The notes beneath the pieces were generated by a model. It was not told where the DNA came from and did no database searches. It saw only the letters and a list, made by a program, of their open reading frames with translations. The position numbers were made by a program, and so were the translations under genes. Of a DNA stretch of 33,129 nt, positions 1-33,129 are shown in pieces. Each line of letters starts with the position of its first letter. Within the stretch, counting starts at the first letter, position 1. The DNA comes from Kutzneria sp. 744 (lineage in GTDB: Bacteria; Actinomycetota; Actinomycetes; Mycobacteriales; Pseudonocardiaceae): positions 4,793,135 to 4,826,263 of the forward strand of contig NZ_KK037166.1 in the NCBI RefSeq assembly GCF_000568255.1. The letters are read 5' to 3'.

Positions 1-266
1 TGTCGCCGTAGCCGGTCGCGGTGAGCGAGACCGTCGCGTAGTAGAGGCAGTCGACCAGGCTCACTTCCCTTGGTGGCCCCGTTGGCGTCGCGGTAGCCGC
101 CTCGGTCCAGGTAGACGATGACCACGGTGACCGCCAGCGCCAGCAGTGCGAACACCAGGCGGCGGGTGACGGTCCGGATCGGGCTGCCGCCGGTTGCCGG
201 CACCCGCACCACGCTGATTTTTGCATGGCCCGGACGGTCCGCGAGGCCGTCGACACTGCTGCTCAT
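1..266 (-). pseudogene. Potassium channel, 5' part, frameshifted and cut by window edge
   Basis: This is the N-terminal part of an ion channel of the kind found beside adnB in mycobacteria (Rv3200c, annotated as a cation transporter). From the ATG at 266 the protein begins MSSSVDGLADRPGH. It then has a hydrophobic segment (VFALLALAVTVVIVYLD), which would be the first membrane helix. The pore is visible only in another frame: positions 1-60 encode DCLYYATVSLTATGYGD, with the K+ selectivity filter TATGYGD. Dropping one base from the C run at 67-69 joins the two parts into one frame (…ANGATKEVSLVDCLYY…), so a single-base insertion is likely. The second helix and any cytoplasmic TrkA-N domain lie beyond the window. 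The family call is secure because of the filter. Whether the frameshift is biological or a sequence error cannot be told here. Confidence 0.75.
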
Positions 267-316
267 GCTGCCGCAGGGTAACGGGCCGCCGACGCGGTGA
301 TCACCTCCCCCGGATA

Positions 317-356
317 GGTAACTTTTCAACCGATCATGAGCCGATAGTGGTAACTT
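317..356. repeat. Direct repeat GGTAACTT, two copies
   Basis: GGTAACTT occurs at 317-324 and again at 349-356, 32 bp apart, with CCGAT also duplicated between them. The repeats lie between the divergent K+ channel (start 266) and DoxX-like (start 434) genes. They could be a regulator site, which is inference only. Confidence 0.3.
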
Positions 357-433
357 CCCCACCACATCGCGTTCGACCAGCTAGGACCCGTTCTGCCCCG
401 CCGCGAAGGGACCCAACGTGGCACCCTCGGTCC

Positions 434-802
434 ATGACATCCCCCCGTCCGGCGCTCGCGTTGTCCGCCCTGTTGGCGGTCGCGGGCGTGAGCCACTTCG
501 CCCATCCGAAGCCCTACGACCGGATCGTGCCGACGGTCCTGCCGGGCCGGGCCCGGACGTGGACGCACATCTCCGGCGTCGCCGAGCTGGCGGTGGCCGC
601 CGCGATCGTCACGCCGCGCACCCGCCGACTGGGCGGGCTGGCCGCGGCCGTCCTGTTCGCGGCCGTCTTCCCGGCCAACGTCAAGATGGCCCTGGACGCC
701 CGTGGCCGGTCCAGGGGCGAGAGGTTGGCCACCCTCACCCGCCTTCCGCTGCAGGTTCCGTTGGTGATCTGGGCGCTGCGGGTGAGCCGTTCGGCACCCT
801 GA
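434..802 (+). CDS. DoxX-like small membrane protein
   Basis: This 122-residue protein is mostly hydrophobic, with about four predicted membrane segments: roughly residues 5-15, 45-60, 65-85 and 105-118. The pattern SHFAHPKPYDRIVPTVLPG near the N-terminus, followed by a helix ending in PANVKMALD, is typical of small DoxX-like membrane proteins of actinobacteria. Such proteins have been linked loosely to redox balance or quinone chemistry, but this subgroup has no firmly assigned reaction. The ATG at 434 begins MTSPRPALALSALLAV and keeps the first helix close to the N-terminus, so upstream in-frame codons are unlikely to be used. The gene diverges from the K+ channel gene and is followed 72 bp later by an unrelated unknown gene. 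Family assignment is fairly confident; the role is unknown. Confidence 0.65.
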   Translation: MTSPRPALALSALLAVAGVSHFAHPKPYDRIVPTVLPGRARTWTHISGVAELAVAAAIVTPRTRRLGGLAAAVLFAAVFPANVKMALDARGRSRGERLATLTRLPLQVPLVIWALRVSRSAP

Positions 803-874
803 GCCGTATGTTTCCTGCAATTGGCTATCTGCAAGGCTCTGTCGCCGCGGCGACCCTGACCATAGGATGATCGC

Positions 875-1429
875 GTGCAGTCGCGAACCCAGCACGCTGT
901 GTCCGCCCTCGGCTGGCGGGGCACGGTGATCTCGGATGTGGCCGTGCTCGGTCAACGGGTGTCGGCGGTGGTTCGGCTGCGCGCGGACGTGCACCGCTGG
1001 CGCACCGAGAACGGCTGGCCGCCCGCGCCCGACCCGTCCTGGTTCCACTCCTGGTTCGAGCCGGCGTTCCACGACGTGGTGCCGGTCTCGGCCGTGGAGC
1101 TCGTCGGCATCCTGGTGACGGAGTCCACCGTGGAGCAGGCCCTGGAGGCGTGCGGCACGCTGATGACCCTCGCCCCGTGTGCCGTGCTCGTGCCCGAGAG
1201 CAGCGACTACGACCCGTGGCCGCTGATCGAGCTCGACTACTACGGCGTCGGCCTCGTCCGCGCCGGCGACGACGGGCCGGCCCGCCTTGAGGTGGCGCCG
1301 GAGGACCGGGCCAGCGAGTTCGGCCCCTCGCCCTTCAGCCGCTGGCTGCTGGAGGTCCTGTACGCCCACGTCACCGCGCCCGGGGCGATGCTGCTCCAGC
1401 ACTGGGACGGCGCCGAGCAGCTGCCGTGA
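875..1429 (+). CDS. Hypothetical protein
   Basis: This 184-residue soluble protein is not one I recognise. A GTG start at 875 is supported by AGGA at 864-867, seven bases upstream. The sequence shows no signal peptide, membrane helix or known catalytic motif. It is rich in Trp, Tyr and acidic residues. The N-terminal third has HRWRTENGWPPAPDPSWFHS, the middle is a mixed alpha/beta stretch (VELVGILVTESTVEQALEA), and the C-terminus has the acidic segment YDPWPLIELDYYGVG. Codon use is typical of the window and the frame is clean, so it is very probably real. It ends 36 bp before the convergent end of adnB. No function can be proposed from context. Confidence 0.6.
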   Translation: MQSRTQHAVSALGWRGTVISDVAVLGQRVSAVVRLRADVHRWRTENGWPPAPDPSWFHSWFEPAFHDVVPVSAVELVGILVTESTVEQALEACGTLMTLAPCAVLVPESSDYDPWPLIELDYYGVGLVRAGDDGPARLEVAPEDRASEFGPSPFSRWLLEVLYAHVTAPGAMLLQHWDGAEQLP

Positions 1430-1465
1430 CTCGACACATGGCTGCCTGAGAGCGGGACTCGCGGT

Positions 1466-4400
1466 TCAGGCTCTGGGCACTGTGCTGAGCAGGAGCTTCA
1501 AGCCGTCGGCGTCCAGCAGGTCGGCGGGGCTCAGCGTGTGGTCGTGTCGCACGTAGTGGAAGGCCGCCCGCACCTTGTCCACCGGCGCGTTCTGCAGGGC
1601 CGCCCACGCCAGGCGGTAGGCCGCCAGCTGCACCGAGAGCGCCGGCAGCTTGTCCTCCGTCGGCACCGCCCCGGTCTTCCAGTCCACCACCGTCCAGCCC
1701 CCGTCCGGGTCGGCGTAGACCGCGTCCATCCGCCCCCGGACCGCGACGCCGTCCACCTCCGTCTCGAACGCCACCTCGACATCCGCCGGCACCCGGTCCG
1801 CCCACTGGCTGGACAGGAACGCCTCCCTCAGCCGCGCCAGGTCGGCATCCGTCTCCTGCCCGATGACGTCGTCCGCCGCCCCGGGCAGCTCGTCCAGGTC
1901 GAACAGCCGGTTGGACTTGAACCGCTGCTCCAACCAGGAGTGAAAGGCCGTTCCCCGCCGGGCCAGCGGATTCGGCGGAAACGGCAGCGGCCTGCGCAAC
2001 CTCCGGGCCAGCGCGTCCGGGTCCTCCGCCAGCTCCACCAGCTGGCTCACCGTCAGCTGATCCGGCAACGCCACCAGCTCCCGCCGGCTCCTCGCCGCTT
2101 CCCGCTCCGCGAGGAGCACGTCCACGTCGGCCGCCCAGCCTTCGGGGTCTTCAGTGTCGAGCGGGACTTCTTCCTCCCACCAATCCTCTTCCTCGGGCGG
2201 CGGGATCTCCTCGTCCCACGGTTCAGCCGAGTGTTCCTGCACGGGTGGGATTTCCTCGTCCGCAAGGCTTTCCGTATGCGGGGCCTTCGCCGCTTCCCGC
2301 TCGGCGTCGGCCAGGTCGGCGAGCGCCGCGAGGACCATCGTGGCGCCCTCGGCGACGGCCTCACGCCGTGACGCCAACGGATCCACGGGCCAGCGGGCGG
2401 TCCGAACGTCGGCGACCAGCGGGTTGCTCTCGTCCTCGGCCGGGGCGGGGGCCCACTCGTCGACCATGCCGGGCGGGCGGTCGCCGGTGCTGAGGACGGC
2501 GTGCACCTCGTCGAGGAAATCCGAAGGGCCACGGGGCTTTTCGCCGGTCTCGCCCCACCAGTGCCCGGACACGAGCAGCACTCGCTCCGACCGGGTCAGG
2601 GCCACATAACACAGGCGCCGCTCCTCGACCAGGCGCCGTTCCTCGAACTCCTCGTTGTGGATGGCGATGGCCTCCTCGACCTCCTTGCGGTTGGAGGCGC
2701 CGGCGAGGTTGAGGCGGGGCAGGTCCTGGCTGTCGCCGCGGAGGTCGGCGGGCAGCTCGGTGACGTTCTTGAGCCACGAGGACGACTTGCGCGGGCCGGG
2801 GAAGACGTTGCGGACCACATGCGGCACAACGACGATCTCCCACTCCAGCCCCTTGGCGGCGTGCATGGTGAGGATCTGCACGCGGTCCTCGGCCACCTCG
2901 ACCTCGCCGGGTTCGAGGCCGTCCTCGGCGTTCTCGGCCGTGCGCAGGTAGTCCAGCAGGGACGGCAAGGTGGCGGACGGGCTGGCCGAGGCGTAGTCGG
3001 CGACGACATCGGCGAAGGCGTCGAGGTGGGCCCGGCCGACGCGGCCGGGTCGGGCGGTCGCCTCGATGTCGAGCAGCAGCGTGCGTTCCACGTCGGCGAC
3101 GAGGTCGGGCAGCGGCTGGTCCTGCCGGCGGCGCAGCATCGACAACTCGTTGCCGAGACGGCGGATCCGCTTGTAGCCGGCCTCCGAGTAGCGCTCGGGT
3201 TCGCCGGGATCGTCGATGGCGTCGACCAGTCCGGCCTGTTCGGCGTGCTCGCCCGGCAGCGAGTCGGTGATCGCGGCCAACGGGTCGTCACCGCTGCTCG
3301 GACGCTGCCGCCCGGCCAGTTCCCCGGCACGCTTCCACAACGCCGCGATGTCCGCCGCGCCGAGGCGCCAACGCGAACCCGACAGCAGCCGGGCGGCGGC
3401 CGTGCCGGCGAGGGGTTCGATGAGCACGCGCAGGGCGCTGACCAGGTCGCGCACCTCGGGTTCGTCGAGCAGACCGCCGAGACCGACGACCTCCACCGGC
3501 AATCCACGCTCACGCAGGGCGTGAGCGATGGCGCCCATGTCGGCACGGCGGCGCACCAGAACGGCGGCGGTCGGCGGGGCCGGTGGCGTCGTACTGCGTC
3601 TCCCACCGCGCGGCGAGCTCGTCGGCCAGCCAGGTGACCTCGGAGCGCACGTCCGGCAGCAGCGCACAGTGCACGTCACCCGGCTTGGCCCCGGGCCGGG
3701 CCCGCAACTCGTCGACGTCGAGGCCCGCGGCACGCAGCGGCCCGGACAGCGCGTTGGCCACGGCCAGCACCTCGGGCGGGTTGCGAAGCTGGTCAGCAGC
3801 CCGTACTTCGGCGCGGGCCGTTTTTCGGCCACAAGAGAATCTAGCGGGAAGTCGGTGGTGAACCGGGGCAGGTTGGCCGCGCTGGCCCCGCGCCAGCCGT
3901 AGATCGCTTGTGCGGGATCGCCAACGGCCGTGACCGGCATCGGGTCGCCCATGCCGAACAACGACCGCAGCAGCACGCGCTGGGCATGGCCGGTGTCCTG
4001 GTACTCATCCAGCAGCACCGCCCCGTACCGCTCGCGCTCGCCGGCCGCGACCTCGGGAAAACCGCTGGCCAGCTGGGCCGCGAGCGCCATCTGGTCGGCG
4101 AAGTCGAGCGCCGCCTCCTTGCGTTTGCGCAGTTGGTACGCCTCCAGCAGCGGCAGCATCGCGACCCGGAACCGCTGCGCCGTGATGATCTCCCGCAGCG
4201 CCGTGGGCATCTCCGCCCGCTGCCGCGGCCCCTTCGGCGCCGACTCGATGATCCGCTGCATCCACTCCGCGTGCCGCAGGATCTTGTCCGGCTCGACCAG
4301 GTGCTCAGCCAGCTCACCGGCCAGCGACAGCAGGTAGCCGGTGATCGTCGCCGGCACCTTGTCCGTGTCCAGGTCCTCGGTCCACGTCGCCACCACCCGG

Positions 4401-4864
4401 TGCGCGAGCTGCCACGACGCCGTGCCGGTCAGCAGGCGGGCACCGGGCTCCACCGGCAGCCGCAGTCCGTGTTCGCCGACCAGCCGACCCGCGTAGGCGT
4501 GATAGGTGAGGACGGTCGGCTCCGTCGCCAGCACCAGCGCCCGCCTGTCGCCGCCGGGGTCAAGCTCATCCAGCAGGCCCGACCCGGCCAGCCGCCTCAG
4601 CCGAGCCCTGATTCGCTCGCCGAGCTGCCTCGCCGCCTTGCGGGTGAAGGTCAGCCCAAGCACCCGATCCGGCGTGACCAGGCCATTTGCCACCAGCCAC
4701 ACCACGCGGGCGGCCATCGTCTCGGTCTTGCCCGCGCCCGCCCCGGCGACCACCAGCGCCGGCTGCGCCGACGCCGCCACCACCGCCGCCTGCTCATCCG
4801 TCGGCGCTGGCAGCCCGAGCGCGGCCGCCACCTCCTGCGGGCTGACCAGTTGCACGGACACCAC
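1466..4864 (-). CDS. adnB: AdnB-type ATP-dependent helicase-nuclease
   Basis: AdnB is one subunit of the actinobacterial AdnAB motor-nuclease, which resects double-strand breaks much as RecBCD does. The order is UvrD-like: a Q-like motif (PTDEQAAVVAAS), Walker A GAGAGKT at about residues 41-47, motif Ia TFTRKAARQL, Walker B LLDEYQDT, motif III VGDPAQAIYGWRG, motif V TMHAAKGLEWE and motif VI YVALTRSERVLLVSG. A very acidic linker follows. A RecB-family nuclease module ends the protein, with GTAFHSWLE, GRMDAVY, VVDWKTG and QLAAYRLAW. At about 1132 residues it is close to the mycobacterial protein in size. The start is uncertain: GTG codons at 4864, 4861 and 4855 all precede QLVSPQEVAAALGL and none has a strong ribosome site. 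Between about 3570 and 3795 the open frame gives a low-complexity stretch, whereas the neighbouring frame gives a sensible helicase segment (PPEVLAVANALSGPLRAAGL). Two compensating one-base indels are therefore likely there. AdnA lies upstream but is separated from adnB by two inserted genes. Confidence 0.9.
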   Translation of the reverse strand: MVSVQLVSPQEVAAALGLPAPTDEQAAVVAASAQPALVVAGAGAGKTETMAARVVWLVANGLVTPDRVLGLTFTRKAARQLGERIRARLRRLAGSGLLDELDPGGDRRALVLATEPTVLTYHAYAGRLVGEHGLRLPVEPGARLLTGTASWQLAHRVVATWTEDLDTDKVPATITGYLLSLAGELAEHLVEPDKILRHAEWMQRIIESAPKGPRQRAEMPTALREIITAQRFRVAMLPLLEAYQLRKRKEAALDFADQMALAAQLASGFPEVAAGERERYGAVLLDEYQDTGHAQRVLLRSLFGMGDPMPVTAVGDPAQAIYGWRGASAANLPRFTTDFPLDSLVAEKRPAPKYGLLTSFATRPRCWPWPTRCPGRCVPRASTSTSCGPGPGPSRVTCTVRCCRTCAPRSPGWPTSSPRGGRRSTTPPAPPTAAVLVRRRADMGAIAHALRERGLPVEVVGLGGLLDEPEVRDLVSALRVLIEPLAGTAAARLLSGSRWRLGAADIAALWKRAGELAGRQRPSSGDDPLAAITDSLPGEHAEQAGLVDAIDDPGEPERYSEAGYKRIRRLGNELSMLRRRQDQPLPDLVADVERTLLLDIEATARPGRVGRAHLDAFADVVADYASASPSATLPSLLDYLRTAENAEDGLEPGEVEVAEDRVQILTMHAAKGLEWEIVVVPHVVRNVFPGPRKSSSWLKNVTELPADLRGDSQDLPRLNLAGASNRKEVEEAIAIHNEEFEERRLVEERRLCYVALTRSERVLLVSGHWWGETGEKPRGPSDFLDEVHAVLSTGDRPPGMVDEWAPAPAEDESNPLVADVRTARWPVDPLASRREAVAEGATMVLAALADLADAEREAAKAPHTESLADEEIPPVQEHSAEPWDEEIPPPEEEDWWEEEVPLDTEDPEGWAADVDVLLAEREAARSRRELVALPDQLTVSQLVELAEDPDALARRLRRPLPFPPNPLARRGTAFHSWLEQRFKSNRLFDLDELPGAADDVIGQETDADLARLREAFLSSQWADRVPADVEVAFETEVDGVAVRGRMDAVYADPDGGWTVVDWKTGAVPTEDKLPALSVQLAAYRLAWAALQNAPVDKVRAAFHYVRHDHTLSPADLLDADGLKLLLSTVPRA

Positions 4865-4900
4865 GCTAGGTCGTCGCACCTCAGCGACCGAAACAGACCC

Positions 4901-4962
4901 GCCGTACGGCCGATCGGCACAACCGGGGACCAAGAGCCACCGGCCGTGCGGCCGATCGGCGC
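4901..4962. repeat. Two direct repeats around palindrome GCCGATCGGC
   Basis: A 20-bp unit at 4901-4920 recurs at 4943-4962 with 18 of 20 bases identical. Each copy contains the perfect palindrome GCCGATCGGC (4909-4918 and 4951-4960). The 42-bp period is four helical turns, which would place bound proteins on the same face. The repeats sit between the divergent starts of adnB (4864) and the beta-propeller gene (5050), so an operator role is plausible but unproven. Confidence 0.5.
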
Positions 4963-5049
4963 AGCGTTGTCCGCCGTCGACAATGAAGAAGTTTCACATT
5001 GGTCCGGTCGCGTCTATCTGGGTCACGCGGATTTCACCAGACTGAGCTC

Positions 5050-6243
5050 ATGCCGACCGTGCGCATCCTCCTGGCCGCCGCGGTTGCCGCGGCCACCGTG
5101 GCCGCCCCCGCGGCCAGTGCCAGCCCTGCAACGCCGCACGTCACCGCCCTGAAGGATGTGCTCCTCGTGGGCAACAGCCAGACGGGGTCGGTGAGCTTCA
5201 TCGACGAAAACGGTTTCACCAACCTGGGCAGCTTCAGCGTCATCCCCGACCTGCAGCAGCGCATCAACGAGATGGACCCGATCCAACGCATCGGGTACGA
5301 GACGGTGAAGGGCATCGAGGGCGGCGACCGGTTCGTCGACGACGCGACCCTGACCCCCGACGGCCGCCGGCTCATCGTCTCCCGCGGCAACCTCGACGAC
5401 GTCGCCGCCTTCGACCTGGCGACCAAACAGGAGCTGTGGCACACGCGGCTGGACGGCTTCCACGCCGACCACGCCGCACTGTCCCCCGACGGCACCCGCT
5501 TCGTGGTGTCGGCCACCACGGCCAACAAGGCGCAGTTCATCGACACGGCCACCGGCCACATCGTCAACTCCGCCCCCACCGGCAACTACCCGCACCAGAA
5601 CGACTACTCGGCCGACGGCAAGTACGTCTACAACTCCAGCATCGGCAACGTCTCGCTGCCGCAGTCGCTGGAGTGGGCCAAGGGCGCGTTCCAGCTCACC
5701 AAGATCGACGCCTCGACCATGCAGGTGGTCAAGACCTGGTCGTTCCCACACGGCATCCGGCCCAACCTGGTCGCGCCGGACGGCAACACCTTCTACGCGC
5801 AGCTGTCCTACCTCAACGGCTTCGTGAAGTACGACCTGAACGCCGGCAAGATCGTGGCCACGGTCAACCAGCCGCTCAGCGACCACGCCAAGTCGCTCAA
5901 GCCGGACGACTACCCGAAGAACTCGGCCCACCACGGCCTGGCCCTGTCCGGCGACGGCCGCACGCTGTGCGACGTCGGCACCATCGACGACTACGTGGCC
6001 CTGGTGAACACCGACGGCCTGGTGGACAAGGCCTTCGTCAACTACCCGACCAACAGCCTGCCCTACTGGGGCCAGACCAGCACCGACGGCAACTACTGCT
6101 ACGTGTCGCTGAGCCAGGCCAACGCGGTGTCGGTCGTCGACTACCGCACCGGGACCGAGGTCGCCCGGGTGCCGGTCGGCACGTTCCCCCAGCGCGAGCG
6201 GGTGTCCAAGGTCGACCCGGGTGTGCTCGGATCGTTGTCTTGA
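5050..6243 (+). CDS. Secreted YncE-like beta-propeller protein
   Basis: This 397-residue protein starts with a clear Sec signal peptide (MPTVRILLAAAVAAATVAAP, cleavage probably after ASA near residue 25). The rest consists of repeated blades such as DATLTPDGRRLIVSRG, HAALSPDGTRFVVSATT, NDYSADGKYVYNSS and GLALSGDGRTLCDVG. These match the YVTN/YncE type of beta-propeller repeat. Such proteins are extracellular or periplasmic and usually bind ligands or other proteins; no catalytic residues stand out. The ATG at 5050 is chosen because it immediately precedes the signal peptide. A PucR-type regulator reading frame begins only eight bases after its stop, so the two were probably an operon. Together they form an insertion between adnB and adnA, which are neighbours in related bacteria. 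The fold is confident; the function is not known. Confidence 0.75.
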   Translation: MPTVRILLAAAVAAATVAAPAASASPATPHVTALKDVLLVGNSQTGSVSFIDENGFTNLGSFSVIPDLQQRINEMDPIQRIGYETVKGIEGGDRFVDDATLTPDGRRLIVSRGNLDDVAAFDLATKQELWHTRLDGFHADHAALSPDGTRFVVSATTANKAQFIDTATGHIVNSAPTGNYPHQNDYSADGKYVYNSSIGNVSLPQSLEWAKGAFQLTKIDASTMQVVKTWSFPHGIRPNLVAPDGNTFYAQLSYLNGFVKYDLNAGKIVATVNQPLSDHAKSLKPDDYPKNSAHHGLALSGDGRTLCDVGTIDDYVALVNTDGLVDKAFVNYPTNSLPYWGQTSTDGNYCYVSLSQANAVSVVDYRTGTEVARVPVGTFPQRERVSKVDPGVLGSLS

Positions 6244-6251
6244 GGCCGGTC

Positions 6252-6359
6252 ATGACCACTGAGGAAACGGCCGGGCGCGCGACTCTGCGCCGCATCATGG
6301 AGCAGATGCGCGCCGACCCGGACGTGCTCGACGGCGTCGTCACCGAGGTGCGAGCACAG
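6252..6359 (+). pseudogene. 5' fragment of PucR-type regulator gene
   Basis: An ATG at 6252 with GAGG at 6242-6245 opens a frame encoding MTTEETAGRATLRRIMEQM and then RADPDVLDGVVTEVRAQS. This looks like the usual N-terminus of PucR/CdaR-like helix-turn-helix regulators, in which a helical start of this kind is followed by a short linker and then a segment like ATDRALQGVPLSALLAGFQ. That second segment appears only from about 6650 onward. Between them the GC content drops to about 47% and there are in-frame stops at 6444 and 6573. I therefore read this as the detached beginning of the regulator at 6582-7679, in the same frame but interrupted. The exact 3' limit is approximate. Confidence 0.5.
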
Positions 6360-6644
6360 TCTCATACTGTGACGGTACGGTCAAGAGCTGGAGTACACAG
6401 ATGCCCCCGTTCATCGATTTGGTACTCCCCTCAGTGTATCTTTTGACGACCGTAGAATGCACGCTCTGCGAACTTATCGTGACCATCAGTCTCAAACTTT
6501 CTTTGTTCACCGCGTGGAGAAATCATCCGAAATATCTGTTTACCGATAACCACACCATTGTTGTTCAGTTCTTGAGGTGTATTGACTAAGGTGCGCGTAG
6601 GCCGACAGAGCAGCGGGGGGAACGCAAATAGCCTTCATAAGCAA
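6355..6644. other. AT-rich segment interrupting the pucR-like gene
   Basis: About 240 bp (6361-6600) have a GC content near 47% in a window that is otherwise around 70%. The stretch begins with a hairpin, CACAGT-CTCAT-ACTGTG (6355-6371), followed by GGAGTAC (6390-6396) paired with GTACTCC (6422-6428). The word AGCCTTCAT is repeated near its right end, at about 6629 and 6650. I found no terminal inverted repeats or transposase remnant. The small open frame at 6401-6589 has no recognisable family. It may be a small mobile element or a horizontally acquired patch; a regulatory region is the other possibility. Confidence 0.45.
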
Positions 6645-7679
6645 GTGACAGCCTTCATCGACTCCACCGGACTGGGCGTGGAGGCCGCCGACCGGCTCGC
6701 CACCGACCGGGCTCTGCAGGGCGTGCCGCTCTCGGCGCTGCTCGCCGGCTTCCAGACCGGGCGCGCGCACGTGCTGCGCGAGCTCGGCGGCCGCCTGCGC
6801 CAGCACGAGATGCTGGCCGACGACTTCGTGTCGGCCCTGCTCGAGCTCGACGGCTACGCCAACAAGCTGCAGAACCGGCTCGTGGAGGCCTACCGCGAGA
6901 CCGAGCTGCGGCTGGCCCGCACCGCCCAGGCGGCCCGGGTCCAGGCCCTTCGCGAGTTGCTCAAGGGCGGGCCGGTGACCGGCGTGGTCAACACCGGCCT
7001 CGCCGAGGACCGGCACTACCAGGTGGTCCTGGCCGACGTGAGCGACCCACGTCAGGCCCGCCGCGCGGAAGCGGTGCTGGCGGAGACGTTCTGCGTCACC
7101 GTGGACGGTCTCGTGTGCGGCGTCGCCGTGCAGCTGCCGGATCTGTCGCCGGTGGCCGACGTGCTGGCCGTGGTGACGCCCCCGGTGCTGCCCAAGGACT
7201 TCGGCGCGGTGTACCAGGCGTGCCGGGCGGCCTTGCAGACCGGCCGCTGCCGTGGCCTCGCGGGAGCCGTGCGACTCACCGAGCTGGCCGTCGACCTGGT
7301 CACCGACGGCTTCCCGGCCATGGGCCGCATGCTCGCCGACGACCTGCTGGCCGGTCTCGCCGGCACCGACGAGTTCCACCGGCTGCTGGCCTCGACCGCG
7401 CTGACCTACCTCGACCACGGCGGCCGGGTGGACGCCACGGCGCTGGCCCTGCACGTGCACCCCAACACCGTGAAGCACCGCCTGCGGCGGCTGGGCGAGC
7501 TGACGGGTTTCAGCCCACCCGAGGGCTCGCTGGCCGAGGCGCTGCGCTGGCGCTGGGCCGTGGACACCTGGATCCGGTCGACCGGGGCCTGGGCGGCCTC
7601 GGAGACGGCATCGCCGCCACAGTCCTCACGGCGCAACGGTTCCCACCTGAGCGCCACCTCCTCTCATTCGCCCACCTGA
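6582..7679 (+). CDS. PucR/CdaR-type helix-turn-helix regulator, 5' end disrupted
   Basis: This frame encodes the body of a PucR-type transcription factor. The N-terminal part has ATDRALQGVPLSALLAGFQ and a long helical segment to about residue 125. A GGDEF-like central domain with little conservation follows. The C-terminus carries the HTH_30 helix-turn-helix (DATALALHVHPNTVKHRLRR, then LGELTGFSP), typical of regulators in which this domain binds DNA. The listed TTG at 6582 is poor, and GTG at 6591 or 6645 are alternatives. None has a convincing ribosome site, which fits the view that the true start is at 6252 and that the gene is broken by AT-rich DNA. The last 16 bases overlap the convergent end of adnA. 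If functional it may control the beta-propeller gene just upstream. Its ligand is unknown. Confidence 0.65.
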   Translation: MTKVRVGRQSSGGNANSLHKQVTAFIDSTGLGVEAADRLATDRALQGVPLSALLAGFQTGRAHVLRELGGRLRQHEMLADDFVSALLELDGYANKLQNRLVEAYRETELRLARTAQAARVQALRELLKGGPVTGVVNTGLAEDRHYQVVLADVSDPRQARRAEAVLAETFCVTVDGLVCGVAVQLPDLSPVADVLAVVTPPVLPKDFGAVYQACRAALQTGRCRGLAGAVRLTELAVDLVTDGFPAMGRMLADDLLAGLAGTDEFHRLLASTALTYLDHGGRVDATALALHVHPNTVKHRLRRLGELTGFSPPEGSLAEALRWRWAVDTWIRSTGAWAASETASPPQSSRRNGSHLSATSSHSPT

Positions 7680-10600
7680 CGACCGGACTCGTGCAGCGGG
7701 CAGGACGTCCGGGCCGGGCAGCGCGGACAGTCCGGGCTCTCGGTCGCGGTGTACTCGGGCCCGACACAGGAGGACGCCGCCTCCTGCACCGTGGCCAGCC
7801 ACACCTTGGACGAGTCCGGGTCCAGCGGCGCCTGGACCCGTTCCGCCGCACCGGTCTTCTTGTCCTCCTTGGACACGTAGAGGAGCCGGGCCCCACCCGG
7901 CTCCTCGCTCAGCCCGAGCTCCTCGAACGCCCCCAGCTGGGTGGCCAGCTGATACACCGCCAGCTGGGGGTGCTCCTGGGCGTCGTCCCTGCTGACCGGC
8001 TGCTTGCCGGTCTTGATGTCGACGACCACGGGACGGCCCTGCTCGTCGACCTCCAGCCGGTCGACCCGGCCCCGCACCCGCAGCCACGGCCCGTCGGCCT
8101 GCCGGGGCACCTGCACCGACAGGTCCCGCTCGACGGCGACCTGGGTGAGCTCGCTGCGGCTGCGTTCGAACCAGGCCATGAACGTGTCGAGCATCTTCTG
8201 CACCCGGTTGCGTTCCCGGCGGGAGAACCAGGGTGCGCCGGCGTCGACCGCCGCCCACGCCTGGTCCAGCCGGACCTGGAGTTCGAGCCGCTCGACGCCG
8301 CTGGCCGCAGCCTGGGCCAGCGCGTGCACGAGGGTGCCGGTGATGGAGGCGAGCTGGGCCGGGTCCTCGCCGCCGTGCCGCTCCACCATCCAGCGCAGCG
8401 GGCACTTGGACAGCACCTCGATCGTCGACGGGGAGACGCTGACCGTCTCCTCGTCCGTCCACAACGGACTATCGGTGGACACCTCGGGCAGCCCGTACCA
8501 GGAGCCGGGATGGGGCACCCGGCACCCCGGCTGCCGCCAGCCGGGCCAGCTGGGCGGCCGCCCGGCGGCGGCTGCCGGGCTCCGCTTCGGCGTCGCAGCA
8601 CAAAAAGGCGCAGCTCGCCCACCAGCTCCGACAACACGAGCCCGCGTGGCGGCGTGAACACCGGGCGGACCGCCGCCTCCGGATCGAAAAAAAAAACCAT
8701 CCAGCTCGTCGAGGCCCCGTGACGGTTGTTCGTCCTCGCCACGCAAGACGCTGACCAGCAACGTCCGCTTGGCCCGGCTGGCGGCGAATCAACAGCCGGC
8801 GTTCCTCGGCCAGCAGCGGCGCGGTGGCCGACACCACGTCACCGGGGATCACGCCGTCCAGCAGGTCTCGCATTCGTTCCACACCAAGCAAAGTGCCGCG
8901 CATGCGTAGGTCCGGCCAGACCCCCTCCTGGACGCCGGGCACGGCCACGACCGTCCACTCGCGACCGGCCGCCGCGTGTGCGGTGATCACCGTGACGGCT
9001 TCGCCCAGCGGGGCCGTCGGCGCCAGCGAGTCACCGACGATCTGTTGCGCCGTAAGGTAATCCGCGAAACCAGCGACGCTCGCGGCCGGCAGCCGGTCGA
9101 CGTAGCGGGCGGCCGCGTCGAACAGGCCGACGATGGCGTCCAGGTCGCGGTCGGCCTGCGCGCCGGTCGGGCCGCCGCGAGTAGCCTGCGCGGTCCAGCG
9201 CTGTTCGAGGTAGCTGTCCTTCCACAGCTGCCACAGCACCTGTTCCACGCTCGCGCCGGCCTCGATGGCCTTTCGGGCCGTCCGCATCAGGGTGCCGATG
9301 CGACGGACCGGGGTGGCCTCGCTGTCCTCCAGCGCGATCAACAGGTCGTTGTCGTTGATCACGTCCACGAGCAGCTCGCCGCTGGAACGATCGCCGCCGG
9401 CGGCCAGCTCCAGCCGGCGCAGGCCGCGCCGCAAACGCCGTAGCGCCAACGTGTCCGCGCCGCCGAGCTGCGATTCGAGCAGGTACGCGGCCGTGTCCTG
9501 ATCGAGCAGGGTCGGGTCGTCCGCGCAGCGGAGCAGCGTCAGAAACTGCCGCACCGCAGGCAGTTGCGCCAGCGGCAGCTCGTCGACCGGCACCGCCAGG
9601 GGCACCCCGGCGGCCAGCAGGGCCCGGCGCAGCACGGGCAGCGAGTGCACCGTCGACCGCACCACCACCGCCATCTCCGACCACGGCACCTCGTTCAGGA
9701 GGTGCGCCCGGCGGAGCTGGTCGCCGATCCACGTCGCCTCCTGCGCCGCCGAAGCCAGCAGCCGGATCTGCACGCTGCCGCGTTCCTCGTCCTCCCGGGG
9801 CAGCAGCTCCCGCTGCGGGCCCGCGCCCGGCAGTCGGGCGTGCAGGCGGCTGATGGCCTTGCGGATCTCCGGCGCCATCCGGTGATCGACCTTCAGCACC
9901 TCGACCGGGCCGTCGGCGCGATCGGTCAGCAGCGTCGGATCCGCGCCGCGGAAGGAGAAGATCGCCTGGTCCGGGTCGCCGGCCACGATGAACTCGTGCG
10001 CCGCCGCACCCAGCGCCCTGATCAGCGCGAACTGCTGGTGGTCGAGGTGCTGGGCGTCGTCGACGAGCAGATACCGGACCCGCGCCCGCTCGTCGGCCAG
10101 CAACTCGGAGTCGAGGTCGAAGGCCAGCAACGCGCTGGAGACCAGCTCCGCCGCGTCGTAGGCCGGGGCGGCCGACTCCTGGGCCTCGCTGCCGGCCAGC
10201 AGCGTGACCTGCTCGTACTGGTGCCAGAAGGTGCCGGCCGCGGTCCACTCCGGCACTGCCTGCGTGCGCCCCAGCCGCACCAGGTCCTCCGGCCCTTGGC
10301 CACGTTCGGCCGCGCGCAGGATCAGGTCCCGCAGCTCGCCCGCGAAGCCGGGAACGCCCAGCGCCGGCCGCAGGCTGTCCGGCCAGTAGCGGGCGTCCTC
10401 CTCGATGTCGCCGAGGAGCAGATCCCGCACCATCGCGTCCTGATCGGGACCGGCCAGCAACCGCGGCGGCGGCAGACCCTCCCTTGTGGACACGAGGCGC
10501 AACACCGCGAAGGCGTAGGAGTGCACGGTCCGGACCAGCGGCTCACGGGCCGTACGCGACGGGCCTCGATCCTTGAGCAGGCGGGTGATCTGCGACCGCA

Positions 10601-10847
10601 GCGCCACCGCCGCCTTCCGGCTGGACGTCAGCACGAGGACGCTGTCCGGATCCACTCCCGTGTTCAGGACGCGATCCGCCGCGACGCCGGCCAGCAGCGT
10701 GGTCTTGCCCGTGCCGGGGCCGCCGAGCACCCTCAGCGGCCCGCCGTCGCGATCGATGACCCGACGCGCGGTCGCGTCCCAGCGCGGCCGAGGCGGCGGT
10801 TGTGCCGGCCGGCGCACCAGGGCGAGCGGAGTGCTTCTGCGTGCCAC
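7664..10847 (-). pseudogene. adnA: AdnA-type helicase-nuclease, frameshifted as sequenced
   Basis: This encodes the partner of AdnB. A GTG at 10847 is preferred (VARRSTPLALVRR); a TTG at 10877 is the longer option. Helicase motifs are Walker A GGPGTGKT (residues 42-49), Walker B LLVDDAQHLDHQQ, motif III AGDPDQAIFSFRG and AHAAAGREWTVVAVPGV. The C-terminal nuclease has LSKCPLRWMVERHGG, GRVDRLEVDEQGRPVVVDIK and PQLAVYQLA. Its cysteines (SKC, then CPRCPARTSC) resemble an iron-sulfur-staple nuclease. Between 8510 and 8795 the frame changes four times. Each change is fixed by removing one base: near 8789, in the A10 run at 8687-8696, in A5 at 8602-8606 and in G4 at 8512-8515. All four are insertions, which suggests sequencing error rather than decay, but as given the gene cannot make one protein. 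Two plus-strand genes separate it from adnB. Confidence 0.85.
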
Positions 10848-10883
10848 GTGACCGATAGAACCACGAGGGTCCGACAATTACAT

Positions 10884-11028
10884 GGCGCCGCCTTCGGCGT
10901 CGCGGCTCGGCCGCTCATGACCGGTGCCTTCCCTGGCCGGATTTAACCCGCCGCATCGGCTCGGGTGGGTGCGTTGGGTGGCGGCGGGTGAAATCCGGCG
11001 ACGGTCCAGGCACCAGCGCGGCCTCGCG
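10884..11028. repeat. Dispersed palindromic intergenic repeat, copy 1
   Basis: The 294 bp between adnA and the VOC gene hold a structured repeat. It opens with GGCGCCGCCTTCGGCGTCGC, then has a 19-bp inverted repeat with one mismatch (arms 10936-10954 and 10981-10999). The 26-base loop contains ATCGGCTCGGGTGGGTG. It ends with a module finishing in GCGCGGCCTCGCG. The same order of parts recurs at 28455-28607, and the last module is also arrayed at the window end. Both full copies are intergenic, as expected of a REP-like family. Confidence 0.7.
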
Positions 11029-11072
11029 ACTCCGACGAGCCAGTCGCCGACTCAGCCGATCGTTTCTCCGGC

Positions 11073-11102
11073 TTGTAGGTAAAGACTTCGTAATGACATA
11101 CT
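11073..11102 (+). promoter_or_regulatory. Possible promoter of the VOC gene
   Basis: TTGTAG (11073-11078) and CATACT (11097-11102) are separated by 18 bp in a locally AT-rich patch, about 40 bp before the start codon of the VOC gene. This resembles a vegetative actinomycete promoter. It is a pattern match only. Confidence 0.3.
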
Positions 11103-11141
11103 CAAGGCTAGGCACCTTCCCCACAGTGAGGAGGCGACCCC

Positions 11142-11918
11142 ATGTCCGTCATCACGAAGCCGGCCCTCGGCAGCCCGTGCTGGCTTGAGATCGCCACACC
11201 CGACCCCGACGCCACCGCGCGCTTCTACGGCCGACTGTTCGGCTGGGAGTTCGACGGCGCCACCGCCACCCTGTTCGGCGAACCGGTCGCCGGGGTCCGA
11301 CGGGCCACAGAACCTGCCCTGGGCTGGACGCCGTACCTGGCCACGCCGGACATCGACGCGACCGCCCGGCTGGCCGCCCGCTACGGTGGCCGAATAGCGG
11401 ATCGCCAGGGCGACAAGGCGATCCTGCTCGACCCGACCGGCACCGCGGTGGGCCTGTGCGAGTGCGGCGACGGCCACCACTTCACCGCCGGCGTGCCCGG
11501 CTCGCTCGTGTGGGCCGAGCTCGTCACGTGGCGGGCCACGCTGGCCGACCGGTTCTTCGGCGCGGTCTTCGACTACGGCCAGAAGCAGTTCGGCGACGGC
11601 CGCCGCTTCGACCACATGGTCTGGTACGCGGGCGAGGATTCGGTCCTCGCCCGCGTCCGGATGGCGCTGGGCACGCCGGAAGACGTGCCGGCCCGGTGGA
11701 TCGCGCAGTTCGCGGTCGACCCCGACCTGGGCTTCGAGGCGACGGTCGCGCTGGCCCGGCGGCTCGGGGCCCGGCTGCGGTTCAAGCCGTACCGGTCGGC
11801 GCTCGGGCGGGTCGCCGTGCTGGCCGACCCGCTCGGCACCCGGTTCGCGGTGATCGACCCGGACGACATCGACGAGTCCGAGTACGGCTCACTGGCCGAC
11901 GACCCGTACGACGACTAA
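11142..11918 (+). CDS. VOC-family (glyoxalase-like) protein, two domains
   Basis: This 258-residue protein has two vicinal-oxygen-chelate modules in tandem. The first has CWLEIATPDPDATARFYGRL and ends GLCECGDGHH. The second starts at VWAELVTWRATLADRFFGAV and ends LADPLGTRFAVIDPDD. Members include hydroxylase-, resistance- and glyoxalase-like proteins, and many actinobacterial ones have unknown substrates. The first domain keeps a Glu near the N-terminus, but a full metal-ligand set is not obvious. The ATG at 11142 is supported by an excellent ribosome site AGGAGG (11129-11134), seven bases upstream. Its stop overlaps the convergent chitinase stop by four bases (11915-11918). The acidic C-terminal tail (DDIDESEYGSLADDPYDD) is unusual but not diagnostic. 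A cytosolic role in detoxification or antibiotic binding is possible but not shown. Confidence 0.75.
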   Translation: MSVITKPALGSPCWLEIATPDPDATARFYGRLFGWEFDGATATLFGEPVAGVRRATEPALGWTPYLATPDIDATARLAARYGGRIADRQGDKAILLDPTGTAVGLCECGDGHHFTAGVPGSLVWAELVTWRATLADRFFGAVFDYGQKQFGDGRRFDHMVWYAGEDSVLARVRMALGTPEDVPARWIAQFAVDPDLGFEATVALARRLGARLRFKPYRSALGRVAVLADPLGTRFAVIDPDDIDESEYGSLADDPYDD

Positions 11919-12943
11919 CCCTTGAAACCGGCGAACACCTTGGCGAAGTCGAACGCCTTCTGCGGCACATTGGTGCACTGGAACAGCGCGCCGTCGCAGG
12001 CGTTGGCGTCGCGGCTCTGCTCCCAGTAACCGAGGTAACCGACGTGCTGCTGGTTGGCGAAGTTCACCACGGCCTTGGCGTTGGCCAGGCTGAACACCTC
12101 GGTCTGGGTGTCGTTGACGCCGAGCATGGGCGTGATGCCGAGCATCTTGAACGCCTGTGCGTCGGACAGCCCGGTGAAGATGGTCTTGAGCTGCTTCTCC
12201 GTGCTCTGGGCGGACTGGATGACCCGCGCGCCCATGTCCTTCTCGGCGGTGCCGAAGTCCATCGCCATGATGTTGACGACGTCCATCGCCACGCCGGCGG
12301 CCTTGGCCGACTTGACGACGCCCAGGCCGTCGGCGGTGAGGCCGGTGGGCAGCACCGGCAGCGTCAGCGAGACCTTCACTCCCGGATTCTGCTTCTGCAC
12401 CAGGGCAAGCGCCTTGGACCGGCGGTCGATCGAGGCCTTGTCGGCCACCGCCGCGCCCTCGACGTCCATGTCGATGTGGGTGAGCTTGTACTCCTTGACC
12501 ACCGAGGAGTACTGCGCCGCCAACTGGTTCACGTCCGTGCAGGCCTGGGCGAGTTCGGTGCCGGTGGCGCCGCCGAAGGACACCTTCACGTCACCGCCCG
12601 CGGCCCGGACCTTGTTGATCTGGTCGAGGCCGAAGCCGTCGGAGATGGCGTGGGCGTTGAACCAGCTGGCCTTGCAGCCGCTCGCGGTGACGAACGCGAG
12701 GCTGAACGACTTGATGCCGCCGGCGCTGGCGAACTGGGACAGCTTGTCCGCGGACAGGCCCATGTCCACGTACGGGGCCACGGTGATCGCCGAGGTCGCG
12801 GCCGGGCGCGCGATCTTGTTGTTCGAGGCGGCGTTGGCGTCGTTCGAGCTGGCGCCGAACATCGTCGCCATGCCGATCGTGACAGCCGCCGCCATCACAC
12901 CGCCGACCATCAGCGCCTTGCGGCGGGCAGGGGGAATGGTCAT
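11915..12943 (-). CDS. Secreted GH18 chitinase-type enzyme 1
   Basis: This 342-residue GH18 protein would cleave chitin or related beta-1,4-GlcNAc polymers outside the cell. An N-terminal hydrophobic segment (KALMVGGVMAAAVTIGMAT) acts as a signal or anchor. The catalytic strand reads HIDMDVEG with D158, D160 and the acid E162. The classic first Asp of DxxDxDxE is Thr here. Nearby GH18 landmarks are VKVSFGGATG, VSLTLPVLPTG and the MDVVNIMAMDFG barrel strand, which normally contributes Asp and Tyr/Phe around the substrate. The ending YLGYWEQSRDANACDG fits the family. There is no carbohydrate-binding module. The ATG at 12943 follows GGAGG on the minus strand. A dre-like site (12979-12994) lies 36 bp upstream, inside a large palindrome. 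Its paralogue 2 lies directly upstream in the same direction. Substrate preference is inferred. Confidence 0.85.
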   Translation of the reverse strand: MTIPPARRKALMVGGVMAAAVTIGMATMFGASSNDANAASNNKIARPAATSAITVAPYVDMGLSADKLSQFASAGGIKSFSLAFVTASGCKASWFNAHAISDGFGLDQINKVRAAGGDVKVSFGGATGTELAQACTDVNQLAAQYSSVVKEYKLTHIDMDVEGAAVADKASIDRRSKALALVQKQNPGVKVSLTLPVLPTGLTADGLGVVKSAKAAGVAMDVVNIMAMDFGTAEKDMGARVIQSAQSTEKQLKTIFTGLSDAQAFKMLGITPMLGVNDTQTEVFSLANAKAVVNFANQQHVGYLGYWEQSRDANACDGALFQCTNVPQKAFDFAKVFAGFKG

Positions 12944-12961
12944 CGGGGTCCTCCAGAGACA

Positions 12962-13010
12962 GTGAAACCGGGTCGAAAATTGGTACGCACCAATTTCCGA
13001 CCCGGTTCAC
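12962..13010. promoter_or_regulatory. 49-bp near-perfect palindrome between two chitinase genes
   Basis: The sequence running from GTGAAACCGGGTCG to CGACCCGGTTCAC reads almost the same on both strands, and the dre-like box is at its centre. It follows the stop of chitinase 2 (13052) and precedes the start of chitinase 1 (12943), both on the minus strand. It could both end the upstream transcript and serve as operator for the downstream gene. A second, small hairpin (CTCACCC/GGGTGAG, 13018-13040) adds to a terminator role. Confidence 0.55.
12979..12994. promoter_or_regulatory. DasR-like (dre) operator of chitinase 1
   Basis: ATTGGTACGCACCAAT is a perfect 6+6 inverted repeat around ACGC. It matches the TGGT…ACCA half-sites of the DasR-responsive element (Streptomyces consensus ACTGGTCTAGACCACT). 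DasR is a GntR-type repressor released by glucosamine phosphates. The position, 36 bp before the start of a GH18 gene, supports the call. Confidence 0.6.
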
Positions 13011-13051
13011 CGAGGGCCTCACCCTGCAGGGTTGGGTGAGTCGACCCGGGA

Positions 13052-14041
13052 TCAGCCGGCGTACCCGGCGAAGATCTTGGAGAACTGGTACGCCGACTGC
13101 GGCACGTTGGTGCAGCGGTAGAGCGCGCCGGTGCAGGCGTTGGCGTCCCGGCCGACCTCCCAGAACGACAGCATGCCCAGGTGCACCGACTTGGCGAAGT
13201 TGACGACCTTGGTGGCGTCGGCGGTGTAGAAGATCTCGTTCTGCGAGTCGTTCACGCCCAGCATCGGCGTGAGGCCGACCTTCTTCCACGCCGCAGCGTC
13301 GGACAGGCCGTACAGCGACTTGAGCTGAGCCTGCGTCGCCTTCGCCGCCGAGACGGCGCGATCGCCCTGGTTGGCCGAGCCCATGTAGTAGTCCATGGCC
13401 ATGATGTTGACCATGTCGAGGTTGACGCCGGCCGACTTGGCCGCCTTGACGACGTTGAGGCCGTTGGTGTCCAGGCCGGACGGCAGCACCGGCAGGGTCA
13501 GCGAGATCTTGATGCCGGGGTTGGCCGACTGCACCTGGGCCAGCGCCTGCGAGCGGCGGGTGATCGAGGTCGGGTCGGCCACGGCCGCGCCCTCGATGTC
13601 GAAGTCGACGTACTTCAGGCCGTACGCCTTGATCACGGCGTTGTACTCGGCGGCCAGCGAGCTGACGCTGGTGCAGGCCTGGGCCAGCTCGATGCCGCTG
13701 GCGCCGCCGAAGGACACCTTCACGTCACCGCCGGCCGACCGGATCTTGGCGATTTCGCCGCTCTGCCAGGCGGCTCGCGGGTCGTAGGCGTTGAACCAGC
13801 TGGCCTTGCAGCCGGCCGAGGTGACGAAGCCGAGCGTGAAACCCTTGAGGTTGCCGGACTTCGCCATCGTGGACAGGACGGGCGTCGGCCACTCGCCCAT
13901 GTCGACGTACGGCGCGACCGGAATGGGCGAGCCGGCGGCCTGCGGGGCCGCCGGTGACGCGGATGCGGCCGTGGCGGCGACAGGCGCAACGAAAGCGCCC
14001 ATGAGTGCGATCGCGGCGACGGTCAGGGAACGCAGGCGCAT
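13052..14041 (-). CDS. Secreted GH18 chitinase-type enzyme 2
   Basis: This 329-residue paralogue of enzyme 1 has a clear Sec signal peptide (MRLRSLTVAAIALMGAFVAP, cleavage near ASA). The GH18 active-site strand is YVDFDIEG with D146, D148 and acid E150. Lys replaces the first Asp of the canonical motif. The MNIMAMDYYMG strand supplies the usual Asp-Tyr pair. The strand VKVSFGGASG and the ending LSFWEVGRDANACTG are shared with enzyme 1, so the two probably arose by tandem duplication and have since diverged (the signal regions differ entirely). A longer frame begins at 14071, but ATG 14041 has GGAGG seven bases upstream. A dre-like site lies at 14097-14112, divergent from chitinase 3. There is no binding domain. 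The predicted role is extracellular chitin or chitooligosaccharide breakdown. Confidence 0.85.
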   Translation of the reverse strand: MRLRSLTVAAIALMGAFVAPVAATAASASPAAPQAAGSPIPVAPYVDMGEWPTPVLSTMAKSGNLKGFTLGFVTSAGCKASWFNAYDPRAAWQSGEIAKIRSAGGDVKVSFGGASGIELAQACTSVSSLAAEYNAVIKAYGLKYVDFDIEGAAVADPTSITRRSQALAQVQSANPGIKISLTLPVLPSGLDTNGLNVVKAAKSAGVNLDMVNIMAMDYYMGSANQGDRAVSAAKATQAQLKSLYGLSDAAAWKKVGLTPMLGVNDSQNEIFYTADATKVVNFAKSVHLGMLSFWEVGRDANACTGALYRCTNVPQSAYQFSKIFAGYAG

Positions 14042-14096
14042 AACGGACCTCCAGGAGCGGGCAGGGACCACGCGGCGGTCGGAGAGAGCGTTCTCA

Positions 14097-14112
14097 ATTG
14101 GTATAGACCAGA
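14097..14112. promoter_or_regulatory. DasR-like (dre) operator of chitinase 2
   Basis: ATTGGTATAGACCAGA keeps TGGT, the central TAGA and ACCA of the DasR-responsive consensus. Its centre is about 63 bp upstream of the minus-strand GH18 gene starting at 14041. It is one of three such boxes in the chitinase cluster. Confidence 0.7.
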
Positions 14113-14218
14113 TTGGCCATGCGACGCCATCGGCGGTTCGGACGAACGCGACGAGGGCCGATCGGCCTAGGAAACGACTCTGAATCGATCCTGATCGTCT
14201 ACCTTATTGACGGTTTCA

Positions 14219-14234
14219 ACTGGTCTAGTCCAGT
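14219..14234. promoter_or_regulatory. DasR (dre) operator of chitinase 3
   Basis: ACTGGTCTAGTCCAGT differs by one base from a perfect palindrome (ACTGGTCTAGACCAGT) and matches the DasR consensus very closely. A TTGACG at 14207-14212 just upstream may be the -35 of the chitinase 3 promoter, so DasR would sit over the core promoter. The start codon is at 14285. Confidence 0.8.
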
Positions 14235-14284
14235 GTGGGAGGAGCTTCACCGAAGTGACCTGACTCACCCTGCGGAGGACGTCG

Positions 14285-15256
14285 ATGAAGCTGACCCGAC
14301 GCGGCCTGGCGGCCCTGCTCACCGCCGGCCTCGTGGGCACTGGGGCCCTGACCACCGCGGTCGCCGACGCGGCACCGGCCGCAGTCAACCCGGTGACCGC
14401 GTCGCCGTACATCTATCTCGGCGCGGGCTGGCAGCCCAACGTCGCCTCGACGATGTCGGCCACCGGCCTGAAGGCGTTCACCATCGCCTTCGTGCTGTCC
14501 AACGGCGGATGCACGCCGGTGTTCGACGGCGGCTCGTCCGCCGCGTCGAACACGATCAACGCGGTCCGCAAGGCCGGCGGCGACGTGATCGTCTCCTTCG
14601 GCGGCTGGGGCGGCAACAAGCTCGGCGAGCACTGCTCAAGCGTGTCCGCGCTGGCCGGCGCCTACCAGAAGGTGATCACGCAGTACTCGTTGAAGGCCAT
14701 CGACATCGACATCGAGGCCACCGAGATGAGCACCCACTCGGTGCAGGACCGGGTGCTCGGCGCGCTGAAGACCGTCAAGGCCGACAACCCGGGCCTCAAG
14801 GTCGTGGTGACCATGGGCACCACGACGTCCGGCCCGGACGCCGACGGCCAGCGGCTGATCCAGCAGGGCAAGGCGCTGGGCGCGAACGTGGACGTGTGGT
14901 CGATCATGCCGTTCGACTTCAGCAGCGGCGGCGACATGTGGGCGCACACCAAGTCCGCGGCCGAGGGACTGAAGGGCCGGCTCAAGAGCGCCTTCGGCTG
15001 GACGGACGCGCAGGCGTACACGCACATGGGCATCTCGTCGATGAACGGCAAGACCGACAACGCCGGCGAGACCGTGACGGTGGGCAACTTCACCAGCATC
15101 CTGTCGTACGCCCAGACCAACCACCTGGCCCGGCTGACCTACTGGTCGGCCAACCGGGACCGCGCCTGCGGCTCCGGCGGCGACGGGGACACCTGCTCGG
15201 GTGTTTCCCAGAACGCCAACGATTTCAGCAAGGTGATCGGCAAGTTCACCGGCTGA
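14285..15256 (+). CDS. Secreted GH18 chitinase-type enzyme 3
   Basis: This 323-residue GH18 enzyme is more distant from the other two. The signal peptide is MKLTRRGLAALLTAGLVGTG with cleavage after ADA near residue 29. The active-site strand is AIDIDIEATE (D140, D142, acid E144), again without the first Asp of DxxDxDxE. Other GH18 landmarks are VIVSFGGWGG, VVVTMGTTTSG and the WSIMPFDFSSGG strand. Cysteines such as CTPVF and DRACGSGGDGDTC suggest disulfides, as expected for an exported protein. The ATG has GGAGG six bases upstream. It diverges from chitinase 2, with two dre-like boxes in the shared region. A strong terminator follows at 15265-15320. Activity as an exo-, endo- or transglycosylating chitinase cannot be told from sequence. 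Confidence 0.85.
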   Translation: MKLTRRGLAALLTAGLVGTGALTTAVADAAPAAVNPVTASPYIYLGAGWQPNVASTMSATGLKAFTIAFVLSNGGCTPVFDGGSSAASNTINAVRKAGGDVIVSFGGWGGNKLGEHCSSVSALAGAYQKVITQYSLKAIDIDIEATEMSTHSVQDRVLGALKTVKADNPGLKVVVTMGTTTSGPDADGQRLIQQGKALGANVDVWSIMPFDFSSGGDMWAHTKSAAEGLKGRLKSAFGWTDAQAYTHMGISSMNGKTDNAGETVTVGNFTSILSYAQTNHLARLTYWSANRDRACGSGGDGDTCSGVSQNANDFSKVIGKFTG

Positions 15257-15264
15257 CCACGAGT

Positions 15265-15320
15265 TGCGGGGCCCCCGCCGAGCTGGCGGCGGATCGGCGG
15301 TGGCCCCGCATCCCTCCTTT
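15265..15320 (+). terminator. Terminator after chitinase 3
   Basis: TGCGGGGCC (from 15265) pairs with GGCCCCGCA (ending 15310), with an inner CGCCG/CGGCG stem. It is followed by TCCCTCCTTT. The position just after the chitinase stop supports a factor-independent terminator. Confidence 0.7.
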
Positions 15321-15360
15321 ATCGGTGGGATGAAAGTGCCTGGCACCGCATAATCCGCCC

Positions 15361-16134
15361 ATGACACTTCACGTCCACGAGTTCGGGCCTGCCGACGGCA
15401 GGCCCGTCGTGTTTCTGCACGGGTTGACCGGGCACGGCGGCCGATGGCGGCTGCTGGCCGAGCGCGAGCTCGCCGATTTCCGCGTGCTGGCACCGGATCT
15501 GCGGGGTCACGGTTATTCGACGCAGCTGCCGCCGTGGACGTTGGACCAGAATGCCGACGACGTGCTGGACATGTTGGACAGCCTCGGGCTGGACCGAGTG
15601 CCGCTCGTCGGGCATTCGTACGGCGGCGCGACGGCGATGCACGTGACCGCTCGGGCACCCGAAAGGATCGAGAAGCTGGCGCTGCTGGATCCGTCGACCG
15701 GGCTCGCGCCGCAGCGGTGCTTCGACATCGCCGTCGAGGAGTGCGAACCCGAGCTGTGGCCGTCGCTGGACGCCGCGCGGGCCGATATCGCCGAGATGTG
15801 GTCGGCGATGCCGGTCGAGGCGATCGACCTGGAGCTGTCGGCCAATTTCGAACAGCGGCTGGACGGTCAGTGGCAGCGGCGGTACCTGCCGGCGATGGCT
15901 GTGTCGGCGTGGAGCCAGATGTCCCGGCAGCCGGTGCTGCCGCCACGAGGTACACGAACGCTCCTGCTACCCGCGACCAAAGCGGATTTCGTGGCGCCGG
16001 AACTCGTGGCCGCGCTGCGGGACCGGCTCGGCGCCGACCTCACCGTGCGCGAGGTGGACAGCGGTCACGTGCTGTATCTGGAGCAGCCTGCGGAAGTCGG
16101 TGCGCTGCTGCGTGAGTTCCTCTGCCAGGCTTGA
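15361..16134 (+). CDS. Alpha/beta hydrolase, LipV-like
   Basis: This 257-residue alpha/beta-hydrolase corresponds by place to LipV (Rv3203) of M. tuberculosis, next to adnA. It has the oxyanion motif HGLTGHGG at about residues 20-27 and the nucleophile elbow GHSYGG with Ser86. A late DSGHVLYLEQ contains the catalytic His. The acid is probably Asp in PATKADFV. No signal peptide or membrane helix is visible, so it is cytosolic. The substrate is unknown; lysophospholipase or carboxylesterase activity has been claimed for the mycobacterial protein. The stop at 16132-16134 is only three bases before the alkyltransferase-like start, and PaiB overlaps that gene, so the three are probably co-translated. 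The start has no obvious ribosome site, so a leaderless transcript is possible. Confidence 0.8.
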   Translation: MTLHVHEFGPADGRPVVFLHGLTGHGGRWRLLAERELADFRVLAPDLRGHGYSTQLPPWTLDQNADDVLDMLDSLGLDRVPLVGHSYGGATAMHVTARAPERIEKLALLDPSTGLAPQRCFDIAVEECEPELWPSLDAARADIAEMWSAMPVEAIDLELSANFEQRLDGQWQRRYLPAMAVSAWSQMSRQPVLPPRGTRTLLLPATKADFVAPELVAALRDRLGADLTVREVDSGHVLYLEQPAEVGALLREFLCQA

Positions 16135-16137
16135 CCG

Positions 16138-16479
16138 ATGGATGCCGAGATCCTCGACCCGGTGCTCGTCGAACAGGTGCGGGCGGTGATCGCCCGGATT
16201 CCCGCCGGGCGGGTCGCCACCTACGGCGATGTCGCCGACATCTCCCGGGCGCCGTCCGCCCGGCTGGTCGGTCGGGTGCTGCAGAACGGGCACGACCTGC
16301 CGTGGCAGCGGGTGTTGCGCGCCAACGGAACCTGCGCCCCGCACCTGGCCGACGAGCAGCTCAGCCTGCTCGAAGCCGAGGGCGTCCCGTCCGTTGCGGG
16401 CCGGGTGGACCTGCGGAAGTACCGTTGGGAAGAGGCGGTGCCCGAGCCGCCGGACGAGCCGCAGTTGGGATTGTTCTGA
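16138..16479 (+). CDS. Alkyltransferase-like DNA repair protein (MGMT family, Cys replaced by Trp)
   Basis: This 113-residue protein is the DNA-binding half of the O6-methylguanine methyltransferase family. The helix-turn-helix region is RIPAGRVATYGDVADI and SARLVGRVLQNG. The active-site motif PCHRV is replaced by PWQRV with Trp56, so it cannot accept alkyl groups. It belongs to the alkyltransferase-like (ATL) group. ATL proteins bind O6-alkylguanine lesions, bend the DNA and hand the lesion to nucleotide excision repair. The position matches Rv3204 of M. tuberculosis. It starts three bases after the hydrolase, and its stop overlaps the next start (TGATG region), so it is translationally coupled to PaiB. 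The family is certain; the in vivo role is from related proteins. Confidence 0.85.
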   Translation: MDAEILDPVLVEQVRAVIARIPAGRVATYGDVADISRAPSARLVGRVLQNGHDLPWQRVLRANGTCAPHLADEQLSLLEAEGVPSVAGRVDLRKYRWEEAVPEPPDEPQLGLF

Positions 16480-17084
16480 TGTATGTGCCCCAGCATTTCG
16501 CCGCCACCGAGGACGATGTCCGCTCGTTGCTGGCCAATCCCGGCGCGGGCGAGCTGGTCACCTCGACCGCCGACGGCCTCGTCGCCACCCTGCTGCCGTT
16601 CGTCCACGACCCTTCGCGCCACGCGTTGCTCGGCCACGTCGCCCGCAACAACGACCAGTGGCAGCGGCCCGCCCTCGGCGAGGCCTTGGTCATCGTGCGC
16701 GGTCCCGACGCCCACATCTCCCCCGCCTGGTACGCCAGTAAAGCCGAGCATGGCCGGGTCGTGCCGACCTGGAACTACATCACCGCCCACGTGTACGGCA
16801 CCCTCACCGTGCACGACAGTCCCGAGTGGGTCGAGAATGTCGTGCGGCGGTTGACTTCCGTGCACGAGCCCAAGTGGTCCGTCGACGACGCCCCGCCGGC
16901 CTTCGTCGCCGGGCAGCTACGGGCCATCGTCGGCGTCGAGGTGACGATCTGCCGTGTGGAGGCCAAGCTCAAGCTCAGCCAGAACCGCCCGGCCGCCGAC
17001 ATCGATGGAGTTGTTGCGGGGCTTAGGGAACGCGGCGACGAGGCCATGGCCGAGACAGTCCAGCGACATCGCCCGCCGAACTGA
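16479..17084 (+). CDS. FMN-binding PaiB-type protein
   Basis: This 201-residue protein starts MYVPQHFAATEDD, the signature of PaiB/FMN-binding negative transcriptional regulators. It continues with TSTADGLVATLLPFVHD, GHVARNNDQWQR and VPTWNYITAHVYGTL, matching the split-barrel flavin fold. PaiB of Bacillus subtilis represses sporulation and protease genes, but many homologues are simply FMN- or heme-binding oxidoreductase-like proteins, so a regulator role is not certain. The ATG at 16479 overlaps the preceding stop by one base; a longer upstream frame has no supported start. The stop is followed by 347 bp with repeats but no gene. Cytosolic. Confidence in the family is high. Confidence 0.8.
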   Translation: MYVPQHFAATEDDVRSLLANPGAGELVTSTADGLVATLLPFVHDPSRHALLGHVARNNDQWQRPALGEALVIVRGPDAHISPAWYASKAEHGRVVPTWNYITAHVYGTLTVHDSPEWVENVVRRLTSVHEPKWSVDDAPPAFVAGQLRAIVGVEVTICRVEAKLKLSQNRPAADIDGVVAGLRERGDEAMAETVQRHRPPN

Positions 17085-17138
17085 GCAGGCCCTTTGAGCA
17101 GTGCAACCTGGCAGTCCCGGTGGGCCGGTTTTGAGCCG

Positions 17139-17247
17139 CCCCCGAATCAATCCAAGCAGATCAACATGAGAATGTCGGCCGGGCAAGGGCCGGCGACCTT
17201 CGCCCGAGCAGCCTTCCCAGCTTCATGTGGTTGGATTGAAACGGGGG
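17139..17247. repeat. Long-range inverted repeat after paiB-like gene
   Basis: The arms are 17139-17155 (CCCCCGAATCAATCCAA) and 17231-17247; 15 of 17 bases are complementary. Between them GAGCAGCC (17208) and GGCTGCTC (17246 region) also pair. The 347-bp gene-free stretch 17085-17431 therefore consists of this element and the two hairpins that follow. It may be a small non-autonomous element or a terminator region. Confidence 0.45.
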
Positions 17248-17268
17248 CTGCTCAGAACGGTCTTGTGC

Positions 17269-17418
17269 CACATGCGCTTCTCACTTGGCACCAGAACGCA
17301 AGTGGGAAGCGCATGTGAAGAAAGAGACGCCACCGCTCCGCGCCCACACCACGCGAGAAACGCCACCGTCACATGCGCTTCCCACTTGGCACCAGGACGC
17401 AAACGGGAAGCGCATGTG
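17269..17418. repeat. Duplicated 49-bp hairpin downstream of pirin
   Basis: Two copies, 17269-17317 and 17370-17418, are 101 bp apart in the same orientation. Each has 19-base arms beginning CACATGCGCTTC and ending GAAGCGCATGTG, with loop GCACCAG(A/G)ACG, and each is followed by AAGAAA. Copy 1 has one arm mismatch and copy 2 has two, mostly of a kind that still pair as G-U in RNA. They lie between the convergent paiB-like and pirin genes and probably terminate both. Confidence 0.65.
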
Positions 17419-17431
17419 AAGAAAAGGTCCG

Positions 17432-18421
17432 TCAGAGGGCGGTGTCGGCGTCGCTGCGGTGGGCCAGGTGCTGGGGCTGGACGGTGGCGAGGCGGCCGGC
17501 GCGGAAGTCGTCCATGGCCTGGTGGATCTCCTCTTTGGTGTTCATCACGAACGGCCCGTAGCGGGCCACCGGCTCGCGAAGGGGACGACCGCCGAGGATG
17601 AGGACGTCCATGGCGTTGGCGGCGGAGGAGGGCTGGGAGTCGGCGGCACGAACCGTGAGGGCCTCGCCGTAGCCGAAGTCGGCCAGCTGGCCCTCGTCGA
17701 GGGGGCGGGCCTCGCGGCCGACGGCGCCACGGCCGGACAGGACGTAGACCATGGCGTTGAAGTTGGTGGGCCAGCGCAGGTCGAGCTGGGCCCCGGCGGC
17801 GAGGGTGGCGTGCAGGTAGATGATCGGGGTGTAGGTGTCGCCGGGGCCCTGGTGCCCGTCGAGGTCGCCTGCGATGACACGAACCAGCGCCCCGCCGTCG
17901 GTGGACGCGACCAGGGCGGCATCTCGTGCACCGATGTCCTGGTAGCGGGGTGGGGTCCACTTGGCGGAGCGGGGCAGGTTGACCCAGAGCTGCACGCCGT
18001 GGAACAGCCCGCCCTTGGCGATGAGCTCCTGCGACGGCAGCTCGCTGTGCAGCACGCCGGCGCCGGCAGTCATCCACTGGGTGGCGCCGTCGGTGATGAC
18101 GCCGCCGCCACCGGTGGAGTCCTCGTGCTCGAAGACGCCGTCGATCATGTAGGTGACGGTCTCGAAGCCCCGGTGCGGATGCCACGGCGCGCCCTTGGCC
18201 TCGCCGGGCCCGTACTCGACGGCGCCCATGTGGTCGAGCAGCAGGAACGGGTCGGCCAAGGGCATGTCGGCGCTGGGGAACGGCCGGCGGACCTGGAAGC
18301 CCTCGCCCTCGAGGAACTTGCCGGCGGTGACGACCTTGAGCACGGGCCGCCACTCGATGGCGGCGGCGGGCAGCTCGGGCAGCCGCGGCAGGGTCAGGGT
18401 GTCGGCGGTGACGGCAGGCAT
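17432..18421 (-). CDS. Pirin-family cupin protein
   Basis: This 329-residue bicupin belongs to the pirin family. The N-terminal cupin keeps the metal ligands H81 and H83 (HPHRGFETVTYMIDG) and H125 and E127 (GVLHSELPS). The C-terminal cupin starts about residue 190 (TYTPIIYLHATLAAGAQ). Bacterial pirins bind Fe or other metals; some have quercetinase activity, and others bind partners such as pyruvate dehydrogenase. The ATG at 18421 has AGGAGG seven bases upstream. The gene starts 26 bp after the chelatase stop, so it may be read through from the nirB operon. A nitrogen link is inferred from position only. It ends beside the duplicated hairpins. Confidence 0.85.
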   Translation of the reverse strand: MPAVTADTLTLPRLPELPAAAIEWRPVLKVVTAGKFLEGEGFQVRRPFPSADMPLADPFLLLDHMGAVEYGPGEAKGAPWHPHRGFETVTYMIDGVFEHEDSTGGGGVITDGATQWMTAGAGVLHSELPSQELIAKGGLFHGVQLWVNLPRSAKWTPPRYQDIGARDAALVASTDGGALVRVIAGDLDGHQGPGDTYTPIIYLHATLAAGAQLDLRWPTNFNAMVYVLSGRGAVGREARPLDEGQLADFGYGEALTVRAADSQPSSAANAMDVLILGGRPLREPVARYGPFVMNTKEEIHQAMDDFRAGRLATVQPQHLAHRSDADTAL

Positions 18422-18447
18422 GGTGGGCCTCCTCGACGAGGGTCTGG

Positions 18448-19272
18448 CTACTGTCCCACCAACATGGTTGAGAGGTCAACTATTCCGGCGGCCAGGGCGC
18501 GGCGGACCACCAGCTCGACCAGCCGGGGGTGCGCGCCGATGGGCTCGGACACCAGGTCGGCTCCCATATCGGCCAGGCGCTGGTGGAAGAGACCGGGGGC
18601 AAGCAGCCAAGAGGCGATGGCGACCGGACGGCGAGAGCAGGCATCGGCCGCCGAGAACAGACAGGGGTCGGCCGAGGGCCGGCCAGAGCCAGCCGCATCG
18701 GCCACCGAGGCAGCGGGAAGCAGCGAAGGAGCGGACCAGCCAGGGCCAGGCGAAACCGGAGCGGCACCGGCAGCCGTGACCGCCTCGGACACCGAGGGCT
18801 GGGCCGAGGTGATGAAGCCGACCTCGACGGACGACCGGGTCAGCACCGACAAGCGGCGAGCCGCCCGGTGCACGTCGGCCACGGCGCGGGCGTCGGACGA
18901 ACCGGCGGCGGCGAGCACGACGCCCTGACCGCGCGCCCAGCCACAAGCGACCAGGCGGGAGTACACGGCGTCGAGCACCAGGTCAGAAGGCCCGAGCGCC
19001 GGCGTCACGGTGACCGACGAGCAGCCCGATAAAAGCACCTGCTCCGGCACGTCGACCCGGACGTGATAGCCGGCGGCCAAGAACGCGGGCACGACAACGG
19101 CGGGCCCGGACACCGAGGACAGCACTTCGGTCAGAGAAGGCGACCGGACGTCCACATAGGCGACCTCGACCGGAACGGAAGGCAGCCGCCGGCGCACGGC
19201 GGCGGCGATCTCCGAGATGACGACGGCGCCGGCCGGATCCTGAGTGCCGTGAGCGGCCAGCACCAACGTCAT
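18448..19272 (-). CDS. Sirohydrochlorin chelatase-like (CbiX-type) protein
   Basis: This 274-residue protein has two CbiX-like halves. The first opens MTLVLAAHGTQDP, where the His is the typical metal-chelating residue, then VEVAYVDVRSPSLTEVL and VVVPAFLAAGYHVRVDVPEQ. The second half has VVLAAAGSSDARAVADVH, then VAIASWLLAPGLFHQRL with a second His. Such enzymes insert Fe into sirohydrochlorin to make siroheme, the cofactor of NirB. The ATG shares one base with the nnaR stop (19272), so the two are co-translated. A longer frame upstream is non-coding shadow. Being in the nirBD transcript supports an iron-inserting role in nitrite reduction rather than cobalt in B12, but this is inference. The middle segment (residues 180-215) is poorly conserved. 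Confidence 0.8.
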   Translation of the reverse strand: MTLVLAAHGTQDPAGAVVISEIAAAVRRRLPSVPVEVAYVDVRSPSLTEVLSSVSGPAVVVPAFLAAGYHVRVDVPEQVLLSGCSSVTVTPALGPSDLVLDAVYSRLVACGWARGQGVVLAAAGSSDARAVADVHRAARRLSVLTRSSVEVGFITSAQPSVSEAVTAAGAAPVSPGPGWSAPSLLPAASVADAAGSGRPSADPCLFSAADACSRRPVAIASWLLAPGLFHQRLADMGADLVSEPIGAHPRLVELVVRRALAAGIVDLSTMLVGQ

Positions 19273-20384
19273 CAAGCCTCCAGGGCCAACCGGTAACCAC
19301 GTTTCACCACGGTCTGCACGAGCTTGGGCTGCCCCAGCGCGGTCCGAAGCCGCCCGATGGCGGTCTCCACGGCGTGTTCCTGCACCGGCGTGTTGTCCCG
19401 CTGGAGCACGGTCATGAGCCGCTGCCGCGACACGACATGACCGGGCTGCTCGGCCAGGGCCCGCAGCACGGCCATGGGGGCCGGGGCGATGGGCCGCAGA
19501 TCGCCGTCGACGACCACGGCCTGCCCCCTCATCTGCACGGAGGCGCTCTCGAACTGGATCACCTGCGCCCGCGCGGGCAGCTCGACGGCGATGGTCCGGG
19601 CCAGGGCGCCGATCCGGGCCCGCTCGGGGATCACGCACGGCACGTCGTACGGAGTGAACGGGCCGGCGCAGATGGAGCCGACGCAGGCGACGAGAATGTC
19701 GCTGCGCAGCGCCGAAACGACGGCTTCGCGCCGGCCGGTGGCCTTGGCCCGGGCCAGGGTCGAGGCGACGGCGGGCGCGCTGGTGAAGGCCAGGGCGTCC
19801 ACCTGGCGTCCGACGATGGCGTCCAGCAGCCGGTCCAACGGGTTGGTGTCGGGCGGCGCGGTCCACCGGTAGACGGACACCTCGGTCACGTCGGCGCCGG
19901 CGTCACGCAGGGCGTTGACGAAGTCGGGCAGCGGCTCGCCGTGCAGCTGCACCACCACCCGCTTCCCGGAAACCCCCTGGTCAAGCAGGTAGTCCAGCAG
20001 CTCGGCGTTGCTCTCCGACTCGGGCGCCCACGCCTCGCTCAGCCCGGCGGCCCGCACGGCTCCCCGCACCTTCGGCCCGCGGGCCAGCACCTCGGCCCCT
20101 TCGAGGTGCTTGATCAGGTCCTCGCCGAGGCCCCAGCCGTCGGCGGCCTCGATCCACCCGCGGAAGCCGATCGCCGTGGTGACCACGGCGATGTCCACGG
20201 GCTTGGACATCAGCTGCTCGGTGCTGATCCGCAGCTGGGCGTCGTCCAGCAGCGGCACGATCCGGATGGCCGGGGCGTGCTGGATGGACGCGCCGCGCCG
20301 CACCAGCAGCGCGGCCAGTTCGTCGGCCCGTCTCGCGGCGGTGACGCCCACGGTGTAACCGGCGAGCGGGTCGACGTCAGTCAC
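19272..20384 (-). CDS. nnaR: HemD-like regulator with OmpR-type DNA-binding domain (NnaR)
   Basis: This 370-residue protein joins a uroporphyrinogen-III synthase-like domain to a winged helix. The first ~250 residues have GYTVGVTAARRADELAALLV, VVTTAIGFRGWIEAADGWG and VDALAFTSAPAV, a HemD fold. The C-terminus, from about residue 265, is OmpR-like, with AVLRALAEQPGHVVSRQRLM and AVETAIGRLRTALG, ending VVKRGYRLALEA. This architecture is that of NnaR, which works with GlnR to activate nitrate and nitrite assimilation genes in Streptomyces and mycobacteria. Whether it keeps HemD catalysis is unclear. The GTG at 20384 overlaps the nirD stop (GTGA), so it is co-translated with nirBD. A longer frame from 20414 is unlikely. 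A palindrome in front of nirB (23183-23200) may be its site. Confidence 0.85.
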   Translation of the reverse strand: MTDVDPLAGYTVGVTAARRADELAALLVRRGASIQHAPAIRIVPLLDDAQLRISTEQLMSKPVDIAVVTTAIGFRGWIEAADGWGLGEDLIKHLEGAEVLARGPKVRGAVRAAGLSEAWAPESESNAELLDYLLDQGVSGKRVVVQLHGEPLPDFVNALRDAGADVTEVSVYRWTAPPDTNPLDRLLDAIVGRQVDALAFTSAPAVASTLARAKATGRREAVVSALRSDILVACVGSICAGPFTPYDVPCVIPERARIGALARTIAVELPARAQVIQFESASVQMRGQAVVVDGDLRPIAPAPMAVLRALAEQPGHVVSRQRLMTVLQRDNTPVQEHAVETAIGRLRTALGQPKLVQTVVKRGYRLALEA

Positions 20385-20722
20385 GGTGAGCCCACCCGGA
20401 CGTATCCGTCCCACACCTCGACGGGGTAGCTGGTGACGGCCACCGAGGCGTCGTCGACGCAGCGGCCGGTGGCCAGCTCGAACGCCTGCTTGTAGACGGG
20501 CGAGACGACGACCGGCACGCCGCCGCGGTCGCCGACGATGCCCCGGGAGAGCACGGCGGCGGAGCTGAACGGGTCATGGTTGGACAATACGTGTAGCCCG
20601 TCCTCGGTGCGGAACACCGCGACCTGCTCGCCGTCCGGCAGCAGCGCGGCCACGCCCCGCCCGGGCAGCAGCTGCTCGAAGCGGCACACGGTGGTCCAAG
20701 TGCGTTCCTGTACGGCGGTCAT
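20381..20722 (-). CDS. nirD: Nitrite reductase small subunit NirD
   Basis: This 113-residue NirD subunit of the NADH-dependent assimilatory nitrite reductase has a Rieske-like fold without the Rieske Cys/His cluster ligands, as usual. Landmarks are LSNHDPFSSAAVLSRGIVGD, PVVVSPVYKQAFELATGRC and VTSYPVEVWDGYVRV. It supports the siroheme subunit NirB in reducing nitrite to ammonium in the cytosol. The start ATG (20722) overlaps the nirB stop by four bases (ATGA), and its own stop overlaps nnaR, so all are tightly coupled. Length and motifs are normal. Confidence 0.92.
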   Translation of the reverse strand: MTAVQERTWTTVCRFEQLLPGRGVAALLPDGEQVAVFRTEDGLHVLSNHDPFSSAAVLSRGIVGDRGGVPVVVSPVYKQAFELATGRCVDDASVAVTSYPVEVWDGYVRVGSP

Positions 20723-23160
20723 CGCGCCATCACCTCCGGAATACCCAGCTGAACGGGGACGCGCTGGCCGCGCTCCTCGCGGAAGGAAATCGACGGGTCG
20801 GGCACGCCGGGCGCGTTCACGAACGAGCTGAACCGCGCCAGCTTGACCGGGTCCTCCAACACGCCGCGCCACTCGTCCGCGTAGTCGCGCACGTGGGCGG
20901 CCATGGCCTTCTCCAGCTCGGCGGCGATGCCGAGGCTGTCTTCGACGATCACGTCCCGCAGGTGGTCGAGGCCGCCCTCCATGGCCTCGATCCACGCCGA
21001 GGTGCGCTGCAGCCGGTCCGCGGTGCGGACGTAGAACATCACGAACCGGTCGATGGTCCTGATCAGGGTCTCGGTGTCCACATCGGACACGAGCAGGTCG
21101 GCGTGCCGGGGCGTGAAGCCGCCGTTGCCGCCGACGTAGAGGTTCCAGCCCTGCTCGGTGGCGATCACACCGAAGTCCTTGCTCCTGGCCTCGGCGCATT
21201 CCCTTGCGCAGCCGGACACACCGGCCTTGAGCTTGTGCGGCGAGCGCAGCCCGCGGTAGCGCAACTCCAGCTCGATTGCCAGCCCCACGGAATCCTGCAC
21301 GCCGTAACGGCACCACGTGCTGCCGACGCAGGACTTGACCGTACGCAGGGCCTTTCCGTACGCGTGGCCCGACTCGAAGCCGGCGTCGACCAAGCGCCGC
21401 CAGATCAGCGGCAGCTGGTCCACGGTCGCGCCGAACAGGTCGATGCGCTGGCCGCCGGTGATCTTCGTGTACAGCCCGAAGTCCTGCGCCACCTCGGCGA
21501 TCACCATCAGCTTCTGCGGGGTGATCTCGCCGCCGGGGATGCGCGGCACCACCGAGTAGGTGCCGTTGCGCTGGAGGTTGGCCAGGAAGTGGTCGTTGGT
21601 GTCCTGCAGCGCCGCCTGCTCGCCCTCCAGCACGTGCCCGCTGTTGAGCGAGGCCAGGATGGACGCCACGACCGGCTTGCACAGGTCGCAGCCGCTGCCG
21701 CTGCCGTGCTCGGCCACCAACTGGCTGAAGGTGCGGATGCCGGTGGCGTGGATGATCTCGAACAGCTCGGCCCGGGACTGCGGGAAGTGCTCGCACAGCG
21801 CCTTGGACTGCTCGACGCCGCAGCTGGTGAGCAGCTGCTTGAGCGTCGGCACGCAGGATCCGCAGCCGGTGCCGGCCTTCGTGCACACCTTGAGCGACGG
21901 GACGTCGGCGCATCCGGTGCCGATGGCGGCAACGATGTCCGCCTTGGTGACGGCGTGGCAGGAGCACACCTGGGCGTCGTCGGGCAGCGCGGTGTTGGCG
22001 ACACCGGCCGGGGCGATCAGCGAACCGGGGTCGGCCGGCAGCGGGCGGCCGACATAGGCCCGCAGCGTGGCGTACGAGCTGGCGTCGCCGACCAGGACGC
22101 CGCCGAGCAGCGTGCCGGCGTCGTCGGAGACGACGATCTTCTTGTACGAGCCGGAAACCGGGTCGTTGTGCACGACTTCGAGGGCGCCCGGCGACACCGC
22201 GTGGGCGTCGCCGAAGCTGGCCACGTCGACGCCGAGAAGCTTGAGCTTGGTCGAGGTGTCGGCACCCGGGAACACCTTGGCGCCACCGGAAAGCTGGTCG
22301 GCGACCACGTCGGCCATCGCGTAGCCGGGGGCGACCAGGCCGTACACGCGGCCGTCGATGCAGGCGCACTCGCCGATCGCGTAGATCGACTCGTCCGAGG
22401 TGCGGCAGGCCGCGTCGACGACGATGCCGCCCCGCTCTCCGACCTCCAGCCCGAAGCGACGGGCGAGATCGTCACGAGGCCGCACACCGGCGGAGAAGAC
22501 CACTATGTCGGCCGGAAGCTCGCTGCCGTCCGAGAGCACGACCCGATCCTCGCCGACCGAGGCGACCGACACTCCACAGTGGACATCGAGCCCGAGCCGG
22601 AGAACCTCCCGACGCAGCAGGGCACCGCCGCCCTCGTCAATCTGCAAGGGCATCAGGCGCGGGGCCAGCTCCACGACTTGCGGGCGAACTCCCATGAGCC
22701 GCAAGGCATTCGCGGCTTCCAGCCCGAGCAGGCCGCCGCCGATCACCACGCCGTTCACGCCGCCGTGGGCGCGAATGGCGTCCAGGTCCTCGATCGTGCG
22801 GTAGACGTAGCAGTTGGGCAGGTCGTGGCCGGGAACGGGCGGCACGAACGGATACGAGCCGGTGGCCAGCACCAGTGCGTCGTAGTCCGTGACAAAACCC
22901 TGCTCGGTGACGACCTTCCGGGCCTCGCGGTCGATCTCGACGACCTTGTCGCCGAGGCGGGTCTCCACGTCCACCGGGGCCAGTGACAGCTTCGAGGCGT
23001 CCCAGCCGTCCACGTACGACGACAGCGCCACCCGGTCGTAGGCCGGACGCGGCTCCTCGGCCAGCACGACGATCCGCCAGTCGCCGCCGCGCTCGGTCAG
23101 CGTGCGCACGAGGTGGTGTCCCACCATCCCGTTGCCGATCACGACCAGTGTCCGCGTCAT
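20719..23160 (-). CDS. nirB: Nitrite reductase large subunit NirB
   Basis: This 813-residue NirB reduces nitrite to ammonium with NAD(P)H, six electrons at a time. The N-terminal FAD/NAD domain has VVIGNGMVGHHLV (FAD) and VVIGGGLLGLEAANAL (NAD). A BFD-like [2Fe-2S] segment has C399, C401, C433 and C436. A second Cys pair, C491 and C494 (GCDLCKP), follows. The C-terminal half is the ferredoxin-like and siroheme/4Fe-4S reductase part, with the cluster ligands C611, C617 (CVGSTWC), C651 and C655 (GCAREC). All expected ligands are present. The ATG 23160 has no strong ribosome site. A GlnR-like box (23205-23220) and an 18-bp palindrome (23183-23200) sit in the 96 bp upstream. It heads the nirB-nirD-nnaR-chelatase transcript and would work in the cytosol. 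Confidence 0.95.
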   Translation of the reverse strand: MTRTLVVIGNGMVGHHLVRTLTERGGDWRIVVLAEEPRPAYDRVALSSYVDGWDASKLSLAPVDVETRLGDKVVEIDREARKVVTEQGFVTDYDALVLATGSYPFVPPVPGHDLPNCYVYRTIEDLDAIRAHGGVNGVVIGGGLLGLEAANALRLMGVRPQVVELAPRLMPLQIDEGGGALLRREVLRLGLDVHCGVSVASVGEDRVVLSDGSELPADIVVFSAGVRPRDDLARRFGLEVGERGGIVVDAACRTSDESIYAIGECACIDGRVYGLVAPGYAMADVVADQLSGGAKVFPGADTSTKLKLLGVDVASFGDAHAVSPGALEVVHNDPVSGSYKKIVVSDDAGTLLGGVLVGDASSYATLRAYVGRPLPADPGSLIAPAGVANTALPDDAQVCSCHAVTKADIVAAIGTGCADVPSLKVCTKAGTGCGSCVPTLKQLLTSCGVEQSKALCEHFPQSRAELFEIIHATGIRTFSQLVAEHGSGSGCDLCKPVVASILASLNSGHVLEGEQAALQDTNDHFLANLQRNGTYSVVPRIPGGEITPQKLMVIAEVAQDFGLYTKITGGQRIDLFGATVDQLPLIWRRLVDAGFESGHAYGKALRTVKSCVGSTWCRYGVQDSVGLAIELELRYRGLRSPHKLKAGVSGCARECAEARSKDFGVIATEQGWNLYVGGNGGFTPRHADLLVSDVDTETLIRTIDRFVMFYVRTADRLQRTSAWIEAMEGGLDHLRDVIVEDSLGIAAELEKAMAAHVRDYADEWRGVLEDPVKLARFSSFVNAPGVPDPSISFREERGQRVPVQLGIPEVMAR

Positions 23161-23182
23161 GGGGCAATGCTGTGCAAGATCC

Positions 23183-23200
23183 GTGACCCCGCCGGGTCAC
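23183..23200. promoter_or_regulatory. Palindrome upstream of nirB, possible NnaR operator
   Basis: GTGACCC-CGCC-GGGTCAC is a perfect 7+7 inverted repeat, 23 bp upstream of the nirB start and between it and the GlnR-like box. NnaR, encoded in the same operon, is a plausible ligand. Assignment is by position only. Confidence 0.45.
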
Positions 23201-23204
23201 CTAC

Positions 23205-23220
23205 GTTGCCTGCGAGTTAC
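23205..23220 (-). promoter_or_regulatory. GlnR-like box upstream of nirB
   Basis: On the minus strand the sequence is GTAAC-TCGCAG-GCAAC, close to the GlnR consensus gTnAC-n6-GaAAC, with one mismatch in the second half. GlnR is the actinobacterial global nitrogen regulator and activates nirB in Streptomyces and Amycolatopsis. It is 45 bp before the nirB start. A second box pair is less clear. Confidence 0.55.
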
Positions 23221-23256
23221 GTGGTGCTCCCACCGCAGGTCAGAAACTGGTGCGCG

Positions 23257-24053
23257 TCAGACCAGATCCAGGATCTGGGTGGTCGCCCGCTCCAGGCCCC
23301 GCAGCGACTGCAGCGTCGAGCGCGGGTGCAGGGCGTGCACGGCCAGCCGGAACAGCAGGGCCCGGACCAGCGCCTGCGGCCATTCCGCGAGGTGCGCCCA
23401 GCGCTTGAGGATGCCCTGGTCGGCGCCGCCCCAGGCCAGCGCGTCGACCACGATCACCGCCGCCGCCCACTCCGGCGGCCGCCAGAACGGGGAGAAGTCG
23501 ATCAGCGCCGGCGCCGCCTTGCCGTCGAACAGCACGTTGCCGAACAGGTCGCCGTGCACCACCTGGGACTTCAGCCCGATCGGCACCCGGGAGGCGGTCA
23601 CCAGCTCGAACAGCCGGCCGCCCTTGTCGCGGTCCAGCTCCACCAGCTCCTCGCCCCACGCGGCGCGGTCGGCGGTGGCGAAGACGTCCTTGCGGGCGTC
23701 CAGAAAACGGGGCCGCGGCAGCATGTCCGTCGCGCCGTGCAGGCGCACCGACACCGCGACGACCTCGTCGTGCTTGGGCTCGGCCCGGCCGGACAGGTAC
23801 CGGGTGGCGGACCAGCCGCCGACGACCCACCGGCCGTCCGACGAGCGACCGGGCGGCCCAGCCGGAGGTTGTCCACGGTCAGCCCGTCCAGCGTCTGCGC
23901 CACCCAGGCCGCCTCCGCCGGGTTGGGCGCCGGGCGGATCGCCGCGTCACCGCAGCGCCACACCGGCCCGCCGTCGATCAGTTCCGGCTCGCTGCCCCGA
24001 GCGCCGAACGCCGCGCACACGTGTGGCGGGGGAGGCTGCGGGGAGGTCGTCAC
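23257..24053 (-). pseudogene. TIGR02569-family protein (kinase-like), frameshifted as sequenced
   Basis: This is the actinobacterial TIGR02569 family, whose members sit beside moeZ (Rv3205c in M. tuberculosis). The fold resembles aminoglycoside phosphotransferases. The N-terminal part, HVCAAFGARGSEPELIDGGP and WRCGDAAIRPAPNPAEAAWV, is read from the GTG at 24053. The rest, from SSDGRWVVGGWSATRYLSG, through the catalytic-loop-like VVHGDLFGNVLFD and the LIDFSPFWRPPEWAAAV metal-binding segment, is read in another frame. Restoring one missing C near 23850 (LGRPVRSSDGRW) joins them. Reassembled, the protein would be about 265 residues, normal for the family. No reaction is established. Because the motifs on both sides are intact, an error or very recent lesion is likelier than old decay. 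Confidence 0.75.
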
Positions 24054-24118
24054 GAAGCGCGACGCTACCTTGTACAGCGGCCGTTTTGGGGGACCGCCAC
24101 AGGTGTCTTTGATGCTGT

Positions 24119-24161
24119 GAAGGGACCTTTCCTGACGTTGAACGTCAGGAAAGGTCCCTTC
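24119..24161. terminator. Perfect 21-bp-arm palindrome, terminator of moeZ
   Basis: Arms 24119-24139 and 24141-24161 are perfect complements with one base at the centre (inner parts CCTGACGTT and AACGTCAGG). It lies 14 bp past the moeZ stop, upstream of the TIGR02569 gene. The ends AAGGGACCTTT are purine-rich. It could be a terminator or a member of a dispersed palindrome family. Confidence 0.65.
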
Positions 24162-24174
24162 CACATGACTACTG

Positions 24175-25347
24175 TCAGTAAGTCGGCAGGCTCGGGTCGA
24201 CCTCGCGGGCCCAGGCCAACACGCCGCCGCCGACGTGCACGGCGTCTTTGAAACCAGCCTGATGCAGGGCGGCCAACGCCTCCGCGGACCGGGCGCCGGA
24301 CTTGCAGTGCAGCACCAGCGGCTTGTCCTGCGGCAGCTCGGAGAACGCCTCGCCGGACAGGATCCGGTCCTTGGGGATCAGCACCGAGCCCGGGATCTTG
24401 ACGATCTCGTACTCGTGCGGCTCCCGCACGTCGACCAGCAGGAAGTCCTCACCCGCGTCGATCTTCTGCTTGAGCTCGAGCGGCGTGATGGTGTGACCGG
24501 CGGCGGCGGACCGGGCGTCGTCGGACACGACACCGCAGAACGCCTCGTAGTCGATCAGCTCGGTGATCGGCTTGGTCTCCGGATCCTTGCGGATCTTGAT
24601 GGTGCGGTAGGTCATCTCCAGCGCGTCGTACACCATCAGGCGGCCGAGCAGCGTCTCACCGATGCCGGTGATCAGCTTGATCGCCTCGGTCACCATGATC
24701 GAGCCGATGGACGCGCACAGCACGCCCAGCACGCCGCCCTCCGCGCAGGAGGGGACCATGCCGGGAGGTGGCGGCTCGGGGTAGAGGTCGCGGTAGTTCA
24801 GGCCCTGGCCGTTGGGCGCGTCGTCCCAGAAGACGCTGGCCTGGCCCTCGAACCGGAAGATCGAGCCCCACACGTACGGCTTGCCCAGCAGCACCGCGGC
24901 GTCGTTGACCAGGTACCTGGTGGCGAAGTTGTCGGTGCCGTCCAGGATCAGGTCGTAGTCCCGGAAGACGTCGAGCGCGTTCTCCGAGTTCAGGTGCGTC
25001 TGGTGCAGAATCACCTTGACGAACGGGTTGATCTCGGCGATCGAGTCGCGGGCCGACTCGGCCTTGGGCCGTCCCACGTCGGACTGCCCGTGGATCACCT
25101 GGCGCTGCAGGTTGGACTCGTCGACGACGTCGAACTCCACGATGCCGAGCGTGCCGACCCCGGCGGCGGCCAGGTACAGCAGCGCCGGGCTGCCGAGGCC
25201 GCCGGCGCCGACGACCAGCACCTTGGCGTTCTTCAGCCGCTTCTGCCCGTCCACCCCGACATCCGGGATGATCAGGTGGCGGCTGTAGCGCTCGACCTCT
25301 TGTTTGGTCAGCTCCGCGGCTGGCTCAACGAGCGGCGGAAGCGGCAT
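24175..25347 (-). CDS. moeZ: MoeZ: adenylyltransferase/sulfurtransferase
   Basis: This 390-residue MoeZ has an N-terminal ThiF/MoeB-like adenylyltransferase and a C-terminal rhodanese. The nucleotide site is VLVVGAGGLGSPALLYLA at about residues 43-60. QRQVIHGQSDVGRPKAESA, DGTDNFATRYLVND and YRDLYPEPPPPGMVPSCAEG are highly conserved with mycobacterial MoeZ. The rhodanese active site is HCKSGARS with Cys348. MoeZ activates the C-terminal glycine of sulfur-carrier proteins and loads them with sulfur for molybdopterin, cysteine and other pathways. It lacks the zinc CxxC motif of MoeB, as usual for MoeZ. The ATG at 25347 is chosen because AGGAGG lies five bases upstream; an ATG at 25377 is the longer option. 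The surrounding gene order matches M. tuberculosis. Confidence 0.95.
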   Translation of the reverse strand: MPLPPLVEPAAELTKQEVERYSRHLIIPDVGVDGQKRLKNAKVLVVGAGGLGSPALLYLAAAGVGTLGIVEFDVVDESNLQRQVIHGQSDVGRPKAESARDSIAEINPFVKVILHQTHLNSENALDVFRDYDLILDGTDNFATRYLVNDAAVLLGKPYVWGSIFRFEGQASVFWDDAPNGQGLNYRDLYPEPPPPGMVPSCAEGGVLGVLCASIGSIMVTEAIKLITGIGETLLGRLMVYDALEMTYRTIKIRKDPETKPITELIDYEAFCGVVSDDARSAAAGHTITPLELKQKIDAGEDFLLVDVREPHEYEIVKIPGSVLIPKDRILSGEAFSELPQDKPLVLHCKSGARSAEALAALHQAGFKDAVHVGGGVLAWAREVDPSLPTY

Positions 25348-25453
25348 CTGCTCCTCCTCGACGCAGGGGGAATTCATCCTGCCCCCCCTTCAACGTCCAG
25401 CCTGCCTCAGTGTCTTCCCGGCGGGAAACTCGTCCCACAGGGTGGACAGGCCC

Positions 25454-26572
25454 TCACTGGCCGTTCTGGCCGCCGGGCGTGCCCTGGGGGTTGGGCCAGG
25501 CGTTGGGCCGGCACACCTTGCCGTCCTTGGTGACCGCCGTCCGGTTGGACGGGTCGGCCTGGTTGAGCTGCCACACGTAGTCGTCGGACACGCCGAAGGT
25601 CTGCTGCATCATCACCGGCGCCAGCCCGCCCTCGGCGCCGCAGCCCACGTGGGGGTTGCCGAACACGTGGCCGACCTCGTGGTTGATGGCGTACTCGCGG
25701 TACAGGCCGATGTCGCCGTTGAACGCCATCGCGCCGCGGATCCAGCGGGCCAGGTTGATCACGACCCGGTTGTAGTTCGGGTTCCAGCAGGAGGCCTCGT
25801 ACTGGATCTGGTAGCCGCACATGTCCGGCCGGTGGTCGGTGTTGGGCGTGGTCAGGCTGACGATGAAGTCCGGCTTCTTGAACTCCGGGCCGACCCGCTG
25901 CAGCGAGATCGAGCCGCTGCCGACCCAGCTGCGCGGGTCGGACAGGATGTTCTCCACCGTCTTGGCGAACGCGTCGTCGCCGCCGTAGGCCGCCTGGTCG
26001 ATGCCGTCCTCGACGGCGATCGCGTAGTGGTACAGCTTCGAGCCGCCGCCGACCTTCTGGCCGCTGCCCGCCACCAGGCGCCAGGTGCCGCTGCCGGCCT
26101 GCGGGAACGCGTCGCCCTGCGGCAGCACGGCGGTCCCCGTCTTCGGGTCCACCGGCACCGCTGAGTTCTCGGTCGCGGCCGGCGGGCCGCTGGTCGTCGT
26201 GACCGGGTTCTGCGCGGCCAGGCCGTCGACGCCGCTGGGGTCGGAGGAGGCCGGCGTGCGGGCCACGTTGAACACCACGAGCGCCGTGACCACCACGAGC
26301 ACCGGCAGGGCATAGACCCGCCAGCCGTAGGTCGCGGCGAAGCCCTTCACGCCCTTGCGGGGCGGCTTGCCCCGGCCCGGCTCGGCCAGCTCGTCCTCGG
26401 AGCGCTCCGGCCGCCACTTGGCGGCCAGCGGCTCCGCCGCGGTGCGGCGGCCGCCGTTGCGGTAGCGCTCCTCCGGGGGGCGACGGCTGGTCGCGGGACG
26501 GATCGGCGACACGTTGCTGGGCTTCGCGGGGCTGCCCTCGCTGCCACGGCCTTCCTGTGTCGTCCGAGTCAC
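25454..26572 (-). CDS. DUF3152 membrane-anchored metzincin-like protein
   Basis: This ~372-residue protein has a polar, Arg-rich N-terminus, a single membrane helix at about residues 84-104 (ALPVLVVVTALVVFNVA) and an extracytoplasmic C-terminal domain. The latter carries HEVGHVFGNPH (H298, E299, H302, H308), the metzincin zinc signature HExxHxxGxxH, with a Met-containing APVMMQQ behind it. DUF3152 members, such as Rv3207c beside moeZ, are therefore possible secreted zinc peptidases, although no substrate is known. Cys pairs (MCGYQ, ASCWN, VGCGAE, KVCRP) suggest disulfides. The GTG at 26572 is preferred, with ATG 26590 as alternative; neither has a strong ribosome site. It follows the hydrolase at 26619 on the same strand. 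Confidence 0.85.
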   Translation of the reverse strand: MTRTTQEGRGSEGSPAKPSNVSPIRPATSRRPPEERYRNGGRRTAAEPLAAKWRPERSEDELAEPGRGKPPRKGVKGFAATYGWRVYALPVLVVVTALVVFNVARTPASSDPSGVDGLAAQNPVTTTSGPPAATENSAVPVDPKTGTAVLPQGDAFPQAGSGTWRLVAGSGQKVGGGSKLYHYAIAVEDGIDQAAYGGDDAFAKTVENILSDPRSWVGSGSISLQRVGPEFKKPDFIVSLTTPNTDHRPDMCGYQIQYEASCWNPNYNRVVINLARWIRGAMAFNGDIGLYREYAINHEVGHVFGNPHVGCGAEGGLAPVMMQQTFGVSDDYVWQLNQADPSNRTAVTKDGKVCRPNAWPNPQGTPGGQNGQ

Positions 26573-26618
26573 CGACTCAGAGTGCCACATCCGTGACGGC
26601 CCGCCACGCAGGCCGGGC

Positions 26619-27650
26619 TCACCAGTTGCCCCGGTCCATGGCCTCCCACATGCCCAGCACGGCCCGCGCCACCGTGACCGGCCGTTCGATCTGGGCGCAG
26701 TGTCCGACGCGGGGCAGAACCAGCAGGCGACCGCGTTGCAGCAGCTGAGCGGTCCTCGGCCCCTTGCGCACGCTGACCAGTCGGTCCTGCGTGCCCCACA
26801 CCACCAGGGAAGGGGCCGTGACCTTGGGCACCACCCGCCACATCGATCGATGGGCCGGGGCCAACCAAGATCGGATCAACCCGATCGTGGTGGCCGCGAG
26901 GGCCGAGGAGTAGTACGGGTTGTTGTTGCGCTCGATCGTCTCGCGCACGCCCTCGTCGATCCGGTTCTCCGGGATCACCGAGGGACGGGCGAAGCACAGG
27001 CGCAGGATCTGCAGCGACTGCTCGCGCGGCGTCATCGCGGCCAGGCGGCGGCGCACCCCCGTGCCGATGAACGGCACGAAGGCCAGCGGCATCATCGGAT
27101 TGGCGCAGCGCCGCGGGTCCGGGCGCAGGTCGGGGACGGCCGGCGAGACCAGGGTCAGCGAGCGCACCAGGTCCGGGCGCTCGGCCGCGACGGCCAGCGA
27201 GATCGCGCCGCCCATCGAGTTGCCGAACAGGTGCACCGGGCCGCCCAGGCCGTCGAGGAAGCGGACCACGGTGTCGGTGTGCGTGGCCATGCTGAAGTCG
27301 TAGCCGTCCGGCGGCGGGGTGCGGCCGAAGCCCGGCAGGTCGAGGGCGATGCCGTTGACCTGGCCGGACAGCTGGCCCATCAGGTCCGTCCAGTTGGTGG
27401 ACGAGCCGCCGAGGCCGTGCACGAAGACCGCCGTCGGGGCCGCCGGGTTCGGGGCCGGGGTGCGGCGGACGTGCATCGTGACGTCGCCCGAGGTCATCAG
27501 CTCGCCCGGCCACGGCGGGATCGACAGGTCCAGCGGCGGCAGCGGCGCCGTCGAGAGGGGCACGCTGGTCAGCGACTGCGTCCGCGGGCGCGCGGGCAGG
27601 GTCAGCGGGATGCCGGCTCCGAGAGGCGCGGCCGCGGATACGGTCGTCAT
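26619..27650 (-). CDS. Alpha/beta hydrolase
   Basis: This 343-residue alpha/beta-hydrolase fold protein has the oxyanion-hole motif FVHGLGGSSTNW and the nucleophile elbow GNSMGG. The acid is in WGTQDRLV and the histidine in VGHCAQIE. The N-terminal 60 residues are low-complexity and Pro/Ala-rich (LPARPRTQSLTSVPLST) without a clear signal peptide. The C-terminus fits the standard epoxide-hydrolase/lipase-like fold. The substrate is unknown. The ATG at 27650 is chosen because a GAAGG lies just upstream and the preceding frame has no family homology. It sits between DUF3152 and the divergent TetR gene; such a hydrolase is absent at this place in M. tuberculosis, so it may be an addition to the conserved backbone. 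Confidence 0.8.
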   Translation of the reverse strand: MTTVSAAAPLGAGIPLTLPARPRTQSLTSVPLSTAPLPPLDLSIPPWPGELMTSGDVTMHVRRTPAPNPAAPTAVFVHGLGGSSTNWTDLMGQLSGQVNGIALDLPGFGRTPPPDGYDFSMATHTDTVVRFLDGLGGPVHLFGNSMGGAISLAVAAERPDLVRSLTLVSPAVPDLRPDPRRCANPMMPLAFVPFIGTGVRRRLAAMTPREQSLQILRLCFARPSVIPENRIDEGVRETIERNNNPYYSSALAATTIGLIRSWLAPAHRSMWRVVPKVTAPSLVVWGTQDRLVSVRKGPRTAQLLQRGRLLVLPRVGHCAQIERPVTVARAVLGMWEAMDRGNW

Positions 27651-27821
27651 GCCTTCATGATGCCTCGTGGACTCCCCGGGTTCACCTTCTGAGCGAGGTT
27701 GCGACACCTTCCGTACACCTGAAGCCGCAGGGAGCTCACCACAGGCCGCTACCGACGAGTAAGGTTTGGTCACCCGGCCGATCTGACTCGATCAGGGTGG
27801 GCGACGCTGGCGGGAGGCGAG

Positions 27822-28448
27822 ATGACGGAGACGGCACAACAGGGCATCGGGCGCGGTGTGCGGCTGCCCAGGTCGGCACGACGCGCCCAGCTGCTGGCCG
27901 CCGCGCAGGACGTGTTCGTGGCCAACGGCTACCACGCCGCCGCCATGGACGAGATCGCCGAACGGGCCGGCGTCAGCAAGCCCGTGCTGTACCAGCACTT
28001 CCCCGGCAAGCTCGAGCTCTACCTCGCCCTGCTCGAGAGCCACGTCGACGCCCTGGTCGCCTCCGTCCGCCAGGCCATGGAGTCCACCACCGACAACAAG
28101 CAGCGCGTGGTGGCCGCCGTGTCCGCCTTCTACGACTTCGTCGACAACGAGGGCCAGGCCTACCGCATGGTCTTCGAGTCCGACCTCCGCGGCGAGCCCG
28201 CCGTCCAGCAGGCCATCGAGCGCGCCACCTCGGCCAGCGTCGACGCCATCACCGAGACCATCATGGCCGACGCCGCCCTCGACCGTGACCGCGCTCGCCT
28301 GCTCGCCGTCGGCCTCACCGGTTTGTCGCAGGTCACCGCCCGCTTCTGGCTCGACACCGACCGCCGCGTGCCCAAGGAGGACGCCGTCCTGCTGGCCTCC
28401 ACCCTGGCCTGGCGCGGCATCGGCGGCGGCTTCCCGCTCCAGCACTGA
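27822..28448 (+). CDS. TetR-family regulator
   Basis: This 208-residue TetR/AcrR-like repressor has an N-terminal helix-turn-helix at about residues 20-65 (AAQDVFVANGYHAAAMDEIA, then ERAGVSKPVLYQHFPGKLEL). The C-terminal domain is helical and probably binds a ligand. The place next to DUF3152 and moeZ matches Rv3208 in M. tuberculosis, a well-conserved TetR of unknown ligand. A GGGAGGCGAG sequence just before the ATG gives a good ribosome site. It diverges from the hydrolase at 26619 with 171 bp between, where its operator should lie. The stop is followed by a palindromic dispersed repeat. Confidence 0.85.
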   Translation: MTETAQQGIGRGVRLPRSARRAQLLAAAQDVFVANGYHAAAMDEIAERAGVSKPVLYQHFPGKLELYLALLESHVDALVASVRQAMESTTDNKQRVVAAVSAFYDFVDNEGQAYRMVFESDLRGEPAVQQAIERATSASVDAITETIMADAALDRDRARLLAVGLTGLSQVTARFWLDTDRRVPKEDAVLLASTLAWRGIGGGFPLQH

Positions 28449-28454
28449 GTTTTC

Positions 28455-28607
28455 GGCGCCGCCTTCGGCGTCGCGGCTCGGCCCCCGGGTAGCCGACGCC
28501 TCGCCCTTGCCGAATTTCGCCCGCCGCATCGGCTCGGGTGGGTGGGCGCGTCGGGTGGCGGCGGCCGAAATCCGGCAACCGGGCGAAGCATCGGCGGGGC
28601 CTCGCGG
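28455..28607. repeat. Dispersed palindromic intergenic repeat, copy 2
   Basis: This copy follows the TetR stop by a few bases. It has the same parts as copy 1 at 10884-11028: the GGCGCCGCCTTCGGCGTCGC head, inverted arms (28508-28527 and 28558-28577, two mismatches) around the shared loop ATCGGCTCGGGTGGGTG, and the tail module ACCGGGCGAAGC...GGCCTCGCG. The loop and head are nearly identical in both copies although they are 17.5 kb apart. The remaining gene-free DNA to 28838 holds only the two DnaA-like boxes below and small hairpins. Confidence 0.75.
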
Positions 28608-28796
28608 ATGTCACCGGGAATCCGACTGCCCGAAAGTGGCAACCGAAAGGCCAGGCCCCCATAGCCTGCCCAGCACGGTGTGGGCGGCGTCTATGCACCC
28701 CAGCAACGGGAAACAGCCCCCACCGCTCCCTGGGGAGGCGTCCCCTGAGCCATCGTATCGCCGCGGATCGATGGGCGATCTTGGAACGGGGTTGCC

Positions 28797-28823
28797 TGTG
28801 GATAGGTCGGGGGGTGTGGATAA
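28797..28823. promoter_or_regulatory. Two DnaA-box-like nonamers
   Basis: TGTGGATAG (28797-28805) and TGTGGATAA (28815-28823) stand in the same orientation 18 bp apart. The second is the complement of the classic TTATCCACA box. No other origin features are visible, so these would be accessory DnaA sites at most. Confidence 0.4.
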
Positions 28824-28838
28824 GCGGGAAAGGGCCGG

Positions 28839-29720
28839 TCAGACCAGGTGGACGACCTGCCAGAGCTTGCGGCTGGGGCCGTCGATGAGGGTGTTCTCGT
28901 CGAGGAACGACACCAGCTTGGAGCCGGCCCAGCGCAACGTCTCCTGGTAGTGGGGATTGGCCCAGGCGACGCGGCGGGCCTCGTACGGATCGAGCCCGAC
29001 GGAGCGGTACACCCGGGGGTGGATCAGGGACCGGGTGACGATGTACGCGGTCCGGGCGAGCATGAAGCGGTGGTAGGCCAGCGCCGCCCGCGACAGGCCG
29101 GGAGTGCCGCGCAGGACCTCCTCCCGGGCGTAGCGGACGTGGCGGGCCTCCTCGATGACGTGGATACGGTTGACCATGCGCACGAGGGGCTGCACGGAGG
29201 AGTCGTTCATGGACTCGCGCTGGAGGGCGTCGGTGATCTCCTCGGCGACGAGGATGCCGGCGAACATGGAGGGGCCGAAGGCGATGTTCTTGAAGATGCG
29301 GCCGAGGCGCAGGGCGGTGCGGCCGGGGCCGTAGGCGGGGCAGCCGACCTTCTCGATGAGACGGGCGAACATCACGGAGTGGCGGCACTCGTCGGCGACC
29401 TCGGTGAGGGCGTACTGGGTGTGCCGCGCAAGGGGATCGGCGTCGTAGGAGTGGCGGACGAGCAGCTCCATGAGGATGACCTCGAACCAGATGCCGACGC
29501 TGGCGATGCTGGCCAGCTCGTGCTTGGTGAGCTCGATGCGCTGCTCGACGGAAAGCCCGTCCCACAAAGGGGTTCCGTAGAGGGAACAGCGGTGCGCGGG
29601 CAGGAAGTACTTGTCGGGCGCGAGGTCGGCGTCCCAGTCGATGTCGACGTCAGGGTCGTACGACCGGTCGGCTGACGACTTGAGCAGGCGCTCGGCGGTG
29701 CGCTCGCGGTCGGCGATCAT
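28839..29720 (-). CDS. AurF-like diiron protein, paralogue 1
   Basis: This 293-residue protein has a ferritin-like fold of the AurF (p-aminobenzoate N-oxygenase) family. Predicted diiron ligands are E68, E111, H114, E160, H187, E191 and H194, seen in KHELAS, ADECRHSVMF, VAEEITD, RIHVIEEARHVRYAREE. This is the full seven-ligand set expected of AurF. Family members oxidise amines or other substrates with O2 and two irons. It is about 60% alike to paralogue 2 at 30595 by eye, with all ligands five residues shifted, so the two come from one ancestor. The ATG (29720) overlaps the hydrolase stop (ATGA). It is third gene of the operon with paralogue 2 and the hydrolase. The substrate is unknown. Confidence 0.85.
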   Translation of the reverse strand: MIADRERTAERLLKSSADRSYDPDVDIDWDADLAPDKYFLPAHRCSLYGTPLWDGLSVEQRIELTKHELASIASVGIWFEVILMELLVRHSYDADPLARHTQYALTEVADECRHSVMFARLIEKVGCPAYGPGRTALRLGRIFKNIAFGPSMFAGILVAEEITDALQRESMNDSSVQPLVRMVNRIHVIEEARHVRYAREEVLRGTPGLSRAALAYHRFMLARTAYIVTRSLIHPRVYRSVGLDPYEARRVAWANPHYQETLRWAGSKLVSFLDENTLIDGPSRKLWQVVHLV

Positions 29721-30598
29721 GCGAGTCCTCCGATCCTGGCGGTCACTTCGAGACTGCGTTCGAGCGGGAGCATGTGCCCGGCGCCGGGATAGATCACGAG
29801 CTCGGACGAGGGCAGTTCCCCTGCTATCACACGGGAATGCCCGACGGGCGTGAGGCGGTCGGCGCCACCGGCGAGCACAAGCGTTGGGATGTCACGGAAA
29901 ACGGCCAGCGCGGCGCGGCGGTCGTGGTCGCCGAGGGAGGCCCGAAAGCCGACCATGGACGCGGGATGCACGCGGGCGACCTGCTCGGCGGCCGAGGCGA
30001 CGTCCTCACGTCGGGGATGCCGACCGAACAGGAGCCAGCGCAGGCCGGGCTCGGCCAGCCGGGGCTTGGCCAACAGCGCCCGGTGCTCGACCCGAGCCAG
30101 CCTGGCGTTCACGGCACCTTCGCCGCGCATGACGACCCGGGCGACAGGCGCCGGCAGGCCCAGCGTCAAAGCGTCCAGGCCGCCGGAAGACGTCGCTACG
30201 AAAGCGGCCCCGGTCACGCGAGACGCAACCAGGTCCGGGTTTCGTTCGGCCAGGGCCATCATGGTCATGCCGCCGATGGAATGCCCGGCCAGCACGACGG
30301 GACCGGTGGGAACCCGGTCGGCGATCAACTCCGCCAGGTCGTCGGCCAACTGCGCGATGGTGGCCGTGCCGAAGGGAGCGGGCGCCGAACCGCCGTGCCC
30401 GCGATGGTCGAAGCGCAGCACCCGGACGGTCCGGGACAGCGTCGACGCGACGCGGTCCCACGACGTGTGGTCCAGAGTCCAGGCGTGCACCAGGACCACA
30501 GTTGCCACAGCGTCCTCGGGACCCTCATCGACCACGTGCAACGCGGTGCCGTCCGAGGTGACGAACCGGCCGCGGGCGGCCGTGTCCCACGGCGTCAC
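29717..30598 (-). CDS. Alpha/beta hydrolase between the two AurF-like genes
   Basis: This 293-residue alpha/beta-hydrolase has the oxyanion motif VLVHAWTLDHTSW and the elbow GHSIGG with Ser107. The acid is in LAGGADRLTPVGHS and the His in GAGHMLPLERS. The GTG at 30598 overlaps the stop of the preceding AurF-like gene (GTGA), and its stop overlaps the next AurF-like start (ATGA). It is thus translated with both diiron proteins and probably acts on the same metabolite, for instance opening an ester, lactone or epoxide. A longer frame from 30691 runs into paralogue 2 and is rejected. No signal peptide. The chemistry is inferred from context only. Confidence 0.8.
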   Translation of the reverse strand: MTPWDTAARGRFVTSDGTALHVVDEGPEDAVATVVLVHAWTLDHTSWDRVASTLSRTVRVLRFDHRGHGGSAPAPFGTATIAQLADDLAELIADRVPTGPVVLAGHSIGGMTMMALAERNPDLVASRVTGAAFVATSSGGLDALTLGLPAPVARVVMRGEGAVNARLARVEHRALLAKPRLAEPGLRWLLFGRHPRREDVASAAEQVARVHPASMVGFRASLGDHDRRAALAVFRDIPTLVLAGGADRLTPVGHSRVIAGELPSSELVIYPGAGHMLPLERSLEVTARIGGLA

Positions 30599-31494
30599 CG
30601 AACGAGGAACGACTTGCGCCACAACGACATCCCCGGGTGACCGACGAGACCCACCTCGCCGAGGAAGCTCATGATCCGCTCGCCGGCCCACTCGATGGTG
30701 TCCCGGTACTGCGGGTTGTTCAGCGCGGCCTCGGCGCCGACCTTCGGATCGATGCCGACCGAGGCGTACACCCGCGGGTTGATGATGCTGCGGCAGATGA
30801 AAAAGCCGACCAGGGCGGTGAGTTCACGCTGGTACGCCAACTCGGTGCGCCCCATGCCCGCCATGCCCCGCACGACCTCCTCCCGGGCGAACCGGACGTG
30901 CCGCGCCTCCTCCAGGACGTGGATCCGGTTGACCATGCGGACCAGCGGCTGCACCGACTCGTCCTGCATGGCCTCGCGCTGCATGCGGTCCAGCACCTCC
31001 TCGGCGACGAGGATGGAGCCGTACATCGCCGGCCCGTAGCCGATGACCGGCAGCAGCTTGCCCAGCCGGTGCACGTGGCGCCGCGGCCCGTAGGCGGGGC
31101 AGCCGATGCGCTCGACCATGCGGGCGAACATCGTCGAGTGTCGACACTCGTCGGCGACCTCGGTGAGGGCGTACTGTGCGTGCCGCGTGGTGGGGTCCGC
31201 GTTGTAGACGGCTTTGACCAGCATCTGCATCAGCAGCACCTCGAACCACAGGCCGACGCTGGCCACACTGGCCACCTCGTGCTTGGTGAGTTCGATGCGC
31301 TGCGGCACGGTCAGGCCGTCCCACAGCGCGGTGCCGTACAGCGAACTGCGGTGCTGCGGGATGAAGTACTTGTCCTCGGCCAGCGGCGCCGCCCAGTCGA
31401 TGTCCACCTCGGGGTCGTAGAACTTGTCGGCCGAGGAGTTGAGCAGCCGTTCGGCGGTCTTCTCCCGGTCGGCGACCTTCAACGATCGAGCCAT
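30595..31494 (-). CDS. AurF-like diiron protein, paralogue 2
   Basis: This 299-residue AurF-like protein is first in the AurF-hydrolase-AurF operon. Predicted ligands are E73, E116, H119, E165, H192, E196 and H199 (KHEVAS, DECRHSTMF, VAEEVLD, RIHVLEEARHVRFAREE), the complete set of the family. The N-terminal REKTAERLLNSSADKFYDPE is shared with paralogue 1. The ATG at 31494 has GGAGG four bases upstream. The gene diverges from a TetR regulator at 31564, and the 69-bp gap holds a clear palindrome, so both are probably under that repressor. Like AurF it may catalyse N-oxygenation or a related O2-dependent step; a paired diiron and hydrolase pathway is inferred. The gene is in the cytosol. Confidence 0.85.
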   Translation of the reverse strand: MARSLKVADREKTAERLLNSSADKFYDPEVDIDWAAPLAEDKYFIPQHRSSLYGTALWDGLTVPQRIELTKHEVASVASVGLWFEVLLMQMLVKAVYNADPTTRHAQYALTEVADECRHSTMFARMVERIGCPAYGPRRHVHRLGKLLPVIGYGPAMYGSILVAEEVLDRMQREAMQDESVQPLVRMVNRIHVLEEARHVRFAREEVVRGMAGMGRTELAYQRELTALVGFFICRSIINPRVYASVGIDPKVGAEAALNNPQYRDTIEWAGERIMSFLGEVGLVGHPGMSLWRKSFLVR

Positions 31495-31524
31495 CGCTCC
31501 TCCGCTCGGTCCAGTCGGATTAGT

Positions 31525-31545
31525 GTTACCGGAAGTAACGGTAAC
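31525..31545. promoter_or_regulatory. TetR operator between aurF-like operon and tetR
   Basis: GTTACCG-GAAGTAA-CGGTAAC is a perfect 7+7 inverted repeat, with an inner GTTAC/GTAAC pair. It lies in the 69-bp gap between divergent starts (31494 and 31564), where a self-regulating TetR protein would be expected to bind. Confidence 0.7.
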
Positions 31546-31563
31546 TCTGGTAGCGTGGGTCAC

Positions 31564-32334
31564 ATGGGTCGAGCTGTCAAGAGGTCGCCGGACGGTGGGG
31601 ACGCACGCCGAGAGCGGTGGCGGGCGCACCGCGAGGCCAGGCGCGAGGAGTTCGTCGACGCCACCATCCGGGCCCTGACCAAGCACGGCCCCGAGGTCGG
31701 CATGGACGAGATCGCGGCCGAGGCCGGCGTGACCAAACCCGTGCTGTACCGGCACTTCGCCGACAAGTCCGACCTGTATCTCGCGGTCGGCCAGCGCGGC
31801 ACCGACCTGCTGATGAACCGGCTCAAGCCGGCCCTGGTCGACGACGGCACGCCGTACGAGCGGATCTATCGCGCGGTGGACTCCTATCTGGCCACCATCG
31901 AGGAGTTCCCGGAGCTCTACCACTTCGTCGTGCGGCGCTCGTTCACCGACAAGCCGGTCGAGACGGACATCGCCACCGAGGACAAGCGGATCATCGCCAA
32001 CACGCTGGCCCGCCTGCTCGGCGACTACCTGCGGGCGTTCGACATGGACTCCGGCGGCGCCGAGCCGTGGGCGCACGCGGCGGTCGGCATGGTGCAGAGC
32101 GCGGGCGACTGGTGGCTGGAGCGGCAGTCCATGACCAGGCAGGGCCTGAGCGACTACCTGACGAAGATCATCTGGTTCGCGGTGGACGGCCTGCTGCGCT
32201 CCGGCGGCATCACCATCGACCCGCAGACGCCGCTGAGCCTGGAGGCCAACCCGCCGCTGCGGCTCGTGCCGGGCAAGACGCCGCCGGCCAAGACACAGGG
32301 AGAGACCGGGGATGACCGACGAGCACGGGGATGA
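31564..32334 (+). CDS. TetR-family regulator of the AurF-like operon
   Basis: This 256-residue TetR-like protein has a helix-turn-helix at about residues 28-75 (EEFVDATIRALTKHGPEVG, MDEIAAEAGVTKPVLYRHF). The C-terminal part is a longer helical ligand domain with a Pro-rich tail. It diverges from the AurF-like operon with a perfect palindromic operator between them, so it probably represses both directions and is released by a small molecule linked to the operon's chemistry. No ribosome site precedes the ATG; a TAGCGT element eight bases upstream suggests a leaderless transcript. Its 3' end overlaps the DUF4873 start by 23 bases, so that gene belongs to the same transcript. Confidence 0.8.
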   Translation: MGRAVKRSPDGGDARRERWRAHREARREEFVDATIRALTKHGPEVGMDEIAAEAGVTKPVLYRHFADKSDLYLAVGQRGTDLLMNRLKPALVDDGTPYERIYRAVDSYLATIEEFPELYHFVVRRSFTDKPVETDIATEDKRIIANTLARLLGDYLRAFDMDSGGAEPWAHAAVGMVQSAGDWWLERQSMTRQGLSDYLTKIIWFAVDGLLRSGGITIDPQTPLSLEANPPLRLVPGKTPPAKTQGETGDDRRARG

Positions 32335-32631
32335 GGGCTACACCGGGGATGCCGTGCTCGTGGCCGGCGACCGCGAGGTGACGGTGCGCGCGGTGCTGCG
32401 CGGCTACTTCCAGCCGATCGACGGCCGGTACCACTGGTACGGGCCGGCTCGACCCGACCAGACGGTCACCGACCTGGTCGAGGGCGGTCGCAAGGAGCGG
32501 CTGCTGTGGCACGAACGAGGGCGACCCCCAAGGCGCTGCTGTCCGACCCGGACCCGTGGCAGCGTTATTTTGGTGGGGCGGGACGTCCCGGTTTTCGTTC
32601 TTTTTTGGAGACGGCGCCGGCGCACGACTGA
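32312..32631 (+). pseudogene. DUF4873-like protein, frameshifted as sequenced
   Basis: The start is DUF4873-like: GYTGDAVLVAGDREVTVRAV, LRGYFQPIDGRYHWYGPA and VEGGRKERLL. DUF4873 is a small domain often found with flavin monooxygenases and near diiron oxygenases; its role is unknown. From about 32508 the frame is lost. Later frames resume TNEGD, then PKALLSDPDPWQRY, the usual end-motif, and a plausible stop is at 32631. Removing one base near 32508, one C from the run at 32525-32529 and one T or so beyond 32566 restores the order. The T-rich stretch (TTTTCGTTCTTTTTT at 32592-32606) is odd for this GC-rich DNA. The ATG at 32312 has AGGGAGA upstream and overlaps the TetR gene. Confidence 0.6.
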
Positions 32632-32640
32632 GCACATGGC

Positions 32641-32674
32641 AACGGCCCGGTCGGAGCTGCCCGACCGGGCCGTT
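32641..32674. terminator. Bidirectional terminator
   Basis: AACGGCCCGGTCGG (32641-32654) and CCGACCGGGCCGTT (32661-32674) pair perfectly over 14 bp around AGCTGC. It lies between the convergent DUF4873 and DUF3107 genes. Confidence 0.75.
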
Positions 32675-32699
32675 CGCTGGGCCGGCCTTGGCGGTCGAC

Positions 32700-32921
32700 C
32701 TAGGCGAAGCCGACCTTGCGCGCGTCGGACGCGCCGATCTCGACGTAGGAGATCCGCGTCGACGGGATGACAAAGCGGCGGCCCTTGTCGTCGACCAGCG
32801 TCAGCACGGACTGCTTGCCCGCGAACGCGTCGGCGACGAGCGCCTCGACCTCGTCCGGCGACAGGTCGCTGTTGACGAGGAGCTCCCGTGCGCTCTCGAC
32901 GACGCCGATCTTGATCTCCAC
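32700..32921 (-). CDS. DUF3107 protein
   Basis: This 73-residue protein is DUF3107, found in most actinobacteria and equal to Rv3208A (TB9.4) of M. tuberculosis, which sits next to the conserved TetR. It starts VEIKIGVVESARELLVNSD and ends ISYVEIGASDARKVGFA. It is probably a small compact cytosolic beta-alpha protein; its function is not known. The GTG at 32921 has GGAGG six bases upstream. The frame could run up to 32975 but that part has no similarity. Here it is separated from that TetR by the AurF-like module. Confidence 0.9.
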   Translation of the reverse strand: MEIKIGVVESARELLVNSDLSPDEVEALVADAFAGKQSVLTLVDDKGRRFVIPSTRISYVEIGASDARKVGFA

Positions 32922-33032
32922 GCTGACCTCCGGTCTGGAACATGCTCTCGTCGACCAGGCTAGTAGAGCCGACACGCATCCCGCCCCACCGCCCCATCAG
33001 CCCACGGCGAAATGTCGCAGGACCGGCAACCA

Positions 33033-33129
33033 CGCGAGGCCGCGCCGGCGCTTCGCCCGGTCCCCCAGCAGCTGCGAGGCCACGCCGTTGCTTCACCCGG
33101 TTCCTCCTCCCGCGAGGCCGCGCCGGTGC
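33033..33129. repeat. Array of the dispersed-repeat tail module, window end
   Basis: Three copies of a unit like GCGAGGCCGCGCCGGCGCTT, ending CGCCCGGT, start at 33033, 33074 and 33111; the last is cut by the window edge. Read on the other strand, the first unit matches the tail module of repeat copy 2 (28577-28607) at 26 of 29 bases. The spacing is about 38-41 bp. The stretch from 32922 holds nothing else that I recognise. Confidence 0.65.

Follow-up and report, generated by a model that had tools for sequence, protein, structure and literature searches.

An AurF-like oxygenase and hydrolase unit with a divergent TetR gene and a candidate operator, conserved at one chromosomal place in Pseudonocardiaceae

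An AurF-like gene and an alpha/beta-hydrolase gene, lying opposite a divergent TetR gene, form a conserved unit in the Pseudonocardiaceae, and the pair of AurF-like genes seen in Kutzneria sp. 744 is not that unit. The window analysed here is a stretch of 33,129 nucleotides from the genome of this soil bacterium. The usual arrangement in the family, found at most loci examined, consists of one AurF-like gene and the hydrolase facing TetR-DUF4873, with FasR-like and DUF3107 genes on either side. Of the loci of this FasR/DUF3107 type, fetched for carrying AurF or the operator, 108 have distinct TetR genes; an AurF-like gene is present at 103 of these, and 97 of the 103 also carry the hydrolase. 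From an earlier sequence-only reading, this supports the idea of an AurF-like and hydrolase unit that has a divergent TetR of its own, a palindromic operator, here found to be conserved, and a DUF4873 gene. The same reading took the AurF pair as the functional unit, and here copy number speaks against it: the AurF-bearing loci have one copy in 97 cases and two in six, namely five Kutzneria loci besides the window and one locus of another genus. Its expectation that paired AurF-like genes co-occur with a hydrolase and TetR holds for the association, which is found at one place, but not for the pairing; homologues occurring singly and scattered, which it named as counter-evidence, proved to be mostly single, yet they keep one conserved place and a hydrolase partner. 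No paper describing the locus was found in searches of the open-licence literature, in line with the earlier view of it as a candidate undescribed pathway. To our knowledge, the AurF-type enzymes characterised so far belong to natural-product pathways; the AurF-like enzyme described here is found at a single chromosomal position across many genera of one actinobacterial family, together with a candidate operator.

On the reverse strand of the window, AurF-like diiron oxygenase 1 (AurF-1; 30595..31494, 299 aa, PF11583 363.6 bits) is followed by the alpha/beta-hydrolase gene, which has a GTG start (29717..30598, PF00561 96.7 bits), and, 3' of the hydrolase, by AurF-like diiron oxygenase 2 (AurF-2; 28839..29720, 293 aa, PF11583 359.7 bits). 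The hydrolase overlaps AurF-1 by GTGA at 30595-30598 and AurF-2 by ATGA at 29717-29720, as had been read from the sequence. Divergent from AurF-1, on the forward strand, lie the FasR-like TetR-family regulator (31564..32334; TetR_N 48.8 bits, TetR_C_32 61.3 bits) and the frame-disrupted DUF4873 gene (PF16170; 32312..32631), and the candidate operator, GTTACCGTTACTTCCGGTAAC, stands between the two gene sets at 31525..31545. The flanks hold, on the reverse strand, a MoeZ adenylyltransferase/sulfurtransferase (24175..25377; 764.9 bits, cut-off 647), a DUF3152 protein (25454..26590; 248.2 bits, synteny), the alpha/beta-hydrolase HydB (26619..27773; PF00561 102.6 bits), which by synteny is present at most of the loci, and a DUF3107 protein (32700..32975; 99.4 bits), as well as a FasR-like regulator on the forward strand (27822..28448; 295.7 bits, short of the 330 required by the FasR model). 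Synteny also identifies AurF-1 as the usual positional ortholog, adjoining TetR. Because the same gene order is seen across many other genera and dN is well below dS in both AurF copies, which are intact, the arrangement goes beyond chance. At two Nocardioides loci, an MFS transporter gene lies on the TetR-DUF4873 side.

The palindrome proposed between the divergent genes was located exactly at 31525-31545, and it is an instance of GTWACnGTTACnnnnnGTWAC. This exact motif occurs in 102 of 151 TetR-AurF intergenics (98 of the 146 unique ones, being missing from 48), and base-shuffling of these intergenics gave a mean of 0 sites over 20 shuffles. A scan of the family returned 48 exact sites in 33 of 46 genomes, with no exact site in the other 13 and none for the reversed-pattern control, and a scan of the order returned the site in 25 of 150 genomes (reversed-pattern control, 1). 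By our own tally, for which several query genes were derived from the very loci being tallied, 45 of the 48 family-scan sites adjoin an AurF-like, TetR, hydrolase, flavin monooxygenase or SDR-hydrolase gene; no recognised neighbour was seen at the remaining three (L237, L238, L243), at two sites of genome G157 (L263, L274) or at the one-mismatch site L203. Elsewhere, the exact site precedes AurF paralogues and Baeyer-Villiger-like flavin monooxygenase genes; of the latter, the single one searched is similar to cyclohexanone monooxygenase, and ferredoxin-pyridine nucleotide reductase fusions lie downstream of the site-bearing AurF paralogues in all three cases scanned. A near-match site lies 21 bp ahead of a PF10118 gene in four of the seven genomes of the Kutzneria genus group; it was not found at a PF10118 gene in G003 and G006, and no PDB relative of the PF10118 protein was found at E up to 1. 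The operon TetR scores 73.6 bits against the FasR model NF053731, whose cut-off is 330, and its best PDB matches, 6o6p and 6o6n, are both FasR; judged by sequence, it is FasR-like and not FasR. The predicted regulatory wiring, made up of TetR, the conserved composite site and the genes sharing it, is supported by sequence, and distant sites are candidate targets of the operon TetR. The gene set sharing the candidate operator consists of oxygenases, hydrolases and reductases, and the site gives a means of detecting further members.

We lean, with modest confidence, towards a reading that puts the operon at the centre of an oxidative regulon under TetR control, acting on hydrophobic compounds, and for such a regulon we infer TetR binding, substrate and chemistry as follows. 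TetR would bind the site at 31525-31545 and repress in both directions, and a hydrophobic ligand would release it; this ligand may be an acyl chain, as the resemblance to FasR suggests. The AurF-like protein would oxygenate the ligand compound or a relative of it, using O2 and electrons from a reductase, DUF4873 would assist the oxygenase, and the hydrolase would cleave an ester, lactone or amide that the oxidation has formed or uncovered. As most of the other genera examined manage with a single copy, the second oxygenase of Kutzneria most likely broadens or divides the range of substrates and would be neither an obligatory second step nor a heterodimer partner. The published phenotypes of the litN and litO deletions, described below, were counted in favour of the regulon model; the motif-less intergenics, the siteless genomes, the TetR score below the FasR cut-off, the lack of DUF4873 matches at other AurF and flavin monooxygenase loci and the slight effects of the litP deletion were counted as points against it.

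The DUF4873 gene was correctly placed after TetR by the earlier reading, starting at 32312 with 63.8 bits against a Pfam gathering cut-off of 25, but its frame is broken in this assembly; four sister Kutzneria genomes carry it as an open gene of 104 aa, and in a fifth it is open over the matched 101 residues. DUF4873 is present at 103 of 103 AurF-bearing loci of the FasR/DUF3107 type and, by profile, at 0 of 5 AurF-less ones (Fisher p 9e-9, uncorrected for kinship); on the TetR tree, it follows AurF in a mean of 2.9 of three independent changes, which are too few for significance. In a class scan, all ten DUF4873 matches had an AurF-like (7) or a flavin monooxygenase (5) gene as neighbour, and the order flavin monooxygenase-DUF4873-hydrolase is found in three genomes of group f31. 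The DUF4873 profile, which was built from the AurF-locus DUF4873 and may miss distant members, gave no match at the operator-linked flavin monooxygenase loci L235, L239, L240 and L247 or at the AurF-paralogue loci L249, L251-L254, L050 and L056, and there was no match at ten distant AurF loci with weak TetR (92-159 bits); DUF4873 is therefore not a general requirement. It accompanies AurF at this locus and adjoins AurF or flavin monooxygenase genes elsewhere, without being universal. A broader reading, which we hold as tentative, is that DUF4873 is a dedicated partner of two unrelated oxygenase classes, AurF-type diiron enzymes and Baeyer-Villiger-like flavin monooxygenases, that one TetR operator wires both, together with hydrolases, into an undescribed actinobacterial lipid/ketone oxidation regulon, and that Kutzneria has two specialised diiron enzymes; the lack of DUF4873 matches at the operator-linked flavin monooxygenase loci makes it less likely.

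As for the AurF-like proteins themselves, both belong to PF11583, well above its Pfam gathering cut-off of 29.6, are 63% identical to each other and, as had been claimed, have all seven predicted iron ligands: E85, E116, H119, E165, H192, E196 and H199 in AurF-1, and E80, E111, H114, E160, H187, E191 and H194 in AurF-2. The AurF-1 motifs E85-x29-DE116xxH119 and E165-x29-EE196xxH199, together with H192, agree with a seven-ligand set and with the EX28-37DEXXH iron-binding motif described for AzoC in the part of the source at hand (PMC6783550), the second motif being EX29EExxH, with E replacing D. The ligand positions are identical in 13 of 13 aligned Kutzneria and G023 rows and invariant in further alignments of 23 and 41 rows, and the confident AlphaFold2 models of both copies (mean pLDDT 92.6 for AurF-1 and 93.4 for AurF-2) place the ligands on four long helices. 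A profile of the AurF family matched only 6egc (E 0.057) and 6d9f, a VlmB homolog (E 0.24), among PDB sequences; up to an E of 1, neither an AurF nor a CmlI chain was among the matches. Through the operator, the genes are tied to flavin monooxygenases and hydrolases. Arylamine N-oxygenation, named in the earlier reading as the activity of AurF-type enzymes, does not follow. N-oxygenation of another kind, in which the proteins would hydroxylate an acyl-amide or amine as proposed for LitN, the hydrolase would free the product and the locus would make a hydroxamate or similar compound, would suit the PF11583 membership, the EX29DExxH and EX29EExxH motifs, and the consecutive listing of litN, litO, litP and litQ in the available description of the lit cluster (PMC10616846); we find it unlikely, as no fatty-acid activating or peptide-forming enzyme occurs among the ten window proteins scanned, many genera have the locus amid MoeZ, FasR-like and DUF3107 genes, and the likeness to LitN is one of annotation.

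The hydrolase resembles 3-oxoadipate enol-lactonase PcaD distantly, its 100.4 bits lying below the NCBIfam TIGR02427 cut-off of 255.85 and thus outside PcaD membership. All 111 aligned hydrolases, that of the window among them, share its Ser107/Asp247/His275 triad. On the TetR tree, the hydrolase was lost and kept independently of AurF, so that a substrate coupling between the two would be putative; this was counted against the regulon model. At the AurF-less locus L236, the hydrolase match is in four pieces. A module serving mainly to switch on the detoxification of foreign hydrophobic compounds, and lacking a natural substrate of its own, would account for a TetR with a divergent oxygenase and hydrolase and for the MFS transporter gene of the two Nocardioides loci; it seems improbable, given that a chromosomal position kept across many genera points to a native role.

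The AurF pair is present in six of the seven genomes of the Kutzneria genus group, and in the seventh, G005 (4.7 Mb in 210 contigs), neither the pair nor the operator site was found; an independent tandem AurF duplication exists at the same locus in one other genus. The pair was rejected as a family-wide feature: with a strict threshold and at most six candidates scored per genome, just eight of 390 genomes had two matches, namely six Kutzneria, G023 and, from the scan alone, G435. The pair of G012 falls under this threshold and was found via the operator, and other divergent pairs may therefore exist. A genus-level tandem duplication in Kutzneria, an idea that predated the first tree, was also rejected: the AU test, run once that tree had been inspected and on a tree omitting five L089 rows, rejected a single Kutzneria clade (p 0.0041, lnL difference 71.4), and in a careful tree of 73 of the rows at hand, with long-branch or redundant loci omitted, AurF-2 clusters with the G023 gene (99/97), which is likewise located behind the hydrolase. 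At this locus, G023 carries just the AurF-2 type, its second AurF being elsewhere (L181); on these trees, AurF-2 is a lineage that Kutzneria shares with G023 and is not the sister of AurF-1. That the two oxygenases work one after the other, or as a heterodimer, on a single substrate, as the sequence-only reading had it, is very improbable, for although both copies are intact with dN below dS, the pair is kept in six of seven genomes of the genus and a second, independent pair exists at the same locus in another genus, a single copy is the rule (97 of 103 AurF-bearing loci) and G023 carries the AurF-2 type alone here. For the TetR-controlled oxidative regulon that we favour, the locus offers concrete tests of inducer, electron donor, DUF4873 role and substrate.

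Among known systems, LitN-LitO-LitP-LitQ of lipothrenin biosynthesis in Streptomyces aureus brings together, as here, an AurF-like diiron enzyme, DUF4873, a hydrolase and a TetR, a match made by annotation alone; in the portion of that work available, deletion of litN abolishes and deletion of litO lowers N-hydroxylation, and deletion of the hydrolase gene litP has minor effects only (PMC10616846). Unlike the window locus, the lit genes belong to a biosynthetic cluster that also encodes a fatty-acyl AMP ligase and an acyl carrier protein, LitP is termed a dienelactone hydrolase, and that portion mentions no operator (PMC10616846). The arylamine N-oxygenases AurF and CmlI share PF11583 membership with the window proteins (PMC10724926, in part), AzoC shares EX28-37DEXXH-type motifs (PMC6783550, in part), and a helical bundle is predicted for the window proteins; AurF has D226 where the second motif of the window protein begins with E195 (AurF residue from part of PMC12101540), and, unlike these three, the window locus is not in a recognised biosynthetic cluster. 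FasR, described in the part seen of its source as a long-chain acyl-CoA sensor (PMC7382501), is the best solved relative of the operon TetR. The gene at 27822-28448 is closer to FasR than the operon TetR, with its 73.6 against 330, is. Pathways that combine a Baeyer-Villiger monooxygenase with an esterase are a known type. The shared operator site precedes cyclohexanone-monooxygenase-like genes, as would suit such pathways, whereas the oxygenase of the window locus is a diiron protein.

In the window's genome, a single contig of 11.65 Mb in a genus group that includes Kutzneria sp. CA-103260 and K. viridogrisea, the minus strand carries AurF-1 (30595-31494), a hydrolase (29717-30598) and AurF-2 (28839-29720), joined by 4-base overlaps, and the TetR (31564-32334) and DUF4873 (PF16170; 32312-32631) genes run in the opposite orientation, so that the arrangement described in the sequence-only reading is borne out. 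The two AurF-like diiron proteins (PF11583) are 63% identical, and in their confident AlphaFold2 models (mean pLDDT 92.6 and 93.4) the seven candidate ligands are borne by four long helices. This operon is no artefact and is more than a doubled gene.

Synteny was assessed by tblastn, with ten window proteins as queries against fetched loci. The order MoeZ, DUF3152, HydB, FasR-like, hydrolase, AurF, TetR, DUF4873 and DUF3107 recurs in many Pseudonocardiaceae genera, such as Lentzea, Saccharothrix, Amycolatopsis and Saccharopolyspora, and Pseudonocardia shows portions of it. After identical TetR genes were dropped, 140 loci were retained (TetR of at least 150 bits, window excluded), 108 of them of the type flanked by FasR-like and DUF3107 genes; loci were chosen for carrying AurF or the operator, and their counts are not population frequencies. 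Within this type, 91 of 108 have one AurF, hydrolase and DUF4873, 6 have two AurF genes with both partners, 6 have AurF and DUF4873 with no hydrolase match, and 5 have TetR and hydrolase without AurF or DUF4873. Co-occurrence of AurF with hydrolase and TetR is conserved at this locus type (97 of 103 AurF-bearing loci), and paired AurF genes are not the rule (6 of 103). Beyond the family, the divergent TetR-AurF pair is found, often with DUF4873 (Micromonospora, Actinoplanes and Nocardioides are examples), and no match to the window-type hydrolase was detected at these loci. Two Nocardioides loci (L156:3176-4893 and L164:3160-4416) have an MFS transporter gene next on the TetR-DUF4873 side, preceded in L156 by a MarR-type gene.

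PF11583 genes occur in 91 of 100 Pseudonocardiaceae genomes; at the FasR locus, six of the genus's seven genomes have the pair. A second, independent pair, ordered AurF-AurF-hydrolase, lies in genome G012 (contig C61, L242:3058-5783); its copies group together in the careful tree (support 100/99), and it is a local duplication. Kutzneria AurF-2 groups instead with the AurF of the G023 locus (99/97), likewise positioned behind the hydrolase, and forcing all Kutzneria copies into a single clade was rejected (p 0.0041); AurF-2 is therefore an older lineage, either kept or acquired. The Kutzneria AurF-1 and AurF-2 sets show fixed differences at 28 of 293 columns, four of them within 4 residues of a ligand, and G023 matches AurF-2 at 18 and AurF-1 at 4. 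When the window's genes are compared pairwise with those of other Kutzneria, AurF-1 gives dN/dS values of about 0.15-0.28 in five comparisons and AurF-2 values of about 0.13-0.25 in four. A run of five same-strand AurF-like genes in G012 (contig C21, L089:5764-10715), 26-32% identical to the window proteins, forms a deep clade of its own.

The palindrome noted earlier in the TetR-AurF gap is present, within the composite site GTWACnGTTACnnnnnGTWAC (31525-31545). Of 151 intergenic stretches between TetR and AurF, 102 contain this site, against a mean of 0 over 20 base shuffles; counting unique stretches alone, the figure is 98 of 146. The window's genome has one exact site, in the window, and two one-mismatch sites, one stopping 21 bp ahead of a PF10118 gene; three further genomes among the genus's seven have a near-match (up to 2 mismatches) before this gene. 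At L204:5879-9410 (G000:C1:3128378), a PF10118 gene behind a near-match operator is followed downstream by an alpha/beta-hydrolase-SDR fusion gene. Exact sites number 48 in 33 of 46 Pseudonocardiaceae genomes (reversed-pattern control, 0), and by our tally 45 adjoin AurF-like, TetR, hydrolase, flavin monooxygenase or SDR-hydrolase genes; no recognised regulon gene was found alongside the other three, at L237:3583, L238:3058 and L243:3175, or alongside two more exact sites in genome G157 (L263:1501 and L274:1501). The site-linked flavin monooxygenases are PF00743, confirmed in four genera; one, searched against the PDB, is closest to cyclohexanone monooxygenases, and in two loci a PF10118 gene comes after them. 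Operator-bearing AurF paralogues have a ferredoxin-pyridine nucleotide reductase fusion downstream in 3/3 loci scanned (L249:464-2911, L251:609-3005, L253:2981-5451), a plausible electron supply and candidate natural donor for AurF-type enzymes.

The DUF4873 frame is disrupted in this assembly; in four sister Kutzneria genomes it is an open 104-aa gene. A completeness of 95.19% in a genome of one contig would be in line with indel errors, but genuine decay is possible. At FasR-type loci DUF4873 tracks AurF (103/103 AurF-bearing versus 0/5 AurF-less). It was not found in the loci examined near AurF paralogues, operator-linked flavin monooxygenases or ten distant AurF loci. A class-wide scan matched it in 10 of 118 genomes (window's genome counted), one apiece, always adjoining a gene for an AurF-like protein (7) or for a flavin monooxygenase (5); in the two genomes with both, coordinates place DUF4873 in frame with the flavin monooxygenase. 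In two genomes of group f8/g53 (L288:604-1779, L289:103-1761), an AurF-like gene is directly followed by flavin monooxygenase/DUF4873 sharing one frame.

Our searches of open-licence papers turned up no account of this locus or operator; what is new here is a locus that is conserved and regulated, its operator and the connection with DUF4873, rather than an established new reaction. The putative regulatory wiring is the best-supported part of the proposal. Given the conserved ligands and family chemistry, the AurF-like proteins would oxygenate a substrate, at either nitrogen or carbon, and the hydrolase would act after a Baeyer-Villiger-type or N-oxidation step. The TetR ligand may be a hydrophobic acyl-type molecule, because its nearest solved relative is FasR, a binder of long acyl-CoA, which FasR holds within a tunnel (PMC7382501). 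Among the papers searched, one names DUF4873 (PMC10616846): its DUF4873 protein, LitO, is adjacent to LitN, and N-hydroxylation is reduced when LitO is deleted and abolished when LitN is.
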